A stretch of 53,653 nt of DNA from Bacteroidota bacterium (GTDB lineage: Bacteria > Bacteroidota > Ignavibacteria > UBA10030): assembly GCA_021813905.1 (NCBI GenBank), contig JAKAJH010000004.1, forward strand, positions 1 to 53,653, given 5' to 3'. Every line of letters starts with the position of its first letter. Within the stretch, counting starts at the first letter, position 1. The notes beneath the pieces are model-generated. The model was not told the origin of the DNA and ran no database searches. It saw nothing but the letters and a program-made list of their open reading frames with translations. Of this stretch, positions 1 through 53,653 are shown piece by piece. The position numbers and the translations under genes are program-made.

Positions 1-1
1 G

Positions 2-39
2 AAAAAAGTGGAAACGCACCGTTCCGCGTTTCCACTTTT
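2..39 (-). terminator. Rho-independent terminator of the permease operon
   Basis: A perfect 14-bp inverted repeat (4-17 with 26-39) encloses an 8-nt loop. Read on the minus strand the stem ends in six T residues; on the plus strand it ends in four. It lies about 170 nt beyond the stop of the minus-strand permease at 208 and could also serve a gene to the left of the window. The bases between 40 and 207 hold nothing I recognise. Confidence 0.75.
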
Positions 40-207
40 GCTGAGAAAATCGATGTTGAACGAATTATCGCAGCGGAAGCGCGGACTGACGCCAACGCCA
101 CCACCAAGCCTGCCGCATCGTGCGATATTGTTCGTGCGAAATCATACTGTAGAAGAGTACGAACTCTTCATGCAATTGTCAAGCGGTACCGCAAATTCTC
201 GGCGGGT

Positions 208-1680
208 TCATTTCGCTTCGGCGACCTTCGCCATGACAAAGCGACGCCACAGGAGGTACACCGGAATTCCCAGCAGCACAATCCCCAACCCCGGCCAGGT
301 GTACTGCGGTTTGAAGATCAACAGGTCGATGCAGATGCCGAGCGCCAGCACAACATACAGCACCGGAACGTACGGATATCCGATCGCGCGGTACGGCCGC
401 TCCGCATCGGGACGACGTCGCCGCAGAATGATGATCCCGGCCACCGTAAGCACATAGAAGATGAGCACCGCGAACATCACATAATCGAGCAGGTTGGAAT
501 ACGTTCCGGTGAGACACAGCAGACTGGCCCAGATTCCCTGCACGATGAGCGCGACACCCGGCACCGAACGCGCGTTGAGCGTGCCCACGTTCCGGAAGAA
601 GAATCCATCCCTCGCCATCGCGTACGTGACACGCGCGCCGGCAAGAATCAGACCGTTGTTGCACCCGAATGTGGAAATCATGATCAGCACCGCCATGAAC
701 ACGGCCGCCCCGTCACCAAAGATGGCGGAGGCCGCCGCGGTCCCCACACGGTCGCTGGCGGCAAACTGAATACCCCGGCCCGCGGCATCCGTCGCCTGCG
801 GATTGCCCGCCAACGGAAGGACCATCAGGTATCCCACGTTCGCCAGCAGATACAGCGTGATCACGAGACCGGTGCCCATCACGAGACTGAGCGGGATCGT
901 CCGTTTGGGATTGACGACTTCGCCCGCTGTGAAGGTGATATTGTTCCACGCATCGCTGGAGAACAGCGATCCCACCATCGCCGCGCCGAACATGCCCAGC
1001 AGCGCCAATCCGCCGAGCGGCATGAACGACACGGTGCCGTCCGGTTGCATCGACGCCTGCGCTGCGCTCCAGAGGTCGCCGAAATTGACGCGCATCGCGT
1101 CGGCGTTCCGGCCGAACAGAAACGCCACCACGATCAGTCCCAGCAGAGCCGCGGTCTTGGCAAAGGTGAAGGTGTTCTGGACAAGCTTCCCTTCCTGCAC
1201 ACCGCGCATGTTGACCGCAGTCAGTACGAGGATGCTCACAATGGCGAGGAGACGCGATCCGGTGAGCGTCACGCCGGCGACGGAGAACAGCACATGCTGC
1301 TCACCGAACCAGGGAATGAGTACCGCGGTAAACTTGGCGAACGCGACACCGACCGCTGCAATGGTGCCGGTTTGAATGACGAGGAAGAACGTCCATCCGT
1401 AGAGGAATCCGACAAGCGGGTTGTATGCTTCGCGGAGATAGACATACTGTCCACCTGCCTGCGGCATCATGCCGGCCAGTTCACCGTAGCTCAGGGCTCC
1501 AATGACGGTCATGACGCCGGTGACCGCCCAGACAAGGAGCAGATAGCCGGGCGAGCCAACCGATCGGGCGATGTCCGCGCTGACGATGAAGATGCCCGAC
1601 CCGATCATCGATCCCACGACGATCATGGTCGAATCGAGCAATCCGAGTGCGCGCTTAAATTCCCTGACGGGCTGATCCAT
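208..1680 (-). CDS. APC-superfamily amino acid permease (LAT/SteT-like)
   Basis: A 490-residue polytopic inner-membrane protein with about 12 hydrophobic segments. The N-terminal segment carries the APC signature GSMIGSGIF at about residues 23-31, where the unwound TM1 binds the amino acid backbone. The TM2-3 stretch with SYGELAGMMPQAGGQY is typical of the LAT branch, which includes the Bacillus serine/threonine exchanger SteT. Substrate cannot be read from the sequence; a neutral amino acid is likely. The ATG at 1680 lies 19 nt downstream of the stop of the second permease, so the two are probably co-transcribed. Length is normal for the family and no disruption is seen. Confidence 0.85.
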   Translation of the reverse strand: MDQPVREFKRALGLLDSTMIVVGSMIGSGIFIVSADIARSVGSPGYLLLVWAVTGVMTVIGALSYGELAGMMPQAGGQYVYLREAYNPLVGFLYGWTFFLVIQTGTIAAVGVAFAKFTAVLIPWFGEQHVLFSVAGVTLTGSRLLAIVSILVLTAVNMRGVQEGKLVQNTFTFAKTAALLGLIVVAFLFGRNADAMRVNFGDLWSAAQASMQPDGTVSFMPLGGLALLGMFGAAMVGSLFSSDAWNNITFTAGEVVNPKRTIPLSLVMGTGLVITLYLLANVGYLMVLPLAGNPQATDAAGRGIQFAASDRVGTAAASAIFGDGAAVFMAVLIMISTFGCNNGLILAGARVTYAMARDGFFFRNVGTLNARSVPGVALIVQGIWASLLCLTGTYSNLLDYVMFAVLIFYVLTVAGIIILRRRRPDAERPYRAIGYPYVPVLYVVLALGICIDLLIFKPQYTWPGLGIVLLGIPVYLLWRRFVMAKVAEAK

Positions 1681-1699
1681 GCGGGCGATCTTCGGGAGC

Positions 1700-3226
1700 T
1701 TAGTCGTTCGCCGGAGCGGTCGCCGCAGCCGCTTCCCGTGCCCGCATGCGCGCCAGGACCGAATGCTTCCGGCTGTAGAGGAAGTAGATGCTGAAGCCGA
1801 TCAGCAGCCAGACGATGAGCCGCCACCAGTTCTCCGCCGGCAACGAGAACATGAGGATAAGGCAGCAGATGATGCCCATGATGGGCACGAACGGCACCCA
1901 GGGAGCCCGGAACGGCCGCTCCGCCTCGGGGTGCTTTTTGCGCATGATCAGCACCGCCGCGCAAACGATGACAAAGGCCAGCAGCGTGCCGATGTTCGTC
2001 AGCTCCGCCAGGACCCGCAGCGGCAGGAACGTCGCCATGGTCCCGACGAACAATCCGGTCAGCATGGTGGATTTCCACGGGGTCCGGAACTTCGGGTGCA
2101 CGGCACCGAAGAAACTCTCCGGCACCATGCCGTCCCGCGCCATCGCCAGGAGTACGCGCGGCTGACTCAGCATCATCACCAGAAGCACAGAGGTGATACC
2201 GGTGATCGCACCGACATCGATAATCCGCTGCGCCCACGGCAATCCGCGCTGCGCGAACGCATTCGAGACCGGCGCATTGATGTCCAATTGGTCGTACCGC
2301 ACCATGCCGGTGAGGATCGCGGACACGGCGATATACAGCACGGTACAGATGATGAGCGACGCGATGATTCCGATCGGGACATCGCGTCGCGGGAGCCGGG
2401 CTTCCTCAGCGTGTGTCGAGACCGAGTCGAATCCGATGTACGCAAAGAAGATGATGGCCGCCCCGGCGAGCATCCCCAGCGGTGCGCCGTTGGCGCCCGT
2501 CTGTCCGAAAATCGTGTGGCCGAAGAAACTGATCCCCGTGTATCCGAACGGCGCAAAGGGCTGCCAGTTCTTCGGGTCGACCAGGAAGATACCTGCGACG
2601 ATCACGAAGAGCACGATCGCGAGCTTCACGATCACCATGCCCGCGTTGAAGGATGCACTCTCCTTGATCCCTTTGACCAGAATAGCGGTGATGATCGCCG
2701 TGATGAGAATCGCGGGAAGGTCAAAGTAGGTGCCGGTCACCAGGAACTTCCCCGTCTCCAGGTCGAAGTCGAACGGTGCCGTCGAAAAGGCATGCGGAAA
2801 ATTCCATCCGAAGCTTTTGATGAGATCCTGAAAGTGCGCGGACCAGCCGTGCGCAACCGTCGCCGATCCCACCGCGTATTCCAGCACGAGATCCCAGCCG
2901 ATGATCCACGCGAACAGCTCGCCCAGCGTTGCGTACGCGTAGGTGTACGCCGATCCCGCCACCGGGACCATCGACGCGAACTCCGCATAGCAGAGGGCCG
3001 CGAACACGCAGGCCAGTCCCGCCGCCGCGAACGAGAGCGTCAGCGCCGGACCCGCCTTGTCGTGGGCCGCGACGCCGGTCAGCACGAAGATACCGGTGCC
3101 GATGATGGCGCCGACGCCGAGGCTGGTCAAGGTGACCGGTCCCAGCACGCGACGGAGACGATTCTCACCTTTCATTTCTTCCAGGAGAAGTGCGAGGGGC
3201 TTTCGGGCGAAGAGGGGATTCGACAT
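1700..3226 (-). CDS. APC-superfamily amino acid permease (cationic amino acid transporter, YfnA-like)
   Basis: A 508-residue polytopic membrane protein. After a cytoplasmic N-terminus of about 28 residues comes TM1 with GVGAIIGTGIFVLTG (about 37-51), the substrate-binding APC motif. It is followed by CYAEFASMVPVAGSAYTY, characteristic of the CAT branch (bacterial YfnA/ApcT homologues of mammalian CAT transporters). About 12 to 14 membrane segments are visible. The start is supported by a strong AAGGAGGT ribosome binding site directly upstream and by a promoter-like sequence at 3269-3297. It is the first gene of a two-permease unit, and the pair probably imports amino acids. The specific substrate is not determinable. 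Confidence 0.87.
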   Translation of the reverse strand: MSNPLFARKPLALLLEEMKGENRLRRVLGPVTLTSLGVGAIIGTGIFVLTGVAAHDKAGPALTLSFAAAGLACVFAALCYAEFASMVPVAGSAYTYAYATLGELFAWIIGWDLVLEYAVGSATVAHGWSAHFQDLIKSFGWNFPHAFSTAPFDFDLETGKFLVTGTYFDLPAILITAIITAILVKGIKESASFNAGMVIVKLAIVLFVIVAGIFLVDPKNWQPFAPFGYTGISFFGHTIFGQTGANGAPLGMLAGAAIIFFAYIGFDSVSTHAEEARLPRRDVPIGIIASLIICTVLYIAVSAILTGMVRYDQLDINAPVSNAFAQRGLPWAQRIIDVGAITGITSVLLVMMLSQPRVLLAMARDGMVPESFFGAVHPKFRTPWKSTMLTGLFVGTMATFLPLRVLAELTNIGTLLAFVIVCAAVLIMRKKHPEAERPFRAPWVPFVPIMGIICCLILMFSLPAENWWRLIVWLLIGFSIYFLYSRKHSVLARMRAREAAAATAPAND

Positions 3227-3268
3227 AGACCTCCTTCATGAGCATGCGGATCGAACAGAAGCTCGCAG

Positions 3269-3297
3269 AACCTACAGAGTATTCTGTTGAGCCGCAA
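3269..3297 (-). promoter_or_regulatory. Putative promoter of the permease operon
   Basis: On the minus strand: TTGCGG, 17-nt spacer, TAGGTT. The predicted transcript start is about 36 nt before the ATG at 3226. The -10 follows the TAnnTT pattern seen at several other intergenic sites in this window. Confidence 0.5.
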
Positions 3298-3340
3298 CAA
3301 AAAATCGCGCGGGATGGGTGAATCGTGACGGAAGGAAGAG

Positions 3341-3366
3341 GAGGAGACGGACCGGTCCGCCTCCTT
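3341..3366. other. Near-perfect 26-bp inverted repeat after the mcm-mce unit
   Basis: The arms 3341-3353 and 3354-3366 match at 12 of 13 positions, with GGACCGGTCC at the centre. It lies 41 nt beyond the epimerase stop on the minus strand. It lacks a clear T tract, so it is either a weak terminator or a protein-binding site. Confidence 0.35.
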
Positions 3367-3406
3367 CGTTCTGCCAAGGATCGCCGCGGAACGCCGGTGG
3401 TGAGTT

Positions 3407-3817
3407 TCAGCCCTTCGCGTGATCGCACAGCTCGGTGAGAACGCCGTGCGTCGACTTCGGATGCAGAAAGGCGATGCGCAGGCCTTCGGCTCCCTGGCGC
3501 GGTTCTTCATCGATAAGCCGGATGCCTGTGCTCTTCGCCTGCTGAAGAGCCGGAGGAAGATCGGCGACCGCAAACGCAATGTGGTGGATCCCTTCCCCCC
3601 TCTTCTCGATGAACTTCGCGATCGGCCCCTCGGGGTCGGTGGATTCCAGCAATTCGATCTTCGTGGCGCCGACTCTGAAGAACGCCGTCTTCGCCTTCTG
3701 GTCCTTTACCTCTTCAACGCGATAGCATTTCAGCCCGTACGCAGATTCATACAGGGTGATCGCTTCATCCAGATTCCTGACGGCAATGCCGATATGTTCG
3801 ATGTGTGTCGGTGCCAT
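3407..3817 (-). CDS. mce: Methylmalonyl-CoA epimerase
   Basis: This 136-residue enzyme would interconvert (S)- and (R)-methylmalonyl-CoA, linking propionyl-CoA and succinyl-CoA metabolism. It has the vicinal-oxygen-chelate fold with two repeats. The first begins HIEHIGIAVRNLDEAI and the second centres on GIHHIAFAVADL. The metal ligands expected for the family are visible: His in the first HIGIAV strand, His in HHIAF, and Glu in LTELCDH near the C-terminus. I chose the ATG at 3817, which has AAAGAG at a proper distance; an ATG five codons upstream at 3832 has no ribosome binding site. It starts about 20 nt after the mutase stop, so the two genes form one unit. The length is standard. Confidence 0.92.
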   Translation of the reverse strand: MAPTHIEHIGIAVRNLDEAITLYESAYGLKCYRVEEVKDQKAKTAFFRVGATKIELLESTDPEGPIAKFIEKRGEGIHHIAFAVADLPPALQQAKSTGIRLIDEEPRQGAEGLRIAFLHPKSTHGVLTELCDHAKG

Positions 3818-3836
3818 ACGATGCTCTTTCATTCGG

Positions 3837-5519
3837 TTACAGCACGACGCGTTCCTGGTATTCCCCGAATACGGACCGCAGCGTATTCGTGATCTCGCCG
3901 ACGCTGGCATAGACGCGCACGGCGTCAAGGATGAACGGCATAAGATTTCCGGTGCCCGCAGCGGCGGATCGCAGAGCCGCAAGTTTCGCGGTGACGTCGG
4001 CCGCGGATCGCTGCGTCCGCACCTGAGCAACAGATGCCACCTGCGCGTCCTGGATCGTCCGATCCACCGTGAGCAGTTCCGGCGGCGCATCCTCCTCTGC
4101 CCGGAATGCGTTGACGCCCACCACGATGCGTCGGCCCGCTTCCACATCCTTCATGTACTCGTACGCCGATCGCTGGATCTCACTTTGCGGGTAGCCCGCC
4201 TCGATCGCGGCGATCATTCCGCCCATCTCGTCGATCCGGGTGATGTACTCCTCCGCCTCCCGCTCGATCCGGTCGGTGAGAGCTTCGACATAGTAGGATC
4301 CGGCCAGCGGATCGATCGTGCTGGTCACTCCGCTCTCGTGGGCCACGATCTGCTGCGTTCGCAAGGCCACGCGGACGGATGATTCGGTCGGCAATGCCAG
4401 CGCTTCATCACGCGAATTCGTGTGAAGACTCTGCGTGCCGCCCAGTACCGCCGCCAGGGCCTGAATGGTGACGCGCACGATGTTGTTGTCCACCTGCTGT
4501 GCGGTCAATGCCGAGCCGGCGGTCTGCGTATGGAAGCGCAGCATCATCGATTTCGGCTTCTTCGCCTTGAATCGTGCATTCATGATGCGCGCCCAGAGCC
4601 GCCGTGCCGCCCGATACTTTGCGACTTCCTCAAGCAGGTCATTGTGAGCATTGAAGAAGAACGAAAGCTGTCCGGCAAACTCGTCGATATCGAGTCCCGC
4701 CGTCAGCGCGGCCTGGACGTACGCGATTCCGTCCGCCAGAGTAAATCCAACCTCCTGGGCGGCGGTGGAGCCGGCTTCGCGGACGTGATAGCCGGAGATC
4801 GAGATCGTGTTCCATTTGGGCACTTCACGGGCGCAGTAGCGGAAGAGGTCCGTGATCAGCCGCATCGAGGGCTTGGGCGGGAAGATGTACGTCCCCCGGG
4901 CCATGTACTCTTTCAGGATGTCGTTCTGCACCGTCCCGCTGATCGCACTGCGGTCGACCTTCTGCTTCTCCGCCACAGCAATGTACATGGCGAGGAGAAT
5001 CGACGCCGGCGCATTGATCGTCATGGATGTGGAGACCTTGTCGAGCGGAATTCCCGAAAAAAGGGTTTCCATATCCGCCAGTGTGTCGATGGCCACGCCG
5101 ACCTTCCCGACTTCACCATCGGCCAGCGGGTCATCGCTGTCGTAGCCGATCTGCGTCGGCAGGTCGAACGCGACGGAGAGTCCGGTTTGCCCTTGAGTCA
5201 AGAGATAGCGATAGCGCTCGTTCGATTCGCGGGCGGTACCGAAGCCGGCATATTGGCGCATCGTCCAGAAGCGACCGCGATACATCGTGGGCTGGATCCC
5301 GCGCGTGAACGGGTACACACCCGGATACCCGAGGCGTTCGTCATACCGAGCCGGGTCCGCATCGAGCGGCGTGTAGAGCGGGCGAACCGGAGCGGACGAA
5401 AGCGTAGTGAATTCGGGAGCGCGTTCAGGAGACTTCGCGACGGTGGGTTGGTACACCTTCTCTTCCCAGTCCCGGAGTGACTCCCGGAGCGGGTCGCGGT
5501 CGTGATCACTCGTTTGCAT
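3837..5519 (-). CDS. Methylmalonyl-CoA mutase large (substrate-binding) subunit, without B12 domain
   Basis: A 560-residue TIM-barrel subunit of the adenosylcobalamin-dependent acyl-CoA mutase family. The entry motif [17 protein letters not shown] (about residues 72-88) and [10 protein letters not shown] are clear. The Tyr of TMY and the Arg of PPKPSMR match positions that, as I recall, distinguish methylmalonyl-CoA mutase (Tyr89/Arg207) from isobutyryl-CoA mutase (Phe/Gln). The protein ends at the barrel with no DxHxxG B12-binding domain, so a separate small subunit must exist outside the window. The ATG at 5519 has AAGGTG upstream; the longer reading to 5636 adds low-complexity residues and is rejected. 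It is followed by the epimerase and is divergent from a TetR regulator. Confidence 0.9.
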
Positions 5520-5575
5520 GAGACACCTTCGAAGAAGCCGGGGTGCGGATCGGAGGAATGCTGTGCCGCATGGGG

Positions 5576-5604
5576 AGTATAGGGAATATTCGCAGCGGAT
5601 TCCA
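5576..5604 (-). promoter_or_regulatory. Possible promoter of the mcm-mce unit
   Basis: On the minus strand: TGGAAT, 17-nt spacer, TATACT, with the predicted start about 50 nt before the mutase ATG. The -10 is good and the -35 is weak. No copy of the TetR-site candidate at 5811-5824 is seen here. Confidence 0.35.
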
Positions 5605-5781
5605 GCACGAGGATCACCGGATCCCTGATCCTTCACGTTCGATCGTCACTCTGTGTTCCTTCTTTTGAGATTCACGCACCTCGGGGTGGCGGCGTCCTGA
5701 TGTCGGAAGATGCCGGCAGCATGAGATTATCCCACCCGCAGGACTTCTTCGCTCTCATTTTTGATCCGTCGCCGGCGCAGC

Positions 5782-5810
5782 TTGACTTTCCCGCAATCCC
5801 CCGTTATTAT
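5782..5810 (+). promoter_or_regulatory. Promoter of the TetR-family gene
   Basis: TTGACT at 5782-5787, a 17-nt spacer, and TATTAT at 5805-5810. This is the best sigma-70-type match in the window. The putative operator begins at the next base. Its position rules out the upstream TTG start at 5761 for the regulator. Confidence 0.65.
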
Positions 5811-5824
5811 TGAACCAAAGTTCA
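5811..5824. promoter_or_regulatory. Putative TetR operator (autoregulatory inverted repeat)
   Basis: TGAAC-CAAA-GTTCA, a perfect 5-bp dyad with a 4-nt spacer, abuts the -10 box and covers the predicted transcription start. It lies 14 nt before the regulator's GTG. This placement is typical of TetR-family self-repression. Confidence 0.55.
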
Positions 5825-5838
5825 TTATCGGAGCATCG

Positions 5839-6429
5839 GTGCGACGACGAGAAGGGAACAAAGAGCAGGCGATCCTGGATGCAGCGGTGAAGGTGTTCGC
5901 CCACAGCGGCTACCACAACGCAAAGATCACATCGATCGCCGAGGAGGCAGGCGTTGCGACCGGCAGTGTCTACTTGTACTACCCCGGCAAGGAAGCGATC
6001 ATCCTTGCAATCTTCGACCGGATCTGGAAGAGCCTGACCGACGGCATCGGTGCCACCGCCCGGCGAACCGATTTCACGCCGGAGCAGAAGCTCGAGCGTG
6101 TGATTGATCTCATGTTCGATCTGTTTATCGTCAATCCGTCGCTGGCCGCCGTCTTCGTGAATGAACAGGACCATCTGATTCAGGGACGGAAGGGCACGGT
6201 GTCGAGGCAATTCGATCAGTTCCTCGACCTCGCCGAAGTCATCATCCGGGAAGGCGTGCGCAAGAAGCAGTTCAATCCGCAGATCGACCTCAAGCTCTTC
6301 CGGCACTTCATCGTTGGCGGCATTCGCAGTCTGCTCCGCCAGTGGTCGGCTCAACCGTCCACATTTCCGCTGAACCGCATCCGGCAGAACATCAAGGCTT
6401 TTGTCAAGCACGGCGTTCTCATCCGGTGA
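5839..6429 (+). CDS. TetR/AcrR-family transcriptional regulator
   Basis: A 196-residue repressor-type protein. The N-terminal helix-turn-helix runs from about residue 10 to 55 and includes ITSIAEEAGVATGSVYLYY, the TetR recognition-helix signature. The C-terminal 140 residues are helical and form the ligand and dimer domain, which resembles the fatty-acid/acyl-CoA-responsive TetR proteins only in general terms. I chose GTG 5839 because GGAG lies 5 nt upstream and because the promoter and inverted repeat occupy the region of the longer frame. It is divergent from the methylmalonyl-CoA mutase gene. An acyl-CoA or propionate-related effector is an inference from that neighbourhood. Confidence 0.88.
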   Translation: MRRREGNKEQAILDAAVKVFAHSGYHNAKITSIAEEAGVATGSVYLYYPGKEAIILAIFDRIWKSLTDGIGATARRTDFTPEQKLERVIDLMFDLFIVNPSLAAVFVNEQDHLIQGRKGTVSRQFDQFLDLAEVIIREGVRKKQFNPQIDLKLFRHFIVGGIRSLLRQWSAQPSTFPLNRIRQNIKAFVKHGVLIR

Positions 6430-6827
6430 GTTGATCTTGCCGGGGCGCGCAGCCCACCGGTCATTCTGCCGCGACAGCGACGAACGCGGGGGGTTGTGCT
6501 CCTCACGCCGAGACCGGCGCGCCGAATCCTTCCGGTCAGCGGCGGGAACGGGCTCGGCCGGCAAGTGCGTCGTGACGGTCATCGACGGCCATGGCCGGAG
6601 ATCCGCAGAACGATCGCCGTCGATCCGCCAAATCCCTTGATTTTCAGCAAACATCGCCTCATCTTATGCACGCTGTCGCCAATCGTGGACGCCGGGACAG
6701 GAGCCCTGGTTGCATGCTCCGGCGCGGATACTTCCTCATCGCCGATCCCGTGCCGTCCCAATCCGGATCGAAATCGTTCAGTCAGCACTAATCTCATCAT
6801 CACTCACCACTTCCGCACAGGAGGAAC
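6430..6827 (+). other. 398-nt intergenic region before the pyrophosphatase
   Basis: No convincing gene, terminator or promoter is seen. The only clear element is AGGAGG directly before the pyrophosphatase ATG at 6828. A TTGATT at 6637 has no well-placed -10 partner. Confidence 0.4.
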
Positions 6828-9386
6828 ATGAGAAAGCTTCTCAACCGGGTGTTGCGCACGAGGAAAGCGCGTCGCAACTACCTTCTCGTCATGATGGTGG
6901 CATTCGCCGCCGCATTCCTCTGGCAGCCGGGCGTCAGCCAGTCGGAGCCTCCCACCGCCGTTCAAACCGCCGAGCACTTCACCCCCTTCGCCCTCTTCAG
7001 TGATGCGCGCTACACGCAAGGAGAGATCATTGCGCTCGTGTTCGTGCTCGCGATCGCGGTCGCGGGTCTGCTCTACGCGCTGATGCTCGTCAAGCAGGTC
7101 CGGCGAGCCGACCAGGGTACCAAGAAGATGCAGGACATCGCCGCGGCCGTTCGCGAAGGCGCAAACGCCTATCTCGGCGCGCAGTTCCGTCGCATCGGGC
7201 CCCTGATCATCATTATCACGCTGCTGTTGTTCTTCACCTACACCGGGGCGTTGGATGCGTTCCGCTGGGGACGCGCGATCGCGTTCCTCGTCGGCTCGCT
7301 GTTCAGCTGGACGGTGGGATTCGTCGGCATGCGTCTGGCCACGCAGGGCAATCTGCGCGTGGCGGCCGCTGCAAAACGCAGCTACGGCGAAGCGCTGCAG
7401 CTTGGTTACCGGACCGGCACCATCACCGGTATGCTCACGGACGGTCTCGGCCTCCTGGGCGGCACGATCATCTTCATGGTGTTCGGCGAAAAGGCGTATG
7501 AAGCGCTGCTCGGCTTCGGCTTCGGCGGCACGCTGTTGGCCCTCTTCATGCGGGTGGGCGGCGGCATCTACACGAAGGCAGCCGATGTCGGCGCCGACCT
7601 CGTCGGCAAGATCGAAAAGGATATTCCGGAAGACGACCCGCGGAATGCCGCGACGATCGCGGACAACGTGGGCGACAACGTCGGCGACTGCGCCGGGATG
7701 GCGGCCGACATCTTCGAGAGTTACGAAGTGACCATCGTGGCCGCGATGATCCTCGGCATGGCGAGCTTCGGTCACAAGGGCGTCATCTTCCCGCTGCTCG
7801 TGCGCGGCATCGGCGTGCTGGGATCCATCATCAGCACCTACACCGTGCGCGCCGGCGCGGACGATACGTCCGACACGGCGCTGCGCAGCGTGCATCGCGG
7901 GTTCTGGATCGGCTCGATGATCAGCGTGGTGGGATTCGTCCTGCTCGGATTCTTCTACCTGCGCTTCGACGGTTCGTATATTGCGGGCAATCCGATGGCT
8001 GCGTCCGGCTTCCCCGGCGGCAACCCGGCGAACCTCAGCTGGTGGGCGAACTTCGGCGTCGCAGGACTCGACCTGCGCGCCGCCATCACCTGTCTGATCG
8101 GGGTGTTCCTGGCCATCGCATTAAACAAGGTCACCAGCTACTACACGCATACCACGCATGCTCCGGTCAAGAGCCTGGCCAAGTCGTGCCAGACCGGTCA
8201 CGCGACCAACATCATCCAGGGCTTCGCGGTGGGTTATGAGAGCACCGTGGCCGCCATCGTGGTCATCGCGGGTGCGGTCCTGCTTTCCGTGCTGACCTAT
8301 GCCGGCACACCGCCGATGTTCATCGCCTACGGCGTCGCCATGACGGGCATCGGCATGCTGACACTGACGGGCAACACCATCTCGATGGATGTGTTCGGAC
8401 CCGTCGCGGACAATGCGAACGGGATCGGCGAGATGGGCTACGAGAAGGAGGAGATGGAGCGGGAGAAGGCGGGCAGCTACAAGCGCGCCCGTCAGATCCT
8501 GGCGGATCTTGACGCCGTCGGCAACACGACGAAGGCGGAAACCAAGGGGATCGCCATCGGCTCCGCCGTCATCGCGGCTGTATCCCTGTTCTCAAGCTTC
8601 ATCGCGGTCATCGCGGTCGGGAGTGAGGACAAGATCAACATGATGAGCCTGCAACAGTACTTCGAGCAGGCGGGCAAGCTGACGGTCGCCGAACCCATGG
8701 TCTTCATCGGATTCCTGCTCGGCGGCGCGGTGCCGTTCCTGTTCGGCAGCATGCTGATCCGGGCCGTGGGCCGCGCGGCGTACTACATTGTGCAGGAATG
8801 TCGCGTGCAGTTCCGCGATCCCGAGATCTGGAAAGGCACCAAGAAGCCCGACTACGGCCGCGTCGTCAATATCTGCACTCTCACCGCGCAGAAAGAGCTG
8901 ATCGGTCCGGGTTTCCTGGCCATCATGACGCCGATCCTGATCGGCTTTGTGCTCGGTCCGTACGCGCTCGGCGGATTCCTCGCCGGCATGATCCTTGTCG
9001 GCCAGCTGCTGGCGGTGTTTATGGCCAACGCCGGCGGCGCGTGGGATAATGCCAAGAAGATGATCGAAGACGGCATCTACGGCGGCAAAGGATCGGAAGC
9101 GCACAAGGCGGCAGTCACCGGCGATACAGTCGGCGATCCGCTGAAAGACACCGCGGGCCCGGCCATCAACCCGCTCATCAAGGTCATGAACATGGTGAGC
9201 CTGCTGGCCCTCGGTCTGATCCTGCACTACAATCTGGTCATGCCGCGCGTACCCGACGAGTACCGTGGCATGGCGACGGTCGTGGGCGTGATCGTCTCGC
9301 TGGTCGCCGCCGTTGCGATCGGGTGGTCGATCTGGCAGAGCAAGCGGGAATCGGGCGACCTCGTCGACTCCGAACCGCAGGCGTAA
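6828..9386 (+). CDS. hppA: Membrane-bound proton-translocating pyrophosphatase (K+-independent type)
   Basis: An 852-residue integral membrane pump that couples PPi hydrolysis to cation export. The catalytic motif DNVGDNVGDCAGMA (about 279-292), VADNANGIGEM, and the C-terminal GDTVGDPLKDTAGPA are intact and supply the Asp ligands for Mg-PPi. The subclass motif reads GNTTKAETKG at 565-574. Lys at 569 and Thr at 572 are the residues that mark the K+-independent H+-pumping class, where K+-dependent enzymes have Ala at the first position. The protein is longer than many homologues because of an N-terminal hydrophobic segment (about 20-38) before the usual first helix near 64. AGGAGG precedes the ATG. 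It is monocistronic with its own terminator. Confidence 0.95.
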   Translation: MRKLLNRVLRTRKARRNYLLVMMVAFAAAFLWQPGVSQSEPPTAVQTAEHFTPFALFSDARYTQGEIIALVFVLAIAVAGLLYALMLVKQVRRADQGTKKMQDIAAAVREGANAYLGAQFRRIGPLIIIITLLLFFTYTGALDAFRWGRAIAFLVGSLFSWTVGFVGMRLATQGNLRVAAAAKRSYGEALQLGYRTGTITGMLTDGLGLLGGTIIFMVFGEKAYEALLGFGFGGTLLALFMRVGGGIYTKAADVGADLVGKIEKDIPEDDPRNAATIADNVGDNVGDCAGMAADIFESYEVTIVAAMILGMASFGHKGVIFPLLVRGIGVLGSIISTYTVRAGADDTSDTALRSVHRGFWIGSMISVVGFVLLGFFYLRFDGSYIAGNPMAASGFPGGNPANLSWWANFGVAGLDLRAAITCLIGVFLAIALNKVTSYYTHTTHAPVKSLAKSCQTGHATNIIQGFAVGYESTVAAIVVIAGAVLLSVLTYAGTPPMFIAYGVAMTGIGMLTLTGNTISMDVFGPVADNANGIGEMGYEKEEMEREKAGSYKRARQILADLDAVGNTTKAETKGIAIGSAVIAAVSLFSSFIAVIAVGSEDKINMMSLQQYFEQAGKLTVAEPMVFIGFLLGGAVPFLFGSMLIRAVGRAAYYIVQECRVQFRDPEIWKGTKKPDYGRVVNICTLTAQKELIGPGFLAIMTPILIGFVLGPYALGGFLAGMILVGQLLAVFMANAGGAWDNAKKMIEDGIYGGKGSEAHKAAVTGDTVGDPLKDTAGPAINPLIKVMNMVSLLALGLILHYNLVMPRVPDEYRGMATVVGVIVSLVAAVAIGWSIWQSKRESGDLVDSEPQA

Positions 9387-9409
9387 GCCTCTCCTCGCCT
9401 TTCAACAAG

Positions 9410-9447
9410 AGCCCGGCTGGATGTGCTTCAGCCGGGCTTTTGATTTT
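9410..9447 (+). terminator. Rho-independent terminator after hppA
   Basis: AGCCCGGCTG (9410-9419) pairs perfectly with CAGCCGGGCT (9429-9438) around a 9-nt loop, followed by TTTGATTTT. Confidence 0.85.
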
Positions 9448-9552
9448 CCGACCGGAATGGACCGTACCTGTTCATAAAGGACGCATCTCCGCTGTCTGCG
9501 CATCTCCGGCTTCAATTGTCAGTTGCGAATTGTCCATTGATGATTATTCTCC

Positions 9553-9582
9553 TTGACTCCACCCCGGTCCCCATCGTATATT
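9553..9582 (+). promoter_or_regulatory. Promoter of the methionine operon
   Basis: TTGACT at 9553-9558, an 18-nt spacer, and TATATT followed by G (9577-9583). The predicted start near 9589 places the riboswitch about 43 nt into the transcript. Confidence 0.6.
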
Positions 9583-9631
9583 GAAAGCGAACAGGAGAAA
9601 CGCTCAACTCCAGATTCTGAACCATATACGC

Positions 9632-9754
9632 CTCTTATGACGAAAGGCTGAGGGAACAGGCCCGCTGACGCCTTAGCAACCGGTCTCATCACAACGAGAC
9701 GCTGGTGCTCCATCCTGCCCCCGGTTCGAGCAACCGGCCGAGGGAAAGATAAGA

Positions 9755-9755
<1 letters not shown>
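9632..9755 (+). promoter_or_regulatory. SAM-I (S-box) riboswitch aptamer
   Basis: The P1 stem is CTCTTAT (9632-9638) with ATAAGAG (9749-9755). Between them are conserved S-box blocks: GAGGGA, CAGGCCC with TGA, TTAGCAACC, GCTGGTGCTCCATCC, and the 3' segment GGGAAAGATAAGAG. The order and spacing fit the four-way-junction aptamer. SAM binding would stabilise P1 and favour the downstream terminator, shutting the operon off when SAM is plentiful. It precedes metY, which supports the assignment. Confidence 0.93.
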
Positions 9756-13610
<3,855 letters not shown>

Positions 13611-13620
13611 GGGCATGCTG

Positions 13621-14520
13621 ATGAGCGTCATCCTCCCGGACAACTACCACGCCCGATCCTTTCTGGAATCGCAGGGCATTCTCTGCCTTTCCGAGGAGGA
13701 AGCGAATCGCGCGGACATCCGACCGTTGCGGATCGGCATTCTGAACATCATGCCCAAGGCGGAGACCTACGAACAGAGCATCCTGTATCCGCTCAGCCGG
13801 TCCATCATTCAGATCGAGCCGGTATGGATCCGTCTGCATCACCACCGGTACAAAAGCAGCGATCCGCTGCATCTGGAGCGTCAGTACCGATTCTTCGAGG
13901 ACGTGATCGCCCGCGGACCGCTGGACGGATTGATCGTCACCGGTGCCCCGGTCGAAGAGATGGAGTACCGCGACGTGACGTACTGGGACGAACTGGTGAC
14001 CATCTTCGCATTCGCCCGGCAGAACATCACCTCCACGCTCGGCATCTGCTGGGGCGGGCTCGCGCTCGGGAAGATGCTCGGGATCGAGAAGGTTCTGTAT
14101 CCCCGAAAGCTGTTCGGCGTATTCGAGACACGCAACCTCGACCGCTCCCACCCGATCACCGGCGACCTGGACGACGTATTCTGGTGCGCGCAGAGCCGTC
14201 ACTCCGGCATTTCCGATCAGGCACTGGAAGAGGCACGCGACGGCGGTCTCGCGCGTCTGCTCGCTCATTCCGATCCCGGCGGATACACGATCTTTGAGAG
14301 TGCCGACGGCCGGTTTCTGGCGCATCTCGGACATCCGGAGTACGAAACGGGACGGCTCGTGGACGAATACCGCCGGGACAGTGCCAAAGGCCGCACCAAT
14401 GTTTCTCCTCCCGTCAATGTGAATCTGGAGCGCCCCGTGAACCGGTGGCGGAGTCATGGGATCGAGTTCTTCGCCCAATGGGTGCGGCATGTGTATGAAC
14501 CGACGGCGAGGGAGAGGTAG
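13621..14520 (+). CDS. metA: Homoserine O-acetyltransferase, MetA family
   Basis: A 299-residue MetA-family acyltransferase with a class-I-glutamine-amidotransferase-like fold. The nucleophile is C143 in LGICWGGLALG, and the His/Glu pair lies in HLGHPEYE. The acyl-CoA specificity loop reads GAPVEEMEY with Glu at position 112. In characterised MetA proteins Glu here (position 111) goes with acetyl-CoA, and Gly with succinyl-CoA as in E. coli. ATG 13621 is chosen over 13615 because GAGGG lies 7 nt before it and only 1 nt before the other. It is last in the riboswitch operon, 10 nt after the fusion gene. Confidence 0.92.
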   Translation: MSVILPDNYHARSFLESQGILCLSEEEANRADIRPLRIGILNIMPKAETYEQSILYPLSRSIIQIEPVWIRLHHHRYKSSDPLHLERQYRFFEDVIARGPLDGLIVTGAPVEEMEYRDVTYWDELVTIFAFARQNITSTLGICWGGLALGKMLGIEKVLYPRKLFGVFETRNLDRSHPITGDLDDVFWCAQSRHSGISDQALEEARDGGLARLLAHSDPGGYTIFESADGRFLAHLGHPEYETGRLVDEYRRDSAKGRTNVSPPVNVNLERPVNRWRSHGIEFFAQWVRHVYEPTARER

Positions 14521-14641
14521 GGCTGAGCGTACGACGGTGGGTGAGTGAGTCGCGGCCGGCAAGGATGGGTGATCGGCGCAGATCGAAAACGTCCCAGGGG
14601 ATAAAGCCCGACGGAATGCGGCACTTTCGCAATGCGGCACG

Positions 14642-14893
14642 GTGACTCTCATCGCACGCAAGGATGCGTTCGTGCGCGGACTCGTCGAGCGCGCCGGCTG
14701 GCCCCCCGAGCAGGCCGAGGAGCATTTTCACCACTACGCTCCCCTGTTTGAGATCGGCAACGAAGTGGATTTCGTGCTGAGCGAGGCAAAGCGATTGCGC
14801 AGACGGTATCCGGGGATTCCGGTTGCGCCGATGATGTACAAAGTCGAAGACAACCGACTGTATCTTGTGGACGAAGGATCTATCACGCAGTGA
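14642..14893 (+). CDS. Small hypothetical protein
   Basis: An 83-residue soluble, charged protein read from GTG 14642 and ending DEGSITQ. No domain or signal peptide is recognised. The composition is protein-like, with alternating helical charged stretches (EQAEEHFHHYAP, VLSEAKRLRRRYPG) and a final strand-like segment with MYKVEDNRLYLVDEG. There is no clear ribosome binding site, so the start is uncertain. It follows metA by 121 nt and may or may not belong to that operon. Confidence 0.45.
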   Translation: MTLIARKDAFVRGLVERAGWPPEQAEEHFHHYAPLFEIGNEVDFVLSEAKRLRRRYPGIPVAPMMYKVEDNRLYLVDEGSITQ

Positions 14894-15101
14894 ATCGACG
14901 CCGGTACCGCCGGTTGGAAGGTCGCCATGACGCTCTCCGGCAGGAACAGGTCGATCTTTGATTCAACAGCGGAAGCGCGCTTCGCCAGTACGTATCGACT
15001 TCAGGGGAAGGCCATCACCGGCGTGCGTTGCGGCGAAGGCGACGAGCATGCGGATACACGAGGGTACGAGTGAAGCGGCTGGCGTCTGACCTTACGCCAA
15101 C

Positions 15102-15134
15102 ATGAAAAACGCCGGGCTGACTGCTCCCGGCGTT
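15102..15134 (-). terminator. Terminator of the serA-DUF1015-korDABC operon
   Basis: AACGCCGGG (15108-15116) pairs perfectly with CCCGGCGTT (15126-15134). Read on the minus strand the stem is followed by TTTC and lies 23 nt beyond the korC stop. From 14894 to 15101 nothing else is seen. Confidence 0.75.
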
Positions 15135-15156
15135 GATGTCTCCTTCAAAGGTTCGC

Positions 15157-15729
15157 TCAGGCTTCGACGAGCGATCCCTTCACCTTTTTTTTCAGCTCCA
15201 GACCGTACTGATACCCTTTCTCGAATGCGCTGAGATTGAGCGCTTCCGTTCCTTTCGGCACCGAGGCTTTCACGGCTTCCCGCATGGCATCCGGCTTCAC
15301 CACGTCGGTGACGGCGGTGGCAAATCCCATCATCACGATATTCAGGACCATCTTCTTCCCGAGTTCCTCGGCGAACCGCGTCGCGGCAATCGAAAAGTGC
15401 TTCAGGTCCTTCCGAAGATTGGTGGGATTGACCAGTTCCTCTTCGGTGATGATCGTGCTTCCCTGCACGAGCTCGGGGGAGAACTTCGTGTAGGCCTCCT
15501 GCGACATGAGGATCATCAGATTCGGACCGGTCAGGTACGGGTACGTGACCTGCTCGTCCGAGACGATGAGCTCAGCACTGGTGGCGCTGCCGCGCGCTTC
15601 CGGGCCGAACGCCTGGATCATCGTGGCGAACTTCGTGTCATAAATGGACGCCGCGCGCCCGATGATGTAGCCGCTCAGGATGACGCCCTGGCCGCCGAAA
15701 CCGCCGATCTTAATTTCCGTCCGGGCCAT
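15157..15729 (-). CDS. korC: 2-oxoacid:ferredoxin oxidoreductase, gamma subunit
   Basis: This 190-residue gamma subunit is the CoA/pyruvate-type domain III partner of the 2-oxoacid oxidoreductase. The N-terminal IKIGGFGGQGVILSGYIIG (about 6-24) is the family signature, and FGPEARGSATSAELIVSD is the second conserved block. It overlaps the beta subunit gene by 20 nt and ends the korDABC set. The complex would oxidise a 2-oxoacid with CoA to acyl-CoA, CO2 and reduced ferredoxin. The D-A-B-C order and subunit lengths match 2-oxoglutarate oxidoreductases, but branched-chain 2-oxoacids cannot be excluded. Confidence 0.9.
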   Translation of the reverse strand: MARTEIKIGGFGGQGVILSGYIIGRAASIYDTKFATMIQAFGPEARGSATSAELIVSDEQVTYPYLTGPNLMILMSQEAYTKFSPELVQGSTIITEEELVNPTNLRKDLKHFSIAATRFAEELGKKMVLNIVMMGFATAVTDVVKPDAMREAVKASVPKGTEALNLSAFEKGYQYGLELKKKVKGSLVEA

Positions 15730-16624
15730 GGAACACCTTTCTCATTTCTTCCGACGGCACATACCGGTCGCCGAGTTTCTTCGCAAAGTGATCGTACATC
15801 GCCTGTTGATAGGTCGGCCGTTCTTTGTCGACGAACTTGCCGACGACAATCTTTCCCTGGAAATCGAGTGCAACGGACTTGGTGTCGGCTCCGTGCCGGA
15901 TCTCGCTGTAATCCTTGAAGTACACCATCTGCTCCAGGCCGTCGCCCAGTTTGTTCCGCCGGCTGTACAGTGTCGGGCATGGCGCAAGGATCTCGATGAA
16001 CGAGAAGCCCTTCTTCGCCATCGCCTCCTTGATCGACTTGGTCAGGTGCCGCACATGATACGCCGTCCAACGGGCCACGTACACCGCACCGCATGATTCC
16101 GCCAGGAACGGCAGGTTGAACGTTTGCTCATAGTTCCCATGCGGCATCGTGGACGCCGTCGCGGTCAGCGGTGTCGTCGGAGCCACCTGTCCGCCCGTCA
16201 TCCCGTAGATCATATTGTTGACGAGGATGACGGTCAGGTCCATGTTCCGCCGGGCGGCGTGGATGAAGTGATTGCCGCCGATGGCCGTCAGATCACCGTC
16301 GCCGCTGTAGACGATGACTTTGAGCTCGGGATTGGCCAGCTTCAGTCCGGTCGCGAACGGAATCGCCCGGCCGTGCGTCGTGTGGAAGGAATCCAGATTG
16401 ATGTATCCCGCCACGCGTCCCGTGCACCCGATGCCGGAGACCACCGCGACCTTCGTCAGGTCCGTGCCGCTGGTCTGCAGCGCCCGCACAAAGCAATTGA
16501 CCGTTGTTCCGATGCCGCACCCCGGACACCAGATGTGCGGAATGCGGTCCATCCGCAGCAGCTCTTCCACCGGATTTGCCGGCACTCCTTCGTCAAGCGC
16601 AAACAGCTGTTCTTCCGTTGCCAT
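15710..16624 (-). CDS. korB: 2-oxoacid:ferredoxin oxidoreductase, beta (TPP) subunit
   Basis: This 304-residue subunit binds thiamine pyrophosphate and an Fe-S cluster. HIWCPGCGIG near residue 30 supplies conserved cysteines. The TPP motif begins at YSGDGDLTAIGGNHFIHAAR and ends at ILVNNMIYGMTGGQ, which is GDGD with NN about 25 residues later. Residues LAPCPT hold another conserved Cys. Three nucleotides separate its start from the alpha gene stop, and its 3' end overlaps the gamma gene, so expression is coupled. It catalyses decarboxylation of the 2-oxoacid and passes electrons to the delta ferredoxin subunit. Confidence 0.92.
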   Translation of the reverse strand: MATEEQLFALDEGVPANPVEELLRMDRIPHIWCPGCGIGTTVNCFVRALQTSGTDLTKVAVVSGIGCTGRVAGYINLDSFHTTHGRAIPFATGLKLANPELKVIVYSGDGDLTAIGGNHFIHAARRNMDLTVILVNNMIYGMTGGQVAPTTPLTATASTMPHGNYEQTFNLPFLAESCGAVYVARWTAYHVRHLTKSIKEAMAKKGFSFIEILAPCPTLYSRRNKLGDGLEQMVYFKDYSEIRHGADTKSVALDFQGKIVVGKFVDKERPTYQQAMYDHFAKKLGDRYVPSEEMRKVFHGPDGN

Positions 16625-16627
16625 TCG

Positions 16628-17794
16628 TCACGATCCTTTCGCGCAATTCCGGATGGATTGATAGATGTCTCGGGGATTATGCACCGTGCCGCCTGCGTGG
16701 GGAACGCACTCCACGCGGGCTTCGCCGCCGGCGCATCGCTCGACCTCGAGCGCGATCTGCCCGAAGTTGAGTTCCGGAACCACGAACGCCTTCACGCGCG
16801 ACGCCAGCTCCCGAATCCGTTTCTCCGGGAACGGCCAAACGACCACCAGCCGCAGATGGCCGATCTTCAGACCTTCCTTGCGGGCCTGCTCGATGGCGGG
16901 GATGGCCGTCCGCGAGCTGATCCCGTATGTCACCACCACCACGTCCGCATCCTCCACGCCTTCCTCACGATAGTCAACGATCGCGTCGGCGTTGACGCGA
17001 ATCTTGTCCACAAGACGGCGGACGAGGCGGGCCTGTGTCCCGACCGTCATGTTCGGATATCCCTTCTCATCATGCGTCAGCCCGGTCACGTGGAGATGGT
17101 AGCCTTCTCCGGCCTTCACCATCTTCGGCACAAGATCGGCATCGGGCTGGAAGGGCCGGTACTCTTCCTTCGGCCCCGTGAACGTCCGGCGTTCAACGAT
17201 GTCGATGTCCTCGGCAGCCGGGATGACCACACGCTCGATCATGTGACCGACGCATTCGTCCATCATGAACAGCACCGGCACGCGGTACTGCTCGGAGAGG
17301 TTGAAGGCCTTGATCGTCAGGTCGAAGCATTCCTGGGGGGAGTTCGGCGACAGCGCGATGATCCCGTAATCGCCGTGCGATCCCCAGCGCGCCTGCATCA
17401 TATCACCCTGCGCGGGCATGGTGGGAAGCCCCGTGGAGGGTCCCGCACGCTGGACGTCGACGAAGACGCAGGGCGCCTCCGTCATCGCGGCGAGGCCGAT
17501 GTGTTCCATCATGAGCGAGAAGCCAGGACCCGACGTGACCGTCATGGCCTTCTTGCCGGCCCAGACGGCGCCTTGAATGGCGATGGAAGAAGCGATCTCA
17601 TCTTCCATCTGGACGAAGACACCGCCCACGAACGGAAAGCGTTCGGCGACGCGTTCGACGACCTCGGTGGACGGGGTGATGGGATATCCGGCGACGAAGC
17701 GGCAGCCGGCAGCGATTGCTCCTTCGCTGCACGCATGGTCGCCGTCCACGAAATGCGCGCCTGTGAGCACGCCGATCGGTTCTGCGGTGGCCAT
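16628..17794 (-). CDS. korA: 2-oxoacid:ferredoxin oxidoreductase, alpha subunit
   Basis: A 388-residue subunit carrying the pyrimidine-binding and transketolase-C-like domains. The N-terminal block EGAIAAGCRFVAGYPITPST (about 24-43) is the hallmark of alpha subunits. VQMEDEIASSIAIQGAVWAG and the GPGFSLM segment follow. The C-terminal half contains VVTYGISSRTAIPAI and VVVWPFPEKRIRELA. It is separated by 3 nt from the ferredoxin-like gene upstream and by 3 nt from the beta gene downstream. Length and domain order are those of free-standing KorA proteins, without fusion to the gamma domain. Confidence 0.92.
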   Translation of the reverse strand: MATAEPIGVLTGAHFVDGDHACSEGAIAAGCRFVAGYPITPSTEVVERVAERFPFVGGVFVQMEDEIASSIAIQGAVWAGKKAMTVTSGPGFSLMMEHIGLAAMTEAPCVFVDVQRAGPSTGLPTMPAQGDMMQARWGSHGDYGIIALSPNSPQECFDLTIKAFNLSEQYRVPVLFMMDECVGHMIERVVIPAAEDIDIVERRTFTGPKEEYRPFQPDADLVPKMVKAGEGYHLHVTGLTHDEKGYPNMTVGTQARLVRRLVDKIRVNADAIVDYREEGVEDADVVVVTYGISSRTAIPAIEQARKEGLKIGHLRLVVVWPFPEKRIRELASRVKAFVVPELNFGQIALEVERCAGGEARVECVPHAGGTVHNPRDIYQSIRNCAKGS

Positions 17795-17797
17795 ATG

Positions 17798-18052
17798 TCA
17801 GTTCCCCTTCCCTTTTTTCCGGATGAACCCGTAGATCGCGAAATCCGGGCACACCATGCCGCAGATGTCGCAGCCGGTGCAGTCGTCCTTCCGGGCGAGC
17901 ACGGGGGGATGGTATCCCTTGGCATTGTACTGGCTGGAGAGTTCCAGCGCATCGGTGGGACAGAATTCCGCGCAGAAGCCGCAGCCCTTGCAGCGTTCCG
18001 CCACGATCACAACAGTGCCCTTCACTTTCTTTGCGGTTGCTGATTCCGCCAT
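17798..18052 (-). CDS. korD: 2-oxoacid oxidoreductase delta subunit, 2x[4Fe-4S] ferredoxin
   Basis: This 84-residue protein has two complete cluster motifs, CKGCGFCAEFCP (about residues 22-33) and CTGCDICGMVCP (about 58-69). They bind two [4Fe-4S] clusters that take electrons from the TPP subunit. Lysine-rich ends flank the core. It is the first of the four kor genes, and its start lies 48 nt after the DUF1015 stop. It is cytoplasmic, with no signal peptide. Confidence 0.92.
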   Translation of the reverse strand: MAESATAKKVKGTVVIVAERCKGCGFCAEFCPTDALELSSQYNAKGYHPPVLARKDDCTGCDICGMVCPDFAIYGFIRKKGKGN

Positions 18053-18100
18053 AGTTGCTCCCTCGTAATGACTGATACGCCGCTGGTGCAGCGGTACTGC

Positions 18101-19342
18101 CTACGACAAGAAATGCACAAACAATCCGTCCCGAAGCTTCGGCTCGAACCATGTCGACTTGGGCGGCATGATCTTGCCGGCGTCGGCAATGGCCATGAGT
18201 TCGTCGACCGACGTCGGATACACGCTGAACGCCACCGCCATCTCTCCGGAGCTGACCCGCCGCTCCAACTCCCCGAGGCCCCGGATGCCGCCGACGAAAT
18301 CGATACGGCGGTCCGTGCGCGGATCCCTGATGCCGAGGAGCGGATTCAGGAGATAATTCTGCAGCAGGGACACATCAAGGCGTTCAACCGGATCAGAGAC
18401 CTTCCGCAATCGTTCTCCGGCCGTCAACGTGTACCATCGACGGTTGAGGTACATCCCGAATTCCCCCTTGTGCGCCGGCTGGACCGGCGCCGGAGACGGC
18501 ATGGTCGAGAAATCCGGACACAGCTGCTCGAGAAAGGCGTTCGGCGAGACGCCGCCGAGATCTTTCACAACACGATGATACCCGAGAATCCGAAGCTGAC
18601 TGGCCGGAAAATAGACGGCAAGGAAATAGTTGTATTCTTCATCTCCCTGATGGTGCGGATTGGCCTCTGCCCGTTCGCGGCCGACTCTGGCGGCTGCGGC
18701 GGAACGGTGATGACCGTCCGCAACATAGAGCAGCGGAATGCCGCGGAAGAGCGAGACGAGCCGGTCGATGGTCTGCGGATCGGCGATCACCCAGGTCCGG
18801 TGCCGGATGCCGTCTGCGGCGACATGGTCGTTCGCCGGCGGTGCCGCGGTCACACGGGCAACAATCGCATCGATCTCCGCACCGTCGCGGTACGTGAGAA
18901 AGATCGGTCCCGAATGCGTATTTGTCACCCGCACGTGATTGCACCGGTCCTCTTCCTTGTCCTTCCGCGTCAGCTCATGCTTGCGGATCGTGTTGTTCCA
19001 GTATTCCTCGACCGATGCGCAGCCGACCAGCCCGTACTGGGTATGGCCGTTCATCGTCTGGGCGTACACATAGAGGGATGGAGAGGGATCGGGGACCAGC
19101 ACGCGGTCCGCAATCAGTTTCTGAAGATTGTCCCGGCCTTTCTCATAAACGGCCGGATCATGCAGATCCACTGCGGGGTCGAGATCGACCTCGGGTTTAC
19201 CGATGTGGAGGAACGAAAGCGGATGGCCCCGGACCTCTTCGCGGGCTTCCTCGGAGGTGAGCACATCGTAAGGCTGGGCAGCAACTTCCGCCGCAAGTTC
19301 CGGGCGCGGCCGGAATGCCGTAAAAGGTCGGATCGTGGCCAT
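18101..19342 (-). CDS. DUF1015 family protein
   Basis: This 413-residue protein belongs to DUF1015, whose function I cannot assign. Recognisable family blocks are IRPFTAFRP and QPYDVLTSEEAR at the N-terminus, then LSFLHIGKPE, and YVADGHHRSAAAARV in the middle. The DGHHR block resembles the phosphate-contacting G-x-H-R/G-x-R-R motif of the sulfiredoxin/ParB/free-serine-kinase fold. It sits 15 nt downstream of serA and upstream of korDABC, and serC is divergent. That placement suggests a part in serine or phosphoserine metabolism, which is inference only. The length is full and no break is seen. Confidence 0.85.
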   Translation of the reverse strand: MATIRPFTAFRPRPELAAEVAAQPYDVLTSEEAREEVRGHPLSFLHIGKPEVDLDPAVDLHDPAVYEKGRDNLQKLIADRVLVPDPSPSLYVYAQTMNGHTQYGLVGCASVEEYWNNTIRKHELTRKDKEEDRCNHVRVTNTHSGPIFLTYRDGAEIDAIVARVTAAPPANDHVAADGIRHRTWVIADPQTIDRLVSLFRGIPLLYVADGHHRSAAAARVGRERAEANPHHQGDEEYNYFLAVYFPASQLRILGYHRVVKDLGGVSPNAFLEQLCPDFSTMPSPAPVQPAHKGEFGMYLNRRWYTLTAGERLRKVSDPVERLDVSLLQNYLLNPLLGIRDPRTDRRIDFVGGIRGLGELERRVSSGEMAVAFSVYPTSVDELMAIADAGKIMPPKSTWFEPKLRDGLFVHFLS

Positions 19343-19357
19343 GACGCAGAACGGACG

Positions 19358-20278
19358 CTACGCGTGCTCCTCCGGACTGAACAGCTTGACGACCTTGAGA
19401 GCGATCTCGGTGCCGATCCGGCCCTGCGCTTCAAGGGTCGATCCGCCGATATGCGGAGAGACGCTGACACGCGGATGGCGCATGAGGGCCATCTGGGTGT
19501 CGGTTGGCGGTTCTGTCTCGAACACGTCCAGTCCCGCACCCGCCACCTTGCCGCTGTTCAACGCATCGAGGAGTGCCGCCTCGTCGATCACGCCACCGCG
19601 GGCACAATTGATGAGGACCACACCCTTCTTCATCATGTCGAACTCCTTCTTGCCGATCGACGGTCCCTGTTTCTTATCGTACGGCACGTGCAGCGTGATG
19701 AAGTCCGCGTCGGCAAGAAGCTTCTCTTTGGTGGTGATCTCAACAAAAAAGTCCATCGGCGCGAACGGAGGGTCATACGCCAGCACGTGCATGCCGAACG
19801 CCAACGCGCGCCGGGCCACCTCTTTGCCGATATTGCCGAGGCCGAAGATGCCGAGTTTCTTCTTGTAGAGCTCGAAACCCTCGCCGTACTCCTGCTTCGG
19901 CCATTTGCCCTGGCGCATTTCGGCAGTACTGACATGGAGGAAGCGGGAAACGGCCAGCATGTGGCCCATGGTCAGCTCCGCGACGGAAACGGCGGATGCG
20001 CCGGGAGTATTGAATACGCGGATGCCCCGCGCGTCAGCGGCAGCAACATCGATGTTGTCCACGCCGACGCCTCCGCGGGCGATGACCTTCAGACTCTTGC
20101 CGGCGTCAATGACCTCTTTGCTCACCTTGGTGGCCGAGCGCACAATGATCGCGTCGTAGGCGCTGATCTTCTGAAGAAGTTCCTGCGGATTCAGTTTCAG
20201 CTGATCGACCTGATGACCGGCGTCGGAGAGAATCTTCGCGCCTTCGGCCGTAATGCCGTCCGTGACGAGTATCTTCAT
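19358..20278 (-). CDS. serA: D-3-phosphoglycerate dehydrogenase, short form
   Basis: This 306-residue D-isomer 2-hydroxyacid dehydrogenase would catalyse the first step of serine synthesis. It shows GVGVDNIDVAAADARGI, the NAD-binding GIFGLGNIGKEVARRA (about 142-157), the catalytic Arg in NCARGGVIDE, the Glu in DVFETEPP, and the His in SPHIGGST. It ends right after the catalytic domain and has no ACT or ASB regulatory domain, so feedback inhibition of the E. coli kind is unlikely. ATG 20278 fits the family start MKILVTDGI; the longer frame overlaps the promoter. It is first in the operon with DUF1015 and korDABC. Confidence 0.93.
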   Translation of the reverse strand: MKILVTDGITAEGAKILSDAGHQVDQLKLNPQELLQKISAYDAIIVRSATKVSKEVIDAGKSLKVIARGGVGVDNIDVAAADARGIRVFNTPGASAVSVAELTMGHMLAVSRFLHVSTAEMRQGKWPKQEYGEGFELYKKKLGIFGLGNIGKEVARRALAFGMHVLAYDPPFAPMDFFVEITTKEKLLADADFITLHVPYDKKQGPSIGKKEFDMMKKGVVLINCARGGVIDEAALLDALNSGKVAGAGLDVFETEPPTDTQMALMRHPRVSVSPHIGGSTLEAQGRIGTEIALKVVKLFSPEEHA

Positions 20279-20398
20279 GATTTGCCCCGTGTGCGTAATC
20301 AGTGCTGTGAATCGCAGAGCGGAAAGTTCGGAGGTTTTGCGCCGCGTCCGAGCCCGGGCATCTGATACAGCCCATCTCGAACCGGGCCGTGACACTTG

Positions 20399-20427
20399 AG
20401 TATAACGAAATTTGCCGTGCCGAGCAA
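20399..20427 (-). promoter_or_regulatory. Promoter of the serA operon
   Basis: On the minus strand: TTGCTC, 17-nt spacer, TATACT. The predicted 5' leader is about 115 nt long. No riboswitch was recognised in the leader. Confidence 0.5.
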
Positions 20428-20447
20428 CCGGCCCGTGCGGCCGCTGG

Positions 20448-20476
20448 TGGAGATAATCGCGAAATAGTCGTATGTT
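20448..20476 (+). promoter_or_regulatory. Possible promoter of serC
   Basis: TGGAGA, 17-nt spacer, TATGTT followed by T. The -35 is weak. The predicted start is about 40 nt before the serC ATG. Confidence 0.35.
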
Positions 20477-20523
20477 TTCGTGTGTCGAAAGATTCATCAT
20501 CCGTGATACCGAAGGAGTCCCCC

Positions 20524-21612
20524 ATGTCTGCACGAGCACATACTTTTTTCGCCGGACCGGCGATTCTGCCCGTGTCCGTGCTTGAAGACACACGCGACGC
20601 TGTGATGGATTTCGCCGGTCTCGGCGTTTCCATCATAGAAGTGAGCCACCGCGACAAGTCGTTCGACAAAGTGATCCAGGAAGCGCAGGCCGACACACTG
20701 GCCATCGCCGGGCTTTCCGCGCAGGAGTACAGCGTCCTGTTCCTCGGCGGCGGCGCCAGCATGCAGTTCGCCATGGTACCCATGAACTTCCTGCGGAAGA
20801 AGGCCGACTATATCAATACCGGCGAGTGGTCCGGAAAGGCCATCAAAGAGGCGAAGCTGATCGGTGAGGTGATCGAGGCGGGGTCGTCGAAAGACTCGAA
20901 GTTCAATCACCTTCCGACCGCCCTGAAGTTCTCTCCGGATGCCGACTACGTGCACATCACCACCAACAACACGATCTACGGCACGGAATGGAAGACGATT
21001 CCGGATGCCCGGAACGTCCCCCTGGTGGCCGACATGTCATCCGATATGTTCGGCATTCAGCGCGACTTCAAGAAGTACAGCCTCATTTATGCCGGTGCCC
21101 AGAAGAACCTCGGTCCCGCCGGCGTCACGCTGGTCATCATTCGCAAGGCGTGGATGGAGGCCAACGGCAGCACCACGATCCCCACGATCATGCGGTATAA
21201 GACGCATGCCGACGGACTGTCCCTCTACAATACCCCGCCGGTCTTCGGCGTGTTCGTCCTCGGCCGGACGCTGAAATGGATCATGAAAGAAGGCGGACTC
21301 ACAGCGGTCCAGAAGAGGAACGAAGCCAAGGCGAAGCTCATCTATGACGCGATCGACGCCCACCCGTCGTTCTACAAAGGCACTGTGGTCCACCCGGCAG
21401 ACCGTTCGCTCATGAATATCACGTGGACGCTTCCGACGCCCGAGCTGGAGGAGAAGTTCCTCGCCGAGGCAAAGGCAAAGCGCATGCTCGGCCTGAAAGG
21501 CCACCGCTCAGCGGGCGGCATCCGCGCCTCCGTGTACAACGCCTGCCCGATGGAATCGGCGGAGCTGCTCGCGTCGTTCATGAACGAGTTTGCCCGCGCA
21601 AACGGACACTGA
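20524..21612 (+). CDS. serC: Phosphoserine aminotransferase
   Basis: This 362-residue class V aminotransferase would convert 3-phosphohydroxypyruvate to phosphoserine. The start FFAGPAILPVSVLE, the phosphate-contacting SHRDKSFDKV, FLGGGASMQFAMVP, and the PLP-lysine segment IYAGAQKNLGPAG (K about 198) are all family hallmarks. The C-terminus GHRSAGGIRASVYNA binds the substrate phosphate. GAAGGAG lies before ATG 20524, which fixes the start; upstream codons of the same frame fall in the promoter. It is divergent from serA, so the two pathway genes share one control region. No serB phosphatase is present in the window. Confidence 0.95.
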   Translation: MSARAHTFFAGPAILPVSVLEDTRDAVMDFAGLGVSIIEVSHRDKSFDKVIQEAQADTLAIAGLSAQEYSVLFLGGGASMQFAMVPMNFLRKKADYINTGEWSGKAIKEAKLIGEVIEAGSSKDSKFNHLPTALKFSPDADYVHITTNNTIYGTEWKTIPDARNVPLVADMSSDMFGIQRDFKKYSLIYAGAQKNLGPAGVTLVIIRKAWMEANGSTTIPTIMRYKTHADGLSLYNTPPVFGVFVLGRTLKWIMKEGGLTAVQKRNEAKAKLIYDAIDAHPSFYKGTVVHPADRSLMNITWTLPTPELEEKFLAEAKAKRMLGLKGHRSAGGIRASVYNACPMESAELLASFMNEFARANGH

Positions 21613-21638
21613 GCACCCCGCGCTCTCCCATTGATCGG

Positions 21639-21662
21639 CTCCCGGCTCGGCTGCGCCGGGAG
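21639..21662. other. Hairpin after serC
   Basis: CTCCCGGC and GCCGGGAG pair perfectly around an 8-nt loop. No T tract follows, so termination is doubtful. It lies between serC and the exported protein gene at 21702. Confidence 0.3.
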
Positions 21663-21701
21663 TCGAATCGCCTCGTCCGGCACCGATCCCGGGAATACGG
21701 C

Positions 21702-22931
21702 ATGCAGATGAGATCCCTCGCCCTGGCGCTCTTTGGCGTCGTCGGCCTCGTGCTTCACACCGTCCGCGGTCAGGACACATCGGCCGATTCCGCCCGGGCC
21801 ATCGAGCGCGAGATCCTTTCGCGCCCCGACACGGACAACGAGATCGTCGCGAAATCGCGTGAGATGATCCTCGACCGGCTCCGGGCCGGGGACATCGCCA
21901 AAGTCGCCGAAGTCATCGCTTACCTCGACCACCGGTTTCAGTCCCGGCAAATCCTTCCGCTCTGGCCCGTCGAACGGTTCCTGCTCGCGTACTGGACCCA
22001 CCAATACACGGAGATCCTTGACCCGCCGTTGCTCGATTCGCTCGACACCTCTGTGTATCGCGATCAGGTTCTGCCGCCGGACGACCTCCTGAGCCGGGAT
22101 CTCATCGATCTCTCCCGGTCGCGTCGGACGGTGCTGCGCGCGGCGGTGCTGGCGTCGGACCGCTCACGCGAGGAGCAGGCATTCCTCACGATCTTCCTCG
22201 GCTATTTGCTCACGGAGCGCACCTTCGCCGCACCGGATCAGCCGCTGAACGACGCCGCGGATGAATTTCTCGGCCAGTACCCGGAATCCCGCTACGCCGG
22301 GTTCGTGCGGAGCCGGATCCGCGTCGTGTTCCGTGAGGGGGAGTGGGGATACGGCTTCGACATCGGCGGCGGAACTGCGCTCCCCGGCGGCGCGTTGGGA
22401 GATCGGATCTCCGACGGAGGCTCTCTGACGCTCGGACTCGACGTTGCCCGGCGCGAGGCGGTCGGATCAGTCGACATCGTCGGATATTTCCGCTTGCTGT
22501 TCAGTCTCGGGAGTTCCGTGCTCGCGCCGTTCGAATACAACGGGACATGGAAGCGCGACCTCTCGCTGACGACCATGGTCCCGGAGTTCTCGGTCGGCCC
22601 TGTGGTGGTCGAGAACCGCTGGATTCAGGTGACGCCATTTGCCGGAGTTTCGGGCATGCTGATCGCTCCGCCCGAGAATGAACGCGCAAAGCCCGGCAAC
22701 GACGTGAGCGTCAATCTGTTCTCAGCCACCGGCGGGGTCAACATTGACTGGAAGATCGCACGGGGCAACCTTGTGATTTCGTCCCCGTTCGAGAATGCAT
22801 ACTGGTTCGTGCGAACGCGCATTTCGTACACGGCGCCCCTTTCCACTCCCGATCCGATGTTTCGGGGCTCCGTCATCGCCATCACGCTGAGCGTCGGGGG
22901 GTTCGGCAGACCCATCGCGAGGGACTTGTGA
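21702..22931 (+). CDS. Exported protein with helical N-domain and C-terminal outer-membrane barrel-like domain
   Basis: A 409-residue protein of unknown function. A signal peptide is visible (MQMRSLALALFGVVGLVLHT, cleavage near VRGQ). The next 180 residues are helical and end in a TPR-like FLGQYPESRYAGFVRSRI. The remaining 200 residues alternate polar and hydrophobic positions as in a beta-barrel (for example GYGFDIGGGTALPGG, and VDIVGYFRLLF). ATG 21702 has only a weak GGGAA upstream; the internal ATG 21708 is an alternative. The stop overlaps the start of the phosphoesterase gene by 4 nt, so the two products probably act together at the cell surface. Confidence 0.7.
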   Translation: MQMRSLALALFGVVGLVLHTVRGQDTSADSARAIEREILSRPDTDNEIVAKSREMILDRLRAGDIAKVAEVIAYLDHRFQSRQILPLWPVERFLLAYWTHQYTEILDPPLLDSLDTSVYRDQVLPPDDLLSRDLIDLSRSRRTVLRAAVLASDRSREEQAFLTIFLGYLLTERTFAAPDQPLNDAADEFLGQYPESRYAGFVRSRIRVVFREGEWGYGFDIGGGTALPGGALGDRISDGGSLTLGLDVARREAVGSVDIVGYFRLLFSLGSSVLAPFEYNGTWKRDLSLTTMVPEFSVGPVVVENRWIQVTPFAGVSGMLIAPPENERAKPGNDVSVNLFSATGGVNIDWKIARGNLVISSPFENAYWFVRTRISYTAPLSTPDPMFRGSVIAITLSVGGFGRPIARDL

Positions 22932-24814
22932 CACCAATCCATCACCACGCACGGACACGCCGGCGACGGGGTCTGATCCGGCGGCTCCTCCTTGTCTTCA
23001 CGATTGCCTGGTTCGCGGAAGCGAACGGTCAATCCTTCCGCTTCGCCTGGCTCAGCGATACCCATGTGGGCTCGACGACGGGAGAGGATGATCTGCGTGC
23101 GAGCGTCCGGGACATCAACGGGATGCATGGGCTGTCGTTCGTTCTCATCTCGGGCGATGTCACGGAGTACGGCTCGCTGGACCAGCTGACGCTTGCCAAG
23201 CGTATTCTCGACAGCCTGACGATCCCGTATCATGTCATTCCGGGGAATCACGACACCAAATGGTCCGCGTCAGGGGCGACGGATTTTCCGCGCCTGTGGG
23301 GCGCCGACCGCTTCGTGTTTGACGCCCGCGGCATCCGGTTCATTGGCATGCACGAAGGTCCGCTGATGAAGATGGGGGATGGACACTTTGCGCCGCAGGA
23401 TGTGCGCTGGCTCGATTCCGTGCTCACGCATCTTCCTTCGCGCACGCTGCCGGTCATCTTCGTCACGCATTATCCGCTGGACGATCAGATCGCCAACTGG
23501 TACGAAGTCCTCGACCGGCTGAAGAAAGTGAACACGCAGGTCGCCCTGGTGGGTCACGGCCACGCGAATCACACTTACACGTGGGAAGGAATTCCCGGCA
23601 TCATGGGGCGTTCGAATCTGCGCGCCCGCGACTCGGTCGGCGGCTACACCCTCGTCGACGTGCGCAGCGACAGCATCATCTTTTCCCAACGCAATCCCGG
23701 CGTGGGCACACGGACGCCATGGGCCGCCGTGCCCCGTCATACCGGAATCCGCCCCGCGGATACCACGCACGCGCCGCGACCGGATTTCTCCGTGAACGAT
23801 GTCTTTCCCCGGTCCTCCACACTCTGGCAGGTGTCCACGGGATACACCATCGCATCGACACCGGCGGTGACACGCGGACTCGCGATCGTCGGGAATGCAT
23901 CAGGTGCGGTGCAGGCATTCGATCTTGCCACCGGCGCACGGCGCTGGACGCGGCAAACCGGCGGAGCGGTATACGCAACACCGGACGTATGGGGCGATTG
24001 CGTGGTCGTTCCGTCCACCGACGGCAAGGTTTACGGTCTTCACGTCACCGACGGATCCATCCTCTGGCGATACGCAACCCCGCGGCCGATCGTCGCCTCT
24101 CCGCGGTGTGTTGACGGTGTCGCATACCTGGGAAGCAGTGACAGCGTGTTCTACGCCATCAGTGCGGTGAACGGGACCTTGCTGTGGGAATTCCGGGGAT
24201 TGCATGGATTTGTAGAGACGCGGCCGCTGGTCAAGGACGGACTGGTCCTCTTCGGCGCGTGGGACGAGCACTTCTACGCCCTCGACCAGAAGACCGGCGC
24301 ATTGCGATGGACGTGGACCGGACCGCTGCGGGGCACACTGTTTTCCCCCGCCGCCTGCTGGCCGGTGGCCTCGGACGGAAAGGTCTTCATCGTCGCTCCG
24401 GACCGGGAGATGACGGCGATCGAAGAATCGACGGGCAGGCAGCTCTGGCGGACGGGGCAGTACCAGGTGCGGGAGTCGATCGGGATGTCCGGAGACGGCG
24501 CGGAAGTATACGTGCGCACGATGCGGGATACGATCATGGCGTTTGCGGCGGACTCGAGCGTCCCGTCCGTACTGTGGGCAACGGACGTCGGGTTCGGGTA
24601 TGACATCAATTCCGCCATGCTGGTCGAGCGGGACGGACTGGTGTACTACGGAACGAAGAACGGTCTGCTGGTCGCGCTGGACGGTCTCACCGGAGAAGTC
24701 TGCTGGCGCCACCGTGTCGGCGTGGCGCTCCTGAATACCGTCGTACCCGTCGATCGCCACCGGATCCTGGTGACGGATTTCGACGGGCGCGTGACGATGC
24801 TCCGGACGCCGTGA
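22928..24814 (+). CDS. Exported metallophosphoesterase fused to a PQQ-like beta-propeller
   Basis: A 628-residue protein from GTG 22928, with an arginine-rich N-terminus and a signal segment ending near EANGQS. Residues 40-240 hold all calcineurin-like phosphoesterase motifs in order: SDTHVGS, SGDVTEYG, PGNHD, VTHYP and GHGHANH, which ligate a dinuclear metal centre. Residues of about 290-628 form a beta-propeller of PQQ/quinoprotein-type repeats (GAVQAFDLATGARRWTRQ, GKVYGLHVTDGSILWRYA, EHFYALDQKTGALRWTW). The substrate is unknown; a nucleotide or surface polymer is possible. It overlaps the preceding outer-membrane-protein gene by 4 nt. Confidence 0.85.
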   Translation: MTPIHHHARTRRRRGLIRRLLLVFTIAWFAEANGQSFRFAWLSDTHVGSTTGEDDLRASVRDINGMHGLSFVLISGDVTEYGSLDQLTLAKRILDSLTIPYHVIPGNHDTKWSASGATDFPRLWGADRFVFDARGIRFIGMHEGPLMKMGDGHFAPQDVRWLDSVLTHLPSRTLPVIFVTHYPLDDQIANWYEVLDRLKKVNTQVALVGHGHANHTYTWEGIPGIMGRSNLRARDSVGGYTLVDVRSDSIIFSQRNPGVGTRTPWAAVPRHTGIRPADTTHAPRPDFSVNDVFPRSSTLWQVSTGYTIASTPAVTRGLAIVGNASGAVQAFDLATGARRWTRQTGGAVYATPDVWGDCVVVPSTDGKVYGLHVTDGSILWRYATPRPIVASPRCVDGVAYLGSSDSVFYAISAVNGTLLWEFRGLHGFVETRPLVKDGLVLFGAWDEHFYALDQKTGALRWTWTGPLRGTLFSPAACWPVASDGKVFIVAPDREMTAIEESTGRQLWRTGQYQVRESIGMSGDGAEVYVRTMRDTIMAFAADSSVPSVLWATDVGFGYDINSAMLVERDGLVYYGTKNGLLVALDGLTGEVCWRHRVGVALLNTVVPVDRHRILVTDFDGRVTMLRTP

Positions 24815-24827
24815 GCGCGGCGGTGAA

Positions 24828-24855
24828 TTGACTTTCGCCCATTTTCTCGTACTTT
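24828..24855 (+). promoter_or_regulatory. Putative promoter of the gamma-synthase-family gene
   Basis: TTGACT (24828-24833), a 16-nt spacer, and TACTTT followed by G. It lies about 85 nt before the ATG at 24946. Confidence 0.5.
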
Positions 24856-24945
24856 GTGGCCGGCCGGTCATTGTCGCGCGGCGGTGATTGCGGAGCGACC
24901 CGTCGCCGACACAAGCCATCTTCCCACCCTCGTCTGAGGATCTCC

Positions 24946-26217
24946 ATGGAAAAAGAACTGGTTGGTCGCGGAACAACGAAGTCCCTCAAGCCCGAGACGC
25001 TGATGATGGGGTACGGGTACCGCCCCGAATGGTCGGAGGGCGCCGTTAAATGTCCCATCTTCCAGACGTCCACCTTCGTCTTTGAGAACGCGCAGGCGGG
25101 GAAGGAATTCTTCGAGATGGCCCACGGCACCCGCGAACCCGGATCGCGCGGCGCGGGACTCATCTACAGTCGGATCAACAATCCGGATCTCGAAATTCTC
25201 GAAGAGCGACTGACGGTGTGGGATGGGGCGGAGGCCGCTGCGGTCTTCGAGAGCGGCATGGCGGCCATCTCGACGACCGTGATGGAATTTCTCAAGCCCG
25301 GCGATTTCCTTCTGACCAGCGAGCCAATCTACGGCGGAACGGAGCATCTGTTCGAACACATCCTGCACAAGTTCGGAATCACGGTGCTTTGCTTCGGCGC
25401 CCGGCAGACGAAGCAGCAGATCATTGACATCGTCGAGAAGGCCGGCGCGGCGAAGAAGCTGGGGATGATCTTCCTTGAAACGCCCGCCAATCCGACGAAC
25501 CAACTGATCGACATCGGCATGTGCGTGGAGATCGCGAAGCATTTCTCCACGCCGGAGCGAACGGTTATCACGGCGCTCGACAATACCTTCCTCGGTCCGT
25601 TGTATCAGCATCCGCTGAAATTCGGCGTCGATCTCGTGCTCTACTCCGCGACCAAATACATCGGCGGTCACAGTGACGTGGTCGCCGGCGCCTGCCTCGG
25701 CTCGAAGCCACTCATCAACCGCGTGAAGTCGCTGCGAAACGTGCTTGGAACCATGGCGGGGCCGTGGACCGGCTGGCTCCTCATGCGATCGCTGGAAACG
25801 CTGAAGATGCGCATGGAGACCGCGAGCCGCGGCGCGATGGAGATCGCCGCGTTCCTGAACAAGCATCCGAACGTTGAGAAGGTTTACTACCTCGGACTGA
25901 TCGACACGAAGGATCCGCAGTACGCGATCTACAAGAAGCAGTGTCTTTCCCCGGGAGCCATGATCAGCTTCATGATTAAAGGCGGAGAGAAAGAGGCGTT
26001 CCGGTTCCTCGACTCATTGAAAATGGTGAAGCTGGCGGTGAGCCTGGGCGGCACCGAATCGCTCGCCGAGCATCCGGCAGCGATGACACATTCCAACGTC
26101 GATCCGGCGAAGCGGAACGAATTCGGCATCACCGACAACCTCGTGCGCATCTCTGTCGGCGTGGAAGCCCCGGAGGATATCATCTTCGATATCAAACAGG
26201 CGCTGGAAAGCGTGTAG
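24946..26217 (+). CDS. Cystathionine gamma-synthase / gamma-lyase family PLP enzyme
   Basis: A 423-residue Cys/Met-metabolism PLP enzyme. It has YSRINNPDLEILEERL, the PLP-stacking region FESGMAAISTT, TPANPTN, and the Schiff-base K237 in YSATKYIGGHSDV. SLGGTESLAEHPAAMTH is the conserved C-terminal segment. The subfamily may be cystathionine gamma-synthase, cystathionine gamma-lyase or methionine gamma-lyase; the motifs do not settle which. Insertions such as GTREPGSRGAG and the 423-residue length make it longer than the typical 390. TGAGGA precedes the ATG. It is distinct from metY and lies outside the riboswitch operon. Confidence 0.85.
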   Translation: MEKELVGRGTTKSLKPETLMMGYGYRPEWSEGAVKCPIFQTSTFVFENAQAGKEFFEMAHGTREPGSRGAGLIYSRINNPDLEILEERLTVWDGAEAAAVFESGMAAISTTVMEFLKPGDFLLTSEPIYGGTEHLFEHILHKFGITVLCFGARQTKQQIIDIVEKAGAAKKLGMIFLETPANPTNQLIDIGMCVEIAKHFSTPERTVITALDNTFLGPLYQHPLKFGVDLVLYSATKYIGGHSDVVAGACLGSKPLINRVKSLRNVLGTMAGPWTGWLLMRSLETLKMRMETASRGAMEIAAFLNKHPNVEKVYYLGLIDTKDPQYAIYKKQCLSPGAMISFMIKGGEKEAFRFLDSLKMVKLAVSLGGTESLAEHPAAMTHSNVDPAKRNEFGITDNLVRISVGVEAPEDIIFDIKQALESV

Positions 26218-26262
26218 AAGGGGAAACGGGAAAAGGGAACGCTGGAGATTGGAGGCCTTTGT

Positions 26263-26304
26263 ACGGCCGGTAGATCCGGGGTGATCGCCGGCCGTTTCTC
26301 TGTA
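26263..26304. terminator. Bidirectional terminator between convergent genes
   Basis: ACGGCCGG (26263-26270) pairs perfectly with CCGGCCGT (26288-26295), with an inner GATC/GATC stem. TTTCTCTGT follows on the plus strand. It lies between the gamma-synthase gene and the convergent lipoprotein gene. Confidence 0.6.
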
Positions 26305-26311
26305 CTGCCGA

Positions 26312-26953
26312 TCAGAGCGGGAGCAGGGTGACGGTCTTGTCCACCGCTCTTGAGGCCTCCAGCCGCACCGTCTGCACCGCCGTCCGATAGCCGGGCTTGC
26401 AGGCAACGATCGTGATCGAATCCGCGATCGTTTCGCCGCCGATCGTCATGCCAATCCCCAGAACAGATGAGCTCAGAACAAATGTTCCATCTTCCCCGCT
26501 GAACAGCAGGGGCTGCGTGGTTTGGATCCGGCCGACGTCGTCATCGCGGATCAAAAAATTCCCCGCCGTCGCCGTATCGCCTGCCTGAACCCGCCAGGTG
26601 TACACGCCGTTCGTGAGACTGGAGTCATCCATGATCCAGTAGTTGCCCGCCATCTGCTGCTGATGATCGACGAGAGTGTCCTGCAGGTGTCCGAGGGGAT
26701 CCCACACCGTCACCGTGACAATCTGCGGCGTCGCCAGCTGGTAGCGAATTGTTCCCGTGAGCACGACGGGGTTGGCCGCCGTGTAAAAGACGTAGTGGAT
26801 TCCCACGCTGTCGAGCGCGCCTCCGGCGGAATTCACCGCGCGTCCGTAGATCCCCGGCGGCCGGTCGTCAACGATGACGCCATTGTCCTTACAGCCAAGG
26901 AGCGCAAACAGAACGACCATCGACACACGAAGGAGGGCACGCGGCATATTCAT
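26312..26953 (-). CDS. Lipoprotein of unknown function
   Basis: A 213-residue protein with a lipoprotein signal peptide. A hydrophobic stretch VSMVVLFALLGC ends in a lipobox with the acylated Cys at residue 21. The mature part consists of beta-rich, FlgD/Ig-like segments (TVTVWDPLGHLQDTL, GVYTWRVQAGD) and a carboxypeptidase-regulatory-like end (CKPGYRTAVQTVRL). This suggests a cell-surface binding or scaffold role, with no enzyme motif. It is the last gene of the exported peptidase operon, 79 nt after the lipocalin. Confidence 0.7.
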   Translation of the reverse strand: MNMPRALLRVSMVVLFALLGCKDNGVIVDDRPPGIYGRAVNSAGGALDSVGIHYVFYTAANPVVLTGTIRYQLATPQIVTVTVWDPLGHLQDTLVDHQQQMAGNYWIMDDSSLTNGVYTWRVQAGDTATAGNFLIRDDDVGRIQTTQPLLFSGEDGTFVLSSSVLGIGMTIGGETIADSITIVACKPGYRTAVQTVRLEASRAVDKTVTLLPL

Positions 26954-27032
26954 GGCAATCGGAAGCTCTATTCAAGTGAAATCGGAACCACGAACGGTCG
27001 ACAGAACAGCACACCGGTGGCAATCAGATTGC

Positions 27033-27602
27033 TCACTGCGGTGTGGCCTGCGCCGTGGGCTGTTTCGTCCGGAGGAGATCGGTCAGATCGTATCCCTGCT
27101 GGCGGGCGCGGGTCAGGATCCCCCGCAGCGTATTTTCATCGATTGATGGGGTTCGTGAGAGGATCCAGAAGTATTTCCGTGACGGCTCGCCGATCACGGC
27201 ATACGCATAGTCCGGCGCAAGGTCGATAATCCAGTAATCGCCCCATACGAACGGAAGGAACGACAGGATTGCCGGCGCAAAGCGCACTTTCAGCTTCGTG
27301 TTCGGCCCCTCCTCACTCGCCCGTTTCGCCTTTCCGGTGGCTTCGCTGATCTCTCCGTTCTCCTTCCGGCACCGGTTGACTACGGTGATGTCCCCATCCT
27401 CGCGCAGTGAGTAGGTCGCGGTCACATCGCCCGCGCATTGCCGCTGAAAGCTGTTCGGCAGACGCGCGATCTCGTACCACGTTCCCATGTATCGCTGAAG
27501 ATCGACCGACGGCACCACCATCAGCGGCGTCTTGTTCTTTTCCTGCGCGACCGCGCCGGTCGCCAGAGCCGCCATCAGCGGAACTGCCCAGCTGAGATTC
27601 AT
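27033..27602 (-). CDS. Lipocalin family protein (Blc-like)
   Basis: A 189-residue exported lipocalin. The signal peptide ends at ATGAVAQ. The mature start carries the lipocalin signature in DLQRYMGTWYEIARLPNSFQ, that is GxWYE. The third structural block is near WIIDLAPDYAYAVIGEPSRKYFWIL, as in bacterial Blc. These proteins bind fatty acids or lysophospholipids in the envelope. Unlike E. coli Blc it lacks a lipobox Cys, so it is probably soluble in the periplasm. It lies 22 nt after the M1 peptidase gene. Confidence 0.9.
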   Translation of the reverse strand: MNLSWAVPLMAALATGAVAQEKNKTPLMVVPSVDLQRYMGTWYEIARLPNSFQRQCAGDVTATYSLREDGDITVVNRCRKENGEISEATGKAKRASEEGPNTKLKVRFAPAILSFLPFVWGDYWIIDLAPDYAYAVIGEPSRKYFWILSRTPSIDENTLRGILTRARQQGYDLTDLLRTKQPTAQATPQ

Positions 27603-27624
27603 GATATTCCTCCCTCGTTGCGCG

Positions 27625-29658
27625 TCATTTCAGAAGAACCATCGTTCGCGTCAGATTGGTGGCGCCTGTGGCCAGCCGGCAGAAGTAGATGCCGCTCGGC
27701 TGCCCGGCGCCGCTCCAATCCACCGCATGGAGACCGGCGGAGCGCACGCCCTCGTCCAGCGTTGCGACAAGCCGCCCCAGGACATCGAACACGGCCAACG
27801 TGACCCGCCGCTCCGTCGGAAGTTCATAGAGGATGCGCGTTGCGGGATTGAACGGATTCGGGAAGTTCTGCGTCAAGGTCACGCGCCCGGGAATGAATCC
27901 GTCCGCCACCGAAGCCGCCACCTGCGAAACATCGCGGAGAATCCAGTTCATCGGATCGAACCGGACATCAGACGGCGCAACCGGGACAGCGATGTGAAAT
28001 GTCTGATCGGCGGCATCATTGAACACGGTCACGGTCGTATCCATCCCCGAACCGATGAACTCGAGATCGATCGGCATCGTGAAGAATGCCGGCATCGCTG
28101 TCTGCACGGTCTGCCGGATGCGCACCGTCACATCTGCCCACCCTCCCGATGCGGTCGACGAGTACGAATACACGTAGTGCGGATAGTTCTGCCCCAGAAT
28201 CCATTCCGTGAAGAAGTATCCCAGATCGGTGCCGGAGATCTGCTCGCAAACAGCACGGAAGTCGTCCGTCGACGCCGTGCGGAACCGGAGCGACGGCGCG
28301 AGCGCGTACGCCTTCATCGCCCGAAAGAACACCGAGTCTCCAAGCACATGACGGAGCATATGCAAAACGGTCCCGCCTTTGTTGTAGACCAGGGCGGTGC
28401 CGAACATCGACGCGACGCTTGAGGTATCCTGCAGCCGCACACTGCCCACGGCATACTTCGCGCCGCGGGGCGCATTGTTCATTTTCGCAAGCATCGTGGT
28501 CCGGTAGGCTCCGGGGCCATCGGTCATTTCCTGATACAGCGCCTCACAATACGTCGCGAAACCTTCATTGAGCCACAGATCGGTCCAGGTGCGACACGTG
28601 ATCAGATCGCCGAACCATTGGTGGGCAAGCTCGTGCGCGATGGTGCCCGCGGAGAACGCATACGTGCCGAGCGACGTCAGCGTCTGATGTTCCATCCCTC
28701 CTCCCCACCCGAATTCGACGTGCCCGTATTTCTCCCGTACAAAGGGGTACTCGCCGAAGAGCGAGGCATAGATCGAAAGCATCCCGGGTGCGAGCGAGGC
28801 ATTGGAGCGGTAGGAAGGATTCTTTACGGCGATATCCGGGGTCACGTAGTTGATCACCGGCATCGAGTCCGACGGCGCATACCGGTACCAGTCGGTAAAT
28901 GAATTGAAATCGGAGATGGTCACGGACACCAGATACGTCGCAATCGGATACCGGTGTTTCCACTTGAACGTCCGCGTCGAGTCCGGATTCACCTGAGTGT
29001 CGGTCAGCACCCCCTGAGACACACCGATGAGCGGCTGATGGCAGGTGATCCAGACGTCGAGCGAATCGGCTTTGTCCGACGGATGATCGATGCAGGGCCA
29101 CCAGTCCCGGGCGCCGTAGGGTTCCGAAAGCGTCCAGTACCACGGAGAACCGTCGGACAGCGACTTTGCGCCGAAGCTGCCGAACCCGGTCTGGATCGGA
29201 TATCCGTGATAGAAGATACGAATCGCGATCGTCTCCCCCTGAAGGTAGGTCCGGGCGGTGTGCACCTCCAGCGTGGAGATGGTGCGGATGGTCGAATCGG
29301 GCGCGACCCCGTCCACGCGTACCGAATCGACAATCATCGGCGACGACAAGTCGAAGATGACGGCGTTGGTGGACGGAACGACCACGCGGGCAACGGTGAG
29401 CACATGACCGGAAACAAGCGGAGCGTCGACCGATCCGGATACGCGGATGTCCAGCGCGTAGTACGTGACATCAACAACCTGCGGACCCGTCGTGGCGGAA
29501 GACTGCGCTGCGCGGAGGGCGAGGGACCGGCGCGCTTCGGCGGCGGCCAGCACCTGCGTCGCGTCGACCGCGTATTGCGCCTGGAGAGGCAGGGCCGCGA
29601 AGAGCATCAGCCCCCACAGATGCACGCCGACCTTCCGACCGTGCGAATGACCGATCAT
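27625..29658 (-). CDS. M1-family zinc aminopeptidase with T9SS C-terminal sorting domain
   Basis: A 677-residue secreted metallopeptidase. The signal peptide is MIGHSHGRKVGVHLWGLML and on to PLQAQ. The M1 N-terminal beta domain spans about 50-230. The exopeptidase motif appears as GGMEHQ, and the zinc site is HELAH (342-346) with E365 (HExxH-x18-E). The last 80 residues start NFPNPFNPATRILYELP and end with RTMVLLK, a type IX secretion sorting domain, so the enzyme is sent to the cell surface. ATG 29658 is chosen because upstream codons run into the neighbouring gene. M1 enzymes are also the tricorn-interacting factors F2/F3, and a tricorn homologue lies in this operon. Confidence 0.92.
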   Translation of the reverse strand: MIGHSHGRKVGVHLWGLMLFAALPLQAQYAVDATQVLAAAEARRSLALRAAQSSATTGPQVVDVTYYALDIRVSGSVDAPLVSGHVLTVARVVVPSTNAVIFDLSSPMIVDSVRVDGVAPDSTIRTISTLEVHTARTYLQGETIAIRIFYHGYPIQTGFGSFGAKSLSDGSPWYWTLSEPYGARDWWPCIDHPSDKADSLDVWITCHQPLIGVSQGVLTDTQVNPDSTRTFKWKHRYPIATYLVSVTISDFNSFTDWYRYAPSDSMPVINYVTPDIAVKNPSYRSNASLAPGMLSIYASLFGEYPFVREKYGHVEFGWGGGMEHQTLTSLGTYAFSAGTIAHELAHQWFGDLITCRTWTDLWLNEGFATYCEALYQEMTDGPGAYRTTMLAKMNNAPRGAKYAVGSVRLQDTSSVASMFGTALVYNKGGTVLHMLRHVLGDSVFFRAMKAYALAPSLRFRTASTDDFRAVCEQISGTDLGYFFTEWILGQNYPHYVYSYSSTASGGWADVTVRIRQTVQTAMPAFFTMPIDLEFIGSGMDTTVTVFNDAADQTFHIAVPVAPSDVRFDPMNWILRDVSQVAASVADGFIPGRVTLTQNFPNPFNPATRILYELPTERRVTLAVFDVLGRLVATLDEGVRSAGLHAVDWSGAGQPSGIYFCRLATGATNLTRTMVLLK

Positions 29659-29674
29659 CCGATTTCCCCACGGG

Positions 29675-31072
29675 TTAGAGCGGGAAGTAGCTTGCGTAGC
29701 GCTCCTCGACATCATCGCGGTAGTACTCCCCGCGTTCTTTGTCGAGCTTGTAGCCGGGCCGGTACGACCCTGCCGCGATGGCGCGAACCGCTTCGCACAG
29801 CTGGTCCACTTCCTGCCGCGTATTGTAGATGCCGAAGCTCGCCCGCACGGTGCCGGGCAGGTGCGACCGGTCGCGCTGGAGGATCTCTTCTTCCATCTTC
29901 CGTGCGAACACTTCATCCACGTGCATGATGGCTTTCACGTACGGATGGGCGCAGAAGCAGCCGTTCCGGGTTCCGATGGCCCATTCACTGCTCAGGATCG
30001 ACGCCGTCAGCGCATGAGAGAGATTGCCGATGTTGAACGACACGACGCCCAAACGCTCGCCCGCCCGTGCAGGGTCAGTGTCCCCGTAGAGCGTGACGCC
30101 GGGGATTCTGCCCAACCGTTCAAGCGCGTAGGCCGTCAGTTCCGTCTCGTGGCGGATGATCGCATCCCACCCGATCTCCTCGAAGAACGTGATGGCCGCC
30201 GCGAGCGCCACGGCACCCACGATGTCCGGCGTGCCGGCTTCTTCCTTGTCGGGCAGATCCGTCCAGTACGCATTCTCCAGGTTTACGATATCCACGGTCC
30301 CGCCGCCAACCATGTCCGGATCGCCCGATTCGAAGGTTCCCCGCTCACCCACGAGGACGCCGAGTCCGTACGGTGCATACATTTTGTGCGCGGAGAACGC
30401 GAGGTAGTCAATGTGACCCGGATCCGACGGGGTCCGCATATCCACAGGCCGGTGCGGCGCGAGCTGCGCGGCATCGACGAAGAACTTTGCGCCGGCCTCA
30501 TGCACCCACGCACCCCAGCGATGAATGGGGTTGATGTAGCCCGTGACATTCGAAGCGCCGGTAATCGCGACCATCTTGACGCGTCCGCGATAGTCGTTCA
30601 GCTTCCGCCGGAAATCGTCCTCGTCCACCCGCCCGTCCGCCAGAACGCCGATATGCACGACCTCCGCGACGCGGCGCCACGGCAGCTCGTTCGAATGGTG
30701 TTCCATCACGGTCGTCAGGACTACATCTCCCTTCCGGAACGGGAACCGATGTGCCAGGTGATTGATGGCCTCCGTCGTGTTCTTGGCGAAGATCACCACC
30801 CGCTCCGGCTCATTCCCCTTCACGAACTCCGCAATCTTCTCGCGGGAGCGATCGAACGCCCATGACGAGAGCTTCGATTTGAATCCCGTCCCGCGGTGGA
30901 CATTGCTGTACCATTTCAGAAATTCATTGACCTTCTCGAGCACCGGCCGCAGTGCGGGAGTGCTGGCGGCATTGTCAAAGTTCACGTACGGCCGCATGCC
31001 GCCGCCCAGCACGGGTACCGGTTCTTCCACGCCCACCACCAGGTGACGCAACGATCCATCCTGTACCATCAT
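29675..31072 (-). CDS. Class V aminotransferase (cysteine desulfurase-like)
   Basis: A 465-residue PLP enzyme of fold type I. It shows EHHSNELPWR (His stacking on PLP), the Asp of FFVDAAQLAPH (D200), and the Schiff-base K230 in FSAHKMYAPYGLG. In the position of the desulfurase catalytic loop it has GTRNGCFCAHPYV with C372 and C374. It resembles SufS-like desulfurases, but the loop and the 60-residue longer length differ, so a specialised lyase is possible. It is cytoplasmic, with no signal peptide, and sits between two exported peptidase genes (47 and 16 nt gaps). AAGGGA precedes the chosen ATG at 31072. Confidence 0.8.
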   Translation of the reverse strand: MMVQDGSLRHLVVGVEEPVPVLGGGMRPYVNFDNAASTPALRPVLEKVNEFLKWYSNVHRGTGFKSKLSSWAFDRSREKIAEFVKGNEPERVVIFAKNTTEAINHLAHRFPFRKGDVVLTTVMEHHSNELPWRRVAEVVHIGVLADGRVDEDDFRRKLNDYRGRVKMVAITGASNVTGYINPIHRWGAWVHEAGAKFFVDAAQLAPHRPVDMRTPSDPGHIDYLAFSAHKMYAPYGLGVLVGERGTFESGDPDMVGGGTVDIVNLENAYWTDLPDKEEAGTPDIVGAVALAAAITFFEEIGWDAIIRHETELTAYALERLGRIPGVTLYGDTDPARAGERLGVVSFNIGNLSHALTASILSSEWAIGTRNGCFCAHPYVKAIMHVDEVFARKMEEEILQRDRSHLPGTVRASFGIYNTRQEVDQLCEAVRAIAAGSYRPGYKLDKERGEYYRDDVEERYASYFPL

Positions 31073-31119
31073 GATCCCTTTTCGCTCGATTCTTTGTCTG
31101 GCGAACCGCGGTTCGCCGA

Positions 31120-34100
31120 TTACCTGCTCTTGTCCGGGTACGGCGGCGGAGGCGGCAGCGTCGCCGGATGCGTCTTCATCTGCTCCAGGATCACTTCGAT
31201 CGCCTTGTCCAGCTGCTGGTCGTCGCCCGCGAACTCCTTCGCCGGATCGTTGTCGACCACGATATCGGGATCCACGCCGTGCCCTTCCATGATCCATTCT
31301 TTTCCATCGACGCTGTAGCGGGAGAATTCGGGTTTGTTCAGATAGCCGCCGTCCAGCAGCGGCAGCGAGCCACGGATGCCGACCACGCCGCCCCACGTCC
31401 GTTTGCCGATGATCGTGCCGAGCTTGTGGGCCCGGAATCGATACGCCACGATGTCGCCGTCGGAGGCGGAGAACTCGTCGATCAGCAGCACTTTCGGACC
31501 GAGGATGGTCCCACCCGGATCGATGCCCGGAGCCCCGTTGCGCGCGATGTCGATCATCGCGATCTCCCGGCGGAGCCGCTCGATGATCTGCGGCGAGACA
31601 TTGCCGCCGCCGTTTCCACGCACGTCCACGATGAGCGCTTCCTTGCGCAGCTGCGGATAATAGTACTTCACGAACTCGTTCAGTCCCGGCACGCCCATGT
31701 CCGGAATGTGGACATACCCGACGCGGCCGTTCGTGGCCTTCGACACCTTCTCGATGTTCGACTGGACCCAGTCGTAATAGTAGAGCGGACGCTCGTCGCT
31801 GATGGGCACCACGACCGTCTCGTGACTGCCGGCGGTCTTCGGCGCGCTGTTCAGCGTCACTGTAACCTGTTTCCCGGCGGTGTTCACCAGCGCGGCCTCG
31901 ATGTCCTTCATCGGCGGAGTGGGCTTGCCGTCCACGGCGAGGATGTAGTCCCCCTGATGCGCGTTCACGCCGATCTCCGTGAGCGGTGAGCGGACGTGCG
32001 AATCCCAGTTCTCGCCCGGCAGGATGCGGTCAATGCGGAAGTAGCCGGAGGCGGGATCCTTTGTGATCACCGCCCCGAGCAGGCCGAGCGGAATCCGTTC
32101 CGGCCGCGGCATATCGCCTCCGCCGACATACAGATGCCCCGCGCTGAGCTCGGCGATCATCTCGCCGATGATATAGGTAAGATCGGCCCGGTGATTGACG
32201 AAGGGCAGCAGCGCTTCGTACCGGCGGCGCATTTCCGGCCAGTCGACGCCGTGCATGTTGGGCGCGTAGAAGAAGTCGCGCATCTGGCGCCAGCATTCGT
32301 CGAAGATCTGCTTCCACTCCGCATGACGGTCGAGCGTTACTTTGAGGTCGCTCAGATTGAGCCGATCCTTCGCTTCGATCTTCGCGGTCGGCAGATCGAT
32401 GATGGCATACGCGCCTTCCTGGTTCACCAGCATCTTCTTTCCGTCCGCCGAGATCTCGAAGCCGCCGACCTCGCCGAGGTCCGTTTCCTTCAGCTTGTCA
32501 AGATCGTACAGCATCAGCTTCGCTTTCTCATCCTTGCTGCCGTTGCGTACATAATAGAGCTTCGTTCCGACCGACTGGAGGTTATAATAACCCGATGGCG
32601 TGATCGGCACTACCGCGATCCGGCTCTGGAGACCATCGGCGTCAACGCGAACCGTGACCGGCGGTGCGTCCTTCTTCGTCTCCTTGGCGCCGTTCTTCTC
32701 CTTCGCCGCCTTCTCCTCCCCGATATTCACCTCGTCGCTCTTCGGCTCGAACGGCGAATGGGTGTCGCGTGCGAGCGTCACCAGATAGATCTTCGCCATG
32801 TCGAGGTAGATGTGATTCCATTCGGTCTGCCCGTAGGTCGGCCGGAAGGACCGATTCGACACAAAGAACAGGTATTTGCCGTCCGAACTGAAGGCCGGTC
32901 CGTAGGACGAGAACCACCCGTCGGTCACCGGAATTGTCTGGCGCCCGTCCAGGCCGTACAGATAGACCGTGGTCATTTTCTTCTCTTCGGGCTTCGCGTA
33001 GGCGATCCATTTGCTGTCGGGCGACCAGGCGTACTGCCGGATCTCCCATTCAGCCGCCTGCGCCACCGGCGTGACCTTCTTCGTACCCACATCGACGAAC
33101 TGCAGGCGGTTCTTCTTGTCGGCCCACAGCAGCTTCCGGCTGTCCGGAGACCAGAACACTTCATACTTGTAGGTATCGCCGCCCGTTGTCAGCTGAACGG
33201 CCGGGCCGCTGCCGTCCTGCGGCAAGATGGTGATCTCATCCTCGCCCGAGGCGTCGGAGACGAACGCGATCCATTTGCCGTCCGGCGACCATTTGGGATT
33301 CCGTTCATGCACGCCCGGCGTGGCCGTCAGGTCGCGCGTGTTGCCGTTCTTCACCGGCACCGTGAACAGATCTCCGCGCGTCTCGAACAGCGCCCGATTC
33401 CCGTCCGGAGCGATCTCGTACGAGTTGACCGACTTGCTGACGTCGACGAGGCCTCCCCGACCGCCGTCGCGGTCATCCTGGATGAAGATGGTCACTTTCT
33501 GAACCGATCCCGCCGCAATGTCATAGCGATAGATGTACCCGCCGTTCTCAAAGACGATCGCATCCCCGCCGAGTGACGGAAACTTGCAGTCATAGTCGGT
33601 GAAGGTGGTCAGCTGCTTCGTCGCTTTCGTCGACAGGTCATAGGAATAGAGGTTGAGTCGCTTGTGGTCATCCCGGTCCGACAGGAAGTACACGGTGTTT
33701 CCCTTCCACATGGGAATGATATCCTGGGCCGGATTGTCCGTGATGTTCGAGGTCTGCTTCGTCGCAAAATCGTAGATCCACACGTCGTCCGCCTGTCCGC
33801 CGCGGTACCGCTTCCACGTCCGAAACTCACGGAACACCCGATTGTAGGCCAGTTTCGAATCGTCGGGGGAATAGGAGCAGAATCCGCCGCGCGGCAGCGG
33901 AAGCTGCTCGGGCATCCCTCCTTCCGCCGGCACCAGGTAGAGCTGGCCCTTGAAGTCATTCCATTCGATCCGGCGTGAGCGGAACACGATATGGCCGTCG
34001 TCCTTCCATCCCATCACGATATTGTTCGGACCCATGCGGTCGGAGACGTCGTCCCGGTCCAGCGTGGCAGTGTACGTGACCCGGCGCGGAACGCCGCCGT

Positions 34101-34383
34101 CAGCCGGCATGACATACACTTCGGTGTTGCCGTCGTATTGGCCGGTGAAGGCGATCTGTTTGCCGTCGGGCGAGAACCGCGCGAACATCTCAAAGCCGAT
34201 ATCGCTGGTCATCTTGCGGGCGACGCCGCCGTTGGCGCCGACTTCGTACAGATCGCCGGCGTACGTGAAGACGATGCGATTGCCGTCCGTGGCGGGAAAG
34301 CGCAGGAGGCGGGCTTCCTGGGCGGAGGCAGCCGCGCACGCAGACGCAAGAAGGAACGACAGAAGAGAAACACGGTACGACAT
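31120..34383 (-). CDS. Exported tricorn-protease homologue (S41 family)
   Basis: A 1087-residue serine peptidase. A signal peptide is present (MSYRVSLLSFLLASACAAAS, then AQEA). WD40/PD40-like propeller repeats fill about 25-640 (FSPDGKQIAFTG, WSPDGKWIAFVSD, WSPDSKWIAYA). Then come the C1 domain with the His of LSAGHLYVGGG, a PDZ domain (about 790-890), and the C2 catalytic domain. The nucleophile is S974 in EFSASDGDIVAYRF. Tricorn cuts oligopeptides into di- to tetrapeptides. The GAGG before ATG 34383 favours it over the ATG four codons upstream. It is first in a five-gene operon. Confidence 0.92.
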   Translation of the reverse strand: MSYRVSLLSFLLASACAAASAQEARLLRFPATDGNRIVFTYAGDLYEVGANGGVARKMTSDIGFEMFARFSPDGKQIAFTGQYDGNTEVYVMPADGGVPRRVTYTATLDRDDVSDRMGPNNIVMGWKDDGHIVFRSRRIEWNDFKGQLYLVPAEGGMPEQLPLPRGGFCSYSPDDSKLAYNRVFREFRTWKRYRGGQADDVWIYDFATKQTSNITDNPAQDIIPMWKGNTVYFLSDRDDHKRLNLYSYDLSTKATKQLTTFTDYDCKFPSLGGDAIVFENGGYIYRYDIAAGSVQKVTIFIQDDRDGGRGGLVDVSKSVNSYEIAPDGNRALFETRGDLFTVPVKNGNTRDLTATPGVHERNPKWSPDGKWIAFVSDASGEDEITILPQDGSGPAVQLTTGGDTYKYEVFWSPDSRKLLWADKKNRLQFVDVGTKKVTPVAQAAEWEIRQYAWSPDSKWIAYAKPEEKKMTTVYLYGLDGRQTIPVTDGWFSSYGPAFSSDGKYLFFVSNRSFRPTYGQTEWNHIYLDMAKIYLVTLARDTHSPFEPKSDEVNIGEEKAAKEKNGAKETKKDAPPVTVRVDADGLQSRIAVVPITPSGYYNLQSVGTKLYYVRNGSKDEKAKLMLYDLDKLKETDLGEVGGFEISADGKKMLVNQEGAYAIIDLPTAKIEAKDRLNLSDLKVTLDRHAEWKQIFDECWRQMRDFFYAPNMHGVDWPEMRRRYEALLPFVNHRADLTYIIGEMIAELSAGHLYVGGGDMPRPERIPLGLLGAVITKDPASGYFRIDRILPGENWDSHVRSPLTEIGVNAHQGDYILAVDGKPTPPMKDIEAALVNTAGKQVTVTLNSAPKTAGSHETVVVPISDERPLYYYDWVQSNIEKVSKATNGRVGYVHIPDMGVPGLNEFVKYYYPQLRKEALIVDVRGNGGGNVSPQIIERLRREIAMIDIARNGAPGIDPGGTILGPKVLLIDEFSASDGDIVAYRFRAHKLGTIIGKRTWGGVVGIRGSLPLLDGGYLNKPEFSRYSVDGKEWIMEGHGVDPDIVVDNDPAKEFAGDDQQLDKAIEVILEQMKTHPATLPPPPPYPDKSR

Positions 34384-34454
34384 ACGGGGCCTCATTCGAC
34401 TGGACGTGAGAACATGAATGATGAATAATCTACCAAATAGACGAGTGAGATTCT

Positions 34455-34482
34455 ACCGCTCCTCCGAGGCGGTGGTTTTTTT
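34455..34482 (+). terminator. Terminator-like hairpin upstream of glucan phosphorylase
   Basis: ACCGC pairs with GCGGT (extended by a T-G wobble), followed by GG and seven T residues on the plus strand. No plus-strand gene ends before it, so it could be a leader attenuator of the gene at 34617 or fortuitous. Confidence 0.35.
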
Positions 34483-34616
34483 CTCGATTCTTTGTTAAGA
34501 TGCTGTGCCGCCACCGCACATCCGGATCAGCGACGGCCCGCTGCCCACCCGATTCGCGCGATTCTTCCTTCCTTCACGGAGAATCCGCCGGATCGTACAC
34601 AGGGAGGATTGCCGGT

Positions 34617-37181
34617 ATGACACGTCCGATGCAGACGTACACAGTCGCGCCCTCGATTCCGCAGGAACTCCGATGCCTGGCAAACCTTGCCACCAATCTG
34701 CTCTGGGTTTGGGACCATGAACTCATGGAAGTATTCATGCGCCTGGACCTGGATCTCTGGGAGGCCACGAATCATAATCCGGTTCTCATGCTCGGCCTGG
34801 TCCGACAGGAGCGTCTGAACAGCGCGGCGCGGGATGACGCGTTTCTCGCCCAGGTGGAGCGTGCATGCCGCCGGTTCCACGAGTATCAGGATACCAGCAC
34901 GAGCTGGTACGCGAAGATGCACCCGGAGGGAAAGGACGTCCGGATCGCATACTTCTCCGCGGAGTTCGGCCTCACCGAGTGCCTGCAGAATTACTCGGGC
35001 GGACTCGGCATTCTCTCCGGCGACCATCTGAAATCCGCCAGCGACCTTGGCGTGCCTCTCGTCGGCGTCGGACTGTTGTACCAGCAGGGCTACTTCCGGC
35101 AGTACCTCAACGCGGACGGCTGGCAGCAGGAACGCTATCCGGAAAACGATTTCTATTCTCTTCCGCTTTCGCTCGAGCGGGACAAATCCGGAAGACCGCT
35201 CACGATCACCGTGGACCTCCCCGGCCGGCCGCTGCACGCGCAGATCTGGCGGGTGCAGGTGGGACGCGTGCCGACCTATCTGCTCGACACGAACATCCCG
35301 GAAAATTCCGAGGAAGACCAGGACATCACGGACCAGCTTTACGGCGGCGATCGCGAGCTCCGTATCAAGCAGGAGATCCTTCTCGGCATCGGCGGCTACC
35401 GCGCGCTGAAAGCCCTGGACATCCGTCCGAGCGTCTATCATCTGAACGAGGGCCACTCGGCGTTTCTGACGCTCGAGCATTGCCGCGATCTGATGCAGGA
35501 GCACAGGGTCTCGTTCGCGGAAGCACGGACGGCCGTGGTGGCCTCTACCGTCTTCACGACGCACACCCCCGTCCCCGCCGGGAACGACTACTTCGTGCCC
35601 GAATTGATGGAAAAGTACTTCAGCGGATACTACCAGAACCTCGGGCTCCTCCCGCGCGATTTTTATGCCCTCGGACGCGAGAATGCCGACAACGACCGCG
35701 AGAGCTTCTGCATGACGATCCTTGCGCTCCGGATGTCCGGCAAGAGCAACGGCGTCAGCAAACTCCACGGCCGCGTCAGCCGCGAGATGTGGAAGAATGT
35801 CTGGCCGGGACTCCCGGTGAACGAGGTGCCGATCATTTCCATCACTAACGGCACGCATGCGCCCTCCTGGGTCAGCCGCGATATGGCCGGCCTGTACGAC
35901 CGGTACCTCGGCCCCAACTGGCGTGAGGACGCGGGCCAATTCGGCCTGTGGAGCCGCGTGCATCATATTCCCGACGAAGAACTGTGGCGGACGCACGAGC
36001 GCCGGCGTGAGCGGCTGGTCGCCTTCGCCCGCAATCGGCTGCGCACGCAGCTCGAGGCACGGGGAGCAACCGCCACCGAGGTCGCCGCGGCGGAAGAGAT
36101 CCTGAACCCCGCGGCTCTCACGATCGGTTTCTCCCGCCGATTTGCCACCTACAAGCGCGCAACGCTGTTGCTCCGCAACCCCGACCGGCTCATCCGGCTG
36201 CTGACCGACAAGGATCGGCCGGTGCAGTTCATCTTCGCGGGAAAGGCGCATCCGCACGACAATCCGGGCAAGGAACTGATCCGCGAGATCATCCATTTTG
36301 AACGCCGCCCGGAAGCGCGGCGACGAATGGTCTTCATCGAAGACTACGACATGGTGGTGGCGCGCTACCTGGTGCAAGGTGTGGATGTATGGCTCAATAC
36401 TCCGCGTCGCCCCCTGGAAGCCAGCGGCACCAGCGGCATGAAGTCGACGTTGAACGGCGCGATCAACGTCAGCATCCTCGACGGATGGTGGGCCGAAGCG
36501 TACACCACGAACACCGGCTGGGCAATTGGCAAGGGCGAAGAGTACAGCGACGAAGAATATCAGAATGAAGTGGAGTCGAACGCGCTGTTCGATCTGCTCG
36601 AGAAGGAGATCGTCCCTCTCTTCTACTCCCGCACGTCGGACGACCTGCCGCGGGCCTGGACCACGAAGATGAAGAACGCGATGCGCGCGATCGGACCGGA
36701 GTTCAACACGAACCGGATGGTCCGCGAATATGTGGAGGAGATGTATCTGCCGACCGCGGAGCGCCATGCGGCGTTCGTGGAGAAGGGACTGAAACGGGCG
36801 AAGGAGTTCGCCGCGTGGAAGAAGCACATCCGCAGCGGATGGAGCGGCATCGCCGTACGCGAGGTGCGGCTTGACCGAACCGAGGATCTGAAGGTGGCGG
36901 AGCAGATCGGCGCGCACGCGGTGATCGATCTGGGATCCCTATCGCCGTCCGATGTCCGCGTCGAGCTGTACTACGGCGGACTGAATTCGGCAGGCGAGTT
37001 CGACAATCCGAAAACCGCCGTGATGCCGCATGCCGGTGCCGTGGACGGGAATGTTCATCGGTTCGAGACGGCGGTGAAGTTCGAGACCAGCGGACGCGTA
37101 GGCCACACGGTGCGCATTCTTCCCGCGCACCGGGATCTCGACAATCCGTTCCGTGAAGGGCTGTTACTCTGGGCACACTGA
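34617..37181 (+). CDS. glgP: Alpha-glucan phosphorylase
   Basis: An 854-residue GT35 phosphorylase releasing glucose-1-phosphate from glycogen or maltodextrin. It belongs to the shorter bacterial/archaeal branch with a DUF3417 N-terminal domain (about 10-110, starting LRCLANLATNLLWVWDHELM). The catalytic core has AYFSAEFGLTE, YHLNEGHSAFLTLE and TTHTPVPAGND. The PLP lysine is K609 in EASGTSGMKSTLNGA. GGGAGG lies 12 nt before ATG 34617. A membrane-protein gene follows after 22 nt. No other glycogen gene is in the window. Confidence 0.93.
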   Translation: MTRPMQTYTVAPSIPQELRCLANLATNLLWVWDHELMEVFMRLDLDLWEATNHNPVLMLGLVRQERLNSAARDDAFLAQVERACRRFHEYQDTSTSWYAKMHPEGKDVRIAYFSAEFGLTECLQNYSGGLGILSGDHLKSASDLGVPLVGVGLLYQQGYFRQYLNADGWQQERYPENDFYSLPLSLERDKSGRPLTITVDLPGRPLHAQIWRVQVGRVPTYLLDTNIPENSEEDQDITDQLYGGDRELRIKQEILLGIGGYRALKALDIRPSVYHLNEGHSAFLTLEHCRDLMQEHRVSFAEARTAVVASTVFTTHTPVPAGNDYFVPELMEKYFSGYYQNLGLLPRDFYALGRENADNDRESFCMTILALRMSGKSNGVSKLHGRVSREMWKNVWPGLPVNEVPIISITNGTHAPSWVSRDMAGLYDRYLGPNWREDAGQFGLWSRVHHIPDEELWRTHERRRERLVAFARNRLRTQLEARGATATEVAAAEEILNPAALTIGFSRRFATYKRATLLLRNPDRLIRLLTDKDRPVQFIFAGKAHPHDNPGKELIREIIHFERRPEARRRMVFIEDYDMVVARYLVQGVDVWLNTPRRPLEASGTSGMKSTLNGAINVSILDGWWAEAYTTNTGWAIGKGEEYSDEEYQNEVESNALFDLLEKEIVPLFYSRTSDDLPRAWTTKMKNAMRAIGPEFNTNRMVREYVEEMYLPTAERHAAFVEKGLKRAKEFAAWKKHIRSGWSGIAVREVRLDRTEDLKVAEQIGAHAVIDLGSLSPSDVRVELYYGGLNSAGEFDNPKTAVMPHAGAVDGNVHRFETAVKFETSGRVGHTVRILPAHRDLDNPFREGLLLWAH

Positions 37182-37203
37182 CCATGATCAGACAGGAAGT
37201 CTC

Positions 37204-38022
37204 ATGAGGCATTCGCTCGTTCTGTGGGTCGTTGCATTCATCGTCACTGCGGTTTTCGCGGTCTACCAGCGCATGACCGGCCCCACGTATCCCGTCACGG
37301 AATCGGTGACCCTCGGCGGCCGGGATCTCCGGCTTCGATTCGAGCGCTCGCATGGCGGAGAGACGGATTTCCCGGTGCGTCTGACGATCGGCGATGCCAC
37401 CGTCCTCGGGACCGTCGAGTGGAAACGGCACAACACGGCTGACACATGGACGCGGACACCGATGACCAACGAGAACGGCGTTCTCACGGCATTCCTTCCT
37501 CATCAGCCCCCCGCCGGCAAGCTCGACTATCGGGTCATCCTGCAGACTGCCGGCCGGGAGGTCGTTTTGCCGTCAGCAGGCCCGGTGGTCGTGCGGTTCA
37601 AGGGAAATGTCCCGACCGGCATACTCGTGATTCACGTGCTCGTGATCTTCGGCGCCATGCTTCTCTCCACGCGGACGGCGCTGGAAATTCTGGCGCCGGA
37701 CCCGCAGCTCCTCTCCTACACCCGGTGGACCGTCGGACTGCTCTTCGTCGGCGGCCTGATCCTCGGACCGATCGTCCAGAAGTACGCCTTCGACGCCTAC
37801 TGGACCGGCTGGCCGGTCGGCACCGACCTGACGGACAACAAGACCGCCGTGGCTCTGCTGGCCTGGGTGACCGCGCTGATCGTGCAACGCCGCGGGCGCA
37901 ATCCTCGCACCTGGATCATCGCCGCGGCGATCATCACCATCGTGGTCTTCCTCATCCCGCACAGCATGTTCGGATCCGAGCTCGAGTACTCCGCCGTTCC
38001 GCCACCGGCGACGTCCCGATGA
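37204..38022 (+). CDS. Conserved membrane protein of unknown function
   Basis: A 272-residue protein. An N-terminal anchor (LVLWVVAFIVTAVFAVY) is followed by an extracytoplasmic beta-rich domain of about 120 residues. Then come three or four membrane helices (ILVIHVLVIFGAML, VGLLFVGGLILGPIV, TAVALLAWVTALIV, WIIAAAIITIVVFLIP). It has no enzymatic motif. AGGAAG precedes the ATG, and it lies 22 nt after glgP, so it is likely co-transcribed. A heme, iron or respiratory accessory role is conceivable, but nothing in the sequence proves it. Confidence 0.65.
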   Translation: MRHSLVLWVVAFIVTAVFAVYQRMTGPTYPVTESVTLGGRDLRLRFERSHGGETDFPVRLTIGDATVLGTVEWKRHNTADTWTRTPMTNENGVLTAFLPHQPPAGKLDYRVILQTAGREVVLPSAGPVVVRFKGNVPTGILVIHVLVIFGAMLLSTRTALEILAPDPQLLSYTRWTVGLLFVGGLILGPIVQKYAFDAYWTGWPVGTDLTDNKTAVALLAWVTALIVQRRGRNPRTWIIAAAIITIVVFLIPHSMFGSELEYSAVPPPATSR

Positions 38023-38093
38023 CCGTGACGGTCCGGAACAAAACAGCCGCCGCTGAACGTTGAACGGTATGGTGACTTTCAGGAGACACTGTA

Positions 38094-38627
38094 ATGACCG
38101 CTGTTGATCCCCGCTATCCGATCGGCCGTTTTTCGCCTCCCGCCGATTATCCCGACACATTCATCGCCGACTGCATCCGCCGGATCGAGCAGGCTCCGGC
38201 ACGTTTGCGGGATGCCGTGGCAGGCCTCACCGATGCGCAGCTTGATACCCCGTACCGTGACGGCGGCTGGACCGTCCGACAGCTCATCCATCACGTGGCG
38301 GACAGCCACATGAACGCATCCATTCGCTTTCGACTGGCACTGACCGAAGAGGAGCCCACCATCAAGCCCTACCGGGAAGGACAGTGGGCGCGCCTTGAGG
38401 ATGCCGCGCACAGCGACATCGGGTCCTCCCTCACCCTGCTCGACGCACTCCATCGGCGCTGGGTGATCCTTCTCCGGAGCATGACGCACGACCAGTTCCG
38501 CCGGCGTCTGAACCATCCGGAGAACGGCGCCATGACTCTCGAACGCTCGCTGGCGCTGTATGCCTGGCACGGCGAGCATCACGCGGCGCACGTCACGGCC
38601 CTGCGGGACCGCATGCACTGGCGGTGA
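38094..38627 (+). CDS. DinB/YfiT-like metal-dependent hydrolase or thiol transferase
   Basis: A 177-residue four-helix-bundle protein of the DinB superfamily, closest to the YfiT/BstA branch. The start DPRYPIGRFSPP is typical of YfiT proteins. The three metal-binding histidines appear in QLIHHVADSHMN (about 64-75) and in AWHGEHHAAHV (about 160-170). Members act as bacillithiol S-transferases in Firmicutes. In this lineage the thiol partner is not known, so the exact reaction is uncertain. GGAGA precedes the ATG. It is a single gene 71 nt after the membrane protein. Confidence 0.88.
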   Translation: MTAVDPRYPIGRFSPPADYPDTFIADCIRRIEQAPARLRDAVAGLTDAQLDTPYRDGGWTVRQLIHHVADSHMNASIRFRLALTEEEPTIKPYREGQWARLEDAAHSDIGSSLTLLDALHRRWVILLRSMTHDQFRRRLNHPENGAMTLERSLALYAWHGEHHAAHVTALRDRMHWR

Positions 38628-38801
38628 GACACGCACCCACACCACCGATCACGAAACGGATCCTGAATATTTCGTCCGTTCCGGAGCAGCTCTCGTTCGA
38701 TTCCATCGCGTTCGTTCTCGTCACGCAGCGACGGACCGGAACCCGATTTCTTCCGTGCGGCAGCATCGACCTGACTCTGACCGTCTTTTACCTTCTCGCC
38801 T

Positions 38802-39680
38802 ATGGCACCGCACGCCCTCCCCGCATCGCCTGACCCGAAGCAGCCGGTCCGCAGACCGCAAAGGTCGCGGCTTCGTTTGCCGATTGCCGTCATCGTTGCC
38901 CTCCTCAGCGGCGTTCTCCTGACGGCCCTCGTGACGTTCCTGATCATTCTTCCAAGAGCGGAATCGCACGCCCTGGATCGCGAGGCGGCTCACATCGACC
39001 GCGTGGGGGGCAACATGCTTCAGCTCATCGACCTTCAGCTGCAGTCGTGGCACGAACTCACGGGGACCATTGCGCGGCAAGTGTCCGAACGGCCGTATGA
39101 GGGAGAGACTATTTTCCGATCCGCCCTGGAATTCAATCCGACGATCGTGCAGCTGCGCGTCGATTCACCAACCGCCCCGGACGAACTGACCGTTCTGAAT
39201 CCGCGGTACACCTCTCCGCTGGCGGATCCGCCGGACAGCGCTTGGATCCGATCACGGACGGACTCCCTCTTTGCGGTGTCCTGGATCGTTCATGCAGGCG
39301 TGGATTCGGTGCTGGTGGCGACGCGGACACCGGTGTGGATCCGGGGCCGCGCATTCCGTCTCACAACCGTCTGGGATGCGAGCCGATTCAGCGCGATGCT
39401 GGCCGGCTATCCCATCGAGTCCCGTTGCCTGCTCAGCGTCCGGCATGGCGATGACACGCTGTGGCAGAGTCGGCTCGCCGACACGGTGCACACCGAGCGC
39501 CGGATCGTCCGGACGTTGCCGTCGCAGAGCGGATTTTCCATTGAGGTCGCCTTTCCCATCCAGCCGACGACGACGGAGGCCCGGGAATCGGCACTCTCCA
39601 CGACCGGTATTGTACTGGCGCTTGCCATCGGCCTTTGGGTGGCGGGATGGTGGTGGCTGCCGCGACGCCATCTCCGCTGA
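38802..39680 (+). CDS. Membrane protein with a sensor-like extracytoplasmic domain, no output domain
   Basis: A 292-residue protein with one helix near the N-terminus (IAVIVALLSGVLLTALVTFLI, about 28-48) and one at the C-terminus (TGIVLALAIGLWVAGWWWL). About 220 residues lie between them. The loop starts with a coiled helix and goes on to beta-rich segments, as in PAS/Cache sensor domains of histidine kinases. It ends 8 residues after the second helix, without HAMP, kinase or cyclase. It may be a stand-alone sensor or a truncated receptor. It ends 45 nt before the sigma-factor gene. Confidence 0.6.
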   Translation: MAPHALPASPDPKQPVRRPQRSRLRLPIAVIVALLSGVLLTALVTFLIILPRAESHALDREAAHIDRVGGNMLQLIDLQLQSWHELTGTIARQVSERPYEGETIFRSALEFNPTIVQLRVDSPTAPDELTVLNPRYTSPLADPPDSAWIRSRTDSLFAVSWIVHAGVDSVLVATRTPVWIRGRAFRLTTVWDASRFSAMLAGYPIESRCLLSVRHGDDTLWQSRLADTVHTERRIVRTLPSQSGFSIEVAFPIQPTTTEARESALSTTGIVLALAIGLWVAGWWWLPRRHLR

Positions 39681-39689
39681 GTCTGCCTG

Positions 39690-39719
39690 TTGCCCCGGGC
39701 GTTCTCTTTTCGTAAGTTG
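39690..39719 (+). promoter_or_regulatory. Possible promoter of the sigma-factor gene
   Basis: TTGCCC, 17-nt spacer, TAAGTTG. If it is used, the transcript would begin at about 39725, next to the GTG chosen as start, giving a leaderless mRNA. Alternatively translation starts upstream and this match is fortuitous. Confidence 0.35.
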
Positions 39720-39725
39720 CATTCC

Positions 39726-40352
39726 GTGACCGTCTCTCGTCCACATTCCCATCACGCTCCGCCGTCGGAGCAGGCTCTGATCGAGCAGGCCCGGACCGGC
39801 GACGAGCGCGCCTTCACGATCCTCGTCAAGCAGTATGAGGATCTCGTGTACAGCTTCGCGTTCAAAGTCTGCCGGGACAGGGAAAAAGCTGAAGAAACCT
39901 GGCAGGACACGTTCGTGAACGTGTATCGCAAACTGGATCAATTCGACGGCAAATCGAAGTTCACCACCTGGCTCTACAGCATCGTCACCAATAACTGTCT
40001 GATGAAGCATCGGCGGCGGAAGCTCGACGACATCACGAGCTCACTGGATGAAGCGCCGGAGCATCACGATCACCACGGGGATTCGGAGCCCACCGGGGCA
40101 CATGCCGTACCCGCCTGGCGCACCACGCCGCTGGATCAGGTGATGGACGCTGAACTGAAGAAGCATCTGGATGAGGCCATTCAAAAACTGCCGGTGGAGT
40201 ACCGGGTGGTGTTCGTGCTGCGGGACATCGAGGGACAGTCGGCCGAAGAGACGTCGCGGATCCTGAAGCTGTCCGTTCCCGCCGTGAAGTCCCGGTTGCG
40301 ACGTGCGCGCGTCTTCCTCCGGGAGCAACTGAACGGGTACATGACCTCATGA
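39726..40352 (+). CDS. ECF-like sigma-70 family RNA polymerase sigma factor
   Basis: A 208-residue sigma factor with region 2 at about 15-85 (QYEDLVYSFAFKVCRDREKA, then TWQDTFVNVYRKLDQFDG, and FTTWLYSIVTNNCLMKHRRR) and region 4 at about 145-200 (LPVEYRVVFVLRDIEGQSAE, ILKLSVPAVKSRLRRAR). Regions 1 and 3 are absent, as in the ECF class. A His-rich linker (HHDHHGDSEP) joins the two domains. The start is unclear: GTG 39726 has no ribosome binding site, and TTG 39717 or 39690 are alternatives. The last 4 nt overlap the anti-sigma-like gene, which points to a regulatory pair. Confidence 0.88.
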   Translation: MTVSRPHSHHAPPSEQALIEQARTGDERAFTILVKQYEDLVYSFAFKVCRDREKAEETWQDTFVNVYRKLDQFDGKSKFTTWLYSIVTNNCLMKHRRRKLDDITSSLDEAPEHHDHHGDSEPTGAHAVPAWRTTPLDQVMDAELKKHLDEAIQKLPVEYRVVFVLRDIEGQSAEETSRILKLSVPAVKSRLRRARVFLREQLNGYMTS

Positions 40353-40585
40353 GCACAAAACGAGTGCGGTGCGCCGAAGTGGTACAGCATCTGTGCGGGG
40401 ATCTCGACGAGAAGATCGATTCGCCTTCCTGCCGTGCCCTCAAGAAGCATCTCGAAGAGTGCCCGGATTGCACGGCCTATCTGGACAGCCTGAAGAAGAC
40501 CATCACGCTGTACCGGCGCTACCCCGAGCCTCGACCGTCGGCGACCCGCCGGGAGAAGCTGATGAGCGTTCTGAAACTCCGGTGA
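40349..40585 (+). CDS. Small zinc-finger anti-sigma-like protein (copy 1)
   Basis: A 78-residue soluble protein with the ZAS motif HLEECPDC, that is His-x3-Cys-x2-Cys, preceded by a Cys in DSPSCRALKK and by RCAEVVQHLCGD. Such Zn-binding domains hold ECF sigma factors and can release them on thiol oxidation. It overlaps the sigma gene by 4 nt, which supports partnership. It has no membrane segment. A close paralogue lies at 41026-41292; both share CPxCTAYLDSLK and an RxxLxxVLxLR tail. Confidence 0.85.
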   Translation: MSTKRVRCAEVVQHLCGDLDEKIDSPSCRALKKHLEECPDCTAYLDSLKKTITLYRRYPEPRPSATRREKLMSVLKLR

Positions 40586-40638
40586 CAAGTTGTTACAGGT
40601 AGATGGGTTACAGCTCCCGGCACTGATGCAGAACCTTT

Positions 40639-40654
40639 TGGCTGGCTGCGTGCA
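40639..40654 (+). promoter_or_regulatory. Sigma-54-type promoter before DUF2892 gene 1
   Basis: TTGGCTGG-CTGC-GTGCA: the invariant GG (40640-40641) and GC (40652-40653) stand at the required 10-nt separation. The predicted start at about 40665 is 49 nt before the ATG at 40714. Confidence 0.5.
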
Positions 40655-40713
40655 TCAAACAGGCAAACGCAGTACCATCGGTTTTATTCATCACTCCTGA
40701 GGAGGTTCGGCCC

Positions 40714-40929
40714 ATGAAGAAAAATATGGGTTCTGTCGATCGCGCGTTGCGTGTTCTTGTTGCACTCGTGATCGGGATTTTGTATCTTAGCAACCAGATT
40801 TCGGGAACGGCAGCGGTCATTCTTGGTCTGCTCGCCGTGATCTTCCTGCTCACGAGCCTGGTCGGCACTTGTCCGCTGTATCTGCCGTTCGGTCTGAGCA
40901 CGAAGAAGGACACAAAGGCTGCGGCCTGA
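40714..40929 (+). CDS. DUF2892 (YgaP-type) small membrane protein, copy 1
   Basis: A 71-residue protein typical of DUF2892. The cytoplasmic start MKKNMGSVDRALRVLVAL leads into two membrane helices (about 12-30 and 33-52) separated by a short turn (NQISG). GTCPLYLPFG with one Cys follows the second helix, then a Lys-rich tail. The same domain anchors the rhodanese YgaP and is often found near sulfur or thiol proteins. GAGG precedes the ATG. It has its own sigma-54-like promoter and an elaborate terminator behind it. Confidence 0.88.
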   Translation: MKKNMGSVDRALRVLVALVIGILYLSNQISGTAAVILGLLAVIFLLTSLVGTCPLYLPFGLSTKKDTKAAA

Positions 40930-40943
40930 GTCACAGAGAGAAT

Positions 40944-41015
40944 CGGGCAGCGAGATCCCCCCGATGCGGCTGTCTCCCCCTTCAGCCCTTCGGCATCGAG
41001 CTGCCCGTTTTTTTT
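40944..41015 (+). terminator. Large structured terminator or attenuator
   Basis: The outer stem is CGGGCAGC (40944-40951) with GCTGCCCG (41000-41007), followed by eight T residues. Inside, CGATGC (40962-40967) pairs with GCATCG (40993-40998), and GGCTG (40968-40972) with CAGCC (40983-40987). It ends 10 nt before the ATG at 41026. Confidence 0.75.
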
Positions 41016-41025
41016 CGGTGTCGCC

Positions 41026-41292
41026 ATGACCCGTCAACCGCCCCGGCTTCGCAAGCTTCCCTGTACCGACGTCGCACGTCATGTCGAGCGAGAGCTCGAC
41101 GGCAAGCTGCACGCGTCAGAATATCGACGGATCAGGGATCATCTGATGCGGTGCCCCAATTGCACCGCCTACCTCGACAGCCTGAAGAACGTCGTGTATC
41201 TGTATCAGCATCTCACGACGCCCGGCCTTTCCGGACGGCAGCGAAAGCAACTGCATACCGTTCTCCGTCTTCGCATCACGCGCACGCACTGA
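41026..41292 (+). CDS. Small zinc-finger anti-sigma-like protein (copy 2)
   Basis: An 88-residue paralogue of the product at 40349. The ZAS motif is HLMRCPNC (His-x3-Cys-x2-Cys), preceded by CTDVARHVERELDGKL and followed by TAYLDSLKNVVYLYQ. No sigma factor adjoins this copy. It has no good ribosome binding site, because the T tract of the large terminator lies directly before it. Expression would need read-through or an internal promoter. It may bind the same sigma factor with different redox sensitivity, which is speculation. Confidence 0.8.
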   Translation: MTRQPPRLRKLPCTDVARHVERELDGKLHASEYRRIRDHLMRCPNCTAYLDSLKNVVYLYQHLTTPGLSGRQRKQLHTVLRLRITRTH

Positions 41293-41297
41293 CTTGC

Positions 41298-41314
41298 CCC
41301 CGCCGGCCGCGGGG
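41298..41314. other. GC-rich hairpin after copy 2
   Basis: CCCCGC and GCGGGG pair around a 5-nt loop, 5 nt after the stop. The T content behind it is scattered, so termination is uncertain. Confidence 0.3.
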
Positions 41315-41373
41315 TGAATCTTTCGCGCTGTTTTCGGCATCGTATCTGATGACATCAGAGAGCTCCGGAACAA

Positions 41374-41610
41374 ATGATCAAACGTTCTTCCATCCGAATC
41401 CTGACGGCACTCATCGGTGCCGCACTTTTGCTCATTTCCTTGACGGGCCTGATCCCGTCCGCCGTCGGCATCGTCTTCGGCGGATTCGGTTTGTTTCTGG
41501 CCGCGACCGACTTCGGCCGTCAATGCCCGTTGTTGCTTTCGTTCCGGCATCTGCTGGCACGGATCCGACATCGACGCTCCGGTACGACCATAGAGAAGAT
41601 TGACCCATGA
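41374..41610 (+). CDS. DUF2892-like small membrane protein, copy 2
   Basis: A 78-residue protein with two membrane helices (about 8-27 and 29-47) in DUF2892 arrangement. The turn segment is TGLIPSAVG, and RQCPLLLSF with one Cys matches TCPLYLPF of copy 1. A positively charged tail follows. It overlaps the disulfide oxidoreductase gene by 4 nt (ATGA), so the two are probably translationally coupled. The similarity to copy 1 is modest, mainly in hydrophobic pattern and the Cys-Pro-Leu block. Confidence 0.75.
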   Translation: MIKRSSIRILTALIGAALLLISLTGLIPSAVGIVFGGFGLFLAATDFGRQCPLLLSFRHLLARIRHRRSGTTIEKIDP

Positions 41611-42278
41611 CGGTAATGACCGAACCCGAAGCGAACGCCGTTCGCGGCCGTTTGGAGAAGCTTCCCCATCCGGTCCGGCTCCTGTTCTTCACCCAGGAGA
41701 CCGAATGCCATTCCTGCCGCACGACGCGGGATCTGCTGCACGAGCTCTCCAATCTGGGCAGCACGATCGATGTCGAGGTGTACGACTTCATCCGGGATGC
41801 AGAGATCGCCGAGCAGTACGGCATCGACAAGATCCCGGCGATCGCGGTGATCGCCGAGGCGGATACCCGCATGCGGTTCTACGGATCGCCGACGGGATAC
41901 GAATTTATTTCTCTGCTCCAGGCGATCGAACGGGCCGGAAACCGGCAATCGGGGTTGAGTCCGGAAAGCCTCAAGCGTCTGCACGAGATCGCGACGCCGG
42001 TGCATCTGCAGGTCTTCGTGACGCCGACCTGCCCCTATTGTCCATCCGCGGTGGTCACGGCGCATCAACTGGCCATGGCCCATCCGAACATCCGGGCCGA
42101 TATGGTCGAAGCCACCGAGTATCCGCACCTGGTGCAGCGATACCAGGTGGTGGGGGTGCCGCAGGTCGTCATCAATGAATCCCGGCACTTCGAAGGCGCA
42201 TTGCCGGAACATCTCTTCATCGAACAGGTGCTGGACGCCATGCGGTCCACATCCACGCGTCCGCCCATCATCGATTGA
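41607..42278 (+). CDS. Protein disulfide oxidoreductase, two glutaredoxin-like domains (PDO)
   Basis: A 223-residue protein with tandem thioredoxin-fold units. The first has CHSC (34-37) and IDKIPAIAV with the cis-Pro. The second has CPYC (142-145) and VVGVPQVVI with the cis-Pro. This is the layout of archaeal and anaerobe PDO/glutaredoxin-like proteins, which reduce or isomerise disulfides and can pair with thioredoxin reductase. It lacks a signal peptide, so it is cytoplasmic. The neighbours (DUF2892, OsmC, ZAS proteins) suggest a thiol-redox response. Confidence 0.92.
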   Translation: MTVMTEPEANAVRGRLEKLPHPVRLLFFTQETECHSCRTTRDLLHELSNLGSTIDVEVYDFIRDAEIAEQYGIDKIPAIAVIAEADTRMRFYGSPTGYEFISLLQAIERAGNRQSGLSPESLKRLHEIATPVHLQVFVTPTCPYCPSAVVTAHQLAMAHPNIRADMVEATEYPHLVQRYQVVGVPQVVINESRHFEGALPEHLFIEQVLDAMRSTSTRPPIID

Positions 42279-42314
42279 CGATCATCCGCCTCACACGCAC
42301 AAGGAACGATTTCA

Positions 42315-42752
42315 ATGACGAAAGAAGTCTACCTCCGCCAGCTCAAAGGAAACACGCTCGTCGCAAAGGGCGGGACGAACCACTGGGTCACGCTCGACAC
42401 AAAGCCCGAGGTCGGCGGACACGCCGCGGCGACAACGCCGAAGGAACTCGTCCTTATCGGGCTTGCCGGGTGTACGTCGATGGACGTGATCCCCATTCTG
42501 CGCAAGAAGCGGGCTCCCGTCGTCGGCTATGAGTGCAACATCCGCGCGACCGAGCGGGACGAACACCCGACCGTATTCACCGCCATCCACATCGAGTACG
42601 TCATTTACGGCGACGGCGTGAAAGCCGAGGATGTGGAACGCGCCATCGATCTTTCCAGCAACAAGTATTGCGCGGTCTCGGCCATGCTGGCGGCAACGGT
42701 GCCCATCACCCATTCCTACCGGATCGAGCCGGCGGCGCGATACACCGAGTAA
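42315..42752 (+). CDS. OsmC/Ohr family peroxiredoxin-like protein
   Basis: A 145-residue OsmC-fold protein. The two redox cysteines are C53 in GLAGCTSMDVI and C119 in SSNKYCAVSAML, the positions that reduce organic hydroperoxides in Ohr/OsmC. The short N-terminus and the absence of the Ohr-specific Arg loop place it with the YhfA/OsmC-like branch. A peroxidase role is probable but not certain. It lies 36 nt after the PDO gene and 19 nt before the response regulator and is probably co-transcribed. Confidence 0.9.
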   Translation: MTKEVYLRQLKGNTLVAKGGTNHWVTLDTKPEVGGHAAATTPKELVLIGLAGCTSMDVIPILRKKRAPVVGYECNIRATERDEHPTVFTAIHIEYVIYGDGVKAEDVERAIDLSSNKYCAVSAMLAATVPITHSYRIEPAARYTE

Positions 42753-42771
42753 GAGCGCCCGAGGACCACGG

Positions 42772-44148
42772 ATGCCCGCTGATCCCTTCACCATCCTCCT
42801 CGTCGATGACGAGCGGTCGCAGCGGGAGATCCTCGCCGGATTTCTCCGGAAACAGCGATTGACGGTGCTGGAAGCGGCATCGGCGGAAGAGGCCCTTGCG
42901 GTGTTCGGGCGGCAAACGGTCGACCTGGTGCTGAGTGATTTCCGGATGCCCGGACGGAGCGGAGCAGAGCTCCTGCACGACCTGCGGGCGCGCAATGCGG
43001 AAATCACCGTGGTGCTGATGACCGCGTTCGGGACGATCGAAGGTGCCGTAGCCGCCATGCGCGACGGCGCTTACGACTATCTCACGAAGCCCGTCGATCT
43101 CGACGAGCTGAGCCATCTCATCGCGCGGATCCGCGAGCGCAACGCGCTCTTGTCCGAGAACCGGATCCTGAAGCAGCAACTCGCCGAGCGCTCGTCGTTC
43201 TCCGGCATCATCGCCTCTTCCCCCGCGATGCAGGCCGCCCTGAACACGGCGGCGCGCGTGGCAGACAGTCGCGCCCCCGTGCTGATCCGCGGCGAAAGTG
43301 GGACCGGCAAGGAACTCATCGCACGGGCCCTGCATTTCAACAGTTCCCGGCGCGACAAGCCGTTCATCGCCGTGAATTCCGCCGCCCTCAACGAAAACCT
43401 GCTCGAGAGTGAGCTGTTCGGTCACGAGCGCGGTGCATTCACCGGCGCGGACCGGCAGCGCCGCGGACGCTTCGAGATGGCGGACGGCGGGACCATCTTC
43501 CTCGACGAGATCGGCGAGATCCCCCCCGCCACGCAGGTGAAGTTGCTGCGCGTTCTGCAGGAGCAGCGATTCGAACGGGTCGGCGGGAGTGAGGCCATCT
43601 CCGTGGATGTCCGCGTGGTCGCCGCGACCAACCGGGACCTTGAGGCCGCGATCAAGACGCAGACGTTCCGGGAAGATCTGTTCTACCGGCTGAACGTCAT
43701 TCCGATCGAGCTGCCGCCGCTCCGCAAACGGCGCGAGGACATACCGGCGCTCCTCGACCACTTTCTCGCACTGTTCACAAAGGAGCAGAGGCGAAAGAAC
43801 GTGACGTTTTCACGCGAAGCGTGGGATGTACTGCTTCGGTATGATTACCCCGGGAATATCCGCGAGCTGCAGAACATCGTCCAGCGCGCGATCCTGCTGA
43901 GTCGCCGCGAGACGATCACCACCGAAGAGCTTCCCCCGTCTGTCCGTCAGTCCATCAGCGAGGCCGTCCTTCCGCCCGATGCGAGTACGCTTCCCCAACG
44001 GGTCGAGCGGCTGGAAAAAGAGATGATCCTCGAAGCCCTGCGCCGCACCAACGGCAATCAGTCGCAGGCGGCCAAGCAGCTGGGGCTCCCCGAACGGAAC
44101 CTCCGGTATCGGCTGAAGAAGTGGAAGATGGGCGGTCTGGACGACTGA
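42772..44148 (+). CDS. Sigma-54-dependent response regulator (NtrC/AtoC/ZraR family)
   Basis: A 458-residue regulator. The receiver domain (1-120) has the acidic pair in LLVDDE, phospho-acceptor D56 in SDFRMPG, and K107 in YLTKPVDL. The AAA+ domain (about 143-385) has Walker A GESGTGKE (174-181), the sigma-54-contacting GAFTGA (221-226), and Walker B GGTIFLDEIGE. The C-terminus is a Fis-type helix-turn-helix (NGNQSQAAKQLGLPERNLRY). All activator motifs are intact. The ATG at 42772 fits the receiver start. No kinase adjoins; an NtrB-like kinase lies 5 kb downstream at 49099. Confidence 0.95.
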   Translation: MPADPFTILLVDDERSQREILAGFLRKQRLTVLEAASAEEALAVFGRQTVDLVLSDFRMPGRSGAELLHDLRARNAEITVVLMTAFGTIEGAVAAMRDGAYDYLTKPVDLDELSHLIARIRERNALLSENRILKQQLAERSSFSGIIASSPAMQAALNTAARVADSRAPVLIRGESGTGKELIARALHFNSSRRDKPFIAVNSAALNENLLESELFGHERGAFTGADRQRRGRFEMADGGTIFLDEIGEIPPATQVKLLRVLQEQRFERVGGSEAISVDVRVVAATNRDLEAAIKTQTFREDLFYRLNVIPIELPPLRKRREDIPALLDHFLALFTKEQRRKNVTFSREAWDVLLRYDYPGNIRELQNIVQRAILLSRRETITTEELPPSVRQSISEAVLPPDASTLPQRVERLEKEMILEALRRTNGNQSQAAKQLGLPERNLRYRLKKWKMGGLDD

Positions 44149-44184
44149 CCGTGCCCCGATCGTTCGCTGTATGCCCGAAATGAC

Positions 44185-44211
44185 AAGCCCCGAAGTTCAC
44201 CTTCGGGGCTT
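44185..44211. terminator. Bidirectional terminator between convergent genes
   Basis: AAGCCCCGAAG (44185-44195) pairs perfectly with CTTCGGGGCTT (44201-44211) around a 5-nt loop. GCTGTTT follows on the plus strand and GTCATTT on the minus strand. Confidence 0.7.
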
Positions 44212-44259
44212 GCTGTTTCCGATGGACAGGGTCCGTCGGCCGAATTCACGCCGGACGTC

Positions 44260-45420
44260 TCAGAATGCCACAACGAATCCCGTGGACAGGCGATTCGTCT
44301 TGCGCTGCAGGTCGTACGTATACTCTCCGACCAACCGGACGTTGCGCGCCAGCATGTAATCGGCGCTGGCCGTCGCACTTTCGTACGCCGCCTCGGGGAC
44401 ATCCGAGCTCACACGGTTGTAAAGAAGCACACCGTACCAAGCGCTACGGTCCCCGTCCGGAGCATAGATCACTTCGGCAAAGCCTCCCTGGGTGCGCTTC
44501 AGAGCGCCGCGCGGCGTAAAGAGAGGCCGATCGTCCTCACGGAACACATACTGGGCGTTCAATTGAATCGGCGCAAGATCCAGCGTCAGATCCGGACCCG
44601 CCATCCAGACGGCGTTCACCGCATCCGATTGTTTCTCCCGACCGAAATATCCGAAGGCGCCAAGGCGGAATGACGAATTGATCTCCTGGTTCACTCGGAA
44701 CAGCATGTCTTTGTACTGATCGGTGTCAAAGCGCTTCTGCGCGTCGGCCGGCCCGATGCCGTTCCCGTTCGTGATCTCCAGCGTCACATCGGTCTTCGTC
44801 GGCAGGCCATACCGCAGCACGATGCCCCGGTCGTAGGTCAGATCCACCGTCGACTGGCCGACCGCGGTGGAATAGATGCGGTAATCCTCGATGGTCAGTC
44901 GCAGCTCCCGCTTGAAGAGCGGATCGGACTTCTGAAACTGTCCGACGGTCACGCTCAGATCGGAGCCGAACAGATGATGGAACATCACGAACGCATCCTC
45001 CATTCCGACGATTTCACCTTGCTCATTCATCAGGAAGTAAAAGTAGTAGCTGACATTCCGGCTGATCGCACCGCCCGACAACAGCTTGGCGACCCAGGGA
45101 ATCTGCACATCGGTATTGACCGGATCGTCCGGCAGCCAGGTGAGATAACCTTCAAAGCGTACCGCCAGCGGAAGCTCACGCAACAGCATCAGCTGATCGT
45201 CCCCGGTCTCGCGATACGCCCGCGGCGGTTCCTGACCCGGGAGCTGGTAGCCGTTGTTGGCGAATTCGTCGCCGAATGGCTTCAGCTTCGGGAACGGCGC
45301 GTGACACGTCGAGCACGACATGTCGTATTTCCGTGCGAAGGCGGGAATGCCGGGACTTTCATCCGTGGACACCACCACGAGCACGATCAGCGCAAGCGCG
45401 CACCGCATCACGATCTTCAT
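44260..45420 (-). CDS. Monoheme cytochrome c fused to an outer-membrane porin-like barrel (Cyc2-like)
   Basis: A 386-residue exported protein with one c-type heme motif, CSTCH (36-40), just after the signal peptide. Its flanks read IPAFARKYDM and APFPKLKPFGDEFANNGYQL. About 320 residues follow with barrel-like alternating strands (RFEGYLTWLP, YYFYFLMNE, TVDLTYDRGIVLRYG, LVGEYTYDL) and a C-terminal Phe. This is the fused cytochrome-porin plan of Cyc2 outer-membrane iron oxidases, whose heme region I recall as PxFARQTGxxCxxCH; here Q, T and G differ. The function may be electron exchange across the outer membrane, not proven iron oxidation. GAGGAGG precedes ATG 45420, 11 nt after the pentaheme gene. 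Confidence 0.75.
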   Translation of the reverse strand: MKIVMRCALALIVLVVVSTDESPGIPAFARKYDMSCSTCHAPFPKLKPFGDEFANNGYQLPGQEPPRAYRETGDDQLMLLRELPLAVRFEGYLTWLPDDPVNTDVQIPWVAKLLSGGAISRNVSYYFYFLMNEQGEIVGMEDAFVMFHHLFGSDLSVTVGQFQKSDPLFKRELRLTIEDYRIYSTAVGQSTVDLTYDRGIVLRYGLPTKTDVTLEITNGNGIGPADAQKRFDTDQYKDMLFRVNQEINSSFRLGAFGYFGREKQSDAVNAVWMAGPDLTLDLAPIQLNAQYVFREDDRPLFTPRGALKRTQGGFAEVIYAPDGDRSAWYGVLLYNRVSSDVPEAAYESATASADYMLARNVRLVGEYTYDLQRKTNRLSTGFVVAF

Positions 45421-45431
45421 GGTCTTCCTCC

Positions 45432-46790
45432 TCACAGGATCGTGATGGTGGTGCTGTGCGAGTTCACCTCCACGATGTCAGCTTCTTCCGCCGGTACGCC
45501 CAGGAACTCGACGAGCGGCCGCGGCAGCTTCTGATAGTTGAGCGTCGCCTTCACCACGACCGGTCCGGACGGGAGATTCGCCGGAAGCGACCAGGTGTAT
45601 GTTTCCAGTTTCGTTTCCCGCGGACCGATCCGGTAGTCGGGACCGAGCGATGCCGTGTTCCACTGCTGGATCGTCATGCGGCCTTGCGGGTCAAGATACG
45701 GGAGCCGGAAGATGCGGTCGCCCTCCGGGATTCCGTCACGCTGAATGCCCTTGAAGTCGGGAAGATGAAGCGGGATACCCATATCCTGATACGCCAGTGT
45801 GTTCGCTCCGATCGTGTAGTCCTCGCCGGCGAACCCTTTGCGATCGACGCGGAGCTGATACACCGTCCCCTTCGCATCCGTCGCTTCAACATGGAGCCAG
45901 ACCAGTCGTTCTTCCGCGGAACCGGTCGGGAACTTGTGCCCTGTCTTCTGGTTGAACAGCGCCACCGTGAACTTGACGCGCTCACCGGGCTCCGCCTGCC
46001 GCACATCCGGATGGACGCGAAGTTCAATGGTCCCGCGGACCTTGCCGTTATCATGCGCGCCGTGGAACAGATGCTGCGCCACGTCAGGCTGTTCGGGAGC
46101 CATCGCAGCGCTGCGCCCCGGTGCGAACGTCATGTGGCAGTGCTGGCAGGGAACGCCCTCCTTCGCGTACGGACCCTCCTTCCACTCCAGGTGCGTCGAT
46201 TTCACCCAGATGCCGTACGGATCCTTTTCGTTATGACACGTCCCGCAGAAATCGGCGGTGGTGAGGAACTCGCTCTTCCTGGTCTCATGGGCCGGCGACT
46301 TTGCCCCTTCCCGTGGTCCGTATTTCACCGTGCCGGGATCCGACACGAAATTGAAGTTGTGCGGCACATCTCCGGCATATCCTGTCACCGTATGACACAC
46401 GTCGCAGAACACCGACTCGTTGGCGCGACTGTTCGCTTCGGGCTTCGGGGGAGGAACATCGCCCGCCAGAAACGCCATCGGGGTATGACATCCGTTGCAG
46501 CCGGCCTTCACACCGGCGACCTTCGGATCGATATCCGCATGCGGAACCGCCAGCTTGAAGTACTCGATCTCATCCCATGCATGCGTGTACGCCTGCGACA
46601 TCATTGCCTGTCGCCACTGCTGATAGAAATCGATGTGACAGGACGTGCCGCAGAATTCGGGCTTCGCAAACTGATCGTAGGTCTTCGTCCCGAGAGCCTG
46701 ATCCCCCGCCACGGGGTTCTGCGCGACCGTTGGAACAGAAATGACAAGAAGAAGGACGAAGAGAGGAGAGACTGCAGTCAGGATCTTCAT
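45432..46790 (-). CDS. Pentaheme c-type cytochrome
   Basis: A 452-residue exported cytochrome. The signal peptide ends at PTVAQ. Heme-binding motifs are C47-x3-C51-H (CGTSCH, an unusual CX3CH), then CNGCH (98), CDVCH (129), CGTCH (182) and CQHCH (215). HLFHGAHDN near 240 may hold axial histidines. The C-terminal 200 residues are beta-rich with QKTGHKFPTGSAEERLVW, a block common in large multiheme cytochromes that feed or drain electrons at the cell surface. GGGAGG lies before ATG 46790. It is first in a two-gene unit with the fused cytochrome-porin. Confidence 0.88.
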   Translation of the reverse strand: MKILTAVSPLFVLLLVISVPTVAQNPVAGDQALGTKTYDQFAKPEFCGTSCHIDFYQQWRQAMMSQAYTHAWDEIEYFKLAVPHADIDPKVAGVKAGCNGCHTPMAFLAGDVPPPKPEANSRANESVFCDVCHTVTGYAGDVPHNFNFVSDPGTVKYGPREGAKSPAHETRKSEFLTTADFCGTCHNEKDPYGIWVKSTHLEWKEGPYAKEGVPCQHCHMTFAPGRSAAMAPEQPDVAQHLFHGAHDNGKVRGTIELRVHPDVRQAEPGERVKFTVALFNQKTGHKFPTGSAEERLVWLHVEATDAKGTVYQLRVDRKGFAGEDYTIGANTLAYQDMGIPLHLPDFKGIQRDGIPEGDRIFRLPYLDPQGRMTIQQWNTASLGPDYRIGPRETKLETYTWSLPANLPSGPVVVKATLNYQKLPRPLVEFLGVPAEEADIVEVNSHSTTITIL

Positions 46791-46851
46791 CGTAACCTCC
46801 CAGAAACGATGGAAGATAAATGCAGACCGGATAGGGATGACCGGTACCGTC

Positions 46852-46880
46852 AAGGTACATATCTGCATCGCGAAAGGCAA
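46852..46880 (-). promoter_or_regulatory. Promoter of the cytochrome operon
   Basis: On the minus strand: TTGCCT, 17-nt spacer, TACCTTG. The predicted start is about 55 nt before the cytochrome ATG. Besides this element and the sigma-54-like site at 47079, the 367-nt region 46791-47157 shows nothing recognisable. Confidence 0.55.
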
Positions 46881-47078
46881 CGTGCACCCTGATCCGGCAG
46901 GAGCGCTGTGATCATTCGGTGCGGGATGATCCGGGACCCCGATCGTCAGATCGCGGTGATCCCGACAATTGTGTCGAGCCACTTCGACAGAAATGTCGAA
47001 CCCTGATCCATCCACCGAACGACCGCGTCATCTTCTTCGCGTTCAGCGCAAAATTGCCGCTTTGCTGATACGCAGCTT

Positions 47079-47094
47079 TGGCACGACGGTTGAA
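47079..47094 (+). promoter_or_regulatory. Sigma-54-type promoter before the first DGDG gene
   Basis: TGGCACG-ACGG-TTGAA: the -24 element is a perfect consensus. The -12 element matches TTG but has A where C is normal. The predicted start near 47105 is about 53 nt before the ATG at 47158. Confidence 0.45.
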
Positions 47095-47157
47095 TGGATG
47101 GTATCGGACTTGACGTCAGTCACCAGTCAAACTCAATCTCACAGCAAGGAGCAGCAC

Positions 47158-47523
47158 ATGAAACGGATTCTCGGTACAACGACGGCAATGGCGATCGCGG
47201 CATCGCTGTTCGTCCTCAGTTCGGGCAATGCCCTGGCACAAGAGAAGAGCACGCAGGCCGCACCGGCCGGCAAGACGCAGCGCGGTGCGATGTTCGTCGA
47301 CAAAGACGGCGACGGTGTGTGCGACAACTACGGAACGCACGCCGGAAAGCAGGGACAGGCGGGCATGCGCAAGGGCCACGGCCCCGGGAACGGCACAGGC
47401 AACATGGGTGTCGGACCGAAAGACGGAACCGGGTACGGCGCAAAAGCCAATGGCGTCACGGGCAACGGCACGGGCGTATGCGACGGAACGGGCCCGAAGG
47501 GATATCGCGGCGGGAAGAAGTAA
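47158..47523 (+). CDS. Small exported Gly-rich protein with DxDGDGxCD motif (1)
   Basis: A 121-residue protein of unknown function. The signal peptide is MKRILGTTTAMAIAASLFVL and on to ALAQ. A single calcium-loop-like motif FVDKDGDGVCDNYG (about 51-64) resembles EF-hand or thrombospondin type-3 repeats. A Gly/Asn/Lys-rich, low-complexity tail follows, with GNGTGNMGVGPKDGTGYG and a second Cys in GNGTGVCDGTG. The protein would be periplasmic or outside the cell and bind metal, by inference. AAGGAGC precedes the ATG. It is divergent from the cytochrome operon. Confidence 0.75.
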   Translation: MKRILGTTTAMAIAASLFVLSSGNALAQEKSTQAAPAGKTQRGAMFVDKDGDGVCDNYGTHAGKQGQAGMRKGHGPGNGTGNMGVGPKDGTGYGAKANGVTGNGTGVCDGTGPKGYRGGKK

Positions 47524-47544
47524 TCTCCGCTCGGAGCACGGATC

Positions 47545-47583
47545 GGGATGGGACCCAGGGAGGCGTCCCATCCCTTCTATTTT
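47545..47583 (+). terminator. Terminator between the two DGDG genes
   Basis: GGGATGGGAC (47545-47554) pairs perfectly with GTCCCATCCC (47565-47574), followed by TTCTATTTT. The next gene starts 12 nt later, so read-through or a separate promoter is needed for it. Confidence 0.8.
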
Positions 47584-47594
47584 CGAGGCAACCA

Positions 47595-47885
47595 ATGAAC
47601 AGGTACCTGATGGTCATGATGTTCGGAGCCCTGATCGCGCTTCCGGCCGCCGCGCAGGATTCAACGGCGACGGCTTCAAGAACACCAAAGGCGCGGATGG
47701 ATCGGTTCGTGGATTCCGACGGTGACGGCATCTGCGATCAGCGCGCCCGCGGGCTAGGGTTTCGTCGCGGCCAGTACCGGGGAACAGCGAAAGCCGCAGG
47801 CGGCACGGTGACGCCGGCAGGGACGGGTCAGACAGGCCCGACGCCGAGCACCGGACGAAAGCAGTATCACGGAGGGAAGAGATGA
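47595..47885 (+). CDS. Small exported Gly-rich protein with DxDGDGxCD motif (2)
   Basis: A 96-residue relative of the preceding product. The signal peptide is MNRYLMVMMFGALIALPAAA. The motif FVDSDGDGICDQRARG (about 38-53) matches FVDKDGDGVCDNYG of copy 1. A basic, Gly/Thr-rich tail ends in YHGGKR, where copy 1 ends in YRGGKK. The two are clear paralogues. GAGG precedes the ATG. It overlaps the outer-membrane-barrel gene by 4 nt, suggesting functional linkage. Confidence 0.72.
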   Translation: MNRYLMVMMFGALIALPAAAQDSTATASRTPKARMDRFVDSDGDGICDQRARGLGFRRGQYRGTAKAAGGTVTPAGTGQTGPTPSTGRKQYHGGKR

Positions 47886-49018
47886 ATTCGCACACCGCCC
47901 GCTTGCTGCGGGTATTCGCTGCGATCATGGTGTTCGCATTATCCGCGTTCAGTCAGGCGAGCATCGAGACGGCGTTCTCAGTCATGGCAGACGACAACAT
48001 CAACAACTCCGCCGAAGCGGTCACGGATCGGATCGCCTCGTTGTCTCTCGAGGCGGGCTACGGATGGGAATGGAACCTCTCCTCGGTTCACGCCGCGTAT
48101 CGGGGCGGCATCGATTACTACAGCGCGGTGACGGACCGGAGCTTTCTGTCTCACGCACTGACCGCCGGGTTCGCGACCGCACTGAATGAGGACGGCAGCA
48201 GCCGGATCGAAGCGACCGCCCTTGGTTTTCTGAGGTCGGGACGCGGCGAGTACCGGATCCTTGACCACCGGATCCTTTCACTGGCGCTGTCCGTGTCGCA
48301 TGAGGACGAGGGCGTGTGGTCGATCACAGGCGGATACATGATCCGCGGGCTCTCCTTTCCTGAATTCAGCACGTACGATTACAGCGAGCACGTCCTGTCC
48401 GCCCGCACCTCGTTGTTCCTTCCCACCCGCACGACCGTGATCGCCGGGGGCGATATCGGACTGAAGGTGGACGCTGCGACGGCGGCCGATTCCATGGCGA
48501 GCGGCCGGATGGCTTCCCGACGGTCATCGTTGCTTTCGTCGCTGGGCGCGGTTCAGTGGCGCGCTTCCGTCCGGATCGGTCAGGCCCTCCTGGAGAACAC
48601 CGGCCTCAGCATCTCGGCCCGCTATCAGGGAGATCTGAAGAGCGGCTCGCACACACTGGCATCGATGAGCGCACTGGTCTCCGGGGACGAATTGTTCGAC
48701 GACCGGTACGGCTACGAGGGATTCGGGTGGTCCGCCATGCTGACGCAGGCGCTTCCGTTCGACGCACGTCTCCGGGCGGTGTGGAGTCAGGAGACGAAGG
48801 CGTACGTCAGCCTCGCGGCGTACGACCTTGCCGGCACGATGATCGCGACGCATCGAAGCGACCGGCGCTCGATCGCCAGCCTTTCCTGGGAACAAGATGT
48901 GTCGTTCCTGCCGGTGTCGTTCACGCTCGTATATGAGCACATTGTCAACGCATCGAACGATCCTTACTTCTCCTACACGAACAATGCGCTCACCGTGGCG
49001 CTGGCGCTCCCGTTCTGA
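47882..49018 (+). CDS. Predicted outer-membrane beta-barrel protein
   Basis: A 378-residue exported protein of unknown function. The signal peptide is LLRVFAAIMVFALSAFSQ. The whole mature part shows alternating amphipathic strands (ASLSLEAGYGWEWNLSSVHA, LSLALSVSHE, FTLVYEHIVNAS) and ends in ALALPF with a terminal Phe, as in barrels inserted by BamA. No heme motif or plug domain is present. It is co-transcribed with the second DGDG gene through a 4-nt overlap and precedes the histidine-kinase gene. A partner role for the cytochromes is possible but unproven. Confidence 0.68.
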   Translation: MNSHTARLLRVFAAIMVFALSAFSQASIETAFSVMADDNINNSAEAVTDRIASLSLEAGYGWEWNLSSVHAAYRGGIDYYSAVTDRSFLSHALTAGFATALNEDGSSRIEATALGFLRSGRGEYRILDHRILSLALSVSHEDEGVWSITGGYMIRGLSFPEFSTYDYSEHVLSARTSLFLPTRTTVIAGGDIGLKVDAATAADSMASGRMASRRSSLLSSLGAVQWRASVRIGQALLENTGLSISARYQGDLKSGSHTLASMSALVSGDELFDDRYGYEGFGWSAMLTQALPFDARLRAVWSQETKAYVSLAAYDLAGTMIATHRSDRRSIASLSWEQDVSFLPVSFTLVYEHIVNASNDPYFSYTNNALTVALALPF

Positions 49019-49057
49019 GCAGCCTTGCTTCTGCTCCAAAATCTCCGGATGCTTGAG

Positions 49058-49085
49058 GGCGCAGATCCCTGCAGGGGATCGCGCC
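49058..49085. other. Hairpin before the histidine-kinase gene
   Basis: GGCGC pairs with GCGCC, and ATCCC with GGGAT inside it, around TGCAG. Only TTCTG follows, so it may be a weak terminator. It ends 13 nt before the kinase ATG and could also affect ribosome access. Confidence 0.4.
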
Positions 49086-49098
49086 TTCTGATCAGCTG

Positions 49099-51132
49099 AT
49101 GAAAGCCCTCCTCTCCATCCGTCCCCGGACGATCATTGCGATCAGCCTGGCGCTCACGGTGCTAATGATCGCCACCGCGGTGATCGAACTCCGTCAAAGC
49201 CGGCTGGAACTGTTTCAATTGCTCCGTGATCAGGCCACTTCGCTCGCAGAATCCATTGAACACAGCAGCCGGAACGTCGTGCGATCAACCGATCGCATCG
49301 AGGAGGGATTGGCGGAGCGCCTCCTGAACAACGCCTACTTCATCGCCCGCCTCGATTCTGCCGGGACGCTGACGCAGGCCGACCTCCAGCGGATCTGCAG
49401 CGCGAATCAGATCTTTCGCATCAACATCTTCGACCGGCGAGGACGACGGGTTGTCGGCAACATCAATCCGCTGACGGAACACACGGGGCGCAGGCCGTTG
49501 CACACGCCGGCCGGGATGCTGGGCCCCATCCTCAACGGCACCACCGACCACCTGATCATCGGACTCAAGGAGTCGCGTTTCGGCGAAGGCCAGCGTTTTG
49601 CCGTGGCTGTGCGGCGCACCGGACGCCGCTCGGGAGCGATCGCGCTGAACCTGAATATCGACCAGCTCACCGAACTCAGAAGGACCATCGGCATCGGTCG
49701 ATTAATGAAGGATCTGGGCAACAATCCGGGCATCGAATACGCGGCGCTCCAGGACCGGCAGGGCATCATCGCAGCCAACGGCCAGGTCACGGAAATGACC
49801 GCCATCGATGCGGATCCGCAGATCCAATCCGCGCTGACGATGGACACGACGCTGACGCGCGTGACGACCATCGCCGGACGGGAGGTGTTCGAGGTGATCC
49901 GTCCCTTCCGAATGGGCGAAGACTTGGACGGCGTCCTCCGCATCGGTCTTTCGATGGATCCGGTTCGTTCCGCTGAGATCCGAATGCAGCGGAGGGTACT
50001 CGTGATGTCGATCATCACGCTGGTCATCGGCGCGCTGGTAATGACCGTGATCGTCGCCGGTCAGAACGCACGGATGGCACAGGAGCGCATCCATCGGGTT
50101 GAGACGTTCACCGGGCATGTCCTGGCGGAGATGCGCGATGCCGTCGTCGTTGTGGATCAGCGGTCCATGGTGACCATCTTCAACCATGAGGCGGAAGTGC
50201 TCTTTGGTGAGCCGGCGGAGCACGCGGTCGGTCGAAGCGTGGAGGAACTCTTCCACGGACCCCACGCCGCACTTGCCGGCGCGTTTGCACATGCCGCTGC
50301 GGCGCGCGAACTGATCCTACCATCGCCTGACGGACCGCGCGTCCTATCGGTCTCGGTCTCCGAGAACCGCTCCGCGAGCGGAATCGTCGAGAGCCGCACA
50401 GCCGTCATCCGCGATCTGACAGAACAGCGGCGCCTGCAGGAAGAGCTTCAACGGAAAGAGCGGTACAGTGCAATGGGAGAGCTCGCCGCAGCCGTGGCAC
50501 ACGAGATACGCAATCCCCTGAACGCCATCGGGATGATCGGACAGCGCTTTGCGAAGGAGTTCCGGCCGGTCCGCGGCGTCCGGGAATATCAGAAGATCAC
50601 CGACGTGCTCGTCCGCGAGTCGCGACGGGTGAACGCCATCATCGAGCAATTCCTGCGGTTCGCGCGCCCTCCGCGTCTGCACCCGCAACAGGTCGACGTC
50701 GGACCCTGGCTCAATGGCCTCAGCACACTCTTTGCCACCGATGCAAAAGCGAAGCACGTGCGCTTTTCGTCCCAAGCAGCCACGGGGTATGGTGTGTTCG
50801 ATCACGACCTCATGACGCAGGTCGTCCTGAACGTGCTTCGCAACGCGCTGGAGGCTACGCCGCGCGGCGGATCGATTCGTCTTTCCTCGTCCGTTTCGTC
50901 TGACGTGTTGCGCGTCGTCGTGACGGACAGCGGCAGCGGTATCGCTCCCGACGTCCTGCCGAAAATTTTCGATCCGTATTTCACCACGAAGTCCGGTGGA
51001 ACGGGACTCGGACTTCCCATTGCGCACCGGATCGTCACACAACACAACGGAGAGATTTCCATCGAGAGTCCGAGTGGTACCGGTACCACGGTCACCATCC
51101 GCATCCCCGTTGCTTCTTCCTCAGCCGGTTGA
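49099..51132 (+). CDS. Membrane sensor histidine kinase (NtrB/AtoS/ZraS-like)
   Basis: A 677-residue sensor kinase. TM1 lies at about 11-28 and TM2 at about 298-320 (VLVMSIITLVIGALVMTVIVAG), enclosing a 270-residue extracytoplasmic sensor domain. A PAS domain follows (about 333-440, DAVVVVDQRSMVTIFNHEAE). The HisKA box has H468 in AAAVAHEIRNPLNAIG. The ATPase domain has NVLRNALEAT (N box), DSGSGIAPD (G1) and GTGLGLPIAH (G2). This arrangement pairs with sigma-54 response regulators, and the one at 42772 is the only candidate nearby. The ATG at 49099 follows the barrel gene by 80 nt. Confidence 0.93.
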   Translation: MKALLSIRPRTIIAISLALTVLMIATAVIELRQSRLELFQLLRDQATSLAESIEHSSRNVVRSTDRIEEGLAERLLNNAYFIARLDSAGTLTQADLQRICSANQIFRINIFDRRGRRVVGNINPLTEHTGRRPLHTPAGMLGPILNGTTDHLIIGLKESRFGEGQRFAVAVRRTGRRSGAIALNLNIDQLTELRRTIGIGRLMKDLGNNPGIEYAALQDRQGIIAANGQVTEMTAIDADPQIQSALTMDTTLTRVTTIAGREVFEVIRPFRMGEDLDGVLRIGLSMDPVRSAEIRMQRRVLVMSIITLVIGALVMTVIVAGQNARMAQERIHRVETFTGHVLAEMRDAVVVVDQRSMVTIFNHEAEVLFGEPAEHAVGRSVEELFHGPHAALAGAFAHAAAARELILPSPDGPRVLSVSVSENRSASGIVESRTAVIRDLTEQRRLQEELQRKERYSAMGELAAAVAHEIRNPLNAIGMIGQRFAKEFRPVRGVREYQKITDVLVRESRRVNAIIEQFLRFARPPRLHPQQVDVGPWLNGLSTLFATDAKAKHVRFSSQAATGYGVFDHDLMTQVVLNVLRNALEATPRGGSIRLSSSVSSDVLRVVVTDSGSGIAPDVLPKIFDPYFTTKSGGTGLGLPIAHRIVTQHNGEISIESPSGTGTTVTIRIPVASSSAG

Positions 51133-51223
51133 CCGCAGTTCCGGATCCTCGCTCACGTTTTCCCGACCGCAGGAATTCGCATCGGCGAATGTCCGTTTCC
51201 GAGCCGGTTTTCGGTCACGCGTA

Positions 51224-51239
51224 CGGCACAGACATTGTT
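51224..51239 (+). promoter_or_regulatory. Weak sigma-54-like promoter before the thioredoxin-like gene
   Basis: CGGCACA-GACA-TTGTT: GG at the -24 position is kept, and the -12 element has TTGTT in place of TTGCT. It lies 43 nt before the ATG at 51282. Confidence 0.3.
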
Positions 51240-51281
51240 TTTTCCTCACCCACAGGCTATCCAATTGAAAGAGCACCCGAA

Positions 51282-51530
51282 ATGAACATTGAAGTTCTGG
51301 GTTCCGGTTGTCCGAACTGTCAGACCCTCGAGCGACGCACGCGTGAGGCACTCGCCGAGCTCCACCTTGACGCCACAATCGAAAAAGTTCAGGACATGCA
51401 GGCCATCGTGTCGTACGGTGTCATGCGCACTCCCTGCCTTGTGATCGACGGCCGTGTGGTGATTCAGGGGGCAGTCCCGAAAGTCGACGCCCTGAAAGAG
51501 CTCCTGACAAAACACGCGGGAGCGCGCTGA
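51282..51530 (+). CDS. Small thioredoxin-fold redox protein (CPNC)
   Basis: An 82-residue thioredoxin/glutaredoxin-like protein of the 'redox-active disulfide protein' (thioredoxin_3) group. The active site CPNC is at residues 10-13 of MNIEVLGSGCPNCQTLERRT, and the cis-Pro is in VMRTPCLVIDG, next to a third Cys. Such proteins accompany DUF318-type permeases. The ATG at 51282 fits the family start; the frame upstream lacks conserved features. It is separated from the permease gene by 1 nt, so the pair is almost certainly one functional unit. Confidence 0.9.
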   Translation: MNIEVLGSGCPNCQTLERRTREALAELHLDATIEKVQDMQAIVSYGVMRTPCLVIDGRVVIQGAVPKVDALKELLTKHAGAR

Positions 51531-51531
51531 C

Positions 51532-52548
51532 ATGGCGCGGTTCCGATCCCTCACGGTCGCGGGGGGCGCGCTTCTGCTCTGGGCAGTCGTTTACGCCTTC
51601 CTGCAGTCCGGCGTCGACGCGCTCATCGCGGGGCTCCACATTCCGCTCTCCGAGCGCTGGGGCACGGCGGTGGCGTTCTTTGTGTATGAAGCGCCGAAAG
51701 TGCTCCTCTTGCTGACGCTGGTGGTCTTTCTCGTCGGCATTGTGCGAACGTATTTCTCGCCCGCCCGGACGCGGCGGATGCTCGGGAACCGCTCGCCGTT
51801 CATCGGCAATGTGCTGGCAAGCATGCTGGGCATCGTCACGCCGTTCTGTTCCTGCTCGGCTGTTCCGCTCTTCATCGGATTCGTCGAGGGCGGTATTCCG
51901 CTCGGTGTCACGTTCTCGTTCCTGATCGCGGCGCCGATGATCAATGAAGTCGCGGTCGTGCTGCTTCTGGGGCTGTTCGGATGGCAGACGGCTCTTCTCT
52001 ACGTTGTGACCGGTCTGTTCATTGCCATCATCGCCGGTGCGGCGATCGGACGGATGTCAATGGAACGGCATGTCGAGCCATGGGTGTATGAGGTCCGCGC
52101 GACGGACGCCGGTGAAGAGGCGTCACTCTCTCCCGATGATCGGGTGGACGCCGCGGCGCAGTCGGTGCGTGAGATTGTGGGGCGCGTTTGGCCGTATCTG
52201 CTTGCGGGCATTGCCATCGGATCCCTCATTCACGGGTACGTGCCGGAGCAGTTCATGGCCGGTCTGATGGGCCGAACGGCCTGGTGGGCCGTTCCGGCGG
52301 CGGTGTTGCTGGGTGTTCCTCTCTACTCCAATGCGGCAGGAATCATCCCGATCGTGCAGGCGCTCCTGTCCAAAGGCGCGGCCCTGGGCACCACGCTGGC
52401 CTTCATGATGTCGGTCATTGGCCTTTCGTTGCCGGAAGTGATCATTCTTCGGAAAGTACTCCGCCCCCCGCTGATCGCCGCGTTCGTGGGTGTCGTGGCG
52501 GTCGGAATTGTTATTGTCGGATATTTCTTTAATTTTGTCCTGGGGTAG
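51532..52548 (+). CDS. Permease of the DUF318/UPF0718 (YraQ/ArsP-like) family
   Basis: A 338-residue inner-membrane permease with about 8-10 helices in two repeats. The first repeat carries TPFCSCSAVPLFIGFVEGGI (C106, C108), the signature CxCS-VP motif, and FSFLIAAPMINE. The second repeat has GVPLYSNAAGIIPIVQALLS. Related proteins export organoarsenicals (ArsP) or metal ions. A charged central loop (about 180-215) separates the halves. The adjoining CPNC protein may deliver electrons or a metal-thiol species. The substrate is unknown here. Confidence 0.88.
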   Translation: MARFRSLTVAGGALLLWAVVYAFLQSGVDALIAGLHIPLSERWGTAVAFFVYEAPKVLLLLTLVVFLVGIVRTYFSPARTRRMLGNRSPFIGNVLASMLGIVTPFCSCSAVPLFIGFVEGGIPLGVTFSFLIAAPMINEVAVVLLLGLFGWQTALLYVVTGLFIAIIAGAAIGRMSMERHVEPWVYEVRATDAGEEASLSPDDRVDAAAQSVREIVGRVWPYLLAGIAIGSLIHGYVPEQFMAGLMGRTAWWAVPAAVLLGVPLYSNAAGIIPIVQALLSKGAALGTTLAFMMSVIGLSLPEVIILRKVLRPPLIAAFVGVVAVGIVIVGYFFNFVLG

Positions 52549-52613
52549 TTGCGCCGAAGTCTGACGCGTGAGGGGTCGGCAGAGAACGCCATACGTCTCC
52601 ACGGAGGTGTTCT

Positions 52614-52943
52614 ATGGTGATCTGGCACAACACCGGCGACGCATCACGAATCCCCGAAAACGTCACCGCAGGGGAGGAGGTCGTCCTGTGGATCGGCACC
52701 TATCCGATCGAACCGGGACAAACCGTCTGGGTGGACATGAGACTTACCAAGTCTGCCGGACGGACGCTTAGCGCCACCCAACCCGCCGAATGGCACTCAA
52801 ACAACGAGCAGCGCAACAATTCGTACTGGATCGCCCAGATCGGCGCATTCGACCAGGGAGATCATGTGGAGTACAGCGTGCTCGGGAGCTGTCACGAAGA
52901 ACAGGCGCGATGCGCTGACCTGTTTGAATTCGACGTCAGCTGA
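52614..52943 (+). CDS. Small hypothetical protein, possibly Ig/CBM-like
   Basis: A 109-residue protein with no signal peptide and no recognised family. The sequence is strand-rich (GEEVVLWIGTYPIEPGQTVW, VDMRLTKS, GDHVEYSVLGS) and resembles an immunoglobulin-like or carbohydrate-binding fold in pattern only. Two cysteines (GSCHEEQARC) lie near the C-terminus. ACGGAGGTG before the ATG is a good ribosome binding site. It lies 65 nt after the permease gene and 67 nt before the rubrerythrin-like gene. Confidence 0.65.
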   Translation: MVIWHNTGDASRIPENVTAGEEVVLWIGTYPIEPGQTVWVDMRLTKSAGRTLSATQPAEWHSNNEQRNNSYWIAQIGAFDQGDHVEYSVLGSCHEEQARCADLFEFDVS

Positions 52944-53010
52944 GCGCCACTGCGGTCACGCGGTGTCCGCGCTGTTGCGTTTCATTCCGCTCACATGGGA
53001 GGATCACACC

Positions 53011-53643
53011 ATGAAGCCCACTCATGTGCTCTCCGTCGTGTGGTTGATTTCCGTGCTGACGGCGTCCGGTCTGACCGGTTGCGGCCAGCGGCAGGACGTG
53101 AACCCTGTCCCCGCCGTTACCATCGCGAATCTGCAATCCGCGTACGCCAAATCCGCTTCCCATCAAGCCATGTACGCGAAGTTCGCCGACGCGGCGACAA
53201 AGGAACACAAGTCGGCCACCGCCCGCCTGTACCGTGCCCTTGCCCGGTCGGAGCAGATCCATGCCGAGGCCCACGCCCGTCTGATCCGCACGATCGGCGC
53301 GGAGCCGCAGTCGCCGGCGATCCAGGCCGTCGCGGTCGGGACGACGATGCAGACGCTAAAGTTCGCGTGCAGCTGCGAGGGGATCGAGATCGGCTCGATG
53401 TACCCCAACATGATCCAGAGCGCCAACGCCGAGAAGGTACCGGACGCCGCCGCGCAGTTCACGGTCATTCGCGATGCCGACGGGAGTCAGTTTGATCTGC
53501 TTAACGATGCGCTCCAGCACAACGGCTATCCGACGGTGAACAAGTTCTTTGTCTGTCCCGGCTGCGGCCGGATCCTGACCGCGCGGACGCGGGCAGACTG
53601 TCCCGGCTGCAAAACGCCCAAAGAACTTCTTGAGGTAATCTGA
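53011..53643 (+). CDS. Rubrerythrin-like lipoprotein with degenerate di-iron site
   Basis: A 210-residue protein with a lipoprotein signal (VVWLISVLTASGLTGC, acylated Cys at about 24). A ferritin-like helical domain of rubrerythrin type follows: NLQSAYAKSASHQAMYAKFA, SEQIHAEAHARLI (ExxH kept), and GIEIGSMYPNM (both Glu kept). It ends with a rubredoxin-like Zn/Fe ribbon (FVCPGCGRIL and CPGCKTPKELL). Compared with rubrerythrin, the first-helix Glu is replaced (AGESQ becomes AKSAS), and the last ExxH reads DGSQ. Peroxidase activity is therefore doubtful. Envelope location is unusual for this cytoplasmic family. GGGAGGATC precedes the ATG. Confidence 0.82.
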   Translation: MKPTHVLSVVWLISVLTASGLTGCGQRQDVNPVPAVTIANLQSAYAKSASHQAMYAKFADAATKEHKSATARLYRALARSEQIHAEAHARLIRTIGAEPQSPAIQAVAVGTTMQTLKFACSCEGIEIGSMYPNMIQSANAEKVPDAAAQFTVIRDADGSQFDLLNDALQHNGYPTVNKFFVCPGCGRILTARTRADCPGCKTPKELLEVI

Positions 53644-53653
53644 TCCCATGTAT

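Follow-up and report, generated by a model that had tools for sequence, protein, structure and literature searches.

Biochemically tested Cyc2 proteins oxidize Fe(II), the potential of the Cyc2 heme is near +200 mV, and Cyc2 homologs serve as metagenomic markers of iron oxidation. Under the published definition (PMC8406198), Cyc2 has the motif AXPXFAR[Q/K][T/Y] five residues before a CXXCH heme motif and PXL four residues after it, exceeds 365 residues in length, and contains a porin of 16 strands; OprP and OprO are the porins named for Cyc2 by its authors. Cyc2-like genes have already been reported in the phyla that concern us here (PMC6344600, PMC7005843, PMC9769843), mostly as members of cluster III in PMC9769843. 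This cluster is the one whose function has been called most uncertain by those who described it; some of its homologs come from phyla without known iron oxidizers, and the FeGenie label for it reads 'probable iron oxidation and possible iron reduction'. Another relevant system is the Geobacter ExtHIJKL conduit, which has a role in the reduction of Fe(III), Mn(IV), and selenite/tellurite (PMC6148476, PMC5877670, PMC11976967), and whose ExtKL belongs, with cytochromes of cable bacteria, to the PHC family of pentaheme cytochromes (PMC11976967).

The window analyzed here is a stretch of 53,653 nucleotides from a Bacteroidota bacterium of the class Ignavibacteria (contig JAKAJH010000004.1, positions 1 to 53,653). 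The first-pass annotation had placed a fused cytochrome-porin with one CSTCH motif at 44260–45420, and we confirmed both the open reading frame and its coordinates, on the minus strand. This Cyc2-like monoheme cytochrome-porin gene (44260..45420, minus strand; 386 aa, supported by the ORF and an alignment of 78 orthologs) has its best start at ATG 45420 and a stop codon ending at 44260, and the start is preceded by a ribosome-binding site, GGAGGA, of the AGGAGG type (45426..45431, minus strand), read from the sequence within an 11-base intergenic gap. The N-terminus contains a hydrophobic stretch, and residues 2–17 form a helix in the structural model. The signature IPAFARKY (residues 25–32; 45325..45348, minus strand) fits PXFAR[Q/K][T/Y] of PMC8406198 and is conserved in the orthologs, the leading A of AXPXFAR being G in the window porin and A in most of them. 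It is followed by CSTCH, the sole CXXCH motif of the protein (residues 36–40; 45301..45315, minus strand), and, four residues on, by PKL; the sequences around the heme motif are IPAFARKYDMS on the N-terminal side and FPKLKPFGDEFANNGYQL on the C-terminal side. In the 78 orthologs, which go under many phylum names, the cysteines and the histidine of CXXCH (C36, C39, H40) are invariant, and so are P26, A29, R30, P44, and L46. With its 386 residues the protein also exceeds the length given for Cyc2. The replacement of RQTG by RKYD had earlier been taken for a change of residues relative to Cyc2, but RKY lies inside the published consensus AXPXFAR[Q/K][T/Y] (PMC8406198), and because this consensus allows both K and Y, it is no departure from Cyc2. 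A chance CXXCH could be ruled out, as orthologs from many phyla all retain the motif, and an ordinary porin could be ruled out on the heme domain. The window porin had no Pfam family above the cut-off, no NCBIfam match, and no PDB sequence match.

Of the 100 relatives of the window genome, about 20 carried full-length orthologs of the porin, with 47–61% identity. Among the best 80 of at least 535 relatives kept from a scan of named genomes were representatives of Ignavibacteriota, Bacteroidota, Acidobacteriota, Aminicenantes and Saccharicenans, Zixibacteria, Calditrichota, Kryptoniota, KSB1, Glassbacteria, Neomarinimicrobiota, and others, these names being labels on metagenome bins, some of which may be wrong.

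The first gene of the pair (45432..46790, minus strand) encodes a 452-aa pentaheme cytochrome of the PHC/c552/ExtKL type with four CXXCH motifs and one CX3CH motif. As read from the motifs, heme 1 is bound by CX3CH (CGTSCH; 46635..46652, minus strand) and hemes 2–5 by CNGCH, CDVCH, CGTCH, and CQHCH (46134..46499, minus strand); the first motif has six letters in 52 of 69 homologs and five in 17, some of them N-terminally cut. A profile of the protein led to the pentaheme cytochrome c552 of Thermochromatium tepidum, and its structural model (pLDDT 87) matched that cytochrome (PDB 5ZE8) over 343 residues with Z 24.6 and 26% identity. The fold is thus shared with c552, but the first heme motif of the partner is CX3CH. 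The structure model and fold match also delineated a C-terminal beta-rich, Ig-like domain (residues 249–452; 45435..46046, minus strand). In its five heme motifs, c552 fold, and Ig-like C-terminal domain, the partner agrees with the PHC/c552 family, while its score with the ExtKL equivalog model NF040886 (NCBIfam) was 44.7 bits against a cut-off of 250.

The pentaheme gene lies directly upstream of the porin gene, with 11 bases between its stop and ATG 45420. Of the 70 named loci whose upstream sequence extended over 1 kb or more, 69 had the same cytochrome directly upstream of the porin, under many phylum names; the 69 comprise 67 intact ORFs and two loci (L060 and L107) with heme motifs in a broken frame. 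At locus L077 the partner was not upstream, and a search of the whole genome gave no partner match at E 1e-10 either. Moreover, of 101 genomes (that of the window and 100 relatives), 22 contained both porin and partner and none contained only one of them, when partner matches better than about E 1e-50 were counted and a contig-end fragment in G086 was left out, even though the wider neighborhood of the pair differs between genomes. An outer-membrane electron-transfer path including the pentaheme cytochrome had been put forward as a possibility, and it is strengthened by this near-fixed gene order and by the perfect co-occurrence in the sampled relatives. The mean pairwise identity was 0.66 for the partner versus 0.51 for the porin, and the distances of the two proteins correlated over 62 loci (r 0.68 versus at most 0.25 in 2000 permutations), as they would also from shared descent alone. 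Both genes of the pair contain stop codons at L107 (genome G042), which may reflect either joint decay or faulty assembly.

An AlphaFold2 model of the porin, built from the alignment of the 78 orthologs (A2), predicted a 16-strand beta-barrel formed by residues 86–385 (44266..45165, minus strand; pLDDT 84, pTM 0.81), as in the 16-strand outer-membrane barrel of Cyc2. The closest solved structures were OprP (Z 25.6) and OprO (Z 25.5), with general porins close behind OprP (Z 23–24). As general porins are nearly equal in score, the match with OprP/OprO indicates the fold class and not the substrate. A structure without a closed barrel would have spoken against the first-pass annotation; the model instead shows 16 predicted strands, with OprP and OprO as best matches. 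The loop between strands 5 and 6, which occupies the L3 position, that of the constriction loop in porins (residues 164–195; 44836..44931, minus strand; from alignment and model), carries the residues D166, P167, K170, R171, E172, R174, D179, Y180, and Y183, all invariant or nearly so. The conservation of inward- and outward-facing barrel residues differed only modestly (p 0.016), and we give this difference no weight. The plug and the heme motif region were modeled with low confidence (about 50–75) and the heme is absent from the model, and thus we infer, rather than read from the model, where the heme sits in the barrel.

The window porin resembles Cyc2 and Cyt572 (McAllister 2020; Keffer 2021) in its signature, single CXXCH, PXL, length, 16 strands, and OprP/OprO as best matches. 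It differs from the Cyc2 references used here in belonging to a separate clade, in a barrel that cannot be aligned past the first strand, in the residues after the heme (G[DE]xF in the window family versus GRxFK in Cyc2), and in its partner, which is a pentaheme cytochrome, in contrast to the small c-type cytochrome at classic cyc2 loci; such a small cytochrome was found near all seven plasmid cyc2 copies. The comparison was made with 12 Cyc2 references of green-sulfur-like and proteobacterial kind. They came from a Chlorobiaceae-like family, from a genus of the window's class, and from plasmids, most of the plasmid copies having been retrieved with a short query based on the known motif; they took the place of Cyc2 from Mariprofundus, Gallionella, chromosomal A. 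ferrooxidans, and Leptospirillum, and cluster 3 is not represented among them. A tree of 43 rows contained these references together with the window family (A) and a second local type (B), and no ordinary porins; each of the three groups was set off from the rest by a branch with 100/99 support, on a weak alignment of the barrel. The profile of A matched that of the Cyc2 references with 98.7% probability, but over no more than 116 columns, all N-terminal, in which the heme domain and the first strand could be aligned; the profiles of A and B align over their full length. Clearly, the heme domain is common to A and Cyc2, and the barrel is of the KY-type lineage. The first-pass reading of a divergent Cyc2 relative is supported, and the KY clade stands apart from the obtained Cyc2 references with full support. 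A phylogeny pointing to an ordinary porin with a chance CxxCH did not emerge: tree and profiles group the protein with CXXCH-bearing cytochrome-porins, and its heme motif is invariant.

Classic FARQTG-type Cyc2 genes were seen at three loci (L146–L148) of one genus of the window's own class; a search of viral contigs for FARQTG, the classic Cyc2 pattern, found none. Additionally, a second, larger family of KY-type cytochrome-porins (about 417–465 aa, FARKYKTSCATCHNGFPKLNAFGEAFRRNGY; L024, L025, L027–L031) is common in the same order. No multiheme gene was found within 1.5 kb of these genes, and no pentaheme gene of the partner kind within the same distance at the B- and C-type loci L024–L031. 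As to Cyc2 cluster 3, homologs from the same phyla as those of the window family have been placed there (PMC9769843), and one of our loci (L104) is from the Calditrichota genome Dive96_bin3.89, apparently from that study. The passages on cluster 3 that we consulted mention no pentaheme partner.

The window genome (G000, listed as 100% complete) gave one heme-copper oxidase match, a quinol-type nitric oxide reductase; cytochrome bd is present, and no NarG was found in it. On another contig of this genome (C54, locus L171), genes for an ExtP-like cytochrome b, a Rieske protein, and cytochromes with 19, 6, and 11 hemes lie together, and many more paired heme motifs follow downstream in this cluster. 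This set of genes fits an organism feeding multiheme cytochromes from the quinone pool. No heme-copper oxidase was found in G037, another genome with the pair that is listed as complete. A lack of O2-reducing heme-copper oxidases in all bearers of the pair was ruled out, as many relatives, one of the same genus included, carry oxidase-type heme-copper genes.

Taken together, gene order, co-occurrence, heme motifs, the predicted 16-strand barrel, and the partner fold make an electron conduit well supported by its anatomy, and the pair suggests a widespread route by which electrons leave the cell envelope. The contact between the two proteins, the direction of electron flow, and the substrate are further steps that we infer. 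On balance, we consider it somewhat probable that the pair is one outer-membrane electron conduit which most likely works outward and does not serve Fe(II) oxidation. From the periplasmic pentaheme cytochrome, electrons would move to the porin's only heme, which would sit on the N-terminal plug at the periplasmic mouth of the barrel, and there pass on to a small acceptor where the pore narrows. Outward flow would then allow for the reduction of small or chelated extracellular acceptors, e.g., Fe(III) chelates, humic quinones, or oxyanions. Two observations favor this direction: in Geobacter the partner family is part of a conduit that works reductively (PMC6148476, PMC5877670), and the window genome shows no heme-copper cytochrome c oxidase. 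In the many relatives with oxidase-type heme-copper genes, however, the pair may have an oxidative role.

The opposite direction, in which the porin would be an Fe(II) oxidase like Cyc2, with Fe2+ entering the pore and reducing the plug heme, and the pentaheme cytochrome carrying the electrons inward, appears unlikely to us. The Cyc2 signature, fold, and plug arrangement are shared, cluster III Cyc2 homologs have been reported from several of the same phyla (PMC9769843), and heme-copper oxidase genes occur in many pair-bearing relatives. However, the fully supported clade apart from the Cyc2 references, and a c552-type multiheme cytochrome in the place of the small c-type cytochrome usual near cyc2, one moreover whose T. 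tepidum relative has been described as low-potential, argue against this role. So do the oxidase complements of the window genome, in which no O2-reducing cytochrome c oxidase was found, and of G037, without a detected heme-copper oxidase, and the possibly reductive function that FeGenie allows for Cyc2 cluster 3. Alternatively, the pair could be an oxyanion-reducing system, with an OprP/OprO-like pore admitting selenite, tellurite, arsenate, or similar oxyanions for reduction by the cytochromes, as proposed for Geobacter ExtI/ExtKL. The top fold matches of the porin, the invariant K, R, and D in which its L3-position loop is rich, the membership of the partner in the ExtKL family, with the loss of ExtI impairing selenite/tellurite reduction (PMC5877670), and the ExtP-like cytochrome b in the genome are all in line with this. 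ExtI, too, is an outer-membrane barrel, with a weak likeness to OprO/OprP, and its gene adjoins that of a pentaheme cytochrome from the broad family to which the partner belongs. Nevertheless, ExtI was reported without a heme motif and in an ext cluster, whereas the window porin has such a motif, lacks an NCBIfam match, and lies in a different neighborhood, where the remaining ext genes are not beside the pair and no other ext-type genes were recognized as its conserved neighbors. General porins, moreover, nearly equal OprP in score. We regard an oxyanion-reducing system as rather improbable.

The least probable explanation, to which we give little credence, is that of an ordinary porin using its heme for gating or anchoring, with a partner that only aids assembly and no electrons crossing the membrane. 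The barrel resembles general porins, and a single heme does not make a membrane-spanning heme chain, but gating alone hardly accounts for a fixed five-heme partner that is inherited along with the porin in different phyla. Conduits such as MtrAB, MtoAB, and OmbB-OmaB likewise combine a porin with a multiheme cytochrome; unlike in the pair described here, their barrel is large (26 strands in MtrAB) and has no heme of its own, and a multiheme wire is inserted into it. The outward conduit that we prefer would be a compact one, with one heme in a 16-strand porin that carries it itself, fed by a small multiheme cytochrome.

Pair-bearing homologs are counted among the Cyc2 markers of iron oxidation in metagenomes. 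In the open-access literature we found no description of a KY-type porin with a near-fixed pentaheme partner, an absence that is weak evidence of novelty. The near-fixed multiheme partner gives such homologs a testable role, possibly in the direction opposite to that of iron oxidation, and a pentaheme gene directly upstream is a rule by which the clade can be separated from classic cyc2 in genomes. We tentatively suggest, while considering it less probable than the conduit itself, that the KY-type porin and pentaheme cytochrome form an undescribed, cross-phylum class of outer-membrane electron outlets, and that many of the Cyc2 homologs now taken as signs of iron oxidation in these phyla are members of this class and serve to export electrons instead.

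In the window, the pair is flanked by genes for an NtrC-type sigma-54 response regulator (42631–44148, plus strand) and a histidine kinase (49099–51132, plus strand), homologs of which are near the pair in L033 and L036 and which may regulate it; matches in a search for sigma-54 promoters were no commoner than expected by chance. Between the pair and the histidine kinase (47090–47885, plus strand) are the genes for two small proteins, predicted to be secreted, which have glycine-rich tails and a DxDGDGxCD motif. The histidine kinase gene is adjoined by that for a predicted protein (47882–49018, plus strand) that matches Pfam SlipAM with 24.3 bits versus a cut-off of 22, and homologs of this protein are near the pair in some relatives. 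Farther along, a thioredoxin-like protein is encoded beside an ArsP-type permease (51129–52548, plus strand).
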